This document shows positions 1 to 64,000 of a DNA stretch of 64,000 bases, piece by piece. This DNA comes from Pelagibius marinus. GTDB taxonomy: Bacteria; Pseudomonadota; Alphaproteobacteria; Kiloniellales; Kiloniellaceae. The position numbers and the translations under genes are program-made. The notes below the pieces were generated by a model. The model made no database searches. It was not told where the DNA came from and saw only the letters and a list, made by a program, of their open reading frames with translations. The stretch lies in assembly GCF_014925385.1 (NCBI RefSeq), contig NZ_JACSDK010000010.1:310001-374000 (forward strand), written 5' to 3'. How positions within the stretch are numbered: position 1 is the stretch's first letter; every line of letters starts with the position of its first letter.

Positions 1-321
1 GGCGGCTGCTTCACCGAGGAAGCGCTGGCCGAATACAAGCGCTGCTTTCGGGATCCGGCGACGATCCACGCGACCTGCGAGGACTACCGCGCGGCGGCCG
101 GCATCGACCTGGAGCACGATCGCGCCGACCGCAGCGAGAAGATCGTCCCGCCGCTGCTGGCGCTCTGGGGACAACTGGGCGTCATAGAGCTCTGCTATGA
201 TGTGCTGGACCTGTGGTCGCAGCGGGCTGACGAGGTCTCGGGCCGGGCCCTGCCGTGCGGGCACTTCCTCGCCGAGGAGGCGCCGGCGGAGACCTTGGAG
301 GCGCTTTTAGGGTTTCTTTAG
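1..321 (+). CDS. Haloacetate dehalogenase-like alpha/beta hydrolase, C-terminal part
   Basis: The reading frame is open from the first base and stops at TAG 319-321, leaving the last 106 residues of a protein whose start lies outside the window. The tail resembles the fluoroacetate/haloacetate dehalogenase branch of alpha/beta hydrolases: a short helical stretch containing CEDYRAAAGIDLEHD, then a WG..G strand, then LPCGHFLAEEAP. The His of GHF is at the place of the catalytic His of the Asp-His-Asp triad. The nucleophile Asp is in the missing part, so activity and substrate (haloacetate or an epoxide) cannot be decided. No partner gene follows on the same strand within 200 bases. Confidence 0.75.
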   Translation, partial: GGCFTEEALAEYKRCFRDPATIHATCEDYRAAAGIDLEHDRADRSEKIVPPLLALWGQLGVIELCYDVLDLWSQRADEVSGRALPCGHFLAEEAPAETLEALLGFL

Positions 322-544
322 GCCCTGCAGGTGGACTCTGCGGGGACTCAGGGAGGGGTGAGACAGCCCCTGGTACTTTCGAGGCTGGCCCCCATATCAT
401 AGCCCGTGCAGAAGGTGGTCAGGGAATACCTCAGGGTTTGTTTGTAAACCATTGATCCCTGCCGCATCTGTCAGGGTAGGGCGGACAGGAAAGCGGGCGG
501 CAACGGCCGCGCCGCGCCGTTGTTTGAGGAAGGAGCCACACCAG

Positions 545-2020
545 GTGGCCGAGTCGGAGAAGATCAAGAACGGTGCGACCGCGAGGTTGCGCAACTATTT
601 CCTGGCGGGTGTGCTGGTCACGGCCCCGATCAGCATTACCTTCTGGCTGACCTGGCGCGTGATCACCTTCGTCGACGACCGCATCACGCCGATCATCCCG
701 CCGCAGTGGAACCCGGAATACTACCTGCCCTTCGGCGTGCCGGGGCTGGGCCTTATCGTCGCGCTGATCGCGCTGACCCTCATCGGTTTCCTGGCCGCCG
801 GCTACCTCGGGCGCATGACCATGCACATCGGCGAGAGGATCGTCAGCCGGGTGCCCATCGTGCGCTCGGTGTACAGCTGGACCAAGCAGGTCTTCGAGAC
901 GGTGCTGTCCAAGTCGTCCGTCGCCTTCCGCGAGGTCGTGCTGATCGAGTATCCGCGGCCCGGCTGCTGGGCGGTCGGCTTCATCACCGGCAAGACCGTG
1001 GGCGAGGTGCAGCGTCTCACCGCGGCGACGGTCTACAACGTCTTCGTGCCGGCGACCCCCAACCCGACGACCGGCTTTCTGCTATTCGTGCCCAAGGCCG
1101 ACGTCCACCACCTGGACCTGACGGTGGAGGAGGGCATCAAGCTGGTGATCTCCGGCGGTATCGTGGTGCCGGACCATGACGGCCTGGAAGGCGCAGAGGG
1201 CGCTGAGGCCGCCAAGGCAAAGGTTGAGGCCCAGGCCGCCGCCCAGTTCGCCGCCCAGGGCGACGAGGTGTCGGAGGCGGAACCGGAACCGAGGAAGCCG
1301 CGCCGCCGCCGGCGCCGCGAGGCGGAGGCCGAGCCGCACCGCCCCGGTTTCATCCTGCGCCTGCGCAACTACTTCTTCGCCGGCATCCTCGTGACGGCGC
1401 CCATCGCCATCACCGCGTGGCTGGCCTGGGAGTTCGTCACCTTCGTCGACAGCAAGGTCACGCCCTACATTCCCTATCAGTGGAACCCCGAGACCTATCT
1501 GCCGTTCTCCATCCCGGGGCTCGGCGTGGTGATTGTCGTTCTGGGCCTCATCATGATCGGGTTTCTTACCGCCGGCTTTGTCGGGCGCAGCCTCATTGCC
1601 GCCGGCGAGCGGCTGCTGGCTCGCATGCCGGTGATCCGCAGCCTCTACAGCGCGGTGAAACAGATCCTCGAGACGGTCTTCAAGGAGCAGTCGAAAGCCT
1701 TCCGCGATGTCATCCTGCTGGAATACCCGCGTAAGAACTGCTGGGCCGTGGGCTTCATCACCGGGCCGGCGGAGAGCGGTATCCAAGAGCTGACGCCCGA
1801 CGACACCGTGAACGTCTTCCTGCCGACGACCCCGAACCCGACCTCTGGCTTCCTGCTGTTCCTGCCGCGCAAGGAGACGCAGATCCTCTCCATGACGGTG
1901 GAGGAGGGCCTGAAGATGGTGGTCTCCGGGGGCATCGTCACGCCGCCCGACCCGAAGTCGCCGGCCGGCGAAGCGGCGCTCCAGGAAGGGGCCGTGCCGC
2001 CGCTGGCGAAGAGTGGCTGA
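545..2020 (+). CDS. Tandem DUF502 membrane protein
   Basis: A 491-residue protein made of two DUF502 domains in tandem, roughly residues 12-210 and 268-465. Each begins with LRNYF(L/F)AG(V/I)LVTAP, has two membrane segments (near 18-40 and 65-90 in each copy), a conserved (C)WAVGFITG and a TPNPT(T/S)GFLLF block, and ends with TVEEG(I/L)K and SGGIV. They are joined by an Ala/Glu-rich linker with an Arg cluster (RRRRRR). DUF502 proteins usually carry one such domain of about 200 residues; their function is unknown. I chose GTG 545 because GAGGAAGGAG (526-535) sits 9 bases upstream; an upstream ATG at 452 would add 31 residues without homology. Stands alone, with a hairpin after its stop. Confidence 0.85.
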   Translation: MAESEKIKNGATARLRNYFLAGVLVTAPISITFWLTWRVITFVDDRITPIIPPQWNPEYYLPFGVPGLGLIVALIALTLIGFLAAGYLGRMTMHIGERIVSRVPIVRSVYSWTKQVFETVLSKSSVAFREVVLIEYPRPGCWAVGFITGKTVGEVQRLTAATVYNVFVPATPNPTTGFLLFVPKADVHHLDLTVEEGIKLVISGGIVVPDHDGLEGAEGAEAAKAKVEAQAAAQFAAQGDEVSEAEPEPRKPRRRRRREAEAEPHRPGFILRLRNYFFAGILVTAPIAITAWLAWEFVTFVDSKVTPYIPYQWNPETYLPFSIPGLGVVIVVLGLIMIGFLTAGFVGRSLIAAGERLLARMPVIRSLYSAVKQILETVFKEQSKAFRDVILLEYPRKNCWAVGFITGPAESGIQELTPDDTVNVFLPTTPNPTSGFLLFLPRKETQILSMTVEEGLKMVVSGGIVTPPDPKSPAGEAALQEGAVPPLAKSG

Positions 2021-2052
2021 GAGGGTCGGCCTCGAACCTATCCTGCAAAGTT

Positions 2053-2092
2053 AGAGCAGCTTGTCCGCGTCCGCCCGGACGCGGGTTGCTCT
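2053..2092. terminator. Strong hairpin between convergent genes
   Basis: CCGCGTCC (2065-2072) pairs with GGACGCGG (2077-2084) around a GCCC loop, and an outer AGAGCA (2053-2058) pairs with TGCTCT (2087-2092). It lies between the 3-prime ends of the convergent DUF502 and PAS genes and overlaps the PAS stop codon. There is no long T-run, so intrinsic termination is likely but not certain. Confidence 0.5.
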
Positions 2093-2579
2093 AGGCCGCC
2101 GGCTGCTTGACCCTGAGATCTTCCAGGCGGGCGCAGTTGGCCGCACCGAGCACGGCGTCGATCCGCTCGCCGTCGGAGGACAGCGGGAACAGCGTGCCGC
2201 GCAGTCTTACTTCCTCGTCGCGTTCCTCGAACACCTCGGAAACCTTCACCGGGATGCGTTGCTGCAGCACGTGATCGACGTAGCGCACCGAACGAGCGAT
2301 CATCGAGCCCGGCGGGCAGTCGCGCACGTGGCGCTCGGCATCCTTGGACCAGCTCTCCGGCAGCCGCGCGTTCTCCAGCAGGCGCGGGCCGATGAACAGG
2401 AAGGCGGCGTCCTCGGGCGGCTGACTCGGGCTCATGACGAAGCAGTCGCACCAGTCGTCGCCCAGTTCCACGGGATCGATGTCCGCGGTGGAGGGGAAGG
2501 CGCGGTCGCGGCGCAGGTAGTTCCAGTATTCCTCGACCCGTTCGATGAGGCGTCGTTCGCTGCTGACGAAACCAGTCAT
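2091..2579 (-). CDS. PAS_5-type PAS domain protein
   Basis: 162 residues, all one PAS_5-like domain as found in alphaproteobacteria: an N-terminal helix with VEEYWNYLRRDRAFPSTADIDP, then a PAS-like sheet. No output domain (no HTH, kinase or GGDEF) is attached, which is normal for this family. Role unknown; by analogy with other PAS domains a sensory or protein-interaction role is inferred. It is transcribed away from the recG side and converges with the DUF502 gene. A second member lies at 21158-21724. Confidence 0.75.
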   Translation of the reverse strand: MTGFVSSERRLIERVEEYWNYLRRDRAFPSTADIDPVELGDDWCDCFVMSPSQPPEDAAFLFIGPRLLENARLPESWSKDAERHVRDCPPGSMIARSVRYVDHVLQQRIPVKVSEVFEERDEEVRLRGTLFPLSSDGERIDAVLGAANCARLEDLRVKQPAA

Positions 2580-2741
2580 GACTCAAAGCTGCTCTCTGTG
2601 GCACGGAGAGCCCCAGTCTTTTGCAGAGCTGCCTAAGAAGACCTTAACCGCGCCTTCGAATTCCCCGGTGCGCGGGTGGAAATCCCGGGGTTTCCCCATT
2701 CAGGGTTGAACACCGTCGAGCCTGTTTCCGCGCTGCCGCCG

Positions 2742-4853
2742 TCAGCCGGAGCGAAGGTACTTCACCGCCGCGTCGCGCTCGAAGAGGTAGAGCAGCACGC
2801 GCAGGGCCTTGCCGCGGTCGCCCGCCAGTTCAGGGTCCTTGTCCAGGATCAGACGGGCGTCGTCGCGTGCGGTGGCCAGCAGGTCGCCGTGTACCGCCAG
2901 GTCGGCCAGGCGGAACTCCGGCAGGCCGCTCTGGCGCGTGCCGAGCAGTTCGCCGGCGCCGCGCAGACGCAGGTCCTCCTCGGCGATGCGGAAGCCGTCG
3001 TCGGTCTCGCGCAGGATCTTCAGGCGCGCCCGCGCGGTCTCGCCCAGCGGTCCCTGCCACAGCAGCAGGCAGCTCGACTTGCCGCTGCCGCGCCCGACCC
3101 GGCCGCGCAGCTGGTGAAGCTGGGCGAGGCCGAAGCGCTCGGCGTGCTCGATCACCATGACCGTGGCGTTGGGCACGTCGACGCCGACCTCGACCACCGT
3201 GGTGGCGACCAGCACGCCGGTCTCCCCGGCGGCGAAGCGGGCCATGACGGCGTCCTTCTCCGGGCCCTTCATGCGCCCGTGTACCAGGCCCACCTGCTCG
3301 CCGAAGCGCTGCTGCAGGGCGCGGTAGCGGTCTTCGGCGGCGGCCAGGTCGCTGTTCTCCGACTCTTCCACCAGAGGGCAGATCCAGTAGACCTGGGCGC
3401 CGCGCGTCAGCGCGCGGTCGACCGCGTCGATGACCTCGGGCAGGCGGTCGAGGGAGAGCGTCGCCGTGTCGATGGGCTGGCGCCCCGGCGGCCGCTCGGT
3501 CAGGCGCGAGGACTCCATGTCGCCGTAGGCCGTCAGCATCAGGGTGCGCGGGATCGGCGTGGCGGTCGTCACCAGCACGTCCACCGCCTTGCCCTTGCCG
3601 GTCAGGGTCAGGCGCTGGTGCACGCCGAAGCGGTGCTGTTCGTCGATCACCACCATGGCCAGGTCCTTGAAGGCGACGTCCTCCTGGAACAGGGCGTGGG
3701 TGCCGACGACGATGGCGGTCTCGCCCGCGGCCAGCTTCTCCAGGATCGCCTGACGGGCCTTGCCCTTGTCGCGACCGGTCAGCAGCGTAAGGCCGACCCC
3801 GGCGGCCTGGGCCAGGGGCTCGATGGTCTGGAAGTGCTGGCGCGCCAGGATCTCCGTCGGTGCCATGAGCGCGGCCTGGCCGCCGGCTTCCACCGCCGTC
3901 AGCATGGCCAGCAGGGCGACCACCGTCTTGCCGCTGCCGACATCGCCCTGCAGCAGGCGCAGCATGCGGTGCTCGGCCGCCATGTCGGCGCTGATCTCCG
4001 CCAGGGCCAGGCGCTGTGAGCCGGTGAGCTGGAAGGGCAGGGAGGCGATCACCTTGTCGCAGAGGTGGCCGTCGCCCTTCAGCACCCGGCCGCGCTGCTT
4101 CAGCTGGCGGTCGCGCACCAGCGCGATGGCCAGCTGGTTGGACAGCAACTCGTCGTAGGCGAGGCGCCGGCGCCCCAGCGCCAGGGGCGAGAGGTCGGCC
4201 TCGTCGCGCGGGTTGTGGGCGCGGCGCAGGGCCTCGTGCCAGTCGGGCCAGCCCTCGCGGTCCTTGAGTCCGCGGTCGAGCCACTCGGGCAGCTCCGGCA
4301 GGCGCTCCAGGGCCGCGTGCACCGCCTTGCTCACCACCTTGAGGCTCAAGCCCGCGGTCAGCGGGTAGACCGGCTCCACCGCCTTCAGGCGCTCGGCCTC
4401 CTCCGGCGGGGCGATGTGGTCCGGGTGGGTCATCTGCAGGCGGTCGTTGAAGACCTCCACCTTGCCGCTGACGACCCGGGTCTGGCCGGGCGGCAGCATC
4501 TTCATCAGGTAGTCCCGGTGGGCGTGGAAGAAGACCAGCTCCAGGCTGCCGCTCGAATCGTGGCACACGACGCGGTAGGGCAGGCGTTTGCTGGGCGGGG
4601 CGCGGTGCTCGTCGACCTCCACCGTCAGGGTGGCGATGCGCCCGGGGATCACCTCGGCCAGGGGCGGGCCGTAGCGCCGGTCGATAACGCCGCTGGGCAG
4701 GTGCCAGCAGAGGTCGAGGACGGCCGGGCCGCCGGTCAGGCTCTCGAACAGCTTGGCAAAGCGCGGCCCGACCCCGGAGAGGCTGGTGGCGGGCGCAAAA
4801 AGCGGAAAGAGTATCTCGGGACGCAAGGGAACCGGCCGGGAAGAGCCTGACAA
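2742..4853 (-). CDS. recG: ATP-dependent DNA helicase RecG
   Basis: 703 residues, the usual length for RecG, which remodels stalled forks and branch-migrates Holliday junctions. An N-terminal OB/wedge region precedes a helicase core with Walker A GDVGSGKT (about 302-309), the DEQH box VIDEQHRFGV (about 398-407), TATPIPRTL, and the C-terminal QLRGRVGRG and GLPEFRLADL (TRG) region. The start is uncertain: the frame opens at TTG 4853, while a second TTG nine codons in (4826) would give the family-typical start M-RPEILFPLFAP. It is divergent from sdhE, with only 32 bases between if the longer start is used. Confidence 0.95.
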   Translation of the reverse strand: MSGSSRPVPLRPEILFPLFAPATSLSGVGPRFAKLFESLTGGPAVLDLCWHLPSGVIDRRYGPPLAEVIPGRIATLTVEVDEHRAPPSKRLPYRVVCHDSSGSLELVFFHAHRDYLMKMLPPGQTRVVSGKVEVFNDRLQMTHPDHIAPPEEAERLKAVEPVYPLTAGLSLKVVSKAVHAALERLPELPEWLDRGLKDREGWPDWHEALRRAHNPRDEADLSPLALGRRRLAYDELLSNQLAIALVRDRQLKQRGRVLKGDGHLCDKVIASLPFQLTGSQRLALAEISADMAAEHRMLRLLQGDVGSGKTVVALLAMLTAVEAGGQAALMAPTEILARQHFQTIEPLAQAAGVGLTLLTGRDKGKARQAILEKLAAGETAIVVGTHALFQEDVAFKDLAMVVIDEQHRFGVHQRLTLTGKGKAVDVLVTTATPIPRTLMLTAYGDMESSRLTERPPGRQPIDTATLSLDRLPEVIDAVDRALTRGAQVYWICPLVEESENSDLAAAEDRYRALQQRFGEQVGLVHGRMKGPEKDAVMARFAAGETGVLVATTVVEVGVDVPNATVMVIEHAERFGLAQLHQLRGRVGRGSGKSSCLLLWQGPLGETARARLKILRETDDGFRIAEEDLRLRGAGELLGTRQSGLPEFRLADLAVHGDLLATARDDARLILDKDPELAGDRGKALRVLLYLFERDAAVKYLRSG

Positions 4854-4885
4854 ACGGGGTTGAGCGCTTTATATCCTAAGGCGAT

Positions 4886-5164
4886 ATGAAAGACTCCGAA
4901 ACCACCGAGAACCGCCGCAAGCGCCTGCGCTTTCGCAGCTGGCACCGCGGGACCAAGGAAATGGACCTGCTGATGGGCAGCTTCGCCGACGCCCACCTGG
5001 GCGATTTCGGCAAGGATCAGCTCGACCGCTACGAGGCGCTGCTGGACGTGCCGGAACCGGTCGTCTATGACTGGATTCTCGGCCGCACGACCCCACCGGC
5101 CGATTACGATCATGATGTGACCAAGCTGCTGCTGGCCTTCGAGTTTCACGCGCCCGGCCGCTGA
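4886..5164 (+). CDS. sdhE: Succinate dehydrogenase flavinylation factor SdhE
   Basis: 92 residues of the SdhE/CptB/YgfY (DUF339) family, a small all-helical cytoplasmic protein that promotes covalent FAD attachment to SdhA. The family signature RGxxE is present as HRGTKE followed by MDLLMGSFAD. TAAGG (4877-4881) sits just upstream of ATG 4886. It lies between recG (divergent) and mfd (31 bases downstream, same strand), a recG-sdhE-mfd order found in many alphaproteobacteria, so co-transcription with mfd is likely. Confidence 0.93.
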   Translation: MKDSETTENRRKRLRFRSWHRGTKEMDLLMGSFADAHLGDFGKDQLDRYEALLDVPEPVVYDWILGRTTPPADYDHDVTKLLLAFEFHAPGR

Positions 5165-5195
5165 CGTCCCTTTGCTTTAGAACTGCCGAGAATTG

Positions 5196-8100
5196 ATGAC
5201 GGAATCCGTGATCGCCGACTCCCCTTTAGAGGCGGAGTCTGCCTCGCGCCCGACCCTGGCCTCCGCGCCGCCGGGGGTCGACGCCCTGATCCTGGCCGGC
5301 CTGCTGGCCGATTCTCCCTCCCGCCGCTGGCTGCACGTGGCCCTGGACGACACCCAGGCCCAGCGCATGGCCGACTGCCTGGCCTTCTTCGCGCCGGAGG
5401 TGGAGACCCTGATCTTCCCGGCCTGGGACTGCCTGCCCTATGACCGGGTGAGCCCGCATCGCGACATCGTCGCCCGGCGCCTGGACGTGCTGACCCGGCT
5501 GATGGAGCCGGTGGGCACGCGCCCTCAGGCCGTCATCACCACCGTGAACGCCCTGCTGCAGCGGGTGCCGCCGCCCGAGGCCCTGGCGGGGCGAGTCGTG
5601 CTGCTGGAGGCCGGGGCGACGATCCCGGCCGACCGCCTGCACGGCTTTTTCGCCGAAAACGGCTACTACCGGGTCGAAACCGTTGGGGAGCCGGGCGAGT
5701 TCGCGGTGCGCGGCGGCATTGTCGACGTTTTCCCCCCGGGCCAGGAGCAGCCACTGCGCCTGGACTTCTTCGGCGACGACCTGGAGAGCCTGCGCCTCTT
5801 CGACCCCTTGACCCAGCGCACCACCGGCAAAGTGGACCGCCTGAGCCTGAAGCCGGTCAGCGAGGTGATCCTCGATCCCGGCGCGGTCGAGCGTTTCCGT
5901 ACCCGCTACCGCGAGCTCTTCGGCGCTACCCGCGACGATCCGCTCTACGAGGCGGTGAGCGCGGCGCGCGCCCATCCGGGCATGGAGCACTGGCTGCCGC
6001 TCTATCACGAAGGCCTGGTCACTCTTTTCGACTACCTGCCCGAGGCGGGCGCCACCCTGGACTATCAGGCGGTGGAAGCGCGCGAGACCCGGCGGGAGAC
6101 CATCCTGGACTTCTATGACGCCCGCAAGCAGCTGGAAGGTAGCGGCGAGAGCGGCGGTTGGGTCTACAAGGCCCTGGAGCCCAAGGCGCTCTATCTCGAT
6201 CCCGCCGAATGGGACGCCGGGTTGGCCGGGCGGCCGGGCGGGCAGTTCACCCCCTTCGCGGCACCGGAGAGCGCGGCGGTGCGTGACGCCGGCGGCCGCC
6301 CCGGCCTGGACTATGCCGAGCAGCGCGCGGCAGCCCAGTCAGGCGGCACCCAGGGCCAGATCTACGACGCGGTCGGCGCGGACATCGAAAAGGAACTGGC
6401 CGAGGGGCGCCGGGTGGTGCTGACGGCTTTCAGCCCCGGCGCGCTGGACCGTCTGGCCCATCTGCTGCAGGAACACGCGGGGATTGCGGGCGCGGGGCTG
6501 GACGGCTGGTCCGCCCTGGAGAGCCTGCCCGCGGACAAGGTCGGGCTGGCCGCCCTGGCCGTCGAGAAGGGCTTCCGCTTCGGCGAGACCCTGTTCCTCA
6601 CCGAGCAGGACATCCTGGGCGAGCGCATCGCCCGCGCCGCCCAGCGCAAGCGCCGGGCGGAGAATTTTCTCACCGAGATCTCCGACCTGCAGGAGCAGGA
6701 CCTGGTGGTCCACGTCGACCACGGCGTCGGCCGCTACGAGGGCCTGCAGACCCTGGACGTCAGCGGCGCCCCCCATGACTTCCTGAAGGTTATCTACGCC
6801 GGCGACGACAAGCTCTTCGTGCCGGTGGAGAACATCGAGGTGCTGTCGCGCTTCGGCTCCGAGAGCGAGGGCGTGGAACTGGACCGCCTGGGCGGCGTCG
6901 GCTGGCAGTCGCGCAAGGCGCGCATCAAGGAGCGCATCAAGGAGATGGCGGAGGCGCTTATCAAGGTGGCCGCCGCCCGCGCCCTCAAGACCGCCGAACC
7001 GATGGAGAAGCCGGAAGGCCTCTACGACGAATTCTGCGCGCGCTTTCCCTTCCCGGAGACCGACGACCAGCTGCGCGCCATCGAGGACTCCCTGAGCGAC
7101 CTGGCGGCCGGCAAGCCGATGGACCGGCTGGTCTGCGGCGACGTCGGCTTCGGCAAGACCGAGGTGGCGCTGCGCGCCGCCTTCCTGGCGGTGATGACCG
7201 GCAAGCAGGTGGCGGTGGTGGTGCCGACCACGCTGCTGGCGCGCCAGCACTTCCGCACCTTCAAGGAGCGTTTCGCCGGCCTGCCGGTGCAGGTGGCGCA
7301 ACTGTCGCGCCTGGTCGGGGCCAAGGAAGCGGCCCAGGCCAAGGAGGACCTCGCCAAGGGCCGCGTTGAGATCGTTATCGGCACCCACGCGCTGCTCAGC
7401 AAGTCCATCGCCTTCAAGGACCTGGGCCTGCTGATCGTCGATGAGGAGCAGCACTTCGGCGTGAAGCAGAAGGAGCGCCTGAAGGCCCTGCGCGAGGACG
7501 TCCACGTGCTGACCCTGACGGCGACGCCGATCCCGCGCACCATGCAGATGGCCATGTCCGGGGTGAAGGAGATGAGCATCATCGCCACCCCGCCGGTCGA
7601 CCGCCTGGCGGTGCGCACCTTCGTGCTGCCCTACGACCCGGTGATCGTCCGCGAGGCGATCCTGCGCGAGCACTACCGCGGCGGGCAGACCTTCTACGTC
7701 TGCCCGCGGGTCAAGGACCTGGCCGAGGTGCAGGAGCGCCTCGCCAAGCTGGTGCCGGAGGCGAAGGTGGCGGTGGCCCACGGCCAGATGCCGCCGACGC
7801 AGCTGGAAGAGGTCATGACCGACTTCTACGACCGCAAGTTCGACATCCTGCTGTCCACCAACATCGTCGAATCAGGCCTCGACATCCCGACGGCCAACAC
7901 CATGATCCTGCACCGGGCCGACATGTTCGGCCTGGCTCAGCTCTATCAGCTGCGCGGGCGCATCGGTCGATCCAAGGAGCGCGGCTACGCCTATCTGACC
8001 CTGCCGCCGGGGCGTATCCTTTCGGCGGCGGCGGAAAAGCGCCTGCACGTCATGCAGACCCTGGACAGCCTGGGCGCCGGCTTCCAGCTGGCCAGCTACG

Positions 8101-8699
8101 ACCTGGACATCCGCGGCGCCGGCAACCTGCTGGGCGAGGAGCAGTCCGGCCATATCCGCGAGGTCGGCATCGAGCTTTACCAGCAGATGCTGGAGGAGGC
8201 CGTGGCCACCGCGCGGGCCGGCGGCAAGGCGGCGGAGGCCGCGGCCGAGACCTTCACCCCGCAGATCAACATCGGCATGCCGGTGCTGATCCCGGAGAGC
8301 TACGTCGCCGACCTGCATCTGCGACTCGGCCTTTACCGGCGCCTGTCCTCCCTGGTCGACCGGGCGGAGATCGACGCCTTCGCGGCGGAGCTGGTCGACC
8401 GCTTCGGCCCGCTGCCGGCGGAGGTGGATAACCTGCTGCAGATCATGACCATCAAGCGGCTGTGCCGCGAGGCGGGGGTGGAGCGGCTGGACGCCGGGCC
8501 CAAGGGCGCGACCGTCACCTTCCACAACAACAGCTTCGCCAATCCCGCCGGGCTCATCGCCTTCATCCAGAAGCAGGCCGGGGAGGTGAAGCTCCGGCCG
8601 GACCACACCCTGGTCTACCGCCGCGCCTGGGACAGCGAGGATGCCCGGGTGCGCGGCGTGCGTCTCATGCTGGACGAGCTGGTGAAGCTCGCCGCCTGA
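5196..8699 (+). CDS. mfd: Transcription-repair coupling factor Mfd
   Basis: 1167 residues, full length. Mfd displaces RNA polymerase stalled at lesions and recruits UvrA. In order: a UvrB-homology N-terminal region, a CarD-like RNAP-interaction domain (QDLVVHVDHGVGRYEGL, near 500-515), Walker A GDVGFGKT (648-655), the DEEQ box (749-752), TATPIPRTM, the translocase motif QLRGRIGRS and a C-terminal TRCF domain. The start is taken as ATG 5196; a TTG directly before it would add one residue. Follows sdhE by 31 bases. Confidence 0.96.
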   Translation: MTESVIADSPLEAESASRPTLASAPPGVDALILAGLLADSPSRRWLHVALDDTQAQRMADCLAFFAPEVETLIFPAWDCLPYDRVSPHRDIVARRLDVLTRLMEPVGTRPQAVITTVNALLQRVPPPEALAGRVVLLEAGATIPADRLHGFFAENGYYRVETVGEPGEFAVRGGIVDVFPPGQEQPLRLDFFGDDLESLRLFDPLTQRTTGKVDRLSLKPVSEVILDPGAVERFRTRYRELFGATRDDPLYEAVSAARAHPGMEHWLPLYHEGLVTLFDYLPEAGATLDYQAVEARETRRETILDFYDARKQLEGSGESGGWVYKALEPKALYLDPAEWDAGLAGRPGGQFTPFAAPESAAVRDAGGRPGLDYAEQRAAAQSGGTQGQIYDAVGADIEKELAEGRRVVLTAFSPGALDRLAHLLQEHAGIAGAGLDGWSALESLPADKVGLAALAVEKGFRFGETLFLTEQDILGERIARAAQRKRRAENFLTEISDLQEQDLVVHVDHGVGRYEGLQTLDVSGAPHDFLKVIYAGDDKLFVPVENIEVLSRFGSESEGVELDRLGGVGWQSRKARIKERIKEMAEALIKVAAARALKTAEPMEKPEGLYDEFCARFPFPETDDQLRAIEDSLSDLAAGKPMDRLVCGDVGFGKTEVALRAAFLAVMTGKQVAVVVPTTLLARQHFRTFKERFAGLPVQVAQLSRLVGAKEAAQAKEDLAKGRVEIVIGTHALLSKSIAFKDLGLLIVDEEQHFGVKQKERLKALREDVHVLTLTATPIPRTMQMAMSGVKEMSIIATPPVDRLAVRTFVLPYDPVIVREAILREHYRGGQTFYVCPRVKDLAEVQERLAKLVPEAKVAVAHGQMPPTQLEEVMTDFYDRKFDILLSTNIVESGLDIPTANTMILHRADMFGLAQLYQLRGRIGRSKERGYAYLTLPPGRILSAAAEKRLHVMQTLDSLGAGFQLASYDLDIRGAGNLLGEEQSGHIREVGIELYQQMLEEAVATARAGGKAAEAAAETFTPQINIGMPVLIPESYVADLHLRLGLYRRLSSLVDRAEIDAFAAELVDRFGPLPAEVDNLLQIMTIKRLCREAGVERLDAGPKGATVTFHNNSFANPAGLIAFIQKQAGEVKLRPDHTLVYRRAWDSEDARVRGVRLMLDELVKLAA

Positions 8700-8705
8700 G
8701 ACCTA

Positions 8706-8719
8706 TTGTACTGGTACAA
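8706..8719. promoter_or_regulatory. Palindromic candidate operator upstream of ABC importer
   Basis: TTGTACTGGTACAA is an inverted repeat with 6-base arms and a TG centre, only 6 bases after the mfd stop and 140 bases before the binding-protein gene. The form resembles half-site pairs used by GntR/FadR-type regulators, but no regulator gene is adjacent, so the cognate factor is unknown. The A/T-richer stretch that follows (8718-8740) could hold the promoter. Confidence 0.4.
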
Positions 8720-8823
8720 ATCAGTTTTTCTTGTTGCGATCGGCTATGGACCAAGTCAATGGACTGGTTACAATGGTCGGTCTCGCACGCGAGTGCCGCA
8801 AAGAATTCCACAAAGTTCTCAAG

Positions 8824-8838
8824 GCCTCCTGAGGAGGC
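8824..8838. promoter_or_regulatory. Short perfect palindrome in the importer leader
   Basis: GCCTCCT-G-AGGAGGC forms two 7-base arms around one G, 20 bases before the GTG start of the binding-protein gene. It contains an AGGAGG core too far upstream (about 20 bases) to act as the ribosome binding site. It could be a protein site or a leader hairpin; there is no direct evidence for either. Confidence 0.3.
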
Positions 8839-8858
8839 GACATACAGGGAGACTTAAC

Positions 8859-10445
8859 GTGAGGAAGCTATTTGTCTGTGTCGTAGCGGCCCTGATGGCC
8901 GTTGCCGCAGCCCCGACGCAAGCCAAGACGCCGCGCGACGCGCTGGTCATGGCCTTCCAGATCGATGACATCATCACTCTGGATCCCGCCGAGATCTTCG
9001 AGTTCTCCGGTGCCGAGTTCGCCGGCAACACCTACGACCGCCTGATCGGTTACGACTACCAGGACGTGTCGAACATCTACGGTGTGGCCGCCGAATCGTG
9101 GACCATCTCCGACGACGGCAAGACCTTCACCTTCAAGATGCGTCCCGGCATCGTCTTCCCCTCCGGCAACCCGATGACCGCCGAGGACGCCGCCTTCTCG
9201 CTGCAGCGCGCGATCGTTCTCGACAAGTCGCCGGCCTTCATCCTCACCCAGTTCGGCTTCACCGCGGACAACGTGAAGGACAAGATCAAGGCGGTCGACG
9301 ACATGACCTTGGTGATCGAGACCGACAAGGCCTATGCGCCGACCTTTGTCCTCTATTGCCTGACCGCGACCATCTCCTCGATCGTCGACAAGAAGCTGGT
9401 CATGGAGCACGAGCAGGACGGCGACCTGGGCTACAACTGGCTGAAGACCAACTACGCCGGTGTCGGTCCCTTCAAGCTGCGCCAGTGGAAGCCCAACGAG
9501 TCGCTGACCCTCGACCGCAACGACGACTACTGGGGCGGCGCCCCGGCCATGAAGCGGGTCATCATCCGCCACATCGTCGAGCCGGCCACCCAGCAGCTTC
9601 TGCTGGAAAAGGGTGACATCGACATCGCCCGTAACCTCGGCCCCGACCAGTTGTCCACCGTGCGCAACAACCCCGACACCTACATCCAGGAAGGCGTCAA
9701 GGGCGCGATCTACTACCTCGGCCTGAGCCAGAAGAACGAAGCGCTCTCCAAGCCGAAGGTGCGCGAGGCCCTGAAGTACCTCATCGACTACAAGGGCATG
9801 GAAGGCACCGTGGTGAAGGATCTGATGACGATTCACCAGGCGTTCCTGCCGAAGGGTTTCCTCGGCGCCCTGGAAGCGACGCCTTATACGCTGGACATCA
9901 ATAAGGCCAAGGAACTGCTGGCCGAGGCCGGTTACCCCAACGGCTTCAAGGTCACCATGGATACCCGCAACACCTCCCCGATCATGGAGATGGCGCAGGC
10001 GATCCAGGCGACTTTCGCTCAGGGCGGCGTCGATCTGGAGATCATCCCCGGTGACGGCGGCCAGACCCTGACGAAGTACCGCGCGCGCAATCACGACATC
10101 TACATCGGCCGCTGGGGCCCGGACTACCAGGACCCGCACACCAACGCCGACACCTTCGCGCGCAACCCGGACAACTCCGACGATGCCAAGTCCAAGCCGC
10201 TGGCCTGGCGCAATGCCTGGGACATCCCCGAGATGACCAAGTTGGCCGACGCGGCCGTCCTGGAGCGAGACCCGGCCAAGCGTGCGGAGATGTACCTGGA
10301 CATCCAGAAGGCCCACCAGGCGACTTCGCCCTTCGTAATCATGTTCCAGCAGATCGAAGTGGCGGGCGTGCGCGCCGACACCAAGGGTTTCATCATCGGC
10401 CCATCCTTTGATGACAACCGCTATAAAGATGTCACCAAGGAATAG
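8859..10445 (+). CDS. Peptide/nickel-type ABC transporter substrate-binding protein
   Basis: 528 residues of SBP family 5 (DppA/OppA/NikA fold), a periplasmic receptor. Starting at GTG 8859 gives a clean signal peptide, MRKLFVCVVAALMAVAAAP with cleavage expected after TQA, and CAGGGAG about 8 bases upstream; the frame is open further 5-prime but that extension has no signal. The mature part has the usual AESWTISDDGKTFTFKMRPG and DDYWGG strings. First gene of a five-gene importer operon, 28 bases before the first permease. Ligand cannot be read from sequence; oligopeptides, glycosides or opines are all possible. Confidence 0.9.
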   Translation: MRKLFVCVVAALMAVAAAPTQAKTPRDALVMAFQIDDIITLDPAEIFEFSGAEFAGNTYDRLIGYDYQDVSNIYGVAAESWTISDDGKTFTFKMRPGIVFPSGNPMTAEDAAFSLQRAIVLDKSPAFILTQFGFTADNVKDKIKAVDDMTLVIETDKAYAPTFVLYCLTATISSIVDKKLVMEHEQDGDLGYNWLKTNYAGVGPFKLRQWKPNESLTLDRNDDYWGGAPAMKRVIIRHIVEPATQQLLLEKGDIDIARNLGPDQLSTVRNNPDTYIQEGVKGAIYYLGLSQKNEALSKPKVREALKYLIDYKGMEGTVVKDLMTIHQAFLPKGFLGALEATPYTLDINKAKELLAEAGYPNGFKVTMDTRNTSPIMEMAQAIQATFAQGGVDLEIIPGDGGQTLTKYRARNHDIYIGRWGPDYQDPHTNADTFARNPDNSDDAKSKPLAWRNAWDIPEMTKLADAAVLERDPAKRAEMYLDIQKAHQATSPFVIMFQQIEVAGVRADTKGFIIGPSFDDNRYKDVTKE

Positions 10446-10473
10446 GTCTGCAGTAAAAAGGACCTGACCTTAC

Positions 10474-11553
10474 GTGACCAACCAGACGGACAGACTGTCC
10501 AGGGCAGGGGCGGGCTTTAAGGGCCTGTCCCTGCCTTCTCCTTTGCGTACCGTCGTTAATCTGATTACGACGGTCCTGCTGACCTTCCTCGGCCTGCTGC
10601 TCGTCACCTTTATCATCGGGCGGGTGGTGCCGATCGACCCCGTGCTGGCCATTGTCGGCGACCGCGCGCCGGAGAACGTGGTCGAGCGGGTGCGCGAGGA
10701 ACTCGGCCTCAATCTGCCGCTCTATCAGCAGTTTTTCATCTATGTGTGGAACGTGCTGCAAGGCGACCTCGGCAACTCGGTGCTGACCGCCAATCCGGTG
10801 CTGGAAGACATCAAGCGGGTCTTCCCGGCGACCTTGGAACTGGCCACCGTGGCGACCTTCTTCGGCGTGATCCTGGGCGTGCCCATGGGGGTGCTGGCCG
10901 GCGTCTACCAGGGCCGCTGGCCCGACCAGGTGATCCGCGTGGTCGGCCTGCTCGGCTATTCCATCCCGGTATTCTGGCTCGGCCTCATGGGGTTGCTCAT
11001 ATTCTACGCCCGCTGGCCCTGGGGGGAACTGGTGCCCGGACCGGGAAGGCTCGACGTCTTCTTTGACGGCCTTGTCGATCCGGTGACCGGCGTGCTGCTG
11101 ATCGACTCGGCCATGGCCGGGGAGTGGGAAATCTTCTGGAACGCCGCGTGGCACCTGGTCCTGCCGGCATCCATCCTGGGCTATTTCAGCCTCGCCTATA
11201 TCAGCCGCATGACCCGTTCCTTCATGCTGGAGCAGTTGAGCCAGGAGTACATCACCACGGCGCGGGTCAAGGGCGTGCCGGAGTGGCGCGTCATCTGGGT
11301 GCACGCCCTGGGCAACGTCCGGGTGCCTTTGGTGACGGTGATCGCGCTCAGCTACGCCAACCTGCTCGAGGGCTCGGTGCTGACCGAGATCGTGTTCTCC
11401 TGGCCGGGTCTCGGCTACTACCTGACCCAATCGCTCTTGAACGCCGACATGAACGCCGTGCTGGGCGCCACCATGGTGGTCGGCGCCGTCTTCATCGGGA
11501 TCAATCTCTTGTCCGATCTGCTGTACAAGCTGCTCGATCCGAGGGCGCGATGA
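10474..11553 (+). CDS. ABC transporter permease, DppB type
   Basis: 359 residues, inner-membrane permease of the DppB/OppB family with an N-terminal membrane segment (LTFLGLLLVTFIIGRVVPIDP) and a C-terminal binding-protein-dependent transport domain. The EAA-like loop is seen around EYITTARVKGVPEWRVIWVHALGN. It is longer than DppB (about 310-340), with an inserted periplasmic loop near residues 190-210. GTG start at 10474 preceded by AAAAAGGA. Its stop overlaps the next start (ATGA), implying translational coupling. Confidence 0.92.
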   Translation: MTNQTDRLSRAGAGFKGLSLPSPLRTVVNLITTVLLTFLGLLLVTFIIGRVVPIDPVLAIVGDRAPENVVERVREELGLNLPLYQQFFIYVWNVLQGDLGNSVLTANPVLEDIKRVFPATLELATVATFFGVILGVPMGVLAGVYQGRWPDQVIRVVGLLGYSIPVFWLGLMGLLIFYARWPWGELVPGPGRLDVFFDGLVDPVTGVLLIDSAMAGEWEIFWNAAWHLVLPASILGYFSLAYISRMTRSFMLEQLSQEYITTARVKGVPEWRVIWVHALGNVRVPLVTVIALSYANLLEGSVLTEIVFSWPGLGYYLTQSLLNADMNAVLGATMVVGAVFIGINLLSDLLYKLLDPRAR

Positions 11554-12482
11554 GCGGCGAGAGCGAAAGCCTGCAAGCCCTGGGCTGGCGCGCCTGGCTG
11601 CTCAGCTCCTCGCCGCGCTCGCGCAACCAGGCCCGGCTCGGCCGCTTCTACATCGCCTGGCTGTCCTTCCGGTCGAACCACCTGGCCATGCTGGGCCTGG
11701 GCATCGTGCTGGCGCTGATTTTCATGGCGGTCTTCGCGCCCCTGATCGCCCCCTACGACCCCAACGCCCAGGTCCTGGCCGACCGCTTGCAGTACTTCTC
11801 GGCCGAGCATTGGTTCGGCACCGACGATTTTGGCCGCGACATCTTCTCGCGCATCGTCTACGGCAGCCGCCTGACACTCTACATCGTCATCCTGGTGGCG
11901 ATCATCGCCGCCCCCATCGGCCTGGCGGTCGGTACCACGGCGGGCTATCTCGGCGGCTGGGTCGACAAGGTGCTGATGCGCATCACCGACATCTTCCTGG
12001 CCTTCCCCAAGCTGGTGCTGGCCCTGGCCCTGGTCTCGGCGCTGGGTCCCGGCATCGAGAACGCCATCATCGCCATCGCCATCACCTCCTGGCCGCCCTA
12101 TGCGCGCATCGCCCGGGCGGAGACCATCACCATCCGCAACTCCGACTTCATCTCGGCGGTGCGCCTGCAGGGCGCCGGGCGGCTGCGCATCATCTGGTCG
12201 CATATCGTGCCACTCTGCACTTCCTCTCTGATCGTGCGGGTGACACTCGACATGGCCGGCATCATCCTGACCGCCGCCGGCCTCGGCTTCCTGGGTCTCG
12301 GCGCCCAGCCGCCGCTGCCGGAGTGGGGTGCCATGATTTCCGCCGGGCGGAAGGTGCTGCTCGACCAGTGGTGGGTCGCCACCGTGCCCGGCATCGCCAT
12401 TTTCATCGTCAGCCTGGGCTTCAACCTGCTGGGCGACGGCCTGCGCGACGTGCTGGACCCGAAGAGCGGGGGCCAGTCATGA
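11550..12482 (+). CDS. ABC transporter permease, DppC type
   Basis: 310 residues, the second permease of the importer (DppC/OppC family). ATG 11550 overlaps the stop of the first permease in ATGA; the frame stays open upstream but only as an overlap. An N-terminal cytoplasmic stretch is followed by NHLAMLGLGIVLALIFMAVFAPLIAP (OppC N-terminal segment), WFGTDDFGRDIFSRIVYGSR, and the EAA loop RAETITIRNSDFISAVRLQGA. The motifs are typical and no defect is seen. Confidence 0.93.
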   Translation: MSGESESLQALGWRAWLLSSSPRSRNQARLGRFYIAWLSFRSNHLAMLGLGIVLALIFMAVFAPLIAPYDPNAQVLADRLQYFSAEHWFGTDDFGRDIFSRIVYGSRLTLYIVILVAIIAAPIGLAVGTTAGYLGGWVDKVLMRITDIFLAFPKLVLALALVSALGPGIENAIIAIAITSWPPYARIARAETITIRNSDFISAVRLQGAGRLRIIWSHIVPLCTSSLIVRVTLDMAGIILTAAGLGFLGLGAQPPLPEWGAMISAGRKVLLDQWWVATVPGIAIFIVSLGFNLLGDGLRDVLDPKSGGQS

Positions 12483-12492
12483 GGAACGGGGC

Positions 12493-13341
12493 ATGACGGA
12501 CAAGCCGTTGCTCACCATCGAAGACCTGAAGGTCAGCTTCCCGACCCGCAAGGGCCTGGTCGAGGCGGTGCGCGGCATCAGCCTGTCGCTGGGGCGGGAG
12601 AAGCTTGGCATCGTCGGCGAGTCCGGCTCCGGCAAGTCGCTGACCGGGCGATCGATCCTGCGCCTGGTGCCCAAGCCCGGCGTGGTCACCGCCGGCCGGC
12701 TGGAGTTCGACGGCGTCGACCTGCAGCGCGCCAGCGAGGCGCAGATGCGCGAGATCCGCGGCCAGCGCATCTCCATGGTGATGCAGGATCCCAAGTTCTC
12801 GCTGAACCCGGTGATGCGCGTCGGCGAGCAGATCGCCGAGGCCTACCGCACCCATCAGAAGGTGCCGCAGGCCGAGGCCAGGCGGCGGGCGCTGGACATG
12901 CTGGCGGCGGTGCGCATCCGTGATCCCGAGCGCGTCTACCGCGCCTATCCGCACGAGGTCTCAGGCGGCATGGGCCAGCGCATCATGATCGCCATGATGC
13001 TGATCCCCGACCCGGACCTGCTGATCGCCGACGAGCCCACCTCCGCCCTGGACGTCACGGTGCAGCTGCAGGTGCTGGCGATCCTGGACGACCTGGTGAC
13101 CCAGCGCGGCATGGGCCTGGTCTTCATCAGTCACGACCTGAACCTGGTGGCCTCCTTCTGCGACCGGGTGGTGATCATGTACGCGGGCCGCGTGATGGAA
13201 GTCTGCGACGCCAAGAACCTGGCCGCCGCCCAGCACCCCTACACGCGGGGCCTGCTGAACTGCCTGCCGTCGATCGACGGCGACGGGCGCGACCTGCCGG
13301 TGCTGAAGCGCGATCCCGCCTGGATGGAGCACGGGCTGTGA
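12493..13341 (+). CDS. ABC transporter ATP-binding protein, DppD type
   Basis: 282 residues with Walker A GESGSGKS, signature VSGGMGQR, Walker [13 protein letters not shown] and the H-loop FISHDL. It energises the preceding permeases. Family members are usually 320-340 residues; this one stops soon after the [13 protein letters not shown] segment, so the C-terminal oligopeptide-type extension is short. Its TGA overlaps the GTG start of the next gene. Confidence 0.93.
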
Positions 13342-14150
13342 ACGGTGCGGCCCAGGCCTCCAGCATGATCGATGTCCGCGGCCTCGACGTGGTCTTCGGC
13401 AAGGGCGCCGACGAGGTGCGGGCGGTGCGCGACGTCAGCTTCCGGGTGCCGGAGGGCGCCACCTTCGGCCTGGTCGGCGAGTCCGGCTCCGGCAAGTCCA
13501 CGGTGCTGCGGGCGCTGAGTGGCCTCAACCACGATTGGACCGGGCAGGTCGTGATCGCGGGCCAGGCGCAGACGCCCAAGCGCGACAAGGCTTTCTACAA
13601 GCTGGTGCAGATGGTCTTCCAGGATCCCTACGGCTCCCTGCACCCGCGCCACACCGTCGACCGCATCCTTATGGAGCCGCTGTCGATCCACGGCTTCGGC
13701 GACGCGGAGCGGCGCATCGAGCAGGTTCTGGGCGAAGTGGGACTAGGGCCGTCCTTCCGCTTCCGCTACCCGCACCAGCTCTCCGGCGGCCAGCGCCAGC
13801 GCGTCGCCGTGGCCCGGGCGCTGATCCTGGAACCCAGGATCCTGCTGCTCGACGAGCCGACCTCGGCCCTCGACGTCTCGGTGCAGGCAGAGGTGCTGAA
13901 CCTGCTGCAGCGCCTGAAGCAGGAGCGGGGACTGACCTACATCCTGGTCAGCCACGACCTCTCCGTGGTCGCCCATATGTGCGACGAGCTGGCGGTGATG
14001 AACAACGGCGCCGTGGTCGAGGAGCTCTCCGTCGAGCGGCTGAAGAGCCACGCGCCGGAGCACCCCTACACCCGTCAGCTCATGGTGGCGAGCCTCGGCT
14101 ACGACCGCGCGGCCATCGACCGCTTCGAGGATTTCGGGGTGGAGGGGTAG
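13338..14150 (+). CDS. ABC transporter ATP-binding protein, DppF type
   Basis: 270 residues, second ATPase of the importer. Walker [10 protein letters not shown], signature LSGGQRQR, Walker [13 protein letters not shown] and switch region LVSHDLSV are intact. It starts at GTG 13338 in a GTGA overlap with the first ATPase and ends the operon; two hairpins follow. The pairing of a DppD-like and a DppF-like ATPase with two permeases is the complete heterotetrameric core of a peptide-type importer. Confidence 0.93.
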   Translation: MNGAAQASSMIDVRGLDVVFGKGADEVRAVRDVSFRVPEGATFGLVGESGSGKSTVLRALSGLNHDWTGQVVIAGQAQTPKRDKAFYKLVQMVFQDPYGSLHPRHTVDRILMEPLSIHGFGDAERRIEQVLGEVGLGPSFRFRYPHQLSGGQRQRVAVARALILEPRILLLDEPTSALDVSVQAEVLNLLQRLKQERGLTYILVSHDLSVVAHMCDELAVMNNGAVVEELSVERLKSHAPEHPYTRQLMVASLGYDRAAIDRFEDFGVEG

Positions 14151-14209
14151 GGGGAACCATACCCCTCACCCAGCTTCGCCTAGGCTCGCGTCCCTCGCCA
14201 AGGCTGCGC

Positions 14210-14270
14210 AACCCTCTCCCGCAAGGGGAGAGGGTTTTGTAGTTTGGCCCTCTCCCCTCGTGGGAGAGGG
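14210..14270. terminator. Double hairpin, bidirectional terminator-like
   Basis: AACCCTCTCCC (14210-14220) pairs with GGGAGAGGGTT (14226-14236) and is followed by TTTGTAGTTT. A second stem CCCTCTCCC (14248-14256) / GGGAGAGGG (14262-14270) follows. Both arms share the CCCTCTCCC unit, and flanking CCCCTCACCC and GGGTGAGGGGG (about 14162 and 14289) also pair. This looks like a REP-type intergenic element used as a terminator between the convergent importer and FrnE-like genes. Confidence 0.6.
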
Positions 14271-14313
14271 AGGGGCCCGCGCAGCGGGAGGGTGAGGGGG
14301 CTGTCGTCCGCGC

Positions 14314-14964
14314 TTACTCCGCCGGCGCCTCGGCCGCTTCTTGCTGGGCCAGGTCCAGCATCTGGGCCAGGATCTTGGGCGGCTGGGCGCCGGCCAGGGC
14401 GTGGCGGCCGTTGAAGATGAAGCAGGGCACGCCGTCGATGCCCAGGCCTCGGGCCTGGCGGTCCTCGTCCTGCAGTTCGGCCTTCATCGCGTCGCTCTCC
14501 AGGAAGGCCCGGGCCTCCATCGGGTCCAGGCCGACGCTCTCGGCCGCGGCGACCAGCACGTCCAGGTCGCCGATGTCCTCGCCACGGAAGAAGTAGGCCT
14601 GGAACAGGGTCTCCACCAGCTCGGTCTCCTTGTCCTGGCCCGCGGCCCAGCGGATCAGGCGGTGGGAGGCGATGGTGTTGGGGGTGCGCTTGATGGCCTC
14701 GAAGGCGAAGTCGACGCCGTCCTCGGCCCCGGCCTCGCGGATGCGATCGTAGACCAGGCCCGCGTTCTCGGTGCCGCCGAACTTCATGGAGAGGTAGGCC
14801 TGGCGGTCCATGCCTTCTTCCGGCATCTGGGGGTTGAGCTGGAAGGTGCGCCAGTGGATGGCCACCTCCAGGCCCGGGCGCTCGGCCAGGGCCTTTTCCA
14901 GGCGCCGCTTGCCGATCAGGCACCAGGGGCAGATGGTGTCGGAGAAGATGTCGATCTGAATCAT
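14314..14964 (-). CDS. DsbA-family FrnE-like oxidoreductase
   Basis: 216 residues of the thioredoxin-fold 2-hydroxychromene-2-carboxylate isomerase/FrnE branch of DsbA. The active site C12-P-W-C15 is preceded by IDIFSDTICPWC, and the cis-Pro loop is GVPCFIFN near residue 170. There is no signal peptide, so it acts in the cytoplasm, as FrnE does in disulfide or polyketide chemistry. I start at ATG 14964 because the 29 codons upstream have no homology. Divergent from the acyl-CoA ligase operon. Confidence 0.88.
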   Translation of the reverse strand: MIQIDIFSDTICPWCLIGKRRLEKALAERPGLEVAIHWRTFQLNPQMPEEGMDRQAYLSMKFGGTENAGLVYDRIREAGAEDGVDFAFEAIKRTPNTIASHRLIRWAAGQDKETELVETLFQAYFFRGEDIGDLDVLVAAAESVGLDPMEARAFLESDAMKAELQDEDRQARGLGIDGVPCFIFNGRHALAGAQPPKILAQMLDLAQQEAAEAPAE

Positions 14965-15089
14965 GACGGCTTTGCCTCTTTTCCCGGCGCTTGCAGGCTT
15001 GACCTGCCGGGTCTTCGCCCCAACCATACCGCAGCCAAGGCCACCAGACAAAAGGGGGTCACGAAAGCTTGAAATCCGGGGAAATGCCG

Positions 15090-16748
15090 ATGGGGACGGT
15101 GGGAGCGGAACTGGGGAAACAAGAGGCGGGCGGAATCTACGACCGGGGGCTGGACCGCAATGCGGCCAACTCTGCTCCGCTGACGCCGGTCACCTTCCTG
15201 ACGCGCGCCGCGGCGGTCTATCCGGACAAGCTGGCGGTGGTCCACGGCGACCAGCGCTTCACCTATGCCCAGTTTCACGAGCGGGCCTGCCGCCTGGCCT
15301 CGGCGCTCAGGCGGCGCGGCCTGACGCGCGGCGACTGCATCGCCGTCATGGCCCCCAACATCCCGCCGATGCTGGAGGCCCACTACGGCGTGCCGATGAT
15401 GGGCGGGGTGCTGAACTCTCTCAACATCCGCCTCGACGCCCGCACCCTGGCCTTCATCCTGGAGCACGGCGAGGCCAAGGTGCTGCTCACCGACCGGGAG
15501 TTCTCACCGGTCATCAAGGAAGCCCTGGAGCTGACCCAGGCCAGGCCCCTGGTGGTCGACATCGACGACCCCCTGGCGGAAGGCGGCGAGCTGCTGGGCG
15601 AACTCACCTACGAGGACCTGCTGGCCGAGGGCGACCCCGGAGACTCCTTCGACGACCCGCTGGACGAGTGGCAGTCGCTGTCGCTGCTCTACACCTCCGG
15701 CACCACCGGCAATCCCAAGGGCGTGGTCTATCATCACCGCGGCGCCTACCTGAACGCGGTCGGCAACATGCTGACCTTCGGCCTGGGAAGGGATTCGGTC
15801 TACCTCTGGACCCTGCCGATGTTCCACTGCGACGGCTGGACCTTCACCTGGGCCGTGACGGCGGCCAACGCCACCCATGTCTGCCTCAGGAAGGTCGACC
15901 CGGCGGTGATATATCCGCTGATCCGCGACGAGGGCGTGACCCACATGTGCGGCGCGCCCATCGTGCTGACCCTGCTGGCCCACGCACCCGCGGCGGTGAA
16001 GGTGGAGTTCCCGCAGATCGTTGACTGTGCCACCGGCGGCGCGGCGCCGCCCAGCGCGGTCATCGAGGCCATGGAGGCGAACGGCTTCCGCGTCATCCAC
16101 CTTTACGGCCTGACCGAGTGCTACGGCCCGGCCACGGTCTGCGCCTGGCAGGACGAATGGGCCGGCTACGACCTGCAGAAGCGTTCGGCCAAGATGGCGC
16201 GCCAGGGGGTGAACTATCTGACCCTGGAGGCTGCCGTGGTCATGGACCCGGAGACCATGACGCCGGTGCCCCGCGACGGAGAAACCCTGGGCGAGATCAT
16301 GCTGCGCGGAAACACGGTGATGAAGGGCTATCTGAAGAACCCTAAGGCCACCGAGGAGGCCTTCCGAGGCGGTTACTTTCATACCGGTGACCTGGCGGTT
16401 TGCCACCTCGACGGCTACATCGAGGTGAAGGACCGCTCCAAGGACGTGATCATCTCCGGCGGCGAGAACATCTCCAGCCTGGAGGTCGAAGAAGCGCTCT
16501 ACCGCCACCCCAAGGTGCTGGAAGCCGCGGTGGTGGCGCGCCCCGACGAGAAGTGGGGCGAGTCCCCCTGCGCCTTCGTCACCCTGCGCGAGGGCGAGCG
16601 CGCCACGGCGGAGGAGGTCATCGCCTTCTGCCGCGAGGCCCTGGCCCACTACAAGGTGCCGCGCAGCGTGGTCTTCGGACCGCTGCCCAAGACCTCCACC
16701 GGCAAGATCCAGAAGTTCGTGCTGCGCGCGCGGGCGGCGGAGCTGTGA
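15090..16748 (+). CDS. Acyl-CoA synthetase (AMP-forming), LvaE-like
   Basis: About 552 residues of the ANL superfamily, activating a carboxylic acid to its CoA thioester through an acyl-AMP. The ATP loop YTSGTTGNPKG (near 200-210), the YGLTECYGP motif, GYFHTGDLAV, and the C-terminal KDRSKDVIISGGENIS and STGKIQK (catalytic Lys) are all present. Start ATG 15090 is preferred because CGGGGA lies about 8 bases upstream; ATG 15084 is an alternative. First gene of an operon whose composition matches lvaABCDE, so a short keto or hydroxy acid such as levulinate or 4-hydroxyvalerate is a likely substrate; medium-chain acids are the alternative. Confidence 0.9.
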   Translation: MGTVGAELGKQEAGGIYDRGLDRNAANSAPLTPVTFLTRAAAVYPDKLAVVHGDQRFTYAQFHERACRLASALRRRGLTRGDCIAVMAPNIPPMLEAHYGVPMMGGVLNSLNIRLDARTLAFILEHGEAKVLLTDREFSPVIKEALELTQARPLVVDIDDPLAEGGELLGELTYEDLLAEGDPGDSFDDPLDEWQSLSLLYTSGTTGNPKGVVYHHRGAYLNAVGNMLTFGLGRDSVYLWTLPMFHCDGWTFTWAVTAANATHVCLRKVDPAVIYPLIRDEGVTHMCGAPIVLTLLAHAPAAVKVEFPQIVDCATGGAAPPSAVIEAMEANGFRVIHLYGLTECYGPATVCAWQDEWAGYDLQKRSAKMARQGVNYLTLEAAVVMDPETMTPVPRDGETLGEIMLRGNTVMKGYLKNPKATEEAFRGGYFHTGDLAVCHLDGYIEVKDRSKDVIISGGENISSLEVEEALYRHPKVLEAAVVARPDEKWGESPCAFVTLREGERATAEEVIAFCREALAHYKVPRSVVFGPLPKTSTGKIQKFVLRARAAEL

Positions 16749-16750
16749 CC

Positions 16751-17518
16751 ATGCCCTTGGAGTCCTTCGACCTCTCCGGCAAGGCGGCGATCGTCACCGG
16801 CGCCTCCAGCGGGCTCGGCCGCCACGCGGCGCGCAGCCTGGCGGCGGCGGGGGCCAAGGTCGCCATTGCCGCGCGCCGCCTGGAGCCGCTGGTGGAGTTG
16901 GAAAAGCAGATCGAAGCGCGGGACGGGCGCGCCATTCCGCTGCGCCTCGACGTCACCGACCCGGCCTCGGTGGCCGACTGCGTGAAGGCGGCGGAGACCG
17001 AGCTGGGGCCGATCTCCATCCTGGTGAACAACGCCGGCGTCGCCGTCACCAAGGCGGCCCTGGAGGTCGAGGAGGCGGACTGGGACCAGGTGGTGGGCAC
17101 CAACCTGAAGGGCGCCTGGCTGATGGCCCAGGCGGTGGCCGAACACATGGTCCGCCTCGGCCATGGCGGCTCGATCATCAATACCGCCTCGGTTCTGGGC
17201 CTGGCCGGGGCGGCGCAGATCCCGGCTTACTGCGCCTCCAAGGGCGGCCTCGTGAACCTGACCCGCGCTCTGGCCGTGGAGTGGGCGCGTCACGGGATCC
17301 GTGTGAACGCCTTGGCGCCGGGCTACATCGAGACGGAGATCAACCGCGACTTCCTGACCAGCCCGGCGGGGGAGTCCTTACGCAAGCGGGTGCCGCTGCG
17401 CCGCTTCGGCACGCCGGAAGACCTGGACGGCGCCCTGCTGCTGCTGGCCTCCGAGGCGTCCCGCTATATCACCGGCAGCGTCATCGTCATCGACGGCGGC
17501 CAGTCGGCTGCCCTCTAG
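16751..17518 (+). CDS. SDR-family oxidoreductase, LvaD-like
   Basis: 255 residues of the classical short-chain dehydrogenase family: TGASSGLG cofactor loop (residues 17-24), NNAGV, a catalytic Ser in NTASVLGL, YCASKGG (Tyr/Lys) and the PGYIETEIN segment. Two bases separate it from the ligase stop. In the lva pathway LvaD reduces levulinyl-CoA to 4-hydroxyvaleryl-CoA; the neighbours make this the leading role. A 3-ketoacyl-CoA or 3-hydroxyacyl-CoA reaction in ordinary beta-oxidation is the alternative. Confidence 0.88.
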   Translation: MPLESFDLSGKAAIVTGASSGLGRHAARSLAAAGAKVAIAARRLEPLVELEKQIEARDGRAIPLRLDVTDPASVADCVKAAETELGPISILVNNAGVAVTKAALEVEEADWDQVVGTNLKGAWLMAQAVAEHMVRLGHGGSIINTASVLGLAGAAQIPAYCASKGGLVNLTRALAVEWARHGIRVNALAPGYIETEINRDFLTSPAGESLRKRVPLRRFGTPEDLDGALLLLASEASRYITGSVIVIDGGQSAAL

Positions 17519-17536
17519 TTTTAGTGAGCACTGGAT

Positions 17537-18733
17537 ATGGACTTTTCCCTGGCACCTGAAGTCGAAGACCTGCGGCTGAAGATCAGAGACTTCGTCGAGC
17601 GCGAGATCATGCCGCTGGAGGCCGACCCGGCGGCCTACGACGAGCACGAGAACATCGCGCCGGCGAAGCTGGAGGCGTTGCGCGCCAAAGCCAGGGGCGC
17701 CGGGCTCTGGGCGCTGCAGATGCCCAAGGCGCGCGGCGGGCAGGGGCTGAACGTCGCCGGCATGGCGGCCTGCTACGAGGAGATGGGCCGCTCCATTTTC
17801 GGGCCGGTGGTCTTCAACTGCGCGGCGCCCGACGACGGCAACATGATGCTGCTGGAGAAGGTCGCCACCGACGAACAGAAGGCGCGCTGGCTGCAGCCCA
17901 TCGTCGACGGCAAGCTGCGTTCCGCCTTCGCCATGACCGAGCCCATGCCGGGCGCCGGCTCCGACCCGGGCCTGATGCTGAGCCGCGCCGAGCGCGCAGG
18001 CGACGACTGGGTTCTCAATGGGCACAAATGGTTCATCACCGGCGCCGACGAGGCCGAGCATTTCATCGCCGTGGTGCGCACCTCCGACGACGCGCGCAAG
18101 GGCCTGACGGCCTTCCTGTTCAACCGCGACACGCCGGGGCTGGAGATCGTCCGGCGCATCCCCATCATGGGGCCGGAGGAGCACGGCGGCCACTGCGAGC
18201 TGCGCTTCAACGACCTGCGCGTTCCCGACAGTGACCGCCTGATGAATGTCGGCGATGGTCTGAAGGTGACGCAGATCCGCCTCGGCACCGCGCGGCTCAC
18301 GCACTGCATGCGTTGGCTCGGCATGTCCAAGCGGGCCCTGGAGATCGCGCGGCCGCACGTCGCCGAGCGCCAGAGCTTCGGCATTCCGCTTGCCGACCAC
18401 GAGGGCGTGCAGTGGCTGCTCGGCGAGGCTGCCATGGCCATCGAGTTGGGCCGGCTGCTCACCATGCGGGCGGCGGTGAAGCTGGACCGCGGCGACTTCG
18501 CCCGCAAGGAAATCTCCATGGCCAAGATCCAGGTCGCCGACACGCTCCACAAGGCGGTGGACACGGCGATCCAGCTGCTCGGCGCCAAGGGCTATTCCAA
18601 GGACACGCCGCTGGAGTGGATGTACCGCTACGCCCGCCAGGCACGCCTGGTCGACGGCGCCTCGGAGGTGCACAAGATGGTGCTGGCGCGGGCCTTCCTG
18701 AGCGACGGCCTGGACTTCTGGGGTTGGGAATGA
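17537..18733 (+). CDS. Acyl-CoA dehydrogenase family protein, LvaC/ACAD11-like
   Basis: 398 residues with the three acyl-CoA dehydrogenase domains: an N-terminal helical region, the FAD strand FAMTEPMPGAGSDP (near 133-146), and a C-terminal helical domain with RQSFGIPLADHEGVQW and QLLGAKGYSKDTPLEW. The arrangement beside an APH-type kinase is that of bacterial LvaC and of the fused human ACAD10/ACAD11. In LvaC the enzyme converts the 4-phosphoacyl-CoA to the enoyl-CoA and rehydrates it to the 3-hydroxyacyl-CoA. TGA overlaps the kinase ATG (ATGA). Confidence 0.9.
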   Translation: MDFSLAPEVEDLRLKIRDFVEREIMPLEADPAAYDEHENIAPAKLEALRAKARGAGLWALQMPKARGGQGLNVAGMAACYEEMGRSIFGPVVFNCAAPDDGNMMLLEKVATDEQKARWLQPIVDGKLRSAFAMTEPMPGAGSDPGLMLSRAERAGDDWVLNGHKWFITGADEAEHFIAVVRTSDDARKGLTAFLFNRDTPGLEIVRRIPIMGPEEHGGHCELRFNDLRVPDSDRLMNVGDGLKVTQIRLGTARLTHCMRWLGMSKRALEIARPHVAERQSFGIPLADHEGVQWLLGEAAMAIELGRLLTMRAAVKLDRGDFARKEISMAKIQVADTLHKAVDTAIQLLGAKGYSKDTPLEWMYRYARQARLVDGASEVHKMVLARAFLSDGLDFWGWE

Positions 18734-19788
18734 CGACGACCTTGGAGGAATCGCGCCTGGCCGGGCGCAAGGCACCGCTGGAGGCCTTTCTGGCCAAGGC
18801 GGCGGGGGCGAAAGCCGTGGAGGTGGTCGACGCCCGCCCGCTCAGCGGCGGCGCCATCCAGGAAAACTGGCTGCTGGACCTGGTGATCCACGGCGGCCCC
18901 ATGGCGGGCCCGCTGGAGGCGGTGCTGCGCACGGATGCGCCGTCCACGGTCGCCGTCAGCCGCAGCCGCGCCGAGGAGTTCGCTTTGCTGAAGGTGGCGC
19001 AGCAGGCCGGCGTGACGGTGCCGGAGCCGCTGTGGCTCTGCGAGGAGCCGTCGGTGCTGGGCAAGACCTTCTACATCATGCGCCGGGTGGCGGGCACCGC
19101 AGTGCCGCACCGCCTGATGAAGGAAAGCGATCTGGGGGGCGACCGCGACGAACTGGCCGGGCGCTTGGGCATGGAGCTGGCGCGCATCCACTCGGTGACG
19201 CCGCCGCGCGAGGAACTTGCCTTTCTCGGCACGCCCTCGGCGGACCCGGCCCTGGAGGCCGTGGCGCGCTACCGCGCCTATCTCGACGCGCTGGGCGGCA
19301 GCTACCTGGCGCTGGAGTGGGGACTCAGATGGTGCGAACTGCACGCGCCCGAGCCACAGGGGCCGGTCCTGGTGCATCAGGATTTCCGCACCGGCAACTA
19401 CATGGTCGACCGGCACGGCCTGACCGGGATCCTGGACTGGGAGTTCTGCGACTGGGGCGACCCGATGACCGACATCGGCTGGTTCTGCGCCGCCTGCTGG
19501 CGCTACAGCCATCCGGAGCTGGAGGCCGGCGGCATCGCCCCGCGCGGGCCCTTCTACCACGAGTACGAGGCCGTCTCGGGCCGGCGCATCGATCCCCAGG
19601 CCGTGGCCTTCTGGGAGGTCATGGCCCACATCCGCTGGGCGGTGATCGCCCTGCAGCAGGGTGAGCGCACGCTGTCCGGCGGCGAGGACTCGCTGGAGCT
19701 GGCGCTAACGGGCCGTGTCTATCCGCCGGCGATCGAGGAGGAGATCCTTCGCCAGTGCGGCCCCGACCAATGGAAGGCAAGCGAATGA
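18730..19788 (+). CDS. APH-family phosphotransferase, LvaA-like
   Basis: 352 residues of the aminoglycoside-phosphotransferase fold (ACAD10/11 N-terminal kinase type). The catalytic loop HQDFRTGN gives H216, D218 and N223, and the metal-binding D236 lies in GILDWEFCDWGDP. The N-terminal part has the nucleotide loop around LSGGAIQENW. Its position between an acyl-CoA dehydrogenase and a DUF6285 protein points to phosphorylating a 4-hydroxyacyl-CoA rather than an antibiotic. ATGA overlaps couple it at both ends. Confidence 0.9.
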   Translation: MTTTLEESRLAGRKAPLEAFLAKAAGAKAVEVVDARPLSGGAIQENWLLDLVIHGGPMAGPLEAVLRTDAPSTVAVSRSRAEEFALLKVAQQAGVTVPEPLWLCEEPSVLGKTFYIMRRVAGTAVPHRLMKESDLGGDRDELAGRLGMELARIHSVTPPREELAFLGTPSADPALEAVARYRAYLDALGGSYLALEWGLRWCELHAPEPQGPVLVHQDFRTGNYMVDRHGLTGILDWEFCDWGDPMTDIGWFCAACWRYSHPELEAGGIAPRGPFYHEYEAVSGRRIDPQAVAFWEVMAHIRWAVIALQQGERTLSGGEDSLELALTGRVYPPAIEEEILRQCGPDQWKASE

Positions 19789-20153
19789 GTGCAGGACAGG
19801 GGAAAGGAGGCGGGGAGGCCGACGGCGTTCGCCTGCTGCATCTGGCGCGGCGCGAGTTGCTGGACGTTGTCCTGCCGACACTGGAGGGAGATGCGCGTTA
19901 CCGCGCCCGGCTGATCGCCAACGCCATGAAGATCGCGGCGCAGGAGATGGACCTCGGCGCAGGCAATGCGGCGGCGACAGCTGGTGAGTTGGAAGCCTTC
20001 GCCGCGGGGCTCGACGGCGCGCCGGCGGACGGCCCGCAGGGGCCCCGCGAAGCGATCCGCGATGCCCTGCGCAGCGGCGAAGTGGACGGCAATGCGGACC
20101 TCTTTGCCCTGCTTGAACGGATGACAGGGCGGCGCCGTGCCCTGCTGGGATAG
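19785..20153 (+). CDS. DUF6285 protein, LvaB-like kinase partner
   Basis: 122 residues, mostly helical, with LLHLARRELLDVVLPTLEGDARYRARLIANAMKIAAQE (given here in pieces: LLHLARRELLDVVLP, then RYRARLIANAMKIAARE-like sequence). DUF6285 proteins are found beside APH-type kinases. In the lva pathway the small protein LvaB is needed for LvaA kinase activity, and this gene sits in the equivalent place, directly downstream of the kinase in an ATGA overlap. A longer upstream start (19755) is possible but the overlap pattern of the operon favours ATG 19785. Last gene of the operon. Confidence 0.8.
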   Translation: MSAGQGKGGGEADGVRLLHLARRELLDVVLPTLEGDARYRARLIANAMKIAAQEMDLGAGNAAATAGELEAFAAGLDGAPADGPQGPREAIRDALRSGEVDGNADLFALLERMTGRRRALLG

Positions 20154-20647
20154 AGAATAGTCCATCTTCACGCAATGGTAGTATGGCGTGGAAGATGCGC
20201 CCTCCGTGGCGATTGCCGCCCGGCTAGCCTTAATCATTGAAGCTAAAGTTGAATTCGAGTTACCCCCAAGTTCCACAGGCCGCCGGGGGGCGGTCTCGTT
20301 GACAGGTTCAGAGGGTGGTGCGAGCATCCTTCTCAACCGTCAGATATCACGCAAAAAAGCAGGGCAAAGTCAGGTGAGCAAGTTTCGCTCGGGGAACCGT
20401 GCAACCTTCATCAGTCCTTATCTTCGCCGACCGCTCCGTTCCCTCAACAAGGTGCTGAGCGAGCGTGACGATCAGGATGAGGACGTTGCGCCGCAGCAGC
20501 CTGCCAATGACTCGTGCACCGATTCAGGTTCTTCAACCTGGAGGCGGGAGCGCAAGTCGGTCGTCGCTTCCGAATAGCGGCCGACGGCGGCGCGGGCCGC
20601 ATCTCCGACAAGAATGAGTGAGAATCCGGCGCGACGCCGGAAAGAAG
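20154..20647. other. Noncoding stretch after the lva-like operon
   Basis: Nearly 500 bases with no convincing gene. It has A/T-richer patches (for example near 20230-20265 and 20340-20375) compared with the flanking genes. A GTG-started frame from 20188 to 20577 has no family features and Ser/Arg-rich composition, so I do not call it. The stem CAGGGC/GCCCTG overlapping the DUF6285 stop region (about 20126-20145) may terminate the operon. I recognise nothing else here. Confidence 0.4.
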
Positions 20648-21085
20648 CTACCCGGCCAGCGCTTCGGGGTGGCGCTCCAGGTCGACCATGTTGCGGATGC
20701 AGATCGAGATCAGGCCCAGGGAGTCTTCCGAGAAATCGAACTCGATGCCGATTTCCTTGGCGCTTTGCCACACCGTGGCGCAGTGGACAGGCCCGCTGTC
20801 GGGGTGGTTGAGCTCGACCGTGGCGTCTCCGGACGAGGAGAGCTTCGGCGGCTCGCTGTCGAAGATCAGCTTGGCGCCGCCCAGGGAGACATCGGCGACG
20901 GTGCAGAGCAGAACCTTGCCGTCCACGTTCGCGGCCAGGGCAAAGCTCTTTTCAGCCGCGTAGCGGGGCCACTCGCGACGGTTCTGCGTCCGTGTTGGGG
21001 CCGTGGAAACACCCGATTTAGCCAAGGCTTCTGCCCATCCCTTTGTTGAGCTGCGGTGCGGCGAGCCTTTCGCCGCAACCTGCAA
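20648..21085 (-). CDS. PilZ domain protein
   Basis: Up to 145 residues with one PilZ domain: RREWPRY in place of the RxxxR arm, then VADVSLGGAKLIF as the (D/N)xSxxG motif, and a closing barrel strand GIEFDF. PilZ domains bind cyclic di-GMP and often control polysaccharide export or motility. No second domain is present. The start is unsure: only TTG codons (21085 and 21022) are available upstream of the domain. It lies about 1 kb before the exopolysaccharide locus, so control of that locus is a reasonable inference. Confidence 0.8.
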   Translation of the reverse strand: MQVAAKGSPHRSSTKGWAEALAKSGVSTAPTRTQNRREWPRYAAEKSFALAANVDGKVLLCTVADVSLGGAKLIFDSEPPKLSSSGDATVELNHPDSGPVHCATVWQSAKEIGIEFDFSEDSLGLISICIRNMVDLERHPEALAG

Positions 21086-21157
21086 AAAAGGGTGGCCTCA
21101 GAATCTTAACAATTCGTTATCAATCCGTTTAGGTCGGCTGAGGAGGCGCCTGGGCCG

Positions 21158-21724
21158 TCAGATATCCAGGCAGTCACCCAGGATGGGGGCGCCGGCGGGC
21201 AGGCGCACAGCGGCGCCGATCAGCGCCGTCACGTTGTCGGCTGTGTCGCAGAGCGGCAGGAAAAGCCGCTCGTAGCGGATCTTGCGACCGTCATGCTTGG
21301 TGTATTCGCCGCTCATGTAGGCGGGCGCGATCTTGTCGACCACCTGGTCGAGGATCTCGAAGGTACCGGTCCCGCCGATGCCGAAATCGACCTCGTCCAG
21401 GTAGCGCCCGGTCAGGTCGCAGCCGTACCAGTTGACGATCTGGTTTCCCATCATGCGCACGCGGTAGCGGCGCGGCGCCGCTTCGACATCGAAGAGACCG
21501 ATGTGCGGCAGGACGCTGCCGATCTCGTTCGGGTCGATATCGCTGCGCGCCGGCGCCGGTCGGCCCCTGCGTAAGCGCCGCCAGTTGCTGTACAACGCTT
21601 TGAGCACATCGGCCCGCAGCCGTTGCTCGAAAGAATCGATTGCTACCTGTAACACCGTCGCCTGCCAAGATAGCGCCTGCGGCGCGTCGGATTTGATCAA
21701 TTCTCCCCCACTGACCGGTTCCAA
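21158..21724 (-). CDS. PAS_5-type PAS domain protein
   Basis: 188 residues with a PAS_5 domain from about residue 40: LYSNWRRLRRGRPAPARSDIDPNEIGSVLPHIGLFD (split: NWRRLRRGRPAPAR, then SDIDPNEIGSVLP), then RVRMMGNQIVNWYG and the C-terminal YERLFLPL strand. No output domain. It is a paralogue of the 2091-2579 protein and nearer to the family consensus. The frame opens at TTG 21724; GTG 21655 is an alternative start. It is divergent from galE, 376 bases away, so its promoter probably shares the region before the exopolysaccharide genes. Confidence 0.8.
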   Translation of the reverse strand: MEPVSGGELIKSDAPQALSWQATVLQVAIDSFEQRLRADVLKALYSNWRRLRRGRPAPARSDIDPNEIGSVLPHIGLFDVEAAPRRYRVRMMGNQIVNWYGCDLTGRYLDEVDFGIGGTGTFEILDQVVDKIAPAYMSGEYTKHDGRKIRYERLFLPLCDTADNVTALIGAAVRLPAGAPILGDCLDI

Positions 21725-22100
21725 GCAACCATGGCGTCATCGCCTGAAAGTCCCGGGTACCGGAGTGTGCGTCGTTAGCCCCAAATCTGTCCAACAAATG
21801 CTACAAGCCACGGCGCGCGAACCAGATAAGACTCACAGTTGCCATTGGAACTGGAAATCAACCAGGCCCGAGCCAATCGGGCCGGAAAACTTGGCCGCAC
21901 GGGAACAGGGTTCACAGGCGAGTCACCCTCGCCAGGCTCGACCGGGCATCTGTTAGTCTGCAGAGCGTTCCCGCGGCGGCAATCACGGGAGGAGCAACCG
22001 ACCAGCGGTGCCGGCGTCGTGCCGGTGCCGGGTGATTGTCGCACGCCAGACGGGACGTCGGGGACACGGACAACGTCTAGTAATGTGAGGTAATCCAGCA
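21725..22100. promoter_or_regulatory. Divergent control region before the exopolysaccharide locus
   Basis: 376 bases between the PAS_5 gene and galE with no gene. It contains a perfect hairpin GGCCCGA-GCCAA-TCGGGCC (21865-21883) and a smaller one GGCGAG-TCACC-CTCGCC near 21915-21931, neither followed by a T-run. GTGAGG near 22085-22090 is the likely ribosome binding site for galE. No promoter can be assigned with confidence. Confidence 0.4.
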
Positions 22101-23123
22101 ATGGCAGTCAAAGATGCAACCTTGATCACCGGAGGGGCCGGATACATCGGCAGCCATGCCGTGCTGGCGCTGCGCGATGCGGGACGTCCGGTGGTTGTTC
22201 TGGACAACCTCTCGACCGGCGCGCGCCGCGTGGTGCCGGAGGACGTGCCCTTCATAGAAGGAGACGCCGGCGACCAGGCCCTGGTCGCATCGATCCTCGC
22301 CGATTACGACGTCGGCTCGGTGATCCACTTCGCCGGCAGCATTCTGGTCGAGGAGTCGGTGCGCGAGCCGCTGGCCTATTACCGGAACAATGTCGGCACC
22401 AGCGCCAAGTTGCTGCAGACCTGTGTGGAGGCCGGCATCAGGCGGTTCATTTTCTCCTCCACGGCCGCTGTCTATGGGGCGGCGGAAGTGTCGCCGATTC
22501 CAGAGAATGCGCCGAGCTTGCCGATCAATCCCTACGGCAGCACCAAGCTGGTCACCGAGTGGATGCTGCAGGATGCCGCGGCGGCTTCGGGACTGCGCTT
22601 CGTCGCCCTGCGCTACTTCAACGTCGCCGGCGCCGATCCCGAAGGGCGCAGCGGTCAGCTCGGGCCGGTCGCCACCCATCTGGTCAAAATCGCCAGCCAG
22701 GTCGTCGCCGGCACGAGGGAATCGATCGCCATCTACGGCGACGACTACGACACGCCGGACGGTACCTGCGTGCGCGACTACATCCACGTCTCCGACCTGG
22801 CCGACGCGCACCTGGCCGCTCTTGCCTATCTGGAGAAAGGCGGGGAGAGCCGCATTCTCAACTGCGGCTACGGCCACGGCTATTCGGTGAAGGAGGTCCT
22901 GGCCGCGGTGGAGCGCTGCGTCGGCCGGCCGCTCAATCCCACGGTCGGCCCCCGGCGTCCGGGCGATCCGCCGATCCTGGTGGCCGACGTGACGGCTCTG
23001 CGCCGGACGCTCGCCTGGACGCCGCGTTTCGACGACCTGGAACAGATCATCACTTCCGCCGTCAATTGGGAGAAGTCCATTCCACCGGCCACAGAGGAGA
23101 AGCCTTCGCGTGAGCAAGCCTGA
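22101..23123 (+). CDS. galE: UDP-glucose 4-epimerase GalE (ExoB-like)
   Basis: 340 residues, extended SDR epimerase interconverting UDP-glucose and UDP-galactose. NAD loop GGAGYIGSH (residues 11-19), SSTAAVYG (119-126) and the catalytic pair Y145xxxK149 in NPYGSTK are intact, as is the RYFNVAGA segment. First gene of the exopolysaccharide locus; its last 14 bases overlap the next gene. It would supply UDP-galactose for a galactose-containing repeat unit, as ExoB does for succinoglycan. Confidence 0.93.
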   Translation: MAVKDATLITGGAGYIGSHAVLALRDAGRPVVVLDNLSTGARRVVPEDVPFIEGDAGDQALVASILADYDVGSVIHFAGSILVEESVREPLAYYRNNVGTSAKLLQTCVEAGIRRFIFSSTAAVYGAAEVSPIPENAPSLPINPYGSTKLVTEWMLQDAAAASGLRFVALRYFNVAGADPEGRSGQLGPVATHLVKIASQVVAGTRESIAIYGDDYDTPDGTCVRDYIHVSDLADAHLAALAYLEKGGESRILNCGYGHGYSVKEVLAAVERCVGRPLNPTVGPRRPGDPPILVADVTALRRTLAWTPRFDDLEQIITSAVNWEKSIPPATEEKPSREQA

Positions 23124-24381
23124 GAGCCGCGCCGCCGCGGTGCCCGACAAGGAAATTGCCTTCACAGGCAGCGTCGCTTTCTTCGGCCACGACTGGACGG
23201 AGAGTACGGTCATCAAGCGGATCCGCGCTTTCTCGGGTCTCGGCCTGCGTGTCCTCGGCTTCAATTTCCGCCGCGACAAGTTCGGCAAGGACTTCACACC
23301 TTTCTGGGACAACGTCCATCTGGGCGTGACGGCGGACCGGGCTTACGGCAGACGCCTGCTGGCAATGCTTCTGGCCCTGCCCAGGGTGCTGCGCCACCGC
23401 CGCGAGCTGCGGCGGGTACGCTTCTTCTACGCCCGCAACATCGACATGTGCGCCTTGGCGCTGGCCGCCAAGCTGCTGACCGGGGCCTCGGCGCCGCTGG
23501 TCTACGAGGTGCTCGACGTGCAGCGGGTGTTCATCGGCAGGGGACCGGCCTCGCTGCTGTTCCGCTGGGCCGAGCGACGTCTGCTCAAGCATTGCAAGCT
23601 TCTGGTCGTTTCTTCCCCGGATTTCGACAGCCACTACTTCCGCAGCCGCCAGGGCTACCGCGGGCGCGTCTTCCTGCTGGAGAACAAGATCAGCTTCGCC
23701 CAGGCCGCGGCGGTGGAACGTCCGGTCGAGACACCGGCGGCCGCCTGCGCCCCGCGCCCGGCGCCCGACAAGTGGGTCATCGGCTGGTTTGGCACACTGC
23801 GGTGCCCCAAGAGTCTCGCCATGCTGTGCCGCATCGCCGAGGCCCTGCCGGACAAGGTGGAGATTTACCTGCGCGGTGTGCCCACCGAGACCGGCCTGAG
23901 GGTCTTTCAGGAGGCTATCGCCGGCCATCCGAACATGATCTATGGCGGTGAGTACCGCAACCCGGACGACTTGGCGGAGATCTATGGGCGGGTGCACCTC
24001 ACCTGGGCTTTCGATTTCCTCGACGAGGGCACCAACTCCAAGTGGCTGCTGCCGAACCGGATCTACGAGGGCGGCTACTTCGGCAGCGTGGCGCTGACCT
24101 CCAGCGACACCCGGACCGGTGAGAAGGTGCGCGAGCTGGGACTCGGCTACACCTTCGAGGCGCCGGAGGTGGAGAACCTCATCGCCTTCCTGCGCTGGTA
24201 CTCCATCGACGAACACCTGGCGCGGCGCAGCCACATCCTATCGCTGCCGCGCCAGGAGTTCTGCGACCTCTATGATACGCAGGACCTCTGCGAGCTGATC
24301 CTCAGCCTGCCGCTCGGTCCGCAGCGACAGACGGCGGCGCCGCTGCTTCAGACCCGGGCGTCGGAGCATCCGAATGGATAG
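23110..24381 (+). CDS. Glycosyltransferase, GT-B fold (ExoL-like)
   Basis: 423 residues, GT4-type. The N-terminal half begins AFFGHDWTESTVIKRIRAF, and the C-terminal half has the GWFGTLR strand and the sugar-nucleotide region NRIYEGGYFG. No membrane segment. The architecture recalls ExoL of succinoglycan synthesis, but this is a resemblance and not a proof of linkage. Starts at GTG 23110 within the galE end and overlaps the next gene by 8 bases. Confidence 0.8.
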   Translation: MSKPESRAAAVPDKEIAFTGSVAFFGHDWTESTVIKRIRAFSGLGLRVLGFNFRRDKFGKDFTPFWDNVHLGVTADRAYGRRLLAMLLALPRVLRHRRELRRVRFFYARNIDMCALALAAKLLTGASAPLVYEVLDVQRVFIGRGPASLLFRWAERRLLKHCKLLVVSSPDFDSHYFRSRQGYRGRVFLLENKISFAQAAAVERPVETPAAACAPRPAPDKWVIGWFGTLRCPKSLAMLCRIAEALPDKVEIYLRGVPTETGLRVFQEAIAGHPNMIYGGEYRNPDDLAEIYGRVHLTWAFDFLDEGTNSKWLLPNRIYEGGYFGSVALTSSDTRTGEKVRELGLGYTFEAPEVENLIAFLRWYSIDEHLARRSHILSLPRQEFCDLYDTQDLCELILSLPLGPQRQTAAPLLQTRASEHPNG

Positions 24382-25531
24382 TACGCTGTCGATCGCGCTG
24401 CTCGGGCTCTGCGGCCTCTGTGCCCTGGCCATGGTCTATCCCTATGTGCTCTATCCGCTGATCCTGGCGCGCTTGCCGGAACGGCCGCTGCGACCCGTGG
24501 CGGGCCAGGCGGCGGTGCCGCGGCTGTCGCTGGCCTTCTGCGCCTACAACGAGGCAGCGGTGCTGCCGGTGAAGATCGAGAACCTGCGCGCGCTGCGCGC
24601 GGTGGAGCCGGAGCTGGAGATCCTCGCCTACTCGGACGGCAGTTCGGACGCCACGGCGGCGCTGCTGCAGGCCGAAGCGGACTGGATCAGGGTCTTCGCC
24701 GCCGAGGCGCGCCACGGCAAGAGCCACGGCATGAACACCCTGGTACAGGCGGCCTCGGGCGACATCATCGTCTTCACCGACGCCAACGTCATGGTCGATC
24801 CCGCCAGCCTGGCGGCGCTGCGCCGCGACTTCGCCGATCCCTTGGTCGGCTGCGTCTGCGGCAACCTGATTTATACCAATCTGGACGAAGGCGCGACGGC
24901 GGCTACGGGCTCGCTTTACTGGCGCCTGGAAGAGCGCATCAAGGCCCTGGAGAGCCGCAGCGGCTCGACCATGGGGGCCGACGGTGCGCTCTTCGCCGTA
25001 CGCCGGGCGCTCTATCCGCCGGTGCCGCCGGACATCATTGACGACATGTTCGTCTCGCTGAGCATTCTTTGCGACGGCCACCGGGTGCTGCGCGATCCGG
25101 CTGTGCTGGCCTACGAACGGGCGGCGACCGACAGCGCGGACGAGTTCAAGCGCAAGATCCGCATCGCCTGCCAGGCCTTCAACTGCCACCGCCTGTTGTC
25201 GCCACGGCTGCGTCGCCTGTCGCGGCTCGACCGCTTCAAGTACATCTCCCACAAATTGCTTCGCTGGTTCGGGATCTACTTCTTCGCGCTGGGCGCCCTG
25301 GCCGCCGCCGCCTGGCTGGTGATGCAGGGGCTCGCGCTTCTGGCCCTGGCAGGCCTGGCCGCGGGCGCGCTGCTCTATGGCGCCGGGCGTGCCGGCGTTC
25401 CGATGCTGCTGGCCAAGGCCGTGGAGATCCTGCGGGCCATGGCGGCCACCGGCATCGGGCTCTTCAAATCGCGCCGGGGCGAGAGGTTTCAGACCTGGGA
25501 CTTGCCGGCCAGCAGCCGGAAGCCGGGCTAG
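24374..25531 (+). CDS. Membrane-associated glycosyltransferase family 2
   Basis: 385 residues. An N-terminal membrane segment (LLGLCGLCALAMVYPYVLY) precedes a GT-A domain with FCAYNEAAVLPVKIENL, the nucleotide Asp in YSDGSSD and the DxD-like FTDANVMVD. Two or three hydrophobic segments follow residue 295. The topology is that of processive-like or lipid-linked GT2 enzymes acting on the cytoplasmic face. Converges with the GH16 gene and shares 4 bases with its end. Confidence 0.87.
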   Translation: MDSTLSIALLGLCGLCALAMVYPYVLYPLILARLPERPLRPVAGQAAVPRLSLAFCAYNEAAVLPVKIENLRALRAVEPELEILAYSDGSSDATAALLQAEADWIRVFAAEARHGKSHGMNTLVQAASGDIIVFTDANVMVDPASLAALRRDFADPLVGCVCGNLIYTNLDEGATAATGSLYWRLEERIKALESRSGSTMGADGALFAVRRALYPPVPPDIIDDMFVSLSILCDGHRVLRDPAVLAYERAATDSADEFKRKIRIACQAFNCHRLLSPRLRRLSRLDRFKYISHKLLRWFGIYFFALGALAAAAWLVMQGLALLALAGLAAGALLYGAGRAGVPMLLAKAVEILRAMAATGIGLFKSRRGERFQTWDLPASSRKPG

Positions 25532-26304
25532 TCATGGGGCCGGGGACCACAGCCTGGCGCGCCGTCTCCCAGGGGGCGGAAAGCCACGCAGTCGACCTCC
25601 GCCACCAGCGGGTGGCCGGGATAGGCGAAGCGGCCGATCCAACCGTCCAGATCGCGCCCGGCCCAGAGGTGCAGGTAGATCTTGCCCGGGGCGGCAGGCA
25701 GGGGGCCGCGCGCGCCGGTCTCCTCGTGCACCAGGCGGCCGTCGACGAACCAGCGGATCGCGTCCGGCCGCCACTCGAAGGCGTAGCTGTGGAAGTCCTC
25801 GGAGGCGTCGAACCCCAAATCGATATGGGTTTCATGTCCGCCGATACCGCCGGTGTAGTAGTTGAGCTGCACCTGGCGCGGCGATTTTCCGAGAAACTCG
25901 AAATCGATTTCGTCGTGCGGCGCGTCGAAGGTGGGGCCGGTGTAGGTGAAGAAGCCGGTGACCACGCCGGGCGCGGCCACCGCCTTGAGCCGCGCCTCGA
26001 AGCGGCCGTAGCCGAAGAAGGATTTTGTCTGGTATTCGCCCGAGGCGAAGGGACGCCCCGCCACCTCCTGGTCGGTGAGGCTGATCCGCAGGCGCCCGTC
26101 GCCGAGGCTCAGGTTCTGCCGCAGCCAGCCGGTCTGCACCTTTTCCCAGCCGTTGGCCCAGTCGTGCGACTTCAGCCAAAGGCCGCGGTCGAAGGTGTCC
26201 AGGGGATCGCGGAAGGCCGCCGGCGCCGCCGCGCCGCCGCTGCCCGCCAAGAACAGCGCGCAGGTGAAGAGAAGGGCGCGGCGCAGGCGGAGGGTAGAGA
26301 TCAT
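25528..26304 (-). CDS. Glycoside hydrolase family 16 glycanase (ExoK-like)
   Basis: 258 residues with a signal peptide (RRALLFTCALFLAGSGG, cleavage near residue 28), so exported. The GH16 active site DEIDFEFLG gives nucleophile E132, D134 and acid/base E136. Conserved GYGRFEARLK and SYAFEWRPDAIRWFVDG strands are present. GH16 enzymes cut beta-1,3 or beta-1,4 glucans; ExoK and related enzymes trim the polymer made by the cluster they sit in. It is the only minus-strand gene in the first part of the locus, so it is transcribed apart from the biosynthetic genes. Confidence 0.9.
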   Translation of the reverse strand: MISTLRLRRALLFTCALFLAGSGGAAAPAAFRDPLDTFDRGLWLKSHDWANGWEKVQTGWLRQNLSLGDGRLRISLTDQEVAGRPFASGEYQTKSFFGYGRFEARLKAVAAPGVVTGFFTYTGPTFDAPHDEIDFEFLGKSPRQVQLNYYTGGIGGHETHIDLGFDASEDFHSYAFEWRPDAIRWFVDGRLVHEETGARGPLPAAPGKIYLHLWAGRDLDGWIGRFAYPGHPLVAEVDCVAFRPLGDGAPGCGPRPHD

Positions 26305-26378
26305 CTCGTAGGGCTCTCCGGGGCGGCTGTTGCAGTTGAGCGGCGAGTCTATCGCGGGCCCTGTGGGGAGCCTGTGTC

Positions 26379-27329
26379 ATGCGTGTAGCGCTCTGCGCCG
26401 CGACCTTCCGGCGCCCCGAGGGGTTGGACCGCCTGCTGGACGCCATCGCCGGGCTGCAGGCGCCGCGCGACGAGTCAGGTCCGCTCGCCATAGAGATCGT
26501 CATCGTCGACAACAGCCCGGAGGCGGCGGCCCGGCAACAGGTCTGCGCCGCCGCTGCAGCGATGCCCTGGCCGCTCCACTATCTCTGCGAGCCGCAGCGC
26601 GGCATCACCTATGCCCGCAATGCCGCCTTGAACAAGGCTTTGGCGCTGAAGTGCGACTTCGTGGCCTTCATCGACGACGACGAGGTGCCGGCACCGCGCT
26701 GGCTGGCGGCCCTGCTGGCGGCCCAGCAGCGCAGCGGAGCCACGGCGGTTCTGGGCCCGGTGCAGCCGCTGCTGCCGCAGCAGACGCCCTCCTGGCTGGT
26801 CGCCGGCCGCTTTTTCGAGAGTCCGCCCTTTGCCGACGGCGCCGAGCTGCAGGACGCGCACACCGCCAACGTGCTCATTGACCTGAAGCGTCTGCGGTCG
26901 CTCGGGCTCGCCTTCGATCACCGCTTCGCGCTGACCGGCGGCGAAGACACCATGCTGTTTCGCGACCTGCTGGACGCCGGCGGGCGCATTGTCTTTGCCG
27001 CCGACGCGGTGGTCTACGAGACCGTGCCGCCCAGCCGCGCCCGCCTCGGTTGGCTGCTGCGGCGCTGGTATCGAACCGGCAACGTCGAGGCGGCGTTGTT
27101 CCTGCGCGGAAGGCGCCGGGGCGTCTGGCGGCGGCCGGTGAACGTGCTGCGCGGCCTGGCGCGGGTGGCGGTCGGCGGCGCATTGTTCGCGTGCAATCTT
27201 CTGGTGCTGGGCTTCGGGCGCAAGGACCGCATCGTCAGGCCGCTTTACACGCTGTGCCGCGGCTGCGGCATCCTCTCCAGCAGCTTCGGCCGGGACTACG
27301 TCGAGTATCGCGAGGTGCACGGCACATGA
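26379..27329 (+). CDS. Glycosyltransferase family 2 (ExoM-like)
   Basis: 316 residues. An N-terminal GT-A domain has ALCAATFRRPEGLDRLL, IVIVDNS and the metal motif FIDDDEVP, then a C-terminal hydrophobic segment near 265-285 (VAVGGALFACNLLVLGFG). The ATFRRP opening and the C-terminal membrane helix recall ExoM-type enzymes. ATG 26379 is 74 bases from the divergent GH16 gene, so the two may share a control region. Confidence 0.85.
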   Translation: MRVALCAATFRRPEGLDRLLDAIAGLQAPRDESGPLAIEIVIVDNSPEAAARQQVCAAAAAMPWPLHYLCEPQRGITYARNAALNKALALKCDFVAFIDDDEVPAPRWLAALLAAQQRSGATAVLGPVQPLLPQQTPSWLVAGRFFESPPFADGAELQDAHTANVLIDLKRLRSLGLAFDHRFALTGGEDTMLFRDLLDAGGRIVFAADAVVYETVPPSRARLGWLLRRWYRTGNVEAALFLRGRRRGVWRRPVNVLRGLARVAVGGALFACNLLVLGFGRKDRIVRPLYTLCRGCGILSSSFGRDYVEYREVHGT

Positions 27330-27471
27330 AGCAGGACCGGCTTTGTGACTTTTCGCAAGCATCTGCGGGCCGGTCGGCTCGACCCGGGATGTCTTTGCTA
27401 GGTTCGAAGAAATCCACCGAGCGCGACGGCCAAACAACCCGGGAGCGACCCCTTTGGAGCCTTCCTCTCCA

Positions 27472-29730
27472 ATGACCATGCGACGACAAGCGGCGCCCGA
27501 GGCGCGCGGCGAAGCAGGATTGATGAGCCTGTCGCTGCTGCAGGTCCTGGGCGTGGTGTGGCGACGCAAGGCGATCATCCTCGCCTGTCTCGTCGTGGCG
27601 CTTTCGGCGGCGATCATTGCCAACGGCGTGATCGCGCCGCGCTATACGGCGACCGCCTCGATTATCGTCGAACCGCGCCAGCAGAAGGTGATCGAGATCG
27701 AGTCCGTGATCTCAAACCTGCCGATGAGCCTGGAGACCATGCAGAGCGAGGTGCAGGTCATCAAATCGCCGACGGTCGCGCGGCGGGTCGTCGACAAACT
27801 CGGCCTGGCGGCCCTGGCGGAGTTCAATCCCTCGCTCGCGGCGAATGATCCGAGCCTGCTGGACGAAGTGAAGGCGGCGGTCAAGGGCGCTTTCAAGCCG
27901 GTGATCGCCTGGCTCAAGGGCGAGAGCGGCAGCGCGCAGGCGCTGTCCCTGGCGCAGGCGCCGGGCGCAACCTGGGACCTGCCGCCGGAGGAGACGCGCC
28001 GCAACTGGGGCGAGACGCGCATCGTCGGACGCTTCCTCGCCAACCTCGACGTCGCCGTGCAGGGCGCTTCGCGGGTCATCAAGCTGTCCTACACCAGCAG
28101 CGACCCCTTGTTGTCGCAGCAGATCGCCAACGCGGTCGCCCGCGCCTACATTGACGACCAGGTCCAGTTGAAGGCCGAGGCCCTGGCCGGTGCCAACAGC
28201 TTTCTCGGCGGGCGTATCGACGAACTGCGCGCCGATGTCGAAGCGGCGGAGCGGGCGGTGGAGGAGTTCCGCGAGACCACGCCGATCATTTCCGAGAACG
28301 ACAGCGAGCTGCTGGCCGAACAGATCTTCGCGGTCAACCGCAAGAAGATCGAGGCACAGCTCGAACTGGACACAGTGAACGAGCGGCTCTCGCGCCTGCG
28401 CGCAGCCATGAATGCGCGCGGTGATACCGCGGCCTTCGAGGGCGTTGCCTCGACCGTGATCGACGAACTGCGTCTCGAGGAGATGCGCCTGCGCCAGGAA
28501 GAGTCGGAGCTGCTGAGCACCCTGGGGCCGAAGCACCCCAAGGTCGTGACCCTGCGCTCCGAACTGGACAAGCGCCAGCAACAGATGCTGGAAGAGGCGC
28601 AGCGCCTGCTTTCCAGCCTGCAGAACGAAAAGGACATAGCCCAGCAGCGCCTCGCCTCGATCCGCGCGTCGCAGGCCGGCCTGCAGCAGGATTCCGACGC
28701 CCTCAATGCCGCACAGATCAGGCTGCGCGCCCTGCAGCGCGAGGCCGAAGCGACGCGGGAGGTCTTCCAGAGCTTCCTCAACCGCTACAAGGAGACCTCG
28801 CAGCTGACCTATGACCAGGCCCAGTCGCGAATCCTCTCGCTGGCCAGCATTCCGACCGCACCCTCCTTTCCCAAGACCAAGCTGAATTACGCAGTCGCCG
28901 TGGTGCTGGGCGGTGGTATCGGCGGCCTGATCGTGCTGCTGCTGGAGCTGGCGGTGCCGGGTTTCCGCAGCCCGGAGGAGCTGCAGCTCGCCGCCGGCCT
29001 GCCGGTCCTGGCGGTGATCCCCGGCGTGTCTCGGGCCAAGGTCCGGGGGCCTGCTCTGGAGCGCTTCCTGCGGGCGGAGCCGAATTCCGCCTTCGCCGAG
29101 GCGCACAAGGGCGTCTACGCAGCCCTGCGGGTCGACCGCCGCGCCTATGGCCTGGGCAACGTGCTGCTGGTGACTTCTTCGGCGCCCAACGAGGGGAAGT
29201 CGGTCTTCTCGGAAAGCCTCTGCACCTCACTGGCCGGTGGCGGCCTCAACGTGCTGCGTATCGACTGCGACCTGCGCGCCTCGAAGGCGCGCGAAGGATT
29301 GGGGCTGTCCGACTACATCCTTTCCGACTGTCCTCTGGAGCAGGTGGTGCAGAGCGATGACGATACTCCGCTCTCGGTAATCCGCCCGGGGACCAAGGTC
29401 GGCGATCCCCACATGGTGCTGGGGTCGCCCAAGCTGGCGAAGTTCATCGCCGCGGCGGCGCGGCAGTACGACCTGGTTTGCCTCGACGCGCCGCCGGTGC
29501 TGGCGGTCTCCGACGCCGCGACCCTGGCGGAGCTGGCCGACCAGACCGTAGTGGTGGTGCGCTGGCGGCGCACCCCGCGCCGCTTCGTGGCAACGACCCT
29601 GGAGCGACTGCGCCGCGGGCGCGCGCATCTCTCCGGCGTGGTCATGACCCAGGCAAAGCTGACCCGCAGCGCCAAATCGAACCCCTACATGGTGGGCTAT
29701 GCAGACCGCAGCTTCCGCAAATACTACTGA
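27472..29730 (+). CDS. Polysaccharide co-polymerase with tyrosine-kinase domain (Wzc/ExoP type)
   Basis: About 752 residues. Wzz region with first membrane helix (AIILACLVVALSAAIIANG, near 30-48), long periplasmic coiled coil (about 200-430), second helix (AVAVVLGGGIGGLIVLLLEL), then a cytoplasmic BY-kinase: Walker A APNEGKS with K576, Walker A-prime D598-C-D600 and Walker B LVCLDAPP with D672. The C-terminus ends in a small Tyr cluster (four Tyr in the last 14 residues), the expected autophosphorylation site. It sets chain length and couples to the exporter. ATG 27472 is chosen over TTG 27454 because GGAG (27456-27459) lies upstream. Confidence 0.93.
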   Translation: MTMRRQAAPEARGEAGLMSLSLLQVLGVVWRRKAIILACLVVALSAAIIANGVIAPRYTATASIIVEPRQQKVIEIESVISNLPMSLETMQSEVQVIKSPTVARRVVDKLGLAALAEFNPSLAANDPSLLDEVKAAVKGAFKPVIAWLKGESGSAQALSLAQAPGATWDLPPEETRRNWGETRIVGRFLANLDVAVQGASRVIKLSYTSSDPLLSQQIANAVARAYIDDQVQLKAEALAGANSFLGGRIDELRADVEAAERAVEEFRETTPIISENDSELLAEQIFAVNRKKIEAQLELDTVNERLSRLRAAMNARGDTAAFEGVASTVIDELRLEEMRLRQEESELLSTLGPKHPKVVTLRSELDKRQQQMLEEAQRLLSSLQNEKDIAQQRLASIRASQAGLQQDSDALNAAQIRLRALQREAEATREVFQSFLNRYKETSQLTYDQAQSRILSLASIPTAPSFPKTKLNYAVAVVLGGGIGGLIVLLLELAVPGFRSPEELQLAAGLPVLAVIPGVSRAKVRGPALERFLRAEPNSAFAEAHKGVYAALRVDRRAYGLGNVLLVTSSAPNEGKSVFSESLCTSLAGGGLNVLRIDCDLRASKAREGLGLSDYILSDCPLEQVVQSDDDTPLSVIRPGTKVGDPHMVLGSPKLAKFIAAAARQYDLVCLDAPPVLAVSDAATLAELADQTVVVVRWRRTPRRFVATTLERLRRGRAHLSGVVMTQAKLTRSAKSNPYMVGYADRSFRKYY

Positions 29731-30691
29731 GGGCGAGGGGGAGCGCCCTCGCGTCTCCGTCCTGCTGCCGGCCTACAACGCCGCCGGAACGCTGGGCGAC
29801 GCCCTGGGCTCGGTCCTCAATCAGACGCTCAGCGAGGTGGAGGTCATCGTCGCCGACGATGCCTCGCGCGACGCCACCGGCGAACTTGCGCGGCGGGCGG
29901 CCGTCGCCGATCCGCGGGTGCGCGTGCTCAACATGGAAAAGAACGGAGGCGCCGCCGCGGCGCGCAACCGCGCCCTGGCTGCCGCGCGGGGCGACTGGGT
30001 GGCGCTGCTCGACGCCGACGACCGTTTTGCGCCGGACCGTCTGGACCGGCTGGTGGCGCTGGGCGAGCGGCGCCAGGCCGACATCGTTGCCGATAATCTG
30101 CGCCTGGTGAGCGCCGAGGGGCGGGACAAGGGCAGGGCGCTGGCGGCGGAAGACAAGCTCTTCGCCACGCCGCTGACGGCGGCGACCTTCGTGCAGCGCA
30201 ACCACTTTCTCACGCCAGGATTCAAGCTCGGCTACCTGAAACCGCTCTTCCGGCGTGACTTCGTGGTGCGGCATGGGCTGCGCCAGAACGAAGACCTGCG
30301 CATCGCCGAGGATTTCCACTTCCTGCTCGACGCCCTGATGGCGGGTGGGCGCTTCGCCGCCGACCGGCAAGCGGGCTACGACTATCGGCTGACGCCAGGA
30401 TCTCTGTCGCGCGGCCTCTCGCTGCTGGACCTGCAGCGTCTCAGCGCCGCCAACGGGGCGGTGCGTGCTCGCGCGGGCGCCGACGCGGCGTTGGACCGCG
30501 CGCTGGAGCGGCGCCAGCGTTCCGTCGATCTCCACATCCAATTCGCCCGCTTCGTCGACGCGGTGAAGGGGCGCCGGGCGCGCGATGCCGGCGCGATCTT
30601 CGCGCGTCATCCCGACCTGACGCCTTTTCTGGCCTTCTATGGCCTGCAGAGCCTGCGCAAGCGCCTGCCGGGAGGCCGCCACCTTGTCTGA
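29699..30691 (+). CDS. Glycosyltransferase family 2 (ExoO/ExoU-like)
   Basis: 330 residues, soluble GT-A enzyme: VSVLLPAYNAAGTL, VIVADDAS, NGGAAAARN and the DxD motif ALLDADDRF. The start lies 32 bases inside the end of the wzc-like gene, so translation is probably coupled. It is clearly paralogous to the product of 37118-38080 (shared DADD and VADN positions). Sugar and linkage are unknown. Confidence 0.87.
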   Translation: MQTAASANTTEGEGERPRVSVLLPAYNAAGTLGDALGSVLNQTLSEVEVIVADDASRDATGELARRAAVADPRVRVLNMEKNGGAAAARNRALAAARGDWVALLDADDRFAPDRLDRLVALGERRQADIVADNLRLVSAEGRDKGRALAAEDKLFATPLTAATFVQRNHFLTPGFKLGYLKPLFRRDFVVRHGLRQNEDLRIAEDFHFLLDALMAGGRFAADRQAGYDYRLTPGSLSRGLSLLDLQRLSAANGAVRARAGADAALDRALERRQRSVDLHIQFARFVDAVKGRRARDAGAIFARHPDLTPFLAFYGLQSLRKRLPGGRHLV

Positions 30692-30724
30692 ACCAGTTTC
30701 GTCTGCTTTGGGGAGCAAGACTGC

Positions 30725-31816
30725 ATGAAGATACTCTTCGCCACCGGCCACGGTTATCTGCCCCAGCGGGTCGGGGGATCGGAGTCGAGCAGCCACGAGC
30801 TGATTCTGGCGCTGCGCGAGCAGGGACACGACTGCGCGGTGCTGGCGCAGCTGCAGGGCAACGGCTGGCTGGCTCTGCGCAACCGGGTGCTGATGAAGCT
30901 GCGCCGCGAGCCGCTGCTGGGCGACCAGTTGCCCGGATATCCGGTGCAACGCGCCTGGTTTCCCGACCACCACGCGGAGGCGGCGCTGGCGCGAGAGCAG
31001 CCCGACGTGGTGCTGGTCCAGGCCGGTGAGCCGCTGCGCATGGCCAAGGCCTTCAGGACCTCCGGCGTGCCGACTGTGGTCTATCTGCGCGACGTGGAGT
31101 TCCACGAGCTGGGCGGTGATCCGGCGGACTTTCCGGATCTTACCTATATCGCCAACTCGCAGTTCGTGGCCGAACGCTTCCGCGCTGCCTTCGGCCCGAC
31201 GCCGCGGGTTATCCGGCCATTGTTCCGTGCCGAGCGCTATGCCACGCCACGGGCGCCCAAATACGTCACCTTCGTCAATCCCCATCCGGTCAAGGGCGTC
31301 GACCTGGCCTTCGAGATCGCCGCGCTCTGCCCGGAGATCCCCTTCTGCTTCGTCGAGGGCTGGCCGATGGACCGGGAGGAGGCGCTCGCCCTGGAAAAGC
31401 GGGTGGCCGCGCAGGTCAACGTTCACCTGGAACCGCGCACCCACGACATGCGGCAGATCTATCAGGCCACCCACACCCTGCTGGTGCCGAGCCAGTGGGA
31501 GGAGGCCTGGGGGCGGGTGGTGACCGAGGCGCAGTTCAGCGGCATTCCGGTGCTGGCCAGCGACCGTGGCGGCCTCGCGGAGGCGGTGGGCCCCGGAGGC
31601 CGGGTGCTGGCGCACGATGCGCCGGCGTCGGCCTGGGCGGCGGTTCTGCGGGAATACTGGCGCGACCGTGCGGTCTACGGCGCGGCCTCGGCGGCGGCAC
31701 AGGCCCACGCCGGCCGTGCCGAGATCGATCCACGGCGACAACTCGCCGAACTGGTGGCGATCCTCAGTGACAGCCTGCGCGGCGCCCCGCAGGACCCGAT
31801 CAAGATGGCCGGCTGA
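30725..31816 (+). CDS. Glycosyltransferase family 4
   Basis: 363 residues of the GT-B fold. The N-terminal glycine loop is VGGSESSSHELILAL and the C-terminal donor site is EEAWGRVVTEAQFSGIPVLAS, close to the EX7E pattern (E in EAWGRVVTE). No membrane segment. 33 bases after the preceding GT2 gene; its TGA runs into ATG 31816, an alternative start for the next gene. Confidence 0.88.
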   Translation: MKILFATGHGYLPQRVGGSESSSHELILALREQGHDCAVLAQLQGNGWLALRNRVLMKLRREPLLGDQLPGYPVQRAWFPDHHAEAALAREQPDVVLVQAGEPLRMAKAFRTSGVPTVVYLRDVEFHELGGDPADFPDLTYIANSQFVAERFRAAFGPTPRVIRPLFRAERYATPRAPKYVTFVNPHPVKGVDLAFEIAALCPEIPFCFVEGWPMDREEALALEKRVAAQVNVHLEPRTHDMRQIYQATHTLLVPSQWEEAWGRVVTEAQFSGIPVLASDRGGLAEAVGPGGRVLAHDAPASAWAAVLREYWRDRAVYGAASAAAQAHAGRAEIDPRRQLAELVAILSDSLRGAPQDPIKMAG

Positions 31817-31845
31817 TGATGGAGAAGGCAGGAGGCACTCAAACC

Positions 31846-32814
31846 ATGGCCGGCGCGCCCATCAAGCTCATCTTCGGGGTCGACGGCAGCTACAGCCAGC
31901 ACCTGGCGGTGACCCTGGTGTCGTTGCTGGAGAACAACCCCGCCAACCGCTTCGACATCCTGGTGGTGACGATCAACATGGCCGAGGCCGACCGCTGGAA
32001 GATCGAGGCCCTGGCGGGGCGCTTCGACAACGTCACCCTGGCCTTCCAGCCTTTCGACATCACCCGCTACAGCCACTTCCGCACCGACAACCACATCTCT
32101 CACGCGTCCTATCTGCGCATCTTCATTCCGGAGATCCTGCCGGAGAGCGTCGAGAAGGTGCTCTACCTGGACTGCGATCTGGTGGTGCGTCACGACATCG
32201 CGGCGCTGTGGCAGTCGGAGCTCGGCAACACTGTGCTGGGTGCGGTGCGTAACCCCTTCTTCGTGCGCCATGGCGATCTGGAGATGCCGGCCGGCGCCGA
32301 CTACTTCAACGCCGGCGTCCTGCTGATGAACCTGAAGCGCTGGCGGGAGCTGGACGGGACGGCGCGCCTGATCCGCTTCATCGAAGCGCACCACGACCAT
32401 CTCTGGGCCCACGATCAGGACGCCCTCAACGCGGTTTTCTGTGGAGAGGTCCGGGAACTGGCGCCGTTCTGGAACTTTCAGACCTCCATGCTGTGGACCG
32501 AGCCCGACCAGTTGTCCCTCAGCTATCCCCAGTTCCGGGGCCTGTTGGAGGATCCGGGGATCGTGCACTACACGACCCCTTCGAAGCCCTGGCATTTCAG
32601 CAATTCCCACCCCTATAAAAATGCATATTTTCAGTATCTTGCGCGGACTCCTTACAGCGATTTCCAACCCAAAGACGTCTCTTTGGGCAGCCTGTTGACG
32701 CGCGCCCTACGGTGGCCGCAATCGGCCTTCCGCGACCGCCTGCCCGATGCCTATTACCCGACGCGGCGGCTGCTCCGGCAATTGAAGGCCATCAGCCTGG
32801 GGAGCAAAGCGTGA
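31846..32814 (+). CDS. Glycosyltransferase family 8 (LgtC-like)
   Basis: About 322 residues. GT8 features: LIFGVDGSYSQHLAVTLVSLL, the DxD motif in YLDCDLVV, NAGVLLMNLKRWR and HDQDALNAV. GT8 enzymes are retaining galactosyl- or glucosyltransferases, so it could use the UDP-galactose made by GalE. ATG 31846 is preferred because AGGAGG (31830-31835) is 10 bases upstream; ATG 31816, coupled to the previous stop, would add ten residues. Confidence 0.88.
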   Translation: MAGAPIKLIFGVDGSYSQHLAVTLVSLLENNPANRFDILVVTINMAEADRWKIEALAGRFDNVTLAFQPFDITRYSHFRTDNHISHASYLRIFIPEILPESVEKVLYLDCDLVVRHDIAALWQSELGNTVLGAVRNPFFVRHGDLEMPAGADYFNAGVLLMNLKRWRELDGTARLIRFIEAHHDHLWAHDQDALNAVFCGEVRELAPFWNFQTSMLWTEPDQLSLSYPQFRGLLEDPGIVHYTTPSKPWHFSNSHPYKNAYFQYLARTPYSDFQPKDVSLGSLLTRALRWPQSAFRDRLPDAYYPTRRLLRQLKAISLGSKA

Positions 32815-33767
32815 ATTCTCTGAAAAGCCCGCAGCCGCTCGTCAGCGTCGTCATCCCCAACTACAACCGCGAGGCCGAACTGCGCCGCGCGGTGGATAGC
32901 GTGCTGGCCCAGGACTACCCGGCCGTGGAAATCGTCGTGGTCGACGATGCCTCGACCCGCCCGGTCTCGCTCGACCTGCCGCCGGCGGGGCGCGAGGTGC
33001 TGCGCTGGGTCGCCCTGGAGACCAACGGCGGCGGCGCCACGGCCCGCAACGCCGGCATCGACGCGGCCTCTGGCGAGGTCGTCGCTTTCCTTGATTCTGA
33101 CGACGTCTGGACCTCCGACAAGCTGGCACGACAGATGGAGAGCTACGTCGCCGAGGGACGGCCACAGGATGCCGTCTACTACAGTCAGGTGGTGCTGGAC
33201 CGCGGCTACGAGCATATGACCCTGCCGGAGCGCCCGCTGGGCGAGGGGGAGGCCGTCGGCGACTATCTCTTTCCCTGGCGGGGCAACCTCATCCACACCT
33301 CCACGCTGCTGATGAGCCGGGCGCTGGCGGCCAAGGTGCGTTTCACCGACGGCCTGCGTATCCACCAGGACGTGGACTTCTGCCTGCGCCTGCAACAGGC
33401 GGGGGCGCGCTTCCGCTTCCATCCGGAGCCGCTCAGCCGCTGGCACGCTGACGATCGCGCCGACCGCATGAGCCACCGGCCGAAGTTCCTGCTGTCTCTC
33501 GACTGGCTGGAGACGGTCGGCGACATCCTGCCCTGGGCGACGCGGCGCAAGTTCGCCGCCCAGCTTGCCTCCAAGGCGCCGCCCTACGTCTGGCACAGCC
33601 CCGGCGTGGTGCTGCGCACGCTGTGGCGCTGTTGGACCAGGGGCTACATCTCCACCGCCTATGCGCTGCGCCTCGTTACCCAGTTCGTCGTGCCCCGGCG
33701 CTGGAGCGACGGCGCGGTGCGGCTGCTGAAGCCGCGTGGCCTGCAGCCCGTCGGGAGCCGCGAATGA
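32811..33767 (+). CDS. Glycosyltransferase family 2
   Basis: 318 residues: VSVVIPNYNREAELRRAVDSV, VVVDDAST, NGGGATARNAGI and the metal site FLDSDDVW, then an acceptor region with HQDVDFCLRLQQAG. GTG 32811 overlaps the GT8 stop (GTGA) and has GGGGAG upstream; the frame stays open further upstream but that part is overlap. Soluble. Substrate unknown. Confidence 0.88.
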   Translation: MNSLKSPQPLVSVVIPNYNREAELRRAVDSVLAQDYPAVEIVVVDDASTRPVSLDLPPAGREVLRWVALETNGGGATARNAGIDAASGEVVAFLDSDDVWTSDKLARQMESYVAEGRPQDAVYYSQVVLDRGYEHMTLPERPLGEGEAVGDYLFPWRGNLIHTSTLLMSRALAAKVRFTDGLRIHQDVDFCLRLQQAGARFRFHPEPLSRWHADDRADRMSHRPKFLLSLDWLETVGDILPWATRRKFAAQLASKAPPYVWHSPGVVLRTLWRCWTRGYISTAYALRLVTQFVVPRRWSDGAVRLLKPRGLQPVGSRE

Positions 33768-34744
33768 CCTCCTCCCAAAAAATCACCGTGGTCATGGCCA
33801 CCCACAACGGCGCGCCGACCCTGCCGCTGACCCTGGAGGCCCTGACGCGCGTAAAGGTGCCGGCGGCGGGCATGGAGATCATCGCCGTCGACAACGCCAG
33901 CAACGACGGTACGCGCGATCTGCTGGCGCGTGCCGCCACCGAACTGCCGCTGACCCTGCTGACCGAGCCGCGCCGGGGTAAGAGTTCCGCCCTCAACAAG
34001 GCACTGAACGCCGTCTCCGGCGACCTCGTCGTCTTCATTGATGACGATGTGCTGCCCGATGAGGGCTGGCTGCTGGCCTATGCCGAGGGCGCCACGCGGC
34101 AGCCGGAGGCCGATCTCTTCGCCGGGCAGGTGCGCCATTTCTGGCAGAAGCCGCCGCCGGCCTGGCTCGAACGCCTGGCGGCGGAAGGACGTTCTTATGC
34201 GGGAACGCCCAGCGGCCAGCCGGAGGGGCCGGTGCCGGCGATCTTCTTCAAGGGGCTGAACTTCATGGTCCGGCGCCGGGTCATCGAGGCAGTGCGGTTC
34301 TCGGAGCGCGCCGGCGTCAACTTCTCCGGCACGGTCTCTTCCGGGGGCGGAGAGGATACGGCCTTCGTGCGGGCAGCCTTGGCGAGAGGACACAAGGCCC
34401 ACTACCTGCCGGCGGCGCGCCTGCGCCACATCGTGCGGCCGCAGCAGGTCGGCCTGCGCCCGGTCTTTCAACGCTACTACCGCATCGGCCGCTCTATGAC
34501 ACTCAACGATCCGGCGCAGTTCGATGCGGCGGGAGCGCGGCTCTTCGGCTATCCGCGTTATCTCTTCCGCACCCTCCCGCGTGACGGGCTGCGGGCGCTC
34601 GGTCACTGGGTGAGGGGCGACAGCTATGCGGCGGCCGACGAGATGATCGGCATCGCCATGACCTGCGGGCGGGCGCGGGAGTGGCGGGAAATGATGGCCG
34701 GCGCGCCGAAGGCGGCCGACGAACCCTACAGCGGGGCGGGGTGA
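33764..34744 (+). CDS. Glycosyltransferase family 2
   Basis: 326 residues: VVMATHNGAPTLPLTLEAL, IIAVDNAS, FIDDDVLPDEGWL, a KPPPAWLERL segment and GGGEDTAFVRAALARG (the acceptor-side ED motif). It starts at ATG 33764 in an ATGA overlap with the previous GT2. The ExoM-like product of 26379-27329 shares the FIDDD and GGEDT layout, so these two form a subgroup apart from the DADD-type GT2s here. Confidence 0.87.
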   Translation: MTSSQKITVVMATHNGAPTLPLTLEALTRVKVPAAGMEIIAVDNASNDGTRDLLARAATELPLTLLTEPRRGKSSALNKALNAVSGDLVVFIDDDVLPDEGWLLAYAEGATRQPEADLFAGQVRHFWQKPPPAWLERLAAEGRSYAGTPSGQPEGPVPAIFFKGLNFMVRRRVIEAVRFSERAGVNFSGTVSSGGGEDTAFVRAALARGHKAHYLPAARLRHIVRPQQVGLRPVFQRYYRIGRSMTLNDPAQFDAAGARLFGYPRYLFRTLPRDGLRALGHWVRGDSYAAADEMIGIAMTCGRAREWREMMAGAPKAADEPYSGAG

Positions 34745-34749
34745 AGGCC

Positions 34750-35625
34750 ATGGCGATTCACTACTGGAAGCGCTTCTCCGAGCAGCTCGGCACCCGCAAC
34801 TTCGGCGACGACGTGAACCCCTTCCTGCTGGAGAAGCTCTTCTCCCGGCGGATCATCGACAGTCCGCATGTCTGCATCATGGGCATCGGAAGCATCCTCA
34901 ACGACCGCAACATCGCCGCCCTGGAGCGCTACGAGCGCAAGGTCATCTTCTCCTCCGGCGCCGGCTACGAAAAGCTGGAGAACCGCCTCGACGCCTCCTG
35001 GCGCGTGGCCTGCGTGCGCGGACCCAAGACGGCGGCCCTGATGGGAATCGACGCGGAGAAGGGGGTTTGCGACGGCGCGATCCTGCTGTCGGATTTCCAC
35101 GATGCGGTGCCGGCCAGGCAGCGCCGGGGCGCCGCCTTCGTGCCGCACGTCCACACCGCCCGCGCCATCGGCCGCGGGCTGAGCGAGATTTGCGGCAACC
35201 TGGGGCTCGACTACGTGAGCCCGGATCTGCCGCACGATGACTTCGTCGGCGCGATCAGCCGCGCCCGCTACGTCCTGACCGAGGCCATGCACGGCGCGAT
35301 CCTGGCCGACACCATGCGGACCCCCTGGCTGTGCTGTCACATCATGCACCACAACCGCTTCAAGTGGCAGGACTGGTGCGGCTCGGTCGGCGTGCCCTAC
35401 GAACCGGTCTACCTGGGTGCGCGCTTTTCCGATGCCGGCCTGACCTCCGCGGCGCGCCTGCCGCGGGTCCTGGTCAGCGCCCTGCGGCGGCGGCGCATCG
35501 AGGGGCGCCTGAAGAAGCTGATGCGCGAGGGCGAGCCGCTGCTGAGCGAGGAAGAGGTGCTCGCCGGTCGGAAGCGGCAGCTCAGAGTCCTTGCCGAAGA
35601 GATCAACCAGGAGTTCGCCGCCTGA
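34750..35625 (+). CDS. Polysaccharide pyruvyl transferase (ExoV-like)
   Basis: 291 residues of the pyruvyl-transferase family, which adds a pyruvate ketal from phosphoenolpyruvate to a sugar of the repeat unit and makes the polymer acidic. NFGDDVNPFLLEKLF, the GIGSIL strand, VRGPKT and LTEAMHGAILAD (with the family His) are present. ATG 34750 has a G-rich stretch 8 bases upstream; GTG 34741, overlapping the previous stop, is the alternative. Confidence 0.85.
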   Translation: MAIHYWKRFSEQLGTRNFGDDVNPFLLEKLFSRRIIDSPHVCIMGIGSILNDRNIAALERYERKVIFSSGAGYEKLENRLDASWRVACVRGPKTAALMGIDAEKGVCDGAILLSDFHDAVPARQRRGAAFVPHVHTARAIGRGLSEICGNLGLDYVSPDLPHDDFVGAISRARYVLTEAMHGAILADTMRTPWLCCHIMHHNRFKWQDWCGSVGVPYEPVYLGARFSDAGLTSAARLPRVLVSALRRRRIEGRLKKLMREGEPLLSEEEVLAGRKRQLRVLAEEINQEFAA

Positions 35626-35659
35626 GGGTGGTGGCGCCGAGAAGGAAGGAACCCCTGCG

Positions 35660-37090
35660 CTGAATATCCGCCGATCGATAGCCTGGACTTTCAGCGAGCA
35701 GACGCTGCAGTACGGCCTGCAGTTCGTCGCCTCGATCTTCATCGCGCGCCTGTTGACGCCGGACGAGATGGGCGTCTTCGTGCTCTCCATGTCGGCGGCG
35801 GCGGTGCTGATCTCGTTGCGCACTTTCGGCATCGGCAACTACCTGATCCGCGAGCCCGAGCTAAACCTGGACAAGATCCGCTCCTCCTTCGGGGTCATGC
35901 TGCTGATCTCCTGGTCGCTCGGCCTGGGCCTCTATTTCGGGCGGCACCTGGTGGCCGACTTCTACGACCGCGCGAGTATCGCCGACGTCATGGCAGTGCT
36001 GGCGCTGAGCTTCATCGTCTCCCCCATCGGCGCGCCTGCCTTTTCCCTCATGTCCCGGGAGATGCGCTTCAAGGCCCTGCACAACATCGGTTTCGCGTCC
36101 TCCTTCGTGAATTCCGGCCTGGGCGTGTTGCTGGCCTACCTGGGCTACAGCTCCATGGCGCTCGCCTGGGGGCTGCTGGCCTCGACCACCCTGCACAGCC
36201 TGCTGTGCCTGCTGGCGGTGCGGGACCGCCGCTGGCTGCGCCCCTCGCTGACGTACTGGCGCCAGATCGTCTGCTTCGGCGGAACGCTGTCGTTGAGCAC
36301 CCTGATCGCCACGGCCAACGCCGATGGCATCAAGTTCCTGCTCGGCGCCTTCATGAGTCCCGCGGGCGTAGCGCAATTCGGCCGAGCGACCCAGGTGCCG
36401 CGGATCTTCCGCCAGGGGATCTTCGCGCCGGTCTCCCGGGTGCTGACCCCGGCCTGGTCGGAGGATATCCGTAAGGGCCGTCCTATTGCCGCGGCGGCGG
36501 AGAAGCTGGTGGCGGCCAACACCGTGCTGGTCTGGCCTGCTTTCCTGGCCATGGGCCTGATTGCGGAACCCTTTATCATTCTGGTCTACGGCGAGAACTG
36601 GCGGCCGGCCGGCCAGATCTTTCCCTGGATTCTGCTGTCCCACGCGTTGCTGACCCTGCTGCCGCAGCCCGAACAGGTGCTGATCCCCTACGGCAGGGCC
36701 GGGGCGATCCTGCGCCTGCGCAGCCTGGCGGCCGCCTTCTCGCTCAGCACCGGCGCCTACGGCGCCAGCCTGGGGCTGGAGGCCTTCGCCATCTCTCGTG
36801 TCGCCGCCGCCTGTTTCCTGATGGTGCTGGTGTTCATCACCGTCAGGCCGCTGCTGGGCGTCGGGCTGCGCCGCTTCGCCGCTTGCTATCTGCGCGCCGG
36901 CTTCGTCGCTCTGCTGGCGGCGGTGCCGGCCCTGGCGTTCCACCTTAGCGGGCGCGGCAGCCTGACCTTGCCGGAGCTGCTGACCATTGTCGCCGCCAGC
37001 GCGGCGCTGTGGCTCCTGGGCATCGTGATCACGCGCCACTTCGTCTGGGGCGAGCTGCGGCTGGTTGCCCGTCGCGCCTTCGGACACTGA
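35660..37090 (+). CDS. Oligosaccharide flippase (Wzx/ExoT type)
   Basis: About 476 residues with 12-14 hydrophobic segments, MOP-superfamily flippase; SIAWTFSEQTLQYGLQFVAS opens the first helix and LLTPDEMGVF the first loop. It would flip lipid-linked repeat units across the inner membrane. No ATG or GTG exists in frame near the start. CTG 35660 is placed 9 bases after GAAGGAAGGA; the only other option, TTG 35591, lies inside the pyruvyl transferase gene and lacks a good ribosome site. The first residues are therefore uncertain. Confidence 0.87.
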   Translation: MNIRRSIAWTFSEQTLQYGLQFVASIFIARLLTPDEMGVFVLSMSAAAVLISLRTFGIGNYLIREPELNLDKIRSSFGVMLLISWSLGLGLYFGRHLVADFYDRASIADVMAVLALSFIVSPIGAPAFSLMSREMRFKALHNIGFASSFVNSGLGVLLAYLGYSSMALAWGLLASTTLHSLLCLLAVRDRRWLRPSLTYWRQIVCFGGTLSLSTLIATANADGIKFLLGAFMSPAGVAQFGRATQVPRIFRQGIFAPVSRVLTPAWSEDIRKGRPIAAAAEKLVAANTVLVWPAFLAMGLIAEPFIILVYGENWRPAGQIFPWILLSHALLTLLPQPEQVLIPYGRAGAILRLRSLAAAFSLSTGAYGASLGLEAFAISRVAAACFLMVLVFITVRPLLGVGLRRFAACYLRAGFVALLAAVPALAFHLSGRGSLTLPELLTIVAASAALWLLGIVITRHFVWGELRLVARRAFGH

Positions 37091-37117
37091 CGCACGGCAC
37101 GAGGAAAGAACTGCGTC

Positions 37118-38080
37118 ATGCCGCTCGTCTCCGTCGTCATTCCCGCTTTCAAGGCCAAGGCCTATCTGGCCGGGACCGTCGCCTCGGCGCAAAGCCAGAG
37201 CCTTCGGGACATCGAGATCATCATCATCGACGACGCCTCGGGCGACGGCACCCTGGAGCTGGCGCAGGGCCTCGCCGCGGCCGATTCCCGGGTGACAGTG
37301 ATCGCGGCATCGCGCAATGGCGGGCCGGCGGCGGCGCGGAACCTGGGCCTGGCGGCGGCGCGGGGCGACTGGATCGCGCTGCTGGACGCGGATGACGCCT
37401 TCGAGCCCGGACGCCTGGCCCGGCTTGTCGGCGCGGCGCGCGACCATGGCGCCGACCTGCTGGCCGATAACCTGCTGCTCGACGACGCCAGGGGCGCGCC
37501 GCAACCTATGCTGCCGCCCGGCGAGGGCGCCGACTGCGCGATGCTTTCCGCCGCCCAGTTCCTGCGCGGCAACCTTCCCGACCCGGCCCGGCCGCGCAAG
37601 AGCTACGGCTTTCTAAAGCCGCTGATCCGCCGCGCCTTCCTGGAGGAGAGGGGCCTGTGCTACGACGAGGAACTGCGCTTCGCCGAGGACTTCGCATTCT
37701 ACCTCGACTGCCTTTCCGCCGGTGCGCGCTTCTATCTGCTGCAGGAACCGCTCTACCGCTACCGTCTGCGCGACGACTCTCTGACTGCGCGCCATTCGAC
37801 CGAAGACCTGCGCCGCCTGCAGCAGGTCGATCAGCGCCTGCTGGAGAATTCGGAGGGGGCTTCGCCGACCTTCCGCGCGGCCCTGAAGGCGCACAAGCAG
37901 AGCATCGACCAGCGCCTGCAGTGGCGAGTGGTTATCGACGCGGTAAAGCGCGGGGCCTGGTTGGGCGCCTTGGGGGCCAGTCTGCGGGGCTGGCACGTCT
38001 TCAGCTATGTCTCCGGCCAGTTGGCGGGCGAGGCTTGGCGCCGCCTGGGATCCGGCAGGGCCAAGACGGCCGAGACGTAG
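37118..38080 (+). CDS. Glycosyltransferase family 2 (ExoO/ExoU-like)
   Basis: 320 residues: VSVVIPAFKAKAYLAGTV, IIIIDDASGDGT, NGGPAAARN and ALLDADDAFEPGRL, then LADNLLL. Paralogue of 29699-30691. It is the last plus-strand gene of this block, and its final 76 bases overlap the end of the convergent polymerase gene, so the two mRNAs are antisense to each other there. Confidence 0.87.
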   Translation: MPLVSVVIPAFKAKAYLAGTVASAQSQSLRDIEIIIIDDASGDGTLELAQGLAAADSRVTVIAASRNGGPAAARNLGLAAARGDWIALLDADDAFEPGRLARLVGAARDHGADLLADNLLLDDARGAPQPMLPPGEGADCAMLSAAQFLRGNLPDPARPRKSYGFLKPLIRRAFLEERGLCYDEELRFAEDFAFYLDCLSAGARFYLLQEPLYRYRLRDDSLTARHSTEDLRRLQQVDQRLLENSEGASPTFRAALKAHKQSIDQRLQWRVVIDAVKRGAWLGALGASLRGWHVFSYVSGQLAGEAWRRLGSGRAKTAET

Positions 38081-39324
38081 AAGGCGCCGAGCAGGATCTG
38101 GATCAGCGCGTGCTGGCGGAAGAGGGCGTACTCGCTCAGCGAATAGACGGTGACGAAGGCCAGGTAGAAGGCCGGCAGGGCGGCGATGGCGCTGGACGAC
38201 CGGTGTAGCAGCGCCAATGCCCGCCAGGCGAAGAAAAGCAGGAACAGCAAGGTAATCGCCAGGCCCAGGGCACCGAGCTGGACGGCGATATCCAAGTAGC
38301 TGTTGTGGAAGTTCATGATCTCCTGCTGCACGACATGCTGCAGGTAGCTGCCGGCGGAAAAAACGCCGCCGTGCCAGAAGGCGTCATAGCCTCCGCCCAG
38401 CAGAGGGCGCTCCTCGATCAGTTCGGCGGCGAAGGCCCAGAGCTCCGAGCGACCGGTCAGGGTCGGTTCCTTGCCCAGCGCCTGCAGCGCCAGGGCGACG
38501 GGGTCCAGGTCAAAAGCCAGAAAGACCCAGGCAAGGCACGCGAAGCTAAGGAGCGCGACCAGATAGGCGATGAGCCGCAGCGGTGCCGCCGCGTGGCGGG
38601 TCAGCAGCAATGGCGCCAGGGCGCAGAGGCCAAGCGCCATGACGATGGCGGTGCCGGACTGGCTTAAGGCGATGAGGAACGTCCCCAGGGCCGCCGCCAG
38701 GATCATGGTCAGGCGGCGCCAGCCCTCGGCGAAGAGCATCAGGCAGCACAGCAGCAGCAGGACCATGCGTCCGCCGAGCACGTTCTTGTGCGGAAAGATG
38801 CCGCGGGGGATGCCGTTGTGGTCGTAGGCGAAGCCGCTCTTGGCCAGGATCGCCGCGAGGGAGAGGAGGCCCGTCACCGCCAGTACGATGAAGAGCGCGC
38901 GGGCAAGGTCGGCAAGGCTGAAGCGGGCGCCGAGATAGAAGCTGATCAGCACGGTCATGGTCAGCTGCACGGCCGAGCGCAGGCTTTGCCCCGGCGCGTC
39001 CGACCAGGTGTAGGAGAGGCCCGCGGCCAGCGGCCAGATCAACAGCGGAACCGCGATCCAGGCACTTTCGAGGAAGGCGCCGTAGCGCAGCAGGAAGAGA
39101 GCGAGCGCGACCAGGTAGGCCAGGTACCAGGCAAGCGTCTGAACCTGCGGCTGCAGGGAAAGGGCGTAGGACGCGATGGTCAGCACGAAGATGAGGAAGA
39201 GCCGCTCCGCAGCGCGCGGCCAGTCGGCGCCGCGCTCGAGCGTGGTGCCGGCGTCGTCCTGAGCCAGGCGGGCAGGCGCCTGCGGCTCACGTTTGAGGCT
39301 GCCTGTAACGCCGTGAGCCGTCAT
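38005..39324 (-). CDS. O-antigen ligase/polymerase family protein (Wzy/ExoQ type)
   Basis: 439 residues with about ten to twelve membrane helices and a large periplasmic loop (around residues 270-340) holding TGRSELW, RPLLGGGYDAFW and a HNSYLD motif, all typical of Wzy/WaaL-family enzymes. In this locus it most likely polymerises repeat units in the periplasm. ATG 39324 is used; two codons upstream a TTG is also in frame. Transcribed opposite to its neighbours. Confidence 0.88.
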   Translation of the reverse strand: MTAHGVTGSLKREPQAPARLAQDDAGTTLERGADWPRAAERLFLIFVLTIASYALSLQPQVQTLAWYLAYLVALALFLLRYGAFLESAWIAVPLLIWPLAAGLSYTWSDAPGQSLRSAVQLTMTVLISFYLGARFSLADLARALFIVLAVTGLLSLAAILAKSGFAYDHNGIPRGIFPHKNVLGGRMVLLLLCCLMLFAEGWRRLTMILAAALGTFLIALSQSGTAIVMALGLCALAPLLLTRHAAAPLRLIAYLVALLSFACLAWVFLAFDLDPVALALQALGKEPTLTGRSELWAFAAELIEERPLLGGGYDAFWHGGVFSAGSYLQHVVQQEIMNFHNSYLDIAVQLGALGLAITLLFLLFFAWRALALLHRSSSAIAALPAFYLAFVTVYSLSEYALFRQHALIQILLGAFYVSAVLALPDPRRRQASPANWPET

Positions 39325-39709
39325 TGGCAACGCGACCTTTGAATGCGCGGAGAGTGCAATTCAGCGAAGCTCGATAAAGCCTGATGAGGCAGAGGTATCA
39401 CGTTATCCTTCGCACAAGCACAAATCCAGCTAGCTACCTACGACACCGCGCGATATCCGCAAAAAGCCACAACTTAGACTACGTGAAATCACAATCCGGC
39501 ACCGCCAAGAGTGTTAGTTTTTTGCGGTGCAGTATTGAGGGGATGTCTCGGTCGCACAGGTGATCGAGGCGTTCGTTGGCGAATGAGCCGCGGATGAGAA
39601 CGGCCGGCGCGCAGCGGAAATGACCTGAGGATCGCAGTGCCACTGACCTGAAGAGCCAGGCCCGTCGTCAGGCGGGCCGCGACCATGGACTGGACAGAGG
39701 AAGATTGCG
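39325..39709. promoter_or_regulatory. Divergent intergenic region with overlapping inverted repeats
   Basis: 385 bases between the polymerase gene (minus) and the sugar-phosphate transferase gene (plus), richer in A/T than the flanks, so it probably holds both promoters. GCACCGC (39499-39505) pairs with GCGGTGC (39524-39530). A second pair CCGCAAAAA (39457-39465) / TTTTTGCGG (39519-39527) uses the same GCGG, so the two are mutually exclusive. GGCCCG/CGGGCC near 39659-39678 is a further stem. No gene is seen. Confidence 0.4.
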
Positions 39710-41167
39710 ATGGGAGCTGCGCTCGCGGCACTTGGCCTGAGAAGAAGCAGGCGTGACGTAAGGCCGATTTCGCGGGTCGTTCTGGAACTCACGTTCAGAA
39801 TTTGCGACCTGATGATCCTGGGCCTGGCTGGCTTGATCGCTTTTTTCCTGCGCCAGACCGAGGGCCCCAGCTTGCAGTCCGGTCAATACCTCGGGGCCAT
39901 TGTTCTGGCGATGCTGTTCGCCACCCTGATGCTGCATCGCTTCGAGGTCTACCGCGATGACTTCCTCTACACCCGGCGCATCCCCTTCGCCGGGCTGTGC
40001 ACCGCCTGGACAGTGACCTTCTGTGTCCTGCTCGCCGCCGCTTTTCTCGTCAAGGTCTCCGACACCTACTCGCGTGTCTGGGCCCTGTCGTGGTTCGCAG
40101 GCGGCGGCGTGGGGCTGGTGGCCGGGAGGATCGTGCTGAGGCAGTGGGTGCGCGGCCTCTCGGTCGCCGACCGCTTCGCCAACCGCACGGTCATCGTCGG
40201 CGCCGGCGACCAGGGACGGCGTCTGGCGGGCTATCTGCAGCGCCATGGCGACGTCACCACCAAGGTCATCGGCTTCGCCGATGACCGCCTGACCCGGGTG
40301 CCGCGGGAAAGCGAGGGGCTGCCTGTCTTCGGCAGTGTCGATCACCTGGTGGATCTGATCCGCCGCGATCTCGTCGACCAGGTCATCGTCGCCTTGCCCT
40401 GGACGGCGGACACGCGGCTGCGCGAAGTGGTGAACAAACTGGAGCAGACGCCGGTGCCGATCCGCCTGGCGCCGGACCTGGCCGCCTTCAGCTTTCCCGA
40501 CCGCCGCTTCACAACGGTGGGCCGGCTGCCGATGATGCAGCTCTTCGAACGGCCGATTTCCGGCTGGTCCTTCGTGGCCAAGAGCATGGAGGACCGAATC
40601 CTGGCCGGCGGCCTGCTGCTGTTCTTCGCGCCGCTGCTGGCGCTGGTGGCGCTGGCCATCAAGATTGATTCACCGGGCCCGGTGTTTTTCCGGCAGAAGC
40701 GCTACGGCTTCAACAACGACCTCTTCGAATGCTGGAAGTTCCGCACCATGCGCCAGGACCGGACCGACGTGAACGCCGAGGTGCTGACCCGGCGTGACGA
40801 CGACCGGGTGACGCGGGTGGGGCGCTTCCTGCGAAAGACCAGCCTGGACGAGTTGCCCCAGCTCATCAACGTGTTGAAGGGCGACATGTCGCTGGTCGGG
40901 CCGCGCCCCCACGCCACCTCGGCCAAGGCCGCCGGGCGGCTCTACGAGGAAGCCGTTGATGTCTACGCAGCGCGCCACCGCGTAAAGCCGGGGATTACCG
41001 GCTGGGCCCAGGTGAACGGCTGGCGCGGGGAAACCGACACCCTGGAGAAGATCGAGCGTCGCGTCGAGTACGATCTCTTTTACATCGAGAACTGGTCGCT
41101 TGCCCTGGACCTCAAGATTCTGCTGCGCACCGCCCTGGTGATGCTGGGCGACCAGGAGGCCTATTGA
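39710..41167 (+). CDS. Undecaprenyl-phosphate sugar phosphotransferase (WcaJ-type)
   Basis: 485 residues. Four or five N-terminal membrane helices, a central Rossmann-like CoA-binding-type region ([16 protein letters not shown]), one further helix ([19 protein letters not shown]) and the bacterial sugar-transferase domain: [21 protein letters not shown], the catalytic Asp-Glu in [22 protein letters not shown], and [14 protein letters not shown]. It starts repeat-unit synthesis by moving hexose-1-phosphate (probably glucose) onto undecaprenyl phosphate. First gene of a four-gene unit ending in the exporter. Confidence 0.92.
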
Positions 41168-41835
41168 TGAGCACCGTCCTGCCGTCGGCGGCCGCGGCGC
41201 CCATGCCCCGCAAAGCAGTTATCGTTCTTGGTTTCGGAACGTCGCCGGGCCAGGCGAACCCGGTCACCTCCTTGCCCTACGGTGCCCTTGCCGAGCGGTT
41301 GCCCGCCGTTGAACGCCAGGGCATCCAGCAGGCAGTTGAGGAGGCGCTCTCCGCGGGGCTGATGGAACTGGTCTTTCTCACCCGTGACGGCGCCGCCCTG
41401 GCGCCGGTGGGCGGACTGCCGCAGCAGGTGGTGCTATCGCGCAGCCCCGGCGGCAACGGCCTGGGGGCGGCGCTCCGCGCGGCCCGGACGCTGATCGGGA
41501 CCGAGCCCTTTGTGGTGCTGGCGCCGGAAAGCCTGGCCACCGCCGGGCGCGGCGCGGTGGCGCGTCTGCTCGCCGCCTACCGCCGCCATGGCGGCAATCT
41601 GGCGGTCATCGACAACGAGGAAACTTTGCTGCGGGAAGGTACCTTCACCGCCATCGCCCGCGCCGCCGCGGGGCTCTACCTGTTGCAGCCCGCGGTCCTT
41701 GACGCTCTGGATGGGGTGGCGGACCTCGGCGAAGCGTTGCTGCGGCTGGCGGAAGCCTGGCCCGTCACGGCTCTGCCGGCCGGCGCGGGGCCCGCTGCGC
41801 CGCCGCGCCAAGAGCTCGCGGGCGCCGCCGACTGA
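41167..41835 (+). CDS. Degenerate GalU-like nucleotidyltransferase homologue
   Basis: 222 residues that align end to end in order with the N-terminal two thirds of UTP-glucose-1-phosphate uridylyltransferase (ExoN/GalU): KAVIVLGFGTS, then RLPAVERQGIQQAVEEALSAG and ELVFLT. The catalytic features are lost: GxGTR is GFGTS, the PKEMLP lysine is absent (PYGALAERLPAV), and the metal-binding DD region reads LAPESLA. The length is short (GalU is about 290-300). Probably not a working uridylyltransferase; a regulatory or scaffold role is possible. It overlaps the previous stop by one base (TGATG). Confidence 0.65.
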   Translation: MSTVLPSAAAAPMPRKAVIVLGFGTSPGQANPVTSLPYGALAERLPAVERQGIQQAVEEALSAGLMELVFLTRDGAALAPVGGLPQQVVLSRSPGGNGLGAALRAARTLIGTEPFVVLAPESLATAGRGAVARLLAAYRRHGGNLAVIDNEETLLREGTFTAIARAAAGLYLLQPAVLDALDGVADLGEALLRLAEAWPVTALPAGAGPAAPPRQELAGAAD

Positions 41836-41849
41836 CTGGGAGGAACTTC

Positions 41850-42419
41850 ATGACAATTGCTGCCAATGCATCGCGCCTTGGCGCGCTCTTTGGGCTGGTT
41901 CTGCTGCTGGCCGGCTGCACCGGCGTCTCGTCCCTGCCGCCGCTGCCGGCGGCCGAGGAGGGGCCCTACCGCCTCGGCGCGGGGGACCGGGTACGCCTTC
42001 AGGTCTTCGGGCAGGAAGAACTGAGCCAGGAGTACCTTATCAGCGATTCCGGCACCATTACGATGCCCCTGGTCGGTTCCGTCGAAGCCGAGGGCCGGAG
42101 TCTGCCGGCCCTGGAAGGAGATATCGCCGCCCGGCTGAGTGACGGTATTCTGGTGTCGCCCAACGTCACCGCGGAGATTGTGAACTACCGGCCGTTCTAC
42201 ATTCTGGGGGAGACGAAGGCGCCGGGTCAGTATCCCTATGTGCCGCGGATGACCGTGTTGACCGCGGTTTCCATGAGTGGCGGTTATACTTTCCGCGCCG
42301 ACCAGGACCAGGTCTCCATCACGCGCATGGTCGACGGCAGGATGTCGGAATTCCGCGCCGATCCGCTGGCCTATGTCGAACCCGGCGACGTCATCAACGT
42401 CTACGAGCGTTACTTTTAG
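41850..42419 (+). CDS. Polysaccharide export lipoprotein, short OPX (ExoF/Wza family)
   Basis: 189 residues. Lipoprotein signal with lipobox LLAGC (Cys near 25), a poly-export domain (YRLGAGDRVRLQVFGQEELS to VSPNVTAEIV) and one SLBB-like domain (FYILGETKAPGQYPYVP). It ends with PGDVINVYERYF and has no second SLBB and no C-terminal amphipathic helix, the part that forms the outer-membrane pore of Wza. This fits the short OPX class that needs a separate beta-barrel, and one is encoded next. Confidence 0.9.
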   Translation: MTIAANASRLGALFGLVLLLAGCTGVSSLPPLPAAEEGPYRLGAGDRVRLQVFGQEELSQEYLISDSGTITMPLVGSVEAEGRSLPALEGDIAARLSDGILVSPNVTAEIVNYRPFYILGETKAPGQYPYVPRMTVLTAVSMSGGYTFRADQDQVSITRMVDGRMSEFRADPLAYVEPGDVINVYERYF

Positions 42420-42485
42420 GCGGCCGAGATCGTCACCTGGGGGACATATGGCGGGCCGCGCCCTGCGCCCGTTCTTGCCCTGGCC

Positions 42486-43673
42486 GTGCTGGCCGGGGCC
42501 TGCTTGGCGTCGGCCGCAGTGGCGCAGGAGGGCGAAGGGCCGGTGGCCGTCTTCGACCGGACGCGCCCGGGCTACGACGCCAAAGGTCTCGACCTAGGTG
42601 GCTTCCGCCTTTTCCCCCGGGCCGGGGTGTCGGAGACCTATGACGACAACATCTTTGCCGACGACAGCGACGAGGAGGCGGACCTCATCACCTCCATCGC
42701 CGCGGCGCTGACCGCGCGCAGCGAATGGTCGCGCCACGAGCTCTCTATCGAGGGACAGCTGCGCCATCAGAGCTTCCTCGACAACGACGAGCAGGACCGC
42801 ACCGAGTTTCTGGTGAAGCCCGAGTTGCGCCTCGACCTGGCTGAACGCAGCACGGCGACCCTGACCTCCGAATACAGCCGCCGGGTGATCGGGCGTGATG
42901 ATCCGGAAGACGCCGGCGACGAGGAGCCGACGGAGTTCGACCGCTATGCGACCCGCGCCGAGCTGATCGGCCGGGCCAACCGGGCTTTCTTTGGGGTGAA
43001 CGGCGCGGTCAGGCGTGACGACTACATCTCCTCCGGCGACGACGACCGGGACCGCACCGAATTCCGCTTCGGGCTGCCGCTGGGCTACGAGGTTTCGGCC
43101 AAGACCGACGTGGTGTTGGAGCCTTTCCTGCGCTGGCGCGATTTCGATGAGCTCGATTCGACCGGCGCCGACCGCGATGCCTTCGCTGCCGGATCGACCA
43201 TCGGCCTGAAGACCGAAGTGACCAGCCTCTTCCATCTGAACTTCAACGTTGGTTTCGTCGCCAACGACTACGACGATCCGCGCTTCGACGACGCCGTAGA
43301 TCTGATCTTCGGCGGCGAAGCGGTGTGGTACGTGACGCCCATGACCACGGTGAAGGCGCGGGCGGCGCGGCGCGACATCGCCACCGGTGAACCCGGCGCG
43401 TCCTCGAAGACCCAGAGCAGCGCGGGTCTGGAATTGCAGCACGAGCTGCAGCGCAACGTGTTGCTGGGTGCGGAGGCGAGCTATATCAACGATGACTTTC
43501 GCGATCTCGACCGCAACGATGACCGCGCCATCTTCGCCGTCGGCGCCGAATACCTGCTGAACCCCTATGTATCTCTGTCGGCGGACTACCGCTACGAACA
43601 GAGGTGGTCCGATGTGGCGGAGGAGGATTTCAGCCGCAACCTCGTGACCCTGGGCCTGAAGACAAGATTCTAG
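42486..43673 (+). CDS. Outer-membrane beta-barrel protein of the export unit, apparently frameshifted at 5-prime end
   Basis: 395 residues from GTG 42486. After a signal-peptide end (SAAVAQ) come repeated amphipathic strands, the motif VSETYDDNIFADD, acidic loops and a terminal aromatic LGLKTRF typical of BAM substrates; it fits the BBP2-type outer-membrane barrel family. The GTG has no ribosome site and leaves a signal peptide without a basic N-region. ATG 42448, just after GGGGGA, reads MAGRALRPFLP in another frame; one extra base in the CCC run near 42476-42479 would join it to LAVLAGACLASAAVAQ. So the real start is likely 42448, with a frameshift or sequencing error between. Confidence 0.8.
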   Translation: MLAGACLASAAVAQEGEGPVAVFDRTRPGYDAKGLDLGGFRLFPRAGVSETYDDNIFADDSDEEADLITSIAAALTARSEWSRHELSIEGQLRHQSFLDNDEQDRTEFLVKPELRLDLAERSTATLTSEYSRRVIGRDDPEDAGDEEPTEFDRYATRAELIGRANRAFFGVNGAVRRDDYISSGDDDRDRTEFRFGLPLGYEVSAKTDVVLEPFLRWRDFDELDSTGADRDAFAAGSTIGLKTEVTSLFHLNFNVGFVANDYDDPRFDDAVDLIFGGEAVWYVTPMTTVKARAARRDIATGEPGASSKTQSSAGLELQHELQRNVLLGAEASYINDDFRDLDRNDDRAIFAVGAEYLLNPYVSLSADYRYEQRWSDVAEEDFSRNLVTLGLKTRF

Positions 43674-43682
43674 CAGCCATCC

Positions 43683-45095
43683 TTATTTGGGCCAGCGCGG
43701 CGGGTGGCTGCCCAGCGGCATCGAGGGACGCTTCCAGCGGGCGGGAGTCTCCGAGAGCTGGGCGGCATGGCGGATGGCGCGCAGCCGCCCGAAGCCGGAC
43801 TCGCTCTCTTCGAAAAGATCATCGCTTGGCGCTGGATCGCGGCAGTCGAGGCCGCCGGCGACGCGGCCCAGGCTCTGCAGCCAGCGGCCGCTGCGGGCCA
43901 GGGAGACGCGCACATGCCAGCTGCCGCCTTCCTCGGCGCGGCGCTTCAGGCCGGCGATGGCGCCCAGGGCCATGAGGTAGCCGGAAGCGTGGTCGAGAGC
44001 CTGGCAGGGCAGTTCCTTCGGGCCTTCGCTGCCGGCGGCCTCGGCTTCGGCGTGGTTGATGCCGCTGGCGGTCTGAACCAGGGAGTCGAAGCCGCGCCGC
44101 GCGGCCCAGGGACCTGCATGGCCGTAGGCGCAGAGCGAGACGTAGACGATGCCGGGACGCAGGGCCGCCAGGGCCTCCGGCGAGAAGCCGCGCGCGGCGA
44201 TGGCGCCGGGACGATAAGCCTGGACGAAGACGTCGGCCTCTTTGGCCAGAGCAGTGAGGTCGGCGCGGCCGTCCTCCGTCTCCAGGTCGGCGTAGGCTGA
44301 GAGCTTGCCGCGACCATAGTCCTTCACCGCAGCCGAGATGAACGGCAGCTTCGGCGAGGCGATGCGCATGACCTCCGCGCCATGCGCTGCCAGGGCCTTG
44401 CAGCCGACCGGCCCCGCGACGATGCGCGTCAGGTCCAGCACCTTGAGGTCGCCCAGGGGCCGTTCTACCTGCCCGAGGGGCTGCGGAGGCGCGTCGCCGA
44501 TGCGCTCCAGGCTGATCAACGGCTGATTTTCCAGGGCCGCGCCCTGCGGTGTCGCCAGCCATTCCTCCGGGCTGCGCATCATGGTGGCGACCAGCCCGCG
44601 GGTCGCCGCGGCGTCCTCGAAGGCCGCGGCCTCCCAGCGCTCCAGCGCGGCCTGCACGGACTCGCGGGCGTTGTCGCAGCCGAGCAGCTCCAGCACGCCG
44701 TCGCGGTGGTGCGGGAAGTTGGTGTGGATGCGCACCCAGCGGCCGTCGCTGCAGCGGTAGGTGCCGGCGATGGCGTCCCAGACGCGCCCCGGCGGGTTGC
44801 CGTCGGTGGTGAAATAGCGCTCACTGCGGTATTCCAGCGCGGCGTGCCGCATGTTCACGGCGATGTCCTGGCGCCGGCCGCCACGCAACAGCCAGAGGTC
44901 GGCGGCTGCCGCAGCAACGGCGGCGATGCTGACCTGGGCCACGGTGCCGACGGCGAAGCTGGAGGGCAGCACCGGCTCGCTGCCCGTCAGGTCGACGTCA
45001 TCAGCCAGCTCCGCCGGCAGGCCGACGCCGGCCAGCAGGTCGCGCAGGACCTGCGCCGGGGCGGGTGGCGCCGTCTCGGGAAAGGGACCGCTCAT
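43683..45095 (-). CDS. CaiB/BaiF-family CoA transferase, permuted domain order
   Basis: 470 residues, family III CoA-transferase. The usual N-terminal motif (LKVLDLTRIVAGPVGCKALAAHGAEV-like; here LDLTRIVAGP and HGAEVMRI) only appears near residue 220, followed by DVFVQAYRPG, GIVYVSLCAYG and QALDHASGY with the catalytic-type Asp. The small domain with GTYRCSDGRWVRIH, normally inserted late, is at the N-terminus (about 60-200). It moves CoA between acids, here probably in aromatic acid breakdown, as it ends an operon with a hydroxylase. Overlaps the DUF2783 gene by 4 bases. Confidence 0.85.
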   Translation of the reverse strand: MSGPFPETAPPAPAQVLRDLLAGVGLPAELADDVDLTGSEPVLPSSFAVGTVAQVSIAAVAAAAADLWLLRGGRRQDIAVNMRHAALEYRSERYFTTDGNPPGRVWDAIAGTYRCSDGRWVRIHTNFPHHRDGVLELLGCDNARESVQAALERWEAAAFEDAAATRGLVATMMRSPEEWLATPQGAALENQPLISLERIGDAPPQPLGQVERPLGDLKVLDLTRIVAGPVGCKALAAHGAEVMRIASPKLPFISAAVKDYGRGKLSAYADLETEDGRADLTALAKEADVFVQAYRPGAIAARGFSPEALAALRPGIVYVSLCAYGHAGPWAARRGFDSLVQTASGINHAEAEAAGSEGPKELPCQALDHASGYLMALGAIAGLKRRAEEGGSWHVRVSLARSGRWLQSLGRVAGGLDCRDPAPSDDLFEESESGFGRLRAIRHAAQLSETPARWKRPSMPLGSHPPRWPK

Positions 45096-45295
45096 GCGCC
45101 CGGCTTGGAACGGGCCAGGGCGATGGCTTCGTTCAGGACCACGGCGTCGCCGATATGGTTGGCCAGCAGCAGGATCAGCTTGGCGTTGACCTTGGCGCTC
45201 TCGGGATCATCCAGGTCGCGGTGCAGCTCGGTCAGCGCGGCGTAGAACTCGTCCGGCGCGTCGATGTTCGGATCTGTGACGAGGTGCGACGTCAT
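45092..45295 (-). CDS. DUF2783 protein
   Basis: 67 residues, helical: NIDAPDEFYAALTELHRDLD, then AKLILLLANHIGD. DUF2783 proteins are small alphaproteobacterial and betaproteobacterial proteins found beside FAD hydroxylases; function unknown. ATG 45295 gives exactly the family length. It sits between the hydroxylase (14 bases upstream) and the CoA transferase (4-base overlap), so it is a true operon member and possibly a subunit or chaperone for the hydroxylase. Confidence 0.8.
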   Translation of the reverse strand: MTSHLVTDPNIDAPDEFYAALTELHRDLDDPESAKVNAKLILLLANHIGDAVVLNEAIALARSKPGA

Positions 45296-45309
45296 GAAAC
45301 GGGGCACTC

Positions 45310-46944
45310 CTACGACAAGGCCTCGGCGCGGCTGCGTGCCACGGCTTCGCAGTCTAGCACGGACCAGCTTTGCACCACATGCTGGTCGGGGCGAACCAGG
45401 GTGAAGCTGCCGGGGGTGGCGCCGTAGCGGGCCTCGAAGAGACCGTCGCAGTCCTGCCACAGCCCCGGGGTCCGGCAGCCCTGCCGGGCGATGACGAGGC
45501 TTTGCAGGTCCGGGTGGTCGCCAGTCAGGCGGGCGAGCTTGCCCCTCTCTTCCTCGGTCAGCGGCTGATTCGTGAAGTAGATGCCGAAGAAGCCGCCCTG
45601 CAGCTGCTGCAGCAGCCAGGAGCGCTGGTTGCCGCGCTGCAGGGGCGCGTCGGGGCAGGGGCTGCCCGGTACGAGGGAATTGGGGCCTAGTGGTCCCGGG
45701 CCGTCGTGCGGCGGACAGTAGGCCCGCGACAGGCGCCCGCTGTTTACCAGGGCGCGGGCAAAGGGTAGCTCGGCGGCCAGCTCCAGGGTCGCATCCCGGA
45801 AGGCGCGGCTGATTGCGTTCTTCGGGGTGATGAAGTCGGTGCTGCGCGTCGAATGCAGGATGTTCTCTTCGGTGGCGGGAATGCGCTCGACCTCGTAGCT
45901 GTCGAGCAGGCTTTCCCTGGCGCGGCCGTCCAGCACCGCGGCCAGCTTCCAGCAGAGATTGTCGGCGTCCTGCACGCCGGCGTTGCCGCCGCGCGCGCCG
46001 AAGGGCGACACCTGGTGCGCGGAATCGCCGATGAAGAAGACGCGGCCGTGGCGGAAGCGCTCGAGGCGGCGGCACTGGAAGGTGTAGACCGAGACCCATT
46101 CCAGCTCGAAGTCGACCTCCTCGCCCAGCATGGCCTTCAAGCGCGGGATGACGTTCTCCGGCTTCTTCTCCTCCTCCGGGTCGGTGTCCCAGCCGAGCTG
46201 CAGGTCGATGCGCCAGACGCCGTCGGGCTGCTTGTGCAGCAGGGCCGACTGGCCGGGGTGAAAGGGCGGGTCGAACCAGAACCAGCGCTCGGTCGGGAAA
46301 TCGGCCTTCATCACCACGTCGGCGATGAGGAAGTGATCCTGGAAGACCTGGCCGTCGAAGGCGAGGCCGAAGCAGCGCCGCACCTGGCTGCGCGCGCCGT
46401 CGGCGGCCAGCAGGTAGTCGCAGGTGAGCTGGTAGGGGCCGTCCGGTGTCTCGACGCTGAGCGTTGCGGTGTCGCCGTCCTGGGAGACCCCGGTGACCCT
46501 GTTCTTCCAGCGCAGGTCGACCAGGCCGCTCTCCTCGGCGCGCTCGACCAGCCATTGCTCGGGGTAGTACTGCTGCAGATTGATGAAGGCGGGCCAGCGG
46601 TGGCCGCCTTCGGGCTGCAGGTCGAAGCTGTAGATCAGGCGGTCCTTGAAGAAGACCTTGCCGCGGTTCCAGGTGACGCCCTTGGCCTGCAGCCTGTCGC
46701 CCAGGCCGAGGCGGTCGTAGATCTCCAGCGTGCGCTGGGAAAAGCAGAGGGCGCGCGAGCCGAAGCTGACCGTATCGTCGTCGTCCAGGACCACCGTGGG
46801 CACCCCGCGTGTCGCCAGGTCGACGGCGGCGGTGAGGCCCACCAGCCCGGCGCCCACAATGATCACCGGGTGGTGGGCTCCCGCGCTGTCCTGATCGGCG
46901 GAGCGCCGGTAGGGATAGCGCGGGTTCTGGTAGGTCTTCGGCAT
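45310..46944 (-). CDS. FAD-dependent aromatic monooxygenase
   Basis: 544 residues of the class A flavoprotein hydroxylase family (MhpA/PheA/PobA group). FAD loop IIVGAGLVGLTAA (about 28-40), the DG-type motif LLAADGARSQVR, and the GD motif FFIGDSAHQVSPFGARGGNAG are intact, with a C-terminal thioredoxin-like region of about 150 residues. NAD(P)H-dependent hydroxylation of a phenolic or aromatic acid is expected. ATG 46944 is the first ATG consistent with the fold. It follows the MBL-fold gene by 11 bases. Confidence 0.9.
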   Translation of the reverse strand: MPKTYQNPRYPYRRSADQDSAGAHHPVIIVGAGLVGLTAAVDLATRGVPTVVLDDDDTVSFGSRALCFSQRTLEIYDRLGLGDRLQAKGVTWNRGKVFFKDRLIYSFDLQPEGGHRWPAFINLQQYYPEQWLVERAEESGLVDLRWKNRVTGVSQDGDTATLSVETPDGPYQLTCDYLLAADGARSQVRRCFGLAFDGQVFQDHFLIADVVMKADFPTERWFWFDPPFHPGQSALLHKQPDGVWRIDLQLGWDTDPEEEKKPENVIPRLKAMLGEEVDFELEWVSVYTFQCRRLERFRHGRVFFIGDSAHQVSPFGARGGNAGVQDADNLCWKLAAVLDGRARESLLDSYEVERIPATEENILHSTRSTDFITPKNAISRAFRDATLELAAELPFARALVNSGRLSRAYCPPHDGPGPLGPNSLVPGSPCPDAPLQRGNQRSWLLQQLQGGFFGIYFTNQPLTEEERGKLARLTGDHPDLQSLVIARQGCRTPGLWQDCDGLFEARYGATPGSFTLVRPDQHVVQSWSVLDCEAVARSRAEALS

Positions 46945-46955
46945 GACGCCCCGCT

Positions 46956-47912
46956 TCAGTCCTGCTCGAGGGCCCGCCACATCTCCTGATCGCGCTCGGC
47001 CGTCCAGATGCGCGGGTCCTTGATGCCCGAGGCCTCGTCATAGGCGCGGGTGACGTCGAAGGGCATGCAGTGCTCGAAGATCACCCACTTGCCGAAGTCG
47101 GGCTCCAGCTTGGCGAAGGTCTCGCGGTAGATGTCCTTCAGTTCCTGGCCGTCGGCCACGCCTTGCGCCACAGACTGGTACATCTGGGTCAGGAAAGCCT
47201 GGGTGCCGGCGATGCCGTCTTCGCATTCCTTCGCGGTCTTCAGCGCCGCGCCGCGCCCGGGCACCAGTTTCTCCGGGCCGAGGGCGCGCAGATTGGCCAG
47301 GGTCTGCGGCCAGTCCTGCAGGTAGGCGTCACCGGTGTAGGGGGTGGCGCCGTATTCGACCAGGTCGCCGGCGAACATCACCTTTTCCTTGGGCAGCCAC
47401 ACCACGGTGTCGCCCTTGGTGTGGCCGCGGCCGAGCTGCAGGATCTGCACCTCGCGCTTGCCCATGAAGAGGGTGAGGGATTTTTCGAAGACCAGGGTCG
47501 GCCAAGTCAGGCCGGGCACCGTCTCCACCGACTGGAAGAGGCGGGGGAAACGCCCGACCTCGGAATCGTAGTCCTGCTGGCCGCGCTCGACGATCAGGTC
47601 GTAGGTGTCGCGGCTGGCGATGATGTGCTCGGCGCCGTAGGCCGACGCGCCGAGCACGCGCACGGCATGGTAATGGCTGAGCACCACGTACTTGATCGGC
47701 TTGTCGGTCACCTCGCGGATGCGGTCGATGACGCCCTGGGCCATGACCGGGGTGGCCTGGGTGTCGATCACCATGACGCCGTCGTCGCCGACGATGATGC
47801 CGGTATTGGGGTCGCCTTCGGCCGTGTAGGCGTAGAGGCCCTCGCCCAGTTCGTCGAAGGTGACCTGTTTTTCCTCGAGGTCCGCCTGGGAGGCGAAAGC
47901 CTTGCCGCTCAT
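46956..47912 (-). CDS. MBL-fold protein with altered metal motif
   Basis: 318 residues of the metallo-beta-lactamase fold. The usual HxHxDH is HYHAVR, so the first two His remain but Asp and the following His are lost; GHTKGD keeps the next His and FAGDLVE the bridging Asp; the closing PGHG is PGRG. Site 1 could bind one metal, while site 2 is largely gone. First gene of the operon with an aromatic hydroxylase, DUF2783 and CoA transferase; a hydrolase or lactonase step is possible. ATG 47912 gives MSGKAFASQ; the 29 codons upstream lack homology. Confidence 0.85.
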   Translation of the reverse strand: MSGKAFASQADLEEKQVTFDELGEGLYAYTAEGDPNTGIIVGDDGVMVIDTQATPVMAQGVIDRIREVTDKPIKYVVLSHYHAVRVLGASAYGAEHIIASRDTYDLIVERGQQDYDSEVGRFPRLFQSVETVPGLTWPTLVFEKSLTLFMGKREVQILQLGRGHTKGDTVVWLPKEKVMFAGDLVEYGATPYTGDAYLQDWPQTLANLRALGPEKLVPGRGAALKTAKECEDGIAGTQAFLTQMYQSVAQGVADGQELKDIYRETFAKLEPDFGKWVIFEHCMPFDVTRAYDEASGIKDPRIWTAERDQEMWRALEQD

Positions 47913-48136
47913 GTCTCTTCCTTTCCTTGGCCGCCTGCGGCGCCCGGGCCTCCAGGCCGGAGGCGGCGCCGCGCAGGGTATTGTTGCACTTTGCGCCATA
48001 AGGGGGCCGCGCGGATGTAACCGTCAAGGGATGCGGGGGCCTTTCGTCCTCCCGGCTGGCCTCCGCGCGCGCCGCGCTTTACCTTTTCATCCTTAGAATC
48101 GGGAGCCGATGGCCGTCAAGGAAGGGGAGTCCCAGA

Positions 48137-49744
48137 GTGAACGAGAACGTCGAGCAGTGGCAGGTCCGCAAGGCCGCCGTCACCTCGCAAGAAGGCGCCG
48201 TGGCGTCCCAGCACTGGCTGGCGGCCCGCGCCGGGGCCGCCCTGCTGGCCGAGGGCGGCAACGCGGTCGACGCCGCCGTGGCCTGCGCCATGGCTCTCAA
48301 CGTGGTGGAGCCCTGGATGTGCGGCCTGGGCGGCAGCGGCTTCATGGTCATCTGGCAGGCGAAGGAGAAGCGGGCGCGGGTGGTCAATTTCCAGGGCGTG
48401 CTGGCCCAGGGCATCGACAGCGCCGACTACCCCCTGGACCCCGCCGAACCCCTTTCGCTGATGCTCTACCCCGGGGTGAAGGGCCGCGCCAACGAGCGCG
48501 GCTACGGCTCCATCACCGTCCCCGGCGCCGTCGCCGGGCTGGGGCTCGCGGTCGGGCACTACGGAAAGCTGCCCTGGGAACGGATCCTGGCGCCGGCCGT
48601 CCGCCTGGCCGAACGCGGCCTGCCCATCGACTGGCACGGCACTCTGCAGATCGGCCTCGCCATGGACCTGCTGCGCCGCGACCCGGCGGGCGCCGAGCTC
48701 TACCTGCCCGGCGCCGTGGCGGCTCCGCCGGGGAGCCTGCGCCCCCCGCCGGCTCTGGCGGCGACGCTTCGGACCCTGGCGGCGGAGGGGCCGCGCGCCT
48801 TCTACGAAGGTCCCCTGGCCGCGGCTATCGCCGGCGACCTGCAGGCCGGCGGCTCGAAGATCACCGTCGACGACCTGGCGGCCTACGAAGCCGAAGAACT
48901 GGAACCGCTGAGCGGCAGCCACCGGGGGGCCGAAGTGCACACGGCGGGGGAGGTTTCCGGCGGCCCGCGCCTGCTCGACATGCTGGGCTACGTCAAGGCC
49001 AACCTGAACCCCGGCGCGGCGGTCGGGCCGGAGACCTGGATCGCCTACGCGCGCGGCCTGGATGCGGCCTTCGAGACCCACAAGAAGAAAGTCGGCCTGG
49101 ACCAGCCCGGCGGCGTGCAGGTGGGCGGCTGCACCTCGCACATGAGCGCGGTGGACGCCGAGGGCAACATGGTGGCGCTGACCTACACCCTGCTGAACCG
49201 CTTCGGCAGCGGCGTGGTGCTGCCGTCAACGGGCATGCTGATGAACAACGCCGTCGCCTACTTCGACCCGCGCCCCGGCAACCCGGTGTCGCTGGCCGGC
49301 GGCAAGCGCATCAACTCCTCCAACATGTGCCCGACGATTGCGACACGGGACGGCGAGGCGATCTTCGCCGTCGGCGCTTCCGGGGCCAACCACATCGTGC
49401 CCTGCACGGCGCAGCTCACGGCCCTGCTGCTCGATTACGGCATGAGCCTGGAAGACGCCTTCCACACACCGCGCATCGACGCCTCGGCGCGCGGCTCGGT
49501 GCGCGCCGACCCGGCCATGGGGGAGGCGGCGCTCGCCGAGTTGAAGAAGCACTTCGCCGTGGAGGTGGCCCAGCAGCTGGTCTTCCCCAAGCTCTATTCC
49601 TGCCCCTCCGGTGTCGCCCGCGACCCGGCGACGGGCCGCTGCTGGGGCATGGCCGACAAATCCCAGCCGGTCGCCGGCGCAGCGACGCCGGCGCCGTTCA
49701 ATCTGGAGGAAGAGGGCGTGAAGGCCGAGACGCCGCGGGCGTGA
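48137..49744 (+). CDS. Gamma-glutamyltransferase family protein
   Basis: 535 residues, Ntn-hydrolase that matures by self-cleavage. The predicted cleavage Thr is T333 in GGCTSHMSAVD, giving a small subunit of about 203 residues that contains NRFGSG, the LPSTGMLMNN loop and SSNMCPT. The N-terminal region (VTSQEGAVASQHWLAARAGAALL) is typical, but there is no signal peptide, unlike periplasmic GGT, so a cytoplasmic role (gamma-glutamyl peptide or acylase-type hydrolysis) is likely. GTG 48137 has AAGGGGAG upstream. Divergent from the MBL gene across 224 bases. Confidence 0.88.
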   Translation: MNENVEQWQVRKAAVTSQEGAVASQHWLAARAGAALLAEGGNAVDAAVACAMALNVVEPWMCGLGGSGFMVIWQAKEKRARVVNFQGVLAQGIDSADYPLDPAEPLSLMLYPGVKGRANERGYGSITVPGAVAGLGLAVGHYGKLPWERILAPAVRLAERGLPIDWHGTLQIGLAMDLLRRDPAGAELYLPGAVAAPPGSLRPPPALAATLRTLAAEGPRAFYEGPLAAAIAGDLQAGGSKITVDDLAAYEAEELEPLSGSHRGAEVHTAGEVSGGPRLLDMLGYVKANLNPGAAVGPETWIAYARGLDAAFETHKKKVGLDQPGGVQVGGCTSHMSAVDAEGNMVALTYTLLNRFGSGVVLPSTGMLMNNAVAYFDPRPGNPVSLAGGKRINSSNMCPTIATRDGEAIFAVGASGANHIVPCTAQLTALLLDYGMSLEDAFHTPRIDASARGSVRADPAMGEAALAELKKHFAVEVAQQLVFPKLYSCPSGVARDPATGRCWGMADKSQPVAGAATPAPFNLEEEGVKAETPRA

Positions 49745-49750
49745 GGGTGG

Positions 49751-50434
49751 TCAGTGCGCCTCCATCTGCAGGGTCTTCAGGTCGTTCAGCAGCAGGCGCG
49801 GGTCGAGGAAGTCGGCACTGTAAATGTTGCGGATGTAGCCCTCTCCGTCGACCAGGAAGGCGCGCAGCAGGTGCGCCAAGGGGCCGCTGGGGTCATCGGG
49901 ATCGGCCTTGCGGCCCACAGGCTGGTTGTAGGCCTTCAGCACCGGCGCGATGGCAGCCTGGCTCTCCGCAGTGAGAAACAGCCAGTCCGGCGCGGCGGGG
50001 TCGGGCAGGCGCATGGCCCGGCCGTGCTCGGCCATGCGCGCCGGCGTGTCGTGGGCGGGATCGAAGCTGAGGGAGATGAGCTGCAGCTGCCTGGCCAGGG
50101 CCGGGTCCTCCGCCGCCAGCAGCTGCAGGTCGGCCATGCGCGTCGCCGCGATGGGGCAGACGTCGCCGCAGCGCAGGTACATGAAGGTGAGCAGGGTGAG
50201 GCGTCCCTTGAAGAGGTCGCCCAACTCGACCGTCTCGCCGTCTTCGTCCAGCAGCCTGGCATCGGCCGCCTTGCCGATGCGCGGCAGGTCGTAGCTGCCC
50301 GGCGGCGCCAGCTCGTAGACGTAGGCGTCTGCCGGGCCTTCGATCTTCAGGCTGGACTCGTGAGCCGCCGCCGCGAGAGGCGTCGCCATGGCCAGCAGCG
50401 CCGCGCCCAGGAAGCACAGGGTTCTCATTTGCAT
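49751..50434 (-). CDS. SCO1/SenC-family protein
   Basis: 227 residues: signal peptide (LCFLGAALLAMATPLAAAA), then a thioredoxin fold with the copper site C89GDVC93P and a later His in LAHLLRAF. SCO proteins deliver copper, mostly to cytochrome oxidase CuA. Here the gene is 49 bases downstream of the methanethiol oxidase gene on the same strand, as in other mtoX loci, and methanethiol oxidase needs copper, so metallation of that enzyme is the best guess. Converges with the GGT gene. Confidence 0.87.
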   Translation of the reverse strand: MQMRTLCFLGAALLAMATPLAAAAHESSLKIEGPADAYVYELAPPGSYDLPRIGKAADARLLDEDGETVELGDLFKGRLTLLTFMYLRCGDVCPIAATRMADLQLLAAEDPALARQLQLISLSFDPAHDTPARMAEHGRAMRLPDPAAPDWLFLTAESQAAIAPVLKAYNQPVGRKADPDDPSGPLAHLLRAFLVDGEGYIRNIYSADFLDPRLLLNDLKTLQMEAH

Positions 50435-50483
50435 CTCGTGATGGTGTGGGAGGAGAGGCTCGAGACCTCTCCTCCCGGAGTCA

Positions 50484-51821
50484 TCAGTAGGTATAGAGCG
50501 CCGAGGAACCGAAGCGCATCAGATGCGGCCGCCCGAGGCCCGCTGCCAGGAAGTCGATCTCGAAGCGCGGCGTCAGTTCCTTGCCGTCCCAGGTGTAGGC
50601 CTTGAGGAACTGCTCGTTGTCCTCGCCGCCCTTGTCCCAGTTGGCCAGCAGGGAGGAGGTGTAGTAGAGCCGCTTGCCGTCCCAGCTCTGGGAGACCATG
50701 TTTACCTGGCTGCCGATCTTCTTCTCGTAGATCAGCTTCGGGCTGTGCGGGTCGGTGACGTCGTAGACGCGCGTCATGCCGTCCATGAAGCTGTCGACGA
50801 AGAGCGTCGAGTCATCAGCCGAGAGGCTGATATCGACCGGCAGCGGCAGCTTCGCCGGATCGCCGATCTTGCCGACCGACTTGGCATGCCACTTTTGGTT
50901 CTCGTCCTCGTAGACCAGCCAGATCTCCGACGTCAGCGCCGTGGAGGTGAAGGCGTAGTTATGATCCACGCCCCAGGCCCAGCGCACTTCCAGCGGCACG
51001 CCCGGCACTTCGAAGACCTGGCGCGGCTTGCGGGCGTGGAAGTCCCAGAGAACCATGCTGCCGCCGAACTTCTTCATCGCTTCCGGGTCGTTCACCACTT
51101 CGCCCAACGGGCGCATGTAGTTTTCCCAGCCAGTGAAGGAGGAGGACAGCATGACGTTGCGCCGCGGCAGCACGCGCGCGTCGTAGCCGTAGCCGTCGGC
51201 CTTCTCGCCGTTGATGGCGCCCATCGGGTTATCGGCGGTCGGCATCCAGTGGGTGGCGATGTAGTCGCCGTCATTGGTGTATTCGACCAGTGCGGTCTGC
51301 CCGGTCTTCTTGGAGTTCGACAGGCCGGAAATCAGCATGCGGCCGGGCAGGGCGTAGGCGCCGTGCGGCCCGACCACGCCGCCGCTCTTGGCCTCGAAGT
51401 CGTTGATCGTCTTGACCAGCTTCGGGTTCGCCGGGTCGCTGGCGATGTCGAAGAGGAAGATCATGTTGCTGTCCAGGCCGGAGACCCAGTAGTGGCGGCG
51501 ATCGTCGGTGAGGCCGCCGTGGTGCGCCTCGTGGCGGCCGCCGACGGAGTCCACATCGACCACCTTGCCGAAGGTCGGCGAACCGGAGCGCACGTCGACC
51601 GTGACGATCTTGTCGGAGCCGTCGCCGACACCCTCCATGCCCAGGGTCCAGACATAGACGTACTCTTCCTCGCCGGTGATCTTCGCCATGTAGGGCGACT
51701 GGCATGTCTCGTCCGCCAAGGCGGGCGCGGCGCTGAACAGAAGTCCTGCGCAGAGGATGACTGCCGCTCCGGCGGTATGAAGCGGGGTTTGATATCGGGA
51801 ATGGGGGTCGTTCGCTTTCAT
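50484..51821 (-). CDS. mtoX: Methanethiol oxidase / selenium-binding protein 56 family
   Basis: 445 residues of the SBP56/SELENBP1 family: CQSPYMAKITGEEEYVYVWTLGM-type N-terminus (C in DETCQSP), GRHEAHHGG, GPHGAYALPG and GLGRPHLMRFGSSALYTY-type end. The His-rich strings fit the copper sites of methanethiol oxidase, which turns methanethiol into formaldehyde, sulfide and peroxide. ATG 51821 gives a signal peptide (AAVILCAGLLFSAAPALA, cleaved near residue 36), so periplasmic; GGAGG lies 6 bases before it. Selenium-binding protein of other function is the alternative. Followed by the SCO gene; no MauG gene is present. Confidence 0.87.
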   Translation of the reverse strand: MKANDPHSRYQTPLHTAGAAVILCAGLLFSAAPALADETCQSPYMAKITGEEEYVYVWTLGMEGVGDGSDKIVTVDVRSGSPTFGKVVDVDSVGGRHEAHHGGLTDDRRHYWVSGLDSNMIFLFDIASDPANPKLVKTINDFEAKSGGVVGPHGAYALPGRMLISGLSNSKKTGQTALVEYTNDGDYIATHWMPTADNPMGAINGEKADGYGYDARVLPRRNVMLSSSFTGWENYMRPLGEVVNDPEAMKKFGGSMVLWDFHARKPRQVFEVPGVPLEVRWAWGVDHNYAFTSTALTSEIWLVYEDENQKWHAKSVGKIGDPAKLPLPVDISLSADDSTLFVDSFMDGMTRVYDVTDPHSPKLIYEKKIGSQVNMVSQSWDGKRLYYTSSLLANWDKGGEDNEQFLKAYTWDGKELTPRFEIDFLAAGLGRPHLMRFGSSALYTY

Positions 51822-52122
51822 GCAGTGCCTCCATCTGAAGCCCTCGGGCGTCAGGGGGCGCTTGATCATCAAGCGAGCCGGAATCGCCTCGAGGCACTTA
51901 CGCGGCAACACCATTTAAACAAAGGCAAATGACGGGAGCCACCGCCGAATGCATGTAGACCAATGATTTCTTGATGATTTCCACTCTCGCGTGCGCGCCG
52001 GCTGAGCGAAGGACCGCCTCGCGTGAGTGAGCGCCGACGCAAAGATCACGTCGGGACGAACGGCGGCAGTGCCCTCCCGGAAAGGTGGTTGCCGGGCGGC
52101 CGCTCAAGACGGTTCGGCCGAG
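51822..52122. promoter_or_regulatory. Upstream region of the methanethiol oxidase gene
   Basis: 301 bases between mtoX and the hemerythrin gene, both on the minus strand. The mtoX-proximal part has an A/T patch (CCATTTAAACAAAGG, about 51910-51924) that could hold a minus-strand promoter, and a palindrome described separately. No gene is seen; the frame running upstream of the mtoX start has no homology. Confidence 0.35.
51859..51875. promoter_or_regulatory. 17-base palindrome before methanethiol oxidase gene
   Basis: CGCTTGATCATCAAGCG has perfect 8-base arms around a central C. It lies 38-54 bases upstream of the mtoX ATG, downstream of the A/T-rich candidate promoter, where a repressor operator would block transcription. 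No regulator gene is adjacent. Confidence 0.45.
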
Positions 52123-52539
52123 CTAGTCCGGCAGGGTCAGGTCGTTGGTTTCCAGGAAGGACTTCATCTTCATGTCGCCGCGCACCACGTCGTCGACCAG
52201 GAAGGTCATCATCTCCTCGCAGCATTCCTCGAAGGCTTCCTGGGATTCGATCTTGCCGCAGGCGCGGCGCACTTCCTTGGCCCGGTCGAGCAGGCGCTGG
52301 TGATAGGTCACGTGCATCTTCGCATCGGGATAGCCCCAGCGCAGCAGCAGGGTTTCCTCGCGCATGAAATGGTTCTGGGTCAGGGCGAAGAGGCGGTCCA
52401 TGAAATGCTCGACCCTTTCCCGGTTGCCCGCCGCGGCGGCCGCGCGGATGGCTTTCATCAGGTCCAGCATGGCGCGGTGGTCGCCATCGATTTCGGGAAC
52501 GCGCAGTTCGAAACTCTCAAGCCAGTCAAAACGTTTCAC
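52123..52539 (-). CDS. Bacteriohemerythrin with one altered iron ligand
   Basis: 138 residues, four-helix hemerythrin fold. Ligands by position: H21 in IDGDH, H57 and E61 in HFMREE, H76 and H80 in HVTYH, and D122 in RGD. The fifth canonical His, expected in the last helix as LVxH(I), is Asp here (LVDDVVRGD, D117). Hemerythrins bind oxygen at a non-heme di-iron site; this change may alter or weaken that site. Single-domain, cytoplasmic, monocistronic. Confidence 0.85.
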   Translation of the reverse strand: MKRFDWLESFELRVPEIDGDHRAMLDLMKAIRAAAAAGNRERVEHFMDRLFALTQNHFMREETLLLRWGYPDAKMHVTYHQRLLDRAKEVRRACGKIESQEAFEECCEEMMTFLVDDVVRGDMKMKSFLETNDLTLPD

Positions 52540-52633
52540 AGGAAATCCGGGGGGCAGTTGGAGTAGAATTGGTGAAAAACCATATAAACCATATGGAGAT
52601 TGTCACAGGGCCCGAAATCACTTCAACAGGAAT

Positions 52634-52667
52634 CCCCAATTTCTGTGTGAGAATGCGGAAATTGGGG
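52634..52667. repeat. Long inverted repeat in intergenic region
   Basis: CCCCAATTTC (52634-52643) and GAAATTGGGG (52658-52667) pair perfectly over 10 bases with a 14-base loop. It lies between the divergent hemerythrin and DUF3574 genes (52540-52799), about 95 bases from the hemerythrin start, in an A/T-richer stretch. No T-run follows. It may be an operator or an RNA structure; the rest of this gap shows no gene. Confidence 0.45.
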
Positions 52668-52799
52668 TCCCTCAGGTAGTAACGTCTCACTCTGTGGGAC
52701 TCGGCGGTGGTGGTAGCGGTCAGATTATCCTGCCCGGTGGCGGGGTGCCGGATTCTTCGGCGGCCATTGGGTGACGGGATGCGAAGAGGGGATGAAGCC

Positions 52800-53228
52800 A
52801 TGGGGACGTACAGAGCTTTTGTCGTTGGGGTGTTCCTGCTCGCGCTGACCGCCGGCCTGTCCGGCGATGTCCGGGCGCAGGGGGGACAGAGTTGCCGCGC
52901 CGAAGCCTTGCCGATGGCGCGCGTCGAGCTCTTCTTCGGGCTGCAGCGCCAGGACGGCACGCTGATCGGGGAGGCCGAGTGGGCCGCCTTTCTGGATCAG
53001 GAAGTGACGCCGCGCTTTCCCGACGGCCTGTCGGTTTTCACCGCCCGCGGCCAGTGGCGCCACGACACCGGCCGCATCGCGCGCGAGACTTCGAAGATGC
53101 TGGTGATCCTCTATCAGCCCTCCGCCGAGAGCGAAGCGGCCATTGAGGAGATCCGCGCCGCCTATAAGGAAGGCTTCGACCAGGAAAGCGTCATGCGCCT
53201 GGACAGTTCTTCCTGTGTGTCGTTCTGA
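52800..53228 (+). CDS. DUF3574 protein, exported
   Basis: 142 residues: signal peptide (FVVGVFLLALTAGLSGDVRA), then the DUF3574 core with RVELFFGLQRQDG, FLDQEVTPRFPDGLSVF and KMLVILYQPS. Function unknown; the family is periplasmic or membrane-associated in proteobacteria. Two Cys (CRAEA near the new N-terminus and the final SSSCVSF) could form a disulfide. ATG 52800 with GGGGA about 8 bases upstream is preferred over ATG 52779. The last 34 bases are repeated at 53682-53714. Confidence 0.8.
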   Translation: MGTYRAFVVGVFLLALTAGLSGDVRAQGGQSCRAEALPMARVELFFGLQRQDGTLIGEAEWAAFLDQEVTPRFPDGLSVFTARGQWRHDTGRIARETSKMLVILYQPSAESEAAIEEIRAAYKEGFDQESVMRLDSSSCVSF

Positions 53229-53714
53229 GGAAGCGCAAGAGCAATGGTACTGGTCTCCGTGGGGCTCTGGCTCTTTGTCGCGGTGCCGATAATGTATTTT
53301 CGGCTACTCCACATTGATTTCGGTTTCATGAGTATCGTGGCGTGGGTCGGTCTCCTCAGCCTGATTGGCGGTCTGGTCATGGGACTGCGCAGCAAACGCA
53401 AGGAACTGCTGTGGTTTTTCGTCCCGTTCTTCTTGGGGCACTTCTATTTGGTGTTCTATCTTGGGGCGGCATTCTTGCTTCAGGCGGTGTCGCCTTCGAA
53501 GTGGGTCGACTACGTCAGCCTGGTTTTCATTGTGTTTGAAATCTCAATCCTGTTGGCACTTCTCATCCGGCTCAAGGGCGCTCGGATCCCTGCCGCGGCG
53601 CTGTCCGTGTTTAACGGGGCCTATACCTTGGTCGCCGTCGGCATGGCGTACATGTAGCTCTAAGTGACTTGGGGAGAGCAGGCGCCTGGACGCGCCTCCT
53701 GCGTGTCGTTCTGA
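53195..53714 (+). repeat. Imperfect direct repeat of the DUF3574 gene end flanking a small gene
   Basis: The 3-prime end of the DUF3574 gene (53195-53228) recurs at 53682-53714. Both copies share GCGCCTGGAC at the start and, with one mismatch, CCTG(T/C)GTGTCGTTCTGA at the end; the middle differs by one indel and a few changes. The copies bracket the membrane-protein gene 53244-53657, as expected after insertion beside a duplicated end. Confidence 0.65.
53244..53657 (+). CDS. Small four-helix membrane protein, unknown function
   Basis: 137 residues with four hydrophobic segments (about 3-20, 28-48, 55-82 and 92-110, with another toward the end), and basic loops SKRKE and RLKGAR on one side. 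I do not recognise a family. Base composition is clearly lower in GC than all neighbours, with codons such as ATA, TTT and CTA. Taken with the flanking duplicated sequence this suggests acquisition by insertion. A ribosome site GAGGAAGCG lies upstream of ATG 53244. Confidence 0.65.
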   Translation: MVLVSVGLWLFVAVPIMYFRLLHIDFGFMSIVAWVGLLSLIGGLVMGLRSKRKELLWFFVPFFLGHFYLVFYLGAAFLLQAVSPSKWVDYVSLVFIVFEISILLALLIRLKGARIPAAALSVFNGAYTLVAVGMAYM

Positions 53715-53727
53715 ACCCCCAAGGGCG

Positions 53728-54186
53728 TCAGCCCCTGCCGCGATAGGGGGCCACGCCCTGGTCGGGCAGCCAGAGGTCCTTCGGCGGCGCGCCGGTCTGC
53801 CAGAAGACGTCGATCGGCATGCCGCCGCGCGGATACCAGTAGCCGCCGATGCGCAGCCAGCGCGGGGCCAGTTCCGTCACCAGGCGCCGCGCGATGGCGA
53901 CGGTGCAGTCCTCGTGGAAGGCGCCGTGGTTGCGGAAGGAACCGAGGTAGAGTTTCAGCGACTTGGACTCCACCAGCCAGGCCTCGGGGACGTAATCGAT
54001 CACCAGGTGGGCGAAGTCGGGCTGGCCGGTCATGGGGCAGAGCGAGGTGAACTCCGGCGCCGTGAAGCGCACCAGGTAATCGATGTCCTGCTGCGAATTC
54101 GGCACCCGCTCCAGCACCGCCTTGTCCGGGCTCTCGGGCAGGGTGGTGGCCTGGCCGAGTTGGGTCAGGCCGCTTGTGTCGGTCAT
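53728..54186 (-). CDS. queF: NADPH-dependent preQ0 reductase QueF
   Basis: 152 residues, the short (type I) QueF that reduces 7-cyano-7-deazaguanine to preQ1 in queuosine synthesis. Catalytic C50 in FTSLCPMTG with D57 following, the NADPH signature ESKSLKLY (73-80) and E92 in GAFHED are all present. Its start overlaps the end of the acetyltransferase gene by 4 bases, so it is the second gene of a pair. No other queuosine gene is in the window. Confidence 0.95.
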
Positions 54187-54770
54187 GATCGCTCCTCCGT
54201 GATCTGCCTGATCACCTTGGCAGGATTGCCCGCCGCAACGCAATCGGCGGGAACGTCCTTCGTCACCACGCTGCCGGCGCCGATCACCGCGTTCTCGCCG
54301 AGGGTCACCCCGGGCAGCAGGATGGCGCCGCCGCCGATCCAGACGTTGCGCCCCAGGATCACCGGCCTGGCGGTTTCCGTGCCCGCGGCCCGCGCGGTGG
54401 GATCGAGCGGGTGCTCGGCGGTATAGATCTGCACCGCCGGGCCGATCAGCGTCTTGTCGCCGATCTCCACCCGCGCGCAGTCGAGGATCACGCAGCCCGC
54501 GTTGAGGAAGGTCTCCTCGCCCAGGTAGGTGTTCACGCCATAGGCACAGCGGAAGGGCGCTTCGACGAAGGCCCCGGCGCCGAAGCCGCCGAGCAGGCCC
54601 TTCAGGATTTCGCTCGGCGGGTCGGCCTCCATGGGCTCCGAACGGTTGTAGGCGTAAACCGCGCGCCTTGCCCTTTCGCGCAGCTCGATGAGTTCCGGGT
54701 CCATGATGTTGTAGGGCAGGCCGGCGAGCATCTTCTCGCGCGCGGTGGCCGGGGCGTCCGGGCGGTTCAT
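54183..54770 (-). CDS. Sugar O-acetyltransferase (maltose/galactoside type)
   Basis: 195 residues. N-terminal Mac helix region ([21 protein letters not shown] in pieces: [21 protein letters not shown]), then a left-handed beta-helix with hexapeptide repeats; catalytic His in TAEHPLDP and the closing [24 protein letters not shown] strand (VVTKDVP). It moves acetyl from acetyl-CoA to a sugar; the true acceptor is unknown. Coupled to queF by a 4-base overlap, which is probably chance operon packing. Confidence 0.9.
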
Positions 54771-54771
54771 G

Positions 54772-55983
54772 CTAGCGCCAGAGAGCTTGCGGGTTGTTCA
54801 GCAGCTTGGGCGGCACGGCGAGGCAGTAGACGCCGAGCTCCTGCAGGCGCCGGCAGGCGGAGCCGGCCTCCTGCCGGTCCAGGTCGACCAGCAGGGCGCT
54901 GTAGCGGTGGGTGGCTATACTGGTACGCGCGATGACCGCGCTCTGGCCGCCGCTGACCACGTCCTTGATCGCGGCCCGGTTCTCCGCGATGCGGGTGTCG
55001 GCTTCGTCCTTGCTGACGAAGGAGCCGAAGACCAGGCCCCAGCCGGGCAGCTCGCCGTCCATCAGGTCGGCGGTCTTGGCGTTCTGGGAGACCGGGCAGC
55101 GCGGACCCGGCAGCACATAGGGCGCGCTGCCTATGGCGCGGCGCGGCAGGTCGTCCAGGCTCGGCGCGGGACCGACCACCTTGCGCGCGAAGCCGTCGTT
55201 CATCAGCCGGGTCATGCGCGCGTTGCGCTGTCCGCCGGTGGCGCCGCCCAGGACCACGCCGATGAGGCGCCGGCCGCCGCGCGTCGCCGAGGCCAGCAGG
55301 TTGTAGCCGGAGCCGCAGGTGAAGCCGGTCTTGATGCCCTCGGCGCCGGGATATCCGCTCTTCCAGCCGTTGGTCGAGCCGCCGCCCAGGCCGCCGACCG
55401 AGACGAAGGACTTGCTGAACAGGCCGAAGTGTTGGGGATGGTCGCGGATCAGGGCGCGCGCCAGGATCACCAGGTCGCGCGCCGTGGTCACCTGCGCCGG
55501 GTCGGGCAGGCCGGTGGGGTTGGCGAAGACGGTCTGGCTCATGCCCAGGGCCTGGGCCCTGCGGGTCATGGCGGCGGCGAAAGCGGCCTCGCTGCCGCTG
55601 ATCGCCTCGGCCAGGGCCACCGCCGCGTCGTTGGCCGAGCGCACGATCGTGGCCTGCAGCAGCTGGCGCACCGCCAGCTTCTGGCCGCGGCGCAGGCCCA
55701 GCCTGGTCGGCGGCTGCGCGGCCGCGTGCCCGGAGACGGTGATCTTCTGGTCCAGCGTCAGGCGGCCCTCGGCCAGGGCCTCGAAGACCATGTAGGCGGT
55801 CATCGCCTTGGTGACGGAGGCGGGATACCAGGGCCGGGTGGCCTGCTGCTGGGCCAGCACCGCGCCGGTCTCGGCGTCGACCAGCAGGTAGGCGGGTTCC
55901 GGGCGGCGATCATCGGCCGCCGCAGGGCCGATCCACAGCAGAAGCGCGGCGGTCAGGACCGCGATGCCGCAAGCCTTTCGCAT
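54772..55983 (-). CDS. D-alanyl-D-alanine carboxypeptidase (S11) with SPOR-like tail, copy 1
   Basis: 403 residues: signal peptide (CGIAVLTAALLLWIGPAAA), S11 penicillin-binding domain with S56-V-T-K59, S116-A-N118 and K218-T-G220, then a linker and a C-terminal SPOR-like domain (LPGWGLVFGSF near 310, SACRRLQELGVYCL near 380). It trims stem peptides of peptidoglycan in the periplasm; SPOR domains bind denuded glycan at septa. Tandem duplicate of 56234-57448, from which it differs most in the 255-300 linker. Two bases from the acetyltransferase gene. Confidence 0.92.
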   Translation of the reverse strand: MRKACGIAVLTAALLLWIGPAAADDRRPEPAYLLVDAETGAVLAQQQATRPWYPASVTKAMTAYMVFEALAEGRLTLDQKITVSGHAAAQPPTRLGLRRGQKLAVRQLLQATIVRSANDAAVALAEAISGSEAAFAAAMTRRAQALGMSQTVFANPTGLPDPAQVTTARDLVILARALIRDHPQHFGLFSKSFVSVGGLGGGSTNGWKSGYPGAEGIKTGFTCGSGYNLLASATRGGRRLIGVVLGGATGGQRNARMTRLMNDGFARKVVGPAPSLDDLPRRAIGSAPYVLPGPRCPVSQNAKTADLMDGELPGWGLVFGSFVSKDEADTRIAENRAAIKDVVSGGQSAVIARTSIATHRYSALLVDLDRQEAGSACRRLQELGVYCLAVPPKLLNNPQALWR

Positions 55984-56130
55984 GCTGTTCCCTGTTCCTT
56001 CCCCCGGACGAGAGCCCCCCGGACGACAGCAAAGCGCGCAGGATAGGCCGCGGCGGGCGGGATGAGAAGCCTCGGCGCCGGAAATAGCTCCAATGACCCG
56101 GCGGCTAATCCCCTTGCTTCAGGAAGACGG

Positions 56131-56221
56131 TGCCGGCCAGCCGAGGCAGAGGTAGAGGTAGAGCAGCGGGACGAAGGCGCTTCCAGGCACAGCACCTCTG
56201 CGGCGCCGGCCTCGATATAGA
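56131..56221 (-). pseudogene. Remnant of nitroreductase 3-prime end between duplicated carboxypeptidase genes
   Basis: About 65 bases here (from CCAGCCGAGGCAGAGGTAG) match the last codons of the nitroreductase gene at 57541-57601 almost base for base, with a doubled GAGGTA and small indels. After CACCTCTGCGG the copy jumps over some 80 bases and resumes with a match to the CCGGCTTCGATGTAGA region, then stops. It cannot encode a protein. It marks the edge of the duplicated unit. The stretch 55984-56130 also resembles the spacer upstream of copy 2. Confidence 0.8.
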
Positions 56222-56233
56222 TCCCGACTCAGT

Positions 56234-57448
56234 TCACCGCCAGAGGGTATGCGGATTGTTCAGCAGTTTGGGCGGTATGGCGAGGCAGTAGACGCCGAGC
56301 TCTTGCAGGTGACGGCAGGCTTGGCCTGCGTCGGCCTCTTGAAGGCCGACAAGGAGGGCGCTATAGCTCGGCGGCACATCGCGTCGTTTGGCAATGATTG
56401 CCGGACGGCCTTGGCTGATGACTTCCTTCAAAGCAGCTTGGTTGCCCTCGATGGTCGCCCGGGCCACTTCCCGGTCGGTGAAGGAGCCGAAGACCAGGCC
56501 CCAACCCGGCAAGGTTCCCTGCGCCAGGACTTCGCTGCCGGGGCTGGGTGCCACGGGGCAGCGGCCGTCGGCGAGCACGTAGGGAACGTCGCTGCGGGCC
56601 TGCCCGCGCAGTGCGGAGAGCCGAAAGGCGCCCGAAGCCTGCTCCGCCGACATGGCGAAACCCGAGTCCATGAGCTGCGTTGCCATTGCATTGCGCTCGC
56701 CGCCGGTCCGGCCGCCGAGCACGATAGCGATGAGGCGGCGACCGTTGCGCGTCGCCGCCGCCAGCAGGTTGTATCCGGAGCCGCAGGTGAAACCGGTCTT
56801 GATGCCCTCGGCACCAGGATAGGCCCTCATCCAGCCGTTGGTCGAACCACCGCCGAGGCCGCTGATGGAGACGTGCGACTTGCTGAACAGGTGAAAGTGT
56901 GCGGGGTAGTCGCGGATCAGGGCACGGGCCAGGATGGCCAGATCGCGGGCCGTGGTCACCTGACCCGCATGCGGCAGACCGGAGGCGTTCCGGAAAAAGC
57001 TCTGGGACATGCCGAGCTTGCGAGCCTGGCGGGTCATGGAGATCGCGAAGTGCTCTTCGCTGCCGCTGACTGCCTCGGCCAGGGTGACCGCTGCGTCATT
57101 AGCCGAGCGCACGATCATTGCCTCGAGCAGCAGGGCGACGCGGACTTCCTGGCCGGTGCGCAGGCCCAGCTTGGTCGGCGGCTGGGTCGCCGCCTTTGCC
57201 GAGACGGTCACTTTTTCGTCGAGTGTGAGCCAGCCCTTCTCAATGGCCAGAAAAACCATATAGGCCGTCATCACCTTGGTGAGGGAGGCGGGATACCAGG
57301 GGTGGGTGGCGTTTTCGGCCTCAAGTACCGTGCCACTCTCGGCGTCGACCAGCAGGTAGGCCGGTTCCGGGGGCTGGGCGTCGGCCGCCGTGGTGCTCAT
57401 CCACAGCGCTGCGGCGGTCAAGATCGTGATGCCCCAACCTCTTGGCAT
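56234..57448 (-). CDS. D-alanyl-D-alanine carboxypeptidase (S11) with SPOR-like tail, copy 2
   Basis: 404 residues with the same build as copy 1: signal peptide (ILTAAALWMSTTAADA), S55-L-T-K58, S115-A-N117, K217-T-G219, and the SPOR-like tail (LPGWGLVFGSF, QACRHLQELGVYCLAIPPK). All catalytic residues are intact in both copies, so neither is a pseudogene. This copy lies next to the complete nitroreductase gene, so its position is probably the ancestral one. Confidence 0.92.
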   Translation of the reverse strand: MPRGWGITILTAAALWMSTTAADAQPPEPAYLLVDAESGTVLEAENATHPWYPASLTKVMTAYMVFLAIEKGWLTLDEKVTVSAKAATQPPTKLGLRTGQEVRVALLLEAMIVRSANDAAVTLAEAVSGSEEHFAISMTRQARKLGMSQSFFRNASGLPHAGQVTTARDLAILARALIRDYPAHFHLFSKSHVSISGLGGGSTNGWMRAYPGAEGIKTGFTCGSGYNLLAAATRNGRRLIAIVLGGRTGGERNAMATQLMDSGFAMSAEQASGAFRLSALRGQARSDVPYVLADGRCPVAPSPGSEVLAQGTLPGWGLVFGSFTDREVARATIEGNQAALKEVISQGRPAIIAKRRDVPPSYSALLVGLQEADAGQACRHLQELGVYCLAIPPKLLNNPHTLWR

Positions 57449-57522
57449 GCCGTTCCCCTTCCCCGGGTCAGCAGCAAAGGGACACGATAGAGTGCCCGGA
57501 CCCGATTGAGAAGTCCCAGCAG

Positions 57523-58119
57523 CTATTCCGCCTGGGTTGGCCAGCCGAGGCAGAGGTAGAGCAGCGGGGCGAAGGGCGCTTCCAGGCCCAGCACCTCTGC
57601 GGTGGCCTGGTCGTCGAAGCCGGCCACCAGCACCCCGCCCAGGCCGTCGGCCGCCACCTGCAGCAGCGCGTTTTGCGCCGCAGCACCGGCTTCGATGTAG
57701 ACGTAGCGCGAACCGCGTTCGCCAAGCGGCGGCTGCTCCGCGAAGTGCTGTCTTACGGCCTCCATGTCGGCGCAGATGGCCAGGATCGCCGCCGCGCCGC
57801 CGACCCAGGGCTGCTCCTCCAGGGCCGCTTCCTGCAGGGCAGGGCGCAGGTCCCCGGCCTTCAGGAGCCTGGGCGCCTGTTCTGCCTCTACCTCGTAGAG
57901 CCCCGCTTCCAGCCCTTCGACCTCGCCCGCCACCAGCCGCAGACCGAGCGGGTAGAGGGCGTGGGCCGAGGGCGCCGTGCGCTGGCCCTCCGCGCCGGTC
58001 ACGCCCTGCGCCGCCCCGACCAGCCGCTGCAGGCTTTCCAGCGGCACGGCCCGTCCCGTGAAATCGCGGTTGCTGCGGCGCGCGGCGAGGGCCTCCTGCA
58101 GCGACAGATCGCTTGTCAT
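57523..58119 (-). CDS. Nitroreductase-family protein (SagB/ThcOx-like)
   Basis: 198 residues of the FMN nitroreductase fold: ARRSNRDFTGRAVPLESL, the SagB-type APSAHALYPLGLRLV strand, RYVYIEAGAAAQNALLQ and LGWPTQAE at the end. It stands without cyclodehydratase or peptide genes, so a thiazole/oxazole-forming role is unlikely and the substrate is unknown. Five bases downstream of the hydroxyacid dehydrogenase gene; last gene of the minus-strand unit headed by the RutR-like regulator. A broken copy of its end lies at 56131-56221. Confidence 0.87.
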   Translation of the reverse strand: MTSDLSLQEALAARRSNRDFTGRAVPLESLQRLVGAAQGVTGAEGQRTAPSAHALYPLGLRLVAGEVEGLEAGLYEVEAEQAPRLLKAGDLRPALQEAALEEQPWVGGAAAILAICADMEAVRQHFAEQPPLGERGSRYVYIEAGAAAQNALLQVAADGLGGVLVAGFDDQATAEVLGLEAPFAPLLYLCLGWPTQAE

Positions 58120-58124
58120 GCGGC

Positions 58125-59054
58125 TTAGTACCCCTGCTTCAGGTCGACCATGTCGGGGACCGGCTTGCCGGCCATGAAGAGCTTCAGGTTCTCGGCGATG
58201 ACCTTGGCGCCGCTTTCCGGGTCGATGAGGCTGGCGATGTGCGGCGTCAGCAGGATCTTCGGGTGGATCCAGAAGGGATGGTCCTCCGCCGGCGGCTCGA
58301 CGTGCAGCACGTCCAGGGTCGCGCCGCCCAGCTGCCCGGAATCCAGCGCCGGGATCAAGTCCTTTTCCACCAGATGCCGGCCGCGCCCCACGTTGATGAT
58401 GCAGGCGCCCTTGGGCAGCTTGGCGAAGAGGCGGCGGTTCAGGATGCCCTCGGTGGCCGGGGTCAGCGGCAGCAGGCAGATGAGGATCTCGCTGCGCGCC
58501 AGGAAGTCGTCGAGCTGCTCTTCGCCGTGGAAGCACTTGATGCCGTGCAGGCGCTTGGGTCGCCGCGACCAGCCGCGCACCGTGAAGCCCAGATCGACCA
58601 GGGTGCGGGCCGCGTCGGCGCCCATGTTGCCGAGGCCCATGACGCCGACGGAACGCTGCGGGGCCGGCGGGGTGATGATCTGATCCCAGGCCTTGCGGCG
58701 CTGCGCCGCCTCGATGTCGGGAAGGCGCCGGTGGAAGCGCAGCACGTGCAGGGCCAGGTATTCGCGCATGCGCTGGCGCAGGTCGGAGCCCACGGTGCGG
58801 ATCACCGGCAGGTGCAGGGGCAGCTCCGGGTCGGCCAGCAGGTGGTCGATGCCCGCGCCCATGGAGACGATGCACTTCAGGTTGGGAAAGGCCTTCAGGC
58901 CGCCGGCCGGCGGCTTCCAGACCACGGCGTATTCGACCTCGGCATTGTCGCCGGGATCGTCCCAGAGGCGCACCTCGACCTCCGGCAGCAGGTCCTGCAG
59001 GGCGTCGCGCCACCATTCGGCGCGCGCGGTCCCCAGGCGCACTACCACGGACAT
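58125..59054 (-). CDS. D-isomer 2-hydroxyacid dehydrogenase (GhrA-like)
   Basis: 309 residues. Rossmann loop GVMGLGNMG (near 137-145) and the catalytic Arg (NVGRGRHLV), Glu (DVLHVEPP) and His (LTPHIAS) triad. The lack of an N-terminal extension and the GWSRRPK cofactor region fit glyoxylate/hydroxypyruvate reductase A, an NADPH enzyme. Its place beside the pyrimidine regulator is unexplained; reducing a pathway aldehyde-acid is a guess. ATG 59054, 14 bases after the EthD gene. Confidence 0.9.
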   Translation of the reverse strand: MSVVVRLGTARAEWWRDALQDLLPEVEVRLWDDPGDNAEVEYAVVWKPPAGGLKAFPNLKCIVSMGAGIDHLLADPELPLHLPVIRTVGSDLRQRMREYLALHVLRFHRRLPDIEAAQRRKAWDQIITPPAPQRSVGVMGLGNMGADAARTLVDLGFTVRGWSRRPKRLHGIKCFHGEEQLDDFLARSEILICLLPLTPATEGILNRRLFAKLPKGACIINVGRGRHLVEKDLIPALDSGQLGGATLDVLHVEPPAEDHPFWIHPKILLTPHIASLIDPESGAKVIAENLKLFMAGKPVPDMVDLKQGY

Positions 59055-59068
59055 CTTGGGCGCGCTCC

Positions 59069-59380
59069 TCAGGCGGTGGGGGTGAAGGGGTGCTCGTCGA
59101 CGACGATGCGCTTGCGGTCCTTCACGTGGGCCATGGAATCGGCCGCCACCGCCTTGCCGTGCTCTGTGCCGTAGGCGGCCAGCATGGCTTCCTCGCTGTC
59201 GAACCACAGCTCGCTGACGCCGTCGTAGTCGCTGCCGTCCTCGCGGGCGATGTTCACCTGGTAGCGCTTCAGGCCGTCGAGTTTCAGCGCCAGGGGCACG
59301 TGCTCCTTCAGCATCCAGTCGGAGAAGTCCTGAAGGGTCATGTCGTCCCTGCGCTTCAGCAGGATTACCGCCTTGATCAT
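59069..59380 (-). CDS. EthD-family ferredoxin-like barrel protein
   Basis: 103 residues of the EthD dimeric alpha+beta barrel family: IKAVILLKRRDDMTLQDFSDWML opening and HGKAVAADSMAHV. Family members act as small accessory enzymes or ligand-binding proteins in catabolic pathways; no defined reaction can be given. Sits between the regulator and the hydroxyacid dehydrogenase on the same strand with short gaps. Confidence 0.85.
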   Translation of the reverse strand: MIKAVILLKRRDDMTLQDFSDWMLKEHVPLALKLDGLKRYQVNIAREDGSDYDGVSELWFDSEEAMLAAYGTEHGKAVAADSMAHVKDRKRIVVDEHPFTPTA

Positions 59381-59398
59381 TTTTCGCTCTCTCTGTTC

Positions 59399-60103
59399 TC
59401 AGGACCCGATGCCGGGCTGGTAGGGCAGGCCACAGCCGCGCAGCACCAGGCGCACCACGGTCTCGGCCGCTTCGTCGTAGTCCTTGGCGGCGAGTTGGCG
59501 CCGGCCGACCAGGGCGCCGACCTGCACCTCGAAGTCGGCGTAGTGCTGGGTCGCCGCCCAGATGACGGAGAAGAGGTGGATGGGCTCGACCGGCTCGATC
59601 CTGCCGGCCTTGGCCCAAGCCTCCAGCACCTTGGCCTTTTCCTTCACCAGGTTGCGCAGCTCGTTCTTCAGGAAGTCGCGGGTGTGGCGCGCGCCGCGGA
59701 TCATCTCGTTGGCGTAGACCTTGGAGGCGAGGGGGCGTTCGCGCGAGTGGCGGACCTTGGCGCGGATGTAGGCGGCCAGCGCCGTGGCCGGTTCGCTGTC
59801 CTCGGTGATGCGGTCCAGCTCGCCCAGCCAGAGGCCGAGGATGTCTTCCAGCACCGCATGGTAGAGCGCCTCCTTGGTGCCGAAGTAGTAATGCACGTTG
59901 GCCTTGGGCAGGCCGGCCTTCTGGGCGATGGCCGCGGTGGTGGCCCCGCGGTAGCCCTGGGTCGCGAAAACCTCCTCGGCGGCGGTCAGGATGAGGGCGC
60001 GATTCTTGATGCGGATGTGGCCCGGCGAGGAGTCGTCCTTGCCGCCGCTATCCTTGGCGCCGTTTTCCTTCGCGTCGGCGCCTTTGGCCACCGTCTCGGA
60101 CAT
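59399..60103 (-). CDS. TetR-family regulator, RutR-like
   Basis: 234 residues. A charged N-terminal tail (about 30 residues), the TetR HTH (ALILTAAEEVFATQGYRGATTAAIAQKAG, key helix KANVHYYFGTKEALY given in part) and a RutR/YcdC-type C-terminal domain. RutR represses pyrimidine-degradation genes and is released by uracil or thymine. Here it faces a pyrimidine operon across two sites matching the RutR consensus, which supports the call strongly. ATG 60103 has GGGAG 5 bases upstream; GTG 60109 is also in frame. Confidence 0.9.
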   Translation of the reverse strand: MSETVAKGADAKENGAKDSGGKDDSSPGHIRIKNRALILTAAEEVFATQGYRGATTAAIAQKAGLPKANVHYYFGTKEALYHAVLEDILGLWLGELDRITEDSEPATALAAYIRAKVRHSRERPLASKVYANEMIRGARHTRDFLKNELRNLVKEKAKVLEAWAKAGRIEPVEPIHLFSVIWAATQHYADFEVQVGALVGRRQLAAKDYDEAAETVVRLVLRGCGLPYQPGIGS

Positions 60104-60203
60104 CTCCACTCCCGCTCTTGCGCCGGGCCGGCGGCCCTTGTTCGACTGCGTTCGACCCTTGAACTGCGCCGATTATTGCCCCTGCCCGCAAGTGAATCAA
60201 AAC

Positions 60204-60219
60204 CTGACCACTTGGTCAA
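60204..60219. promoter_or_regulatory. RutR-type operator 1
   Basis: CTGACCACTTGGTCAA matches the E. coli RutR consensus TTGACCAnnTGGTCAA at 13 of the 14 defined positions, with perfect 6-base arms TGACCA/TGGTCA. It lies about 100 bases before both the regulator gene and the pyrimidine operon. Confidence 0.8.
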
Positions 60220-60225
60220 ATTTAA

Positions 60226-60241
60226 TTGACCGCTTGGTCAG
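60226..60241. promoter_or_regulatory. RutR-type operator 2 overlapping the candidate promoter
   Basis: TTGACCGCTTGGTCAG is a second RutR-like site, 22 bases centre to centre from the first (two helical turns). Its TTGACC (60226-60231) is also a good -35 box, with TACAGT (60250-60255) as -10 after 18 bases. Binding would therefore block the plus-strand promoter of the pyrimidine operon. Confidence 0.7.
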
Positions 60242-60319
60242 GACAACGCTACAGTCAAGACCGACAAGGACGCAAGACGCCGCAAGAGCGTTTGCCGTCA
60301 AATGATCAGGGAGTTCTAG

Positions 60320-61663
60320 ATGGGGAACCAACCGGACATCCGGGCTGGGCGTTTGCCGGAGTCCGCCTATGCGGAGAATTTCAGCGACGTTCATCCGCCG
60401 CTCGACCGCAAGGCGGCGCTGATCGAATCCAGCCGTTGCTACTTCTGCTACGACGCGCCCTGCGTCGAGGCCTGCCCGACGGGCATCGACATTCCGAGCT
60501 TCATCCGCAAGATCTCGACCGACAACGTCCGCGGCGCGGCGCAGGACATTCTGGACGAGAATATCCTGGGCGGCGCCTGCGCGCGGGTTTGCCCGACCGA
60601 GGTGCTGTGCCAGCAGGCCTGCGTGCGCAACGCGCAGGAGGCCAAGCCGGTGCAGATCGGGCTGCTGCAGCGCTACGCCACCGACGCCGTGATGGACGCC
60701 GGGGTGCATCCCTTCAGCCGCGCCGAGAAGAGCGGCAAGACCGTCGCCGTGATCGGCGCCGGCCCCGCGGGCCTGGCCTGCGCCCATCGCCTGGCCGTGC
60801 TGGGCCATGACGTGGTGATCCTGGAGGCGAAGCCGAAGTCCGGCGGGCTCAACGAATACGGCATCGCCGCCTACAAGCTGCCCGACGCCTTCGCCCAGAA
60901 GGAAGTGGACTTCGTGCTGCAGATCGGCGGCATCGAGATCCGCAACGATCAGGCTCTTGGCCGCGACTTCACGCTCACCGACCTGAGACGCGACTATGAC
61001 GCCGTCTTCCTGGGCATGGGTCTGGGTGGGGTGCGTCAGCTGGGCCTGGAGGGCGAGGACCTGGAAGGCGTCTACAATGCCGTCGACTACATCGCCGAGC
61101 TGCGCCAGAGCGCGGACCTCAAAGCCCTGCCGGTGGGCCGCAAGGTGGTGGTCATCGGCGGCGGCAACACCGCCATCGACATTGCCGTGCAGACCAAGCG
61201 CCTGGGTGCCGAGGACGTGACCCTGGTCTACCGCCGCGGGGCTGAGGCCATGTCGGCGACCCACCACGAGCAGGAGTTCGCCCAGGTCAACGGCGTGAAG
61301 ATCAAGCACTGGGCCCAGCCGCGCGAGATCCGCGGCATGAACGGCCACATCACCGACGTGATCTTCGAGTACACGCAGCTCGACGAAGGCGGGCGCCTGG
61401 CCGGCACCGGCGACGTCTTCAGCCTGCCCGTGGACATGCTGTTCAAGGCCATCGGCCAGACCATGCTGCCGCAGGCCAACGGCGGCAGCGAATTGCTGGA
61501 GATGGACGGCGCCAAGATTGCCGTGAACGTCGAGCGCCAGACCTCGCTGTCCGGCGTCTGGGCCGGCGGGGACTGCGTCGCCATCAGCGCGGACCTGACC
61601 GTCGCCGCGGTGCAGGACGGCAAGCTGGCCGCCGAGGCCATCAACAGCTTCCTGCGCGGGTAA
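60320..61663 (+). CDS. preT: Dihydropyrimidine dehydrogenase, FAD/Fe-S subunit PreT
   Basis: 447 residues. An N-terminal Fe-S region with two Cys clusters (CYFCYDAPCVEACP and CARVCPTEVLCQQAC) leads to a glutamate-synthase-small-subunit-like flavoprotein with GAGPAGLACAHRL (FAD) and GGGNTAIDIAV (NAD(P)). It passes electrons between NAD(P)H and PreA to reduce uracil and thymine to their dihydro forms. First gene of the operon, 65 bases after the candidate -10 box. Confidence 0.92.
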   Translation: MGNQPDIRAGRLPESAYAENFSDVHPPLDRKAALIESSRCYFCYDAPCVEACPTGIDIPSFIRKISTDNVRGAAQDILDENILGGACARVCPTEVLCQQACVRNAQEAKPVQIGLLQRYATDAVMDAGVHPFSRAEKSGKTVAVIGAGPAGLACAHRLAVLGHDVVILEAKPKSGGLNEYGIAAYKLPDAFAQKEVDFVLQIGGIEIRNDQALGRDFTLTDLRRDYDAVFLGMGLGGVRQLGLEGEDLEGVYNAVDYIAELRQSADLKALPVGRKVVVIGGGNTAIDIAVQTKRLGAEDVTLVYRRGAEAMSATHHEQEFAQVNGVKIKHWAQPREIRGMNGHITDVIFEYTQLDEGGRLAGTGDVFSLPVDMLFKAIGQTMLPQANGGSELLEMDGAKIAVNVERQTSLSGVWAGGDCVAISADLTVAAVQDGKLAAEAINSFLRG

Positions 61664-61707
61664 TGGGGAGCGAAATGGCGACGGATCAGCGCATGATTGA
61701 CCCCGTA

Positions 61708-61806
61708 CTTCGAGACGCTCGCTCGCGCTCGCTCCTCAGCATGAGGTCAATCAATCCAAAATCGAGCCTCACCCTGAGGAGCGCTGCGCAGCGGCGCGTC
61801 TCGAAG
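61708..61806. repeat. Palindromic interspersed repeat between preT and preA
   Basis: CTTCGAGACGC (61708-61718) is the exact reverse complement of GCGTCTCGAAG (61796-61806). Inside, CTCCTCAG.ATGAGG (about 61731-61746) pairs with CCTCACCCTGAGGAG (about 61767-61781). The GAGGAGCG...GCGTCTCGAAG sequence is the kind of repeat scattered between genes in many alphaproteobacterial genomes. It sits inside an operon and would fold into a long hairpin in the mRNA. Confidence 0.7.
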
Positions 61807-61861
61807 GGCGAGGCGGGCCGCGTCCCCTGCGGGACGACGAGCCGTTCCGGGGAGACGAGAC

Positions 61862-63139
61862 ATGGCTGACCTTCGTTGCGAAATCGGCGGCGTGAAGTCG
61901 CCCAATCCCTTCTGGCTAGCCTCGGCCCCGCCGACCGACAAGGAATACAACGTGGTGCGCGCCTTCAAGGCGGGCTGGGGCGGTGTCGTGTGGAAGACGC
62001 TGGGCGAGGACCCGCCGGTGGTGAACGTCTCCTCGCGCTATGGCGCGATGAGCTACAACGGCACCCGCATGGCCGGCTTCAACAACATCGAGCTGATCAC
62101 CGACCGGCCGCTGGACGTGAACCTGCGCGAGATCAAGCAGGTGAAGCGCGACTGGCCGGACCGCGCCATGGTGGTTTCCCTCATGGTCCCCTGCGAGGAG
62201 GAGAACTGGCGCGCCATCCTGGCCCAGGTGGAGGACACCGGCGCCGACGGCGTGGAGCTGAACTTCGGCTGCCCGCACGGCATGTCGGAGCGCGGCATGG
62301 GCTCGGCCGTCGGCCAGGTGCCCGAGTACATCGAGATGGTGACGCGCTGGTGCAAGGCCCACACCCGCATGCCGGTGTTCGTGAAGCTGACGCCCAACGT
62401 GACCAACATTCTGGGCCCGGCCCGCGCCGCCAAGGCCGGCGGCGCCGACGCGGTGTCCCTGATCAACACCATCAACTCCATCGCCTCCGTCGACCTGGAC
62501 GTCATGGCGCCGACTCCGACGGTGGACGGCAAGGGCACCCACGGCGGCTACTGCGGCCCGGCGGTCAAGCCCATCGCCATGCACATGGTGGCGGAGATCG
62601 CGCGCGACGCGGAGACCGCCGGCCTGCCGATTTCCGCTATCGGCGGCATTTCCAACTGGCGCGACGCGGCCGAGTTCATGACCCTGGGCGCCGGCTCGGT
62701 GCAGGTCTGCACCGCGGCCATGCACCACGGCTTCAAGATCGTCGAGGACATGATCGACGGCCTCGGTTACTGGATGGATGAGAAGGGCTACAGGACCCTG
62801 GACGACTTCCGCGGCGCCGCCGTGCCCAACGTCACCGACTGGCAGTATCTCAACATCAACTACGAGATCGTCGCCAAAATCGACCAGGACCTCTGCATCA
62901 AGTGCGGCCTTTGCCACATCGCCTGCGAGGACACCTCCCACCAGGCCATCGCGGCGCAGAAAGCGGACGGCCTGCGCCGCTACGAGGTGATCGACCAGGA
63001 ATGCGTCGGCTGTAACCTCTGCATGCACGTCTGCCCGGTGGAGGGCTGCATCTCCATGGTCGAGGTGGACAACGGCAAGGGTTATCTGAACTGGAAGGAA
63101 GATCCGCGCAACCCGATGAACCAGAAGGCCGCGGAGTAA
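61862..63139 (+). CDS. preA: NAD-dependent dihydropyrimidine dehydrogenase subunit PreA
   Basis: 425 residues. A dihydroorotate-dehydrogenase-like FMN barrel (NPFWLASAPPT start, ELNFGCPHGMSERGMGSA with the catalytic-loop Cys, AIGGISNWRDAAEF phosphate site) followed by a ferredoxin domain with CIKCGLCHIAC and CVGCNLCMHVCP for two 4Fe-4S clusters. It is the substrate-reducing subunit that works with PreT. Separated from preT by 198 bases that hold the palindromic repeat. Confidence 0.95.
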   Translation: MADLRCEIGGVKSPNPFWLASAPPTDKEYNVVRAFKAGWGGVVWKTLGEDPPVVNVSSRYGAMSYNGTRMAGFNNIELITDRPLDVNLREIKQVKRDWPDRAMVVSLMVPCEEENWRAILAQVEDTGADGVELNFGCPHGMSERGMGSAVGQVPEYIEMVTRWCKAHTRMPVFVKLTPNVTNILGPARAAKAGGADAVSLINTINSIASVDLDVMAPTPTVDGKGTHGGYCGPAVKPIAMHMVAEIARDAETAGLPISAIGGISNWRDAAEFMTLGAGSVQVCTAAMHHGFKIVEDMIDGLGYWMDEKGYRTLDDFRGAAVPNVTDWQYLNINYEIVAKIDQDLCIKCGLCHIACEDTSHQAIAAQKADGLRRYEVIDQECVGCNLCMHVCPVEGCISMVEVDNGKGYLNWKEDPRNPMNQKAAE

Positions 63140-63147
63140 GAGAGATT

Positions 63148-64000
63148 ATGGACGCGCAGAACCCCAAGAACCTGAAAGTGAACGGCGACCGCCTGTGGGA
63201 CAGCCTCATGGAGATGGCGAAGATCGGCCCGGGCGTGGCCGGCGGCAACTGCCGCCTGGCGCTCAGCGACTTCGACAAGGAAGGCCGCGACCTCTTCGTG
63301 CGCTGGTGCCAGGAGGCCGGCTGCTCCATCGCCGTGGATAAGATGGGCAACATCTTCGCCCGGCGGCCTGGCAAGAATCCCGACCTGCCGCCGGTCACCA
63401 CCGGCAGCCACCTGGACACCCAGCCCACCGGCGGCAAGTTTGACGGCGTCTTCGGCGTGCTGGCGGGCCTGGAAGTCCTCCGCACCCTCAACGACAACAA
63501 CATCGAGACCGAGGCGCCGGTCGAGGTGGCGGTCTGGACCAACGAGGAAGGCTCGCGCTTCGCCCCCGCCATGGTCGCCTCCGGCGTCTTCGCCGGGGTC
63601 TTCGACCTGGACTACGGCCATTCCCGCGCCGATGTGGACGGCAAGACCATCGGTGAGGAGCTGCAGCGCATCGGCTACCTGGGCGACCAGACGCCGGGCG
63701 ACCATCCGATCCGCGCCTTCTTTGAGGCCCATATCGAGCAGGGGCCGATCCTGGAGGCGGAGAAAAAGACCATCGGCGTGGTCACGGGCGCCCAGGGACA
63801 GCGCTGGTTCGAGGTGACGCTGACCGGCGCCGAGTCCCACGCCGGCACGACGCCGATGAACCGGCGCAGGGACGCCCTGGTCGCCGCCTCCAGGCTGGTG
63901 ACGAAGGTGAATGAGATCGCGCTGGCCCATCCGCCCCACGCGGTCAGCACCGTCGGCATGATGCAGGTCAGCCCCAATTCGCGGAACACCATCCCCGGCA
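63148..64000 (+). CDS. Zn-dependent amidase, beta-ureidopropionase/carbamoylase type, 5-prime part
   Basis: The first 284 residues of an M20-fold hydantoinase/carbamoylase; the rest lies beyond the window. Metal-site segments GSHLDTQPTGGKFDG and NEEGSRFAPAM, EAHIEQGPIL and the dimer-domain GAESHAGTTPM are present. In reductive pyrimidine breakdown this step hydrolyses N-carbamoyl-beta-alanine to beta-alanine, CO2 and ammonia, which fits its place 8 bases after preA. A hydantoinase gene is expected next but cannot be seen. Confidence 0.9.
   Translation, partial: MDAQNPKNLKVNGDRLWDSLMEMAKIGPGVAGGNCRLALSDFDKEGRDLFVRWCQEAGCSIAVDKMGNIFARRPGKNPDLPPVTTGSHLDTQPTGGKFDGVFGVLAGLEVLRTLNDNNIETEAPVEVAVWTNEEGSRFAPAMVASGVFAGVFDLDYGHSRADVDGKTIGEELQRIGYLGDQTPGDHPIRAFFEAHIEQGPILEAEKKTIGVVTGAQGQRWFEVTLTGAESHAGTTPMNRRRDALVAASRLVTKVNEIALAHPPHAVSTVGMMQVSPNSRNTIPG

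Follow-up and report, generated by a model that had tools for sequence, protein, structure and literature searches.

A five-gene lva-type operon in Pelagibius marinus with a DUF6285-accompanied kinase and an acyl-CoA dehydrogenase from a sister clade of LvaC

The forward strand of the window, the whole stretch of 64,000 nucleotides of Pelagibius marinus DNA that was analysed, carries five open genes in the order E-D-C-A-B, which encode an AMP-binding ligase, an SDR, an acyl-CoA dehydrogenase (ACAD), an APH kinase and a DUF6285 protein. The set and its order are those of the original prediction, and the lva-type pathway proposed there is well supported, as canonical LvaA, LvaC and LvaD each pick a window gene as the best match in the genome that holds it. 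The operon probably serves the catabolism of a 4-oxo or 4-hydroxy carboxylic acid, which would enter beta-oxidation after phosphorylation and removal of the phosphate. Levulinate is a plausible substrate; the chain length is not fixed by the sequence, and every reaction and substrate assigned to the operon below is a prediction from sequence. In the proposed route, the ligase would convert the acid to a CoA thioester, the SDR would reduce the 4-oxo group to a 4-hydroxy group and the kinase, with DUF6285 as its subunit, would phosphorylate the 4-hydroxyl. The ACAD-like flavoenzyme, using an Asp and an R-H-R phosphate pocket, would then take the phosphate off to yield a 2-enoyl-CoA, to be finished by ordinary beta-oxidation. 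This chemistry is already known; what is new is the operon variant, the pairing of DUF6285 with the kinase, the split in CoA-contact arginines and the link to a DsbA-family gene.

Table 1. Features of the operon and its upstream flank (positions in the window)
Feature	Position	Strand	Evidence
Divergent DsbA-family gene (CPWC)	14314..14964	-	PF01323 152.9 bits
Promoter-like element TTGACC-N19-CCATA, between DsbA-family gene and ligase	14999..15028	+	Recurrent pattern
LvaE-like acyl-CoA ligase, 552 aa, NCBIfam PRK08162 subfamily	15090..16748	+	NF006020 886.6 bits vs cut-off 677
LvaD-like SDR, 255 aa	16751..17518	+	54% identity to canonical LvaD
LvaC-like atypical acyl-CoA dehydrogenase, 398 aa	17537..18733	+	Sister clade of LvaC
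LvaA-like APH-fold kinase, 352 aa, catalytic D218, N223, D236	18730..19788	+	51% identity to canonical LvaA
DUF6285/LvaB-like small protein, 122 aa	19785..20153	+	Pfam PF19802 37.0 bits vs gathering cut-off 28.1

Gene order, flanks and correspondence to the Lva proteins

The intergenic gaps in E-D-C-A-B order are +2, +18, -4 and -4, so that two of the four junctions overlap, not most of them as had been proposed. Among 80 named relatives, 78 hold the kinase-DUF6285 pair; of the other two, one lies at a contig end. E-D-C-A-B is the most frequent order at these loci (20/78), which argues that the order goes beyond chance, and six named loci have E-D-A-B without an adjacent ACAD.

Identities are given relative to the canonical lvaR-ABCDEFG locus on plasmid L133, and a genome with a canonical lvaRABCDE locus (genome G644, locus L156) was used for reverse matching. 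When the genome holding the window was searched with canonical LvaA, the window kinase (351.6 bits) was the sole match with an E of 1e-5 or lower, and in the reverse direction LvaA of the canonical locus in G644 was the only match of the window kinase at E 1e-12. In the kinase tree the window kinase falls within the LvaA clade, D218, N223 and D236 are invariant in 108/108 rows of the alignment, and the protein is likely a 4-hydroxyacyl-CoA kinase. Canonical LvaD selected the window SDR with 253 bits against 147 for the next SDR; this enzyme is likely the 4-oxoacyl-CoA reductase. The DUF6285 protein, compared with canonical LvaB as originally proposed, is 38% identical over 104 residues. The window ligase is 59% identical to canonical LvaE, which scores 856.4 bits in NF006020, the family that also contains the window ligase, and we infer that it activates the acid. 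A search with LvaE returned three near-equal ligases from the genome (686.5, 681.5 and 653.5 bits), of which the window ligase ranks second, and with three such copies its orthology to LvaE is ambiguous. The predicted one-to-one correspondence with LvaA to LvaE therefore stands for the kinase, the SDR and DUF6285 but not for the ligase or the ACAD; the reverse matches in G644 favoured the kinase and the ACAD.

Canonical LvaC found the window ACAD as its top match (314 vs 180 bits for the next), and the best match of the window ACAD in G644 was in the canonical lva locus. In the ACAD tree the window type forms a separate clade of 35 rows, with support of 100/100, sister to LvaC. The window ACAD is not an LvaC orthologue but a member of this sister subfamily, and since it has 42% identity to L133 LvaC and a clade of its own, its substrate may differ from that of LvaC. 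R248, R253, H256, R259 and D373 are equivalent to R626, R631, H634, R637 and D753 of ACAD11, and the catalytic Asp and R/H/R phosphate pocket of the ACAD10/11 type are present (R248, H256, R259, D373). Non-conservative changes at R626, H634 and R637 are described as the most disruptive in the available part of the ACAD10/11 study (PMC12440821). The window enzyme would likely remove the 4-phosphate and give the enoyl-CoA. The idea that it departs from an LvaC type equal to ACAD11 was rejected, as in the tree LvaC and the window type, which mostly read ..LTHCMR, are sisters and the ACAD11-like HHCMR type stands separately. No assay of enzymes of the window-type clade was found in the literature searched; the clade could be an enzyme source for the conversion of 4-hydroxy acids and gamma-lactones.

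Upstream of the ligase, a divergent DsbA-family gene, whose start was placed by inspection at the first ATG within its conserved part, is a recurrent neighbour of such loci that the original prediction had missed. Among the named loci, it accompanies 23 of the 28 that are ligase-led and none of the 51 others. Weaker DsbA-family matches (33-51%) lie further off in L054, L055, L090, L161 and L173, and two ligase-led loci outside the named set (L037, L059) had no DsbA match. In the space between the two genes, the pattern TTGAC-N17-22-CCATA, picked after inspection of the regions, occurs in 13 of 23 DsbA-ligase regions, which are related sequences, and in 0 of 47 other loci, with a mean of 0.01 in 200 shuffles. 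A sigma-70 scan did not list the promoter-like element at this place. 

The predicted absence of an adjacent transporter or sigma54 activator held in part. At E 0.01, none of the open frames in the 64-kb window matched LvaF, LvaG or LvaR; genome-wide, the best LvaG match reached 41.7 bits and the LvaR matches all begin at residue 215 or later. The window holds two exact copies of the sigma54 pattern TGGC-N7-TTGCW, both more than 3 kb from the operon. However, ATPases of an oligopeptide ABC transporter (12493-14150) end 0.94 kb upstream of the operon, a placement seen among the 80 named loci only in the four nearest relatives.

DUF6285 and the CoA-contact arginines

The DUF6285 gene directly follows the LvaA-like gene, its start overlapping the kinase end by 4 bases. 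The structure model predicts a four-helix protein (pLDDT 88), and a PDB fold search with it gave nothing below E 2.2. At all 71 alphaproteobacterial sites DUF6285 follows or adjoins a kinase, at 13 of them in one open frame as a single polypeptide, and it adjoins the kinase in 30 of 30 loci retrieved for the best kinase matches, the window being included in both counts. An Acinetobacter locus (L137) considered as a case of an LvaA-clade kinase without DUF6285 was rejected when the gap proved to contain a divergent DUF6285 ORF, which scores 34 bits against the clade profile. Stand-alone kinases were also checked for a hidden, divergent DUF6285, and none of the 21 had one at E below 0.01 (the lowest chance match had E 0.28; positive control 83/83). 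Of the two kinase types, one is almost always accompanied by DUF6285. For the second clade of DUF6285-accompanied kinases, 111 neighbouring ORFs from 30 of 48 loci, a set thinned by hand from 146, were scanned against Pfam and showed no single context; the commonest domain was acyl-CoA dehydrogenase (7/111), both ACAD11-like and conventional.

Whether DUF6285 partners the kinase had been posed as an open question. For LvaB it is not open: the available part of PMC6692424 reports LvaB as needed on levulinate, where a P. putida lvaB deletion did not grow, and the RefSeq name of L133 LvaB is '4-hydroxypentanoyl-CoA kinase subunit LvaB'. In the literature searched we found no mention of DUF6285 by name and no explanation of what LvaB does. 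Mammalian ACAD10 and ACAD11 function with kinase and ACAD domains alone.

A single, fully supported branch of the kinase tree separates DUF6285-accompanied from unaccompanied kinases. Each of the 21 kinases without DUF6285 carries Arg at both columns matching the ACAD11 arginines modelled to hold CoA, whereas nearly all with DUF6285 have no Arg at these columns. In the first alignment, each of these columns holds Glu in the window kinase, and its loop reads GGAIQEN, compared with GGQSNPT in stand-alone kinases of the ACAD10/11 type; differing at the loop and both columns, it is not of that type. At the second column the apparent loss may be an alignment shift, because an Arg lies no more than one column away in 16 of 34 LvaA-clade kinases and in 5 of 53 others, and the count of Arg at the column itself depends on the aligner (1/34 or 4/34). 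The mapping of R86 of PMC12440821 is inexact, as the Arg beside the alphaC Glu in chain 8v3v is position 83 by alignment count; for D220 and R176 the offset is one. On the DUF6285 side, the motif (I/L)R-x-G is conserved (R96 and G98 in the window protein), and D101 of the motif is kept in 37 of 73 family-wide.

These patterns raise the idea, which we regard as doubtful, that in a whole class of APH-fold hydroxyacyl-CoA kinases the substrate is gripped by a subunit, DUF6285/LvaB: kinases that stand alone would grip CoA with their own two arginines, the DUF6285 class would have lost or never had them, and (I/L)R-x-G would supply the contact. The association between DUF6285 and the missing arginines is a correlation across a single split. 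If this CoA-grip reading is true, lva is one branch of a larger family of two-subunit kinases that were fused into single chains several times. The split turns the question of LvaB into a concrete test by single-residue mutants, and the natural kinase-DUF6285 fusions are ready-made single chains for structure work.

Candidate substrates

That the operon is a true levulinate operon, with the substrate of P. putida lva and the ACAD gene exchanged for one of the sister type, is quite conceivable although short of probable. All five functions are there, and the SDR and the LvaE-family ligase are kept with the kinase. Kinases of one clade also accompany LvaC-type as well as window-type ACADs. A single clade for the kinases of LvaC-type loci was rejected marginally (p-AU 0.048, with long branches present), so ACAD exchange within the LvaA clade is suggestive only. 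Against levulinate stand the missing LvaR and LvaG-like transporter in the window, and the separate ACAD clade suggests a lasting difference.

The sister-clade ACAD fits also a general salvage of medium-chain 4-hydroxy or 4-oxo fatty acids (gamma-lactones) similar to that of ACAD10/11, which we hold possible but tentative. A dedicated transporter or specific regulator was not found in the window, and it is the promoter-like element, not the exact sigma54 pattern, that lies near the operon. However, no lactonase was among the neighbours scanned, and the ligase belongs to the LvaE subfamily, for which a preference of P. putida LvaE for C4-C6 acids is given in the accessible text of PMC6692424.

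Action of the kinase on a different hydroxyl, with the ACAD acting on that product, is improbable. It is suggested by a fold comparison, in which the solved structure nearest to a natural kinase-DUF6285 fusion is that of the 25-hydroxy steroid kinase (9fsg, E 5.1e-12, 22% identity), an enzyme of ATP-dependent dehydration according to the part of PMC8449060 available, but the ACAD phosphate pocket, the SDR and the LvaE-family ligase indicate an lva or ACAD10/11 setting. An ordinary beta-oxidation cluster resembling lva is already disfavoured and highly improbable: the ligase and SDR families are broad, but the window ACAD has Asp for Glu and the R/H/R pocket, whereas in six conventional ACADs located close to other DUF6285 kinases the catalytic residue is Glu and the three pocket residues are missing.

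Comparison with known systems

The operon shares with P. putida lva (lvaABCDEFG, lvaR) the kinase, the DUF6285 partner, the SDR, a ligase of the LvaE family and the ACAD pocket residues. It differs in gene order and ACAD clade, in having no LvaF, LvaG or LvaR match in the window and in the presence of the divergent DsbA-family gene and promoter-like element. The lvaE2 cluster of Pseudomonas citronellolis LA18T is similar in its kinase, its LvaC and LvaD homologues and a ligase of another branch; the available part of PMC6692424 reports that it lacks LvaB and includes a histidine phosphatase gene. The Acinetobacter locus L137, comparable to that cluster, has its divergent DUF6285 gene. The Sterolibacterium 25-hydroxy steroid kinase has an APH fold and likewise phosphorylates a hydroxyl en route to its loss; it differs in its steroid substrate and in the low identity over the fold match. 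Mammalian ACAD10 and ACAD11 use kinase and then ACAD chemistry on 4-hydroxyacyl-CoA, and the window ACAD has the equivalents of R626, H634, R637 and D753. In contrast with these enzymes, the window system uses separate polypeptides with an additional SDR and ligase, and its kinase is accompanied by DUF6285 and lacks Arg at both modelled CoA-contact columns.

Operon layout and surroundings

The junctions of the window operon measure, in gene order, +2, +18, -4 and -4 bases. Its DUF6285 gene is the only match to that family in the 5.44-Mb host genome. Pelagibius litoralis supplies the nearest named kinase in a 45-member kinase tree (73% identical to the window kinase), which probably makes the host a relative of this genus. 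The 78 named loci that hold both kinase and DUF6285 most often show the order E-D-C-A-B (20); C-D-A-B with a window-type ACAD (16), D-C-A-B (11) and E-D-A-B lacking a neighbouring ACAD (6) come next, with ACAD type assigned by best score.

Features of the window operon, its flanks and related loci (window positions unless a locus or contig is named)
Feature	Position	Strand	Remark
ABC transporter ATPases, oligopeptide type	12493-14150		0.94 kb upstream of operon
DsbA-family (CPWC) gene	14314-14964	-	divergent, upstream of ligase
Ligase	15090-16748	+	open gene, expected family by Pfam/NCBIfam
SDR	16751-17518	+	open gene, expected family by Pfam/NCBIfam
ACAD	17537-18733	+	open gene, expected family by Pfam/NCBIfam
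APH kinase	18730-19788	+	open gene, expected family by Pfam/NCBIfam
DUF6285	19785-20153	+	37.0 bits, cut-off 28.1
Further LvaE-like ligases, own genome (G000)	C16:22486-24084; C3:324545-326140		score near that of the operon copy
Histidine phosphatase family gene	L132:8301-8978; L136:8255-8908; L293:8289-9050		directly 3' of DUF6285 in several lva-like loci
Divergent DUF6285 gene	L137:7909-8253		between kinase and histidine phosphatase

Of 28 named loci starting E-D or E-C, 23 have the divergent DsbA-family gene upstream of the ligase, against none of 51 others; three of the five ligase-led misses begin close to a contig end, and a single E-A-B locus was placed in neither class. In the unnamed set, the ligase-led loci L037 and L059 lack the gene, which speaks against a strict link. 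The pattern TTGAC-N17-22-CCATA occurs in 13 of the 23 DsbA-ligase intergenic regions, window included, a count swollen by kinship of the sequences for a pattern picked by eye; the mean over 200 shuffles was 0.01, and it was absent upstream of 47 other loci. The element looks like a housekeeping promoter. A sigma-70 scan did not list it, and no exact match to the sigma54 pattern falls closer than 3 kb to the operon. The ABC transporter ATPases also adjoin the operon in L211, L221, L224 and L229; beyond the DsbA/promoter region, only four of the 80 named relatives, the nearest ones, share the flanks. The histidine phosphatase family gene has no match in the window.

DUF6285 and the kinase type

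DUF6285 occurs in 66 of 289 alphaproteobacterial genomes, at 71 places after two fragments of one gene were merged, the window being one of them. An APH kinase match on the same strand ends 67-224 bases upstream of DUF6285 at every one of these places, and in 13 the two form a single open frame; the fusions are spread over four separate groups of the kinase tree. Because this set had been picked by DUF6285, loci were also picked by kinase: 89 of 398 genomes gave a match, and DUF6285 adjoins the kinase in all 30 best-match loci, window included. Among the 80 named loci, which include 8 fusions, DUF6285 is missing only from L260, at a contig end, and L251, where the absence is apparently genuine. 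The adjacency favors the proposal that DUF6285 is a partner of the kinase. The proposal comes late, DUF6285 being already recognised as LvaB; the new evidence bears on what LvaB does.

In a joint tree of 108 kinases, a branch with 100/100 support parts 87 rows from 21 stand-alone kinases, none of which has DUF6285 within 900 bases at E < 0.01 (positive control 83/83). Three rows of the larger side were first scored as lacking DUF6285; L088 and L092 are front copies of tandem kinase pairs, and L137 has a divergent DUF6285. By this last example, P. citronellolis LA18T, reported to lack LvaB, may have one that merely went unrecognised. A second clade of DUF6285 kinases, the larger one, lies mostly outside lva settings; eleven of its kinases are fused to DUF6285 (L032, L033, L038, L047, L048, L069, L089, L093, L095, L097, L101), and part of these adjoin conventional acyl-CoA dehydrogenases.

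According to the available text of PMC12440821, R86 and R176 associate with CoA in the ACAD11 model. At the matching columns, with R86 placed on the Arg beside the alphaC Glu by description as the numbering does not agree, both residues are Arg in 21/21 stand-alone kinases, versus 1/34 and 1/34 in the LvaA clade (1/34 and 4/34 with the other aligner) and 3/53 and 0/53 in the remaining DUF6285 kinases. As counter-evidence, however, 16/34 LvaA-clade and 5/53 other DUF6285 kinases carry an Arg no more than one column away from the second position. ACAD11 matches a stand-alone bacterial kinase at 247 bits and the window kinase at 46. An alignment of 56 DUF6285 proteins of these operons shows no exception to R96 and at least 90% conservation of G98 and of D101; across 73 DUF6285 sequences the counts for R96, G98 and D101 are 58, 62 and 37, respectively. 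The DUF6285 subunit may supply the CoA contact that stand-alone kinases would make with two arginines of their own, which would offer a testable reason for the pairing of DUF6285 with one kinase type. Work on B. pseudomallei agrees with this split: its kinase, which we infer to be of the stand-alone type, and ACAD stood in for the ACAD10 domains in vitro, and the available text of PMC11342911 names LvaE as substrate maker and mentions no third bacterial partner. The correlation is a lead, not proof, because it rests on one deep split.

The window DUF6285 is predicted to form four helices (pLDDT 88.1, pTM 0.63), and a PDB fold search with the model gave no match (best E 2.2). The predicted structure of the 468-residue natural fusion of Aquibaculum arenosum (L183; pLDDT 88.8, pTM 0.87) is compatible with the two domains being packed in a fixed way. 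Among solved folds, 25-hydroxy steroid kinase (9fsg) and 3dxp come closest to this fusion.

The ACAD subfamily

A tree of 73 ACADs, all with the pocket motif, resolves three well supported groups: ACAD11-like (28 rows, mostly HHCMR), LvaC (10 rows, 100/98) and window (35 rows, 100/100). The latter two unite at 100/99, placing the window ACAD in the sister group of LvaC. Its type is also set apart by score, with 16 of 398 genomes of the phylum at 551-904 bits and the next at 323. Window residues R248, R253, H256, R259 and D373 align with ACAD11 R626, R631, H634, R637 and the catalytic D753. In the ACAD10/11 model, R626, H634 and R637 hold the 4-phosphate, and non-conservative substitutions at these residues were the most disruptive (PMC12440821, available text). 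Six conventional ACADs near other DUF6285 kinases have Glu instead of the catalytic Asp and lack the equivalent trio.

In the 108-row tree, window-type ACADs accompany 24 kinases with DUF6285 and 7 without, which suggests that kinase and ACAD were exchanged as modules at that level. For LvaC-type and window-type ACADs inside the LvaA clade, exchange is no more than suggested (p-AU 0.048). At L183 and L145, two loci of Aquibaculum arenosum (G159), the E-D-AB genes, with kinase fused to DUF6285, and the window-type ACAD lie on different contigs.

Comparison with the canonical lva pathway

The yardstick was the plasmid locus L133 (regulator, A, B, C, D, E, F, G), whose DUF6285 protein RefSeq names '4-hydroxypentanoyl-CoA kinase subunit LvaB'; this locus is distinct from that of P. 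putida KT2440 itself. The window proteins are 51% (A), 38% (B), 42% (C), 54% (D) and 59% (E) identical to their counterparts. In the own genome, LvaA matches the window kinase alone (351.6 bits), LvaC the window ACAD at 314 bits (runner-up 180) and LvaD the window SDR at 253 (runner-up 147). In reverse searches of G644, the best match of the window ACAD and the only match of the window kinase at E 1e-12 are genes of its lvaRABCDE locus, L156. These searches bear out the original assignment to an lva-type pathway. The claimed one-to-one orthology with LvaA-E fails, given the sister-group position of the ACAD and the near-equal LvaE matches to three ligases (686.5, 681.5 for the window copy, and 653.5 bits). 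LvaF, LvaG and LvaR have no match at E 0.01 among all open frames of the 64-kb window; genome-wide, the top LvaG match reaches just 41.7 bits and all LvaR matches begin at residue 215 or later.

The chemistry is likely that of lva and ACAD10/11, and the substrate may be levulinate or a broader range of 4-oxo/4-hydroxy acids. Rand et al., as cited in the available text of PMC6692424, had earlier noted lvaABCD homologues in Alpha-, Beta- and Gammaproteobacteria, and the window operon is a new variant of this known pathway.
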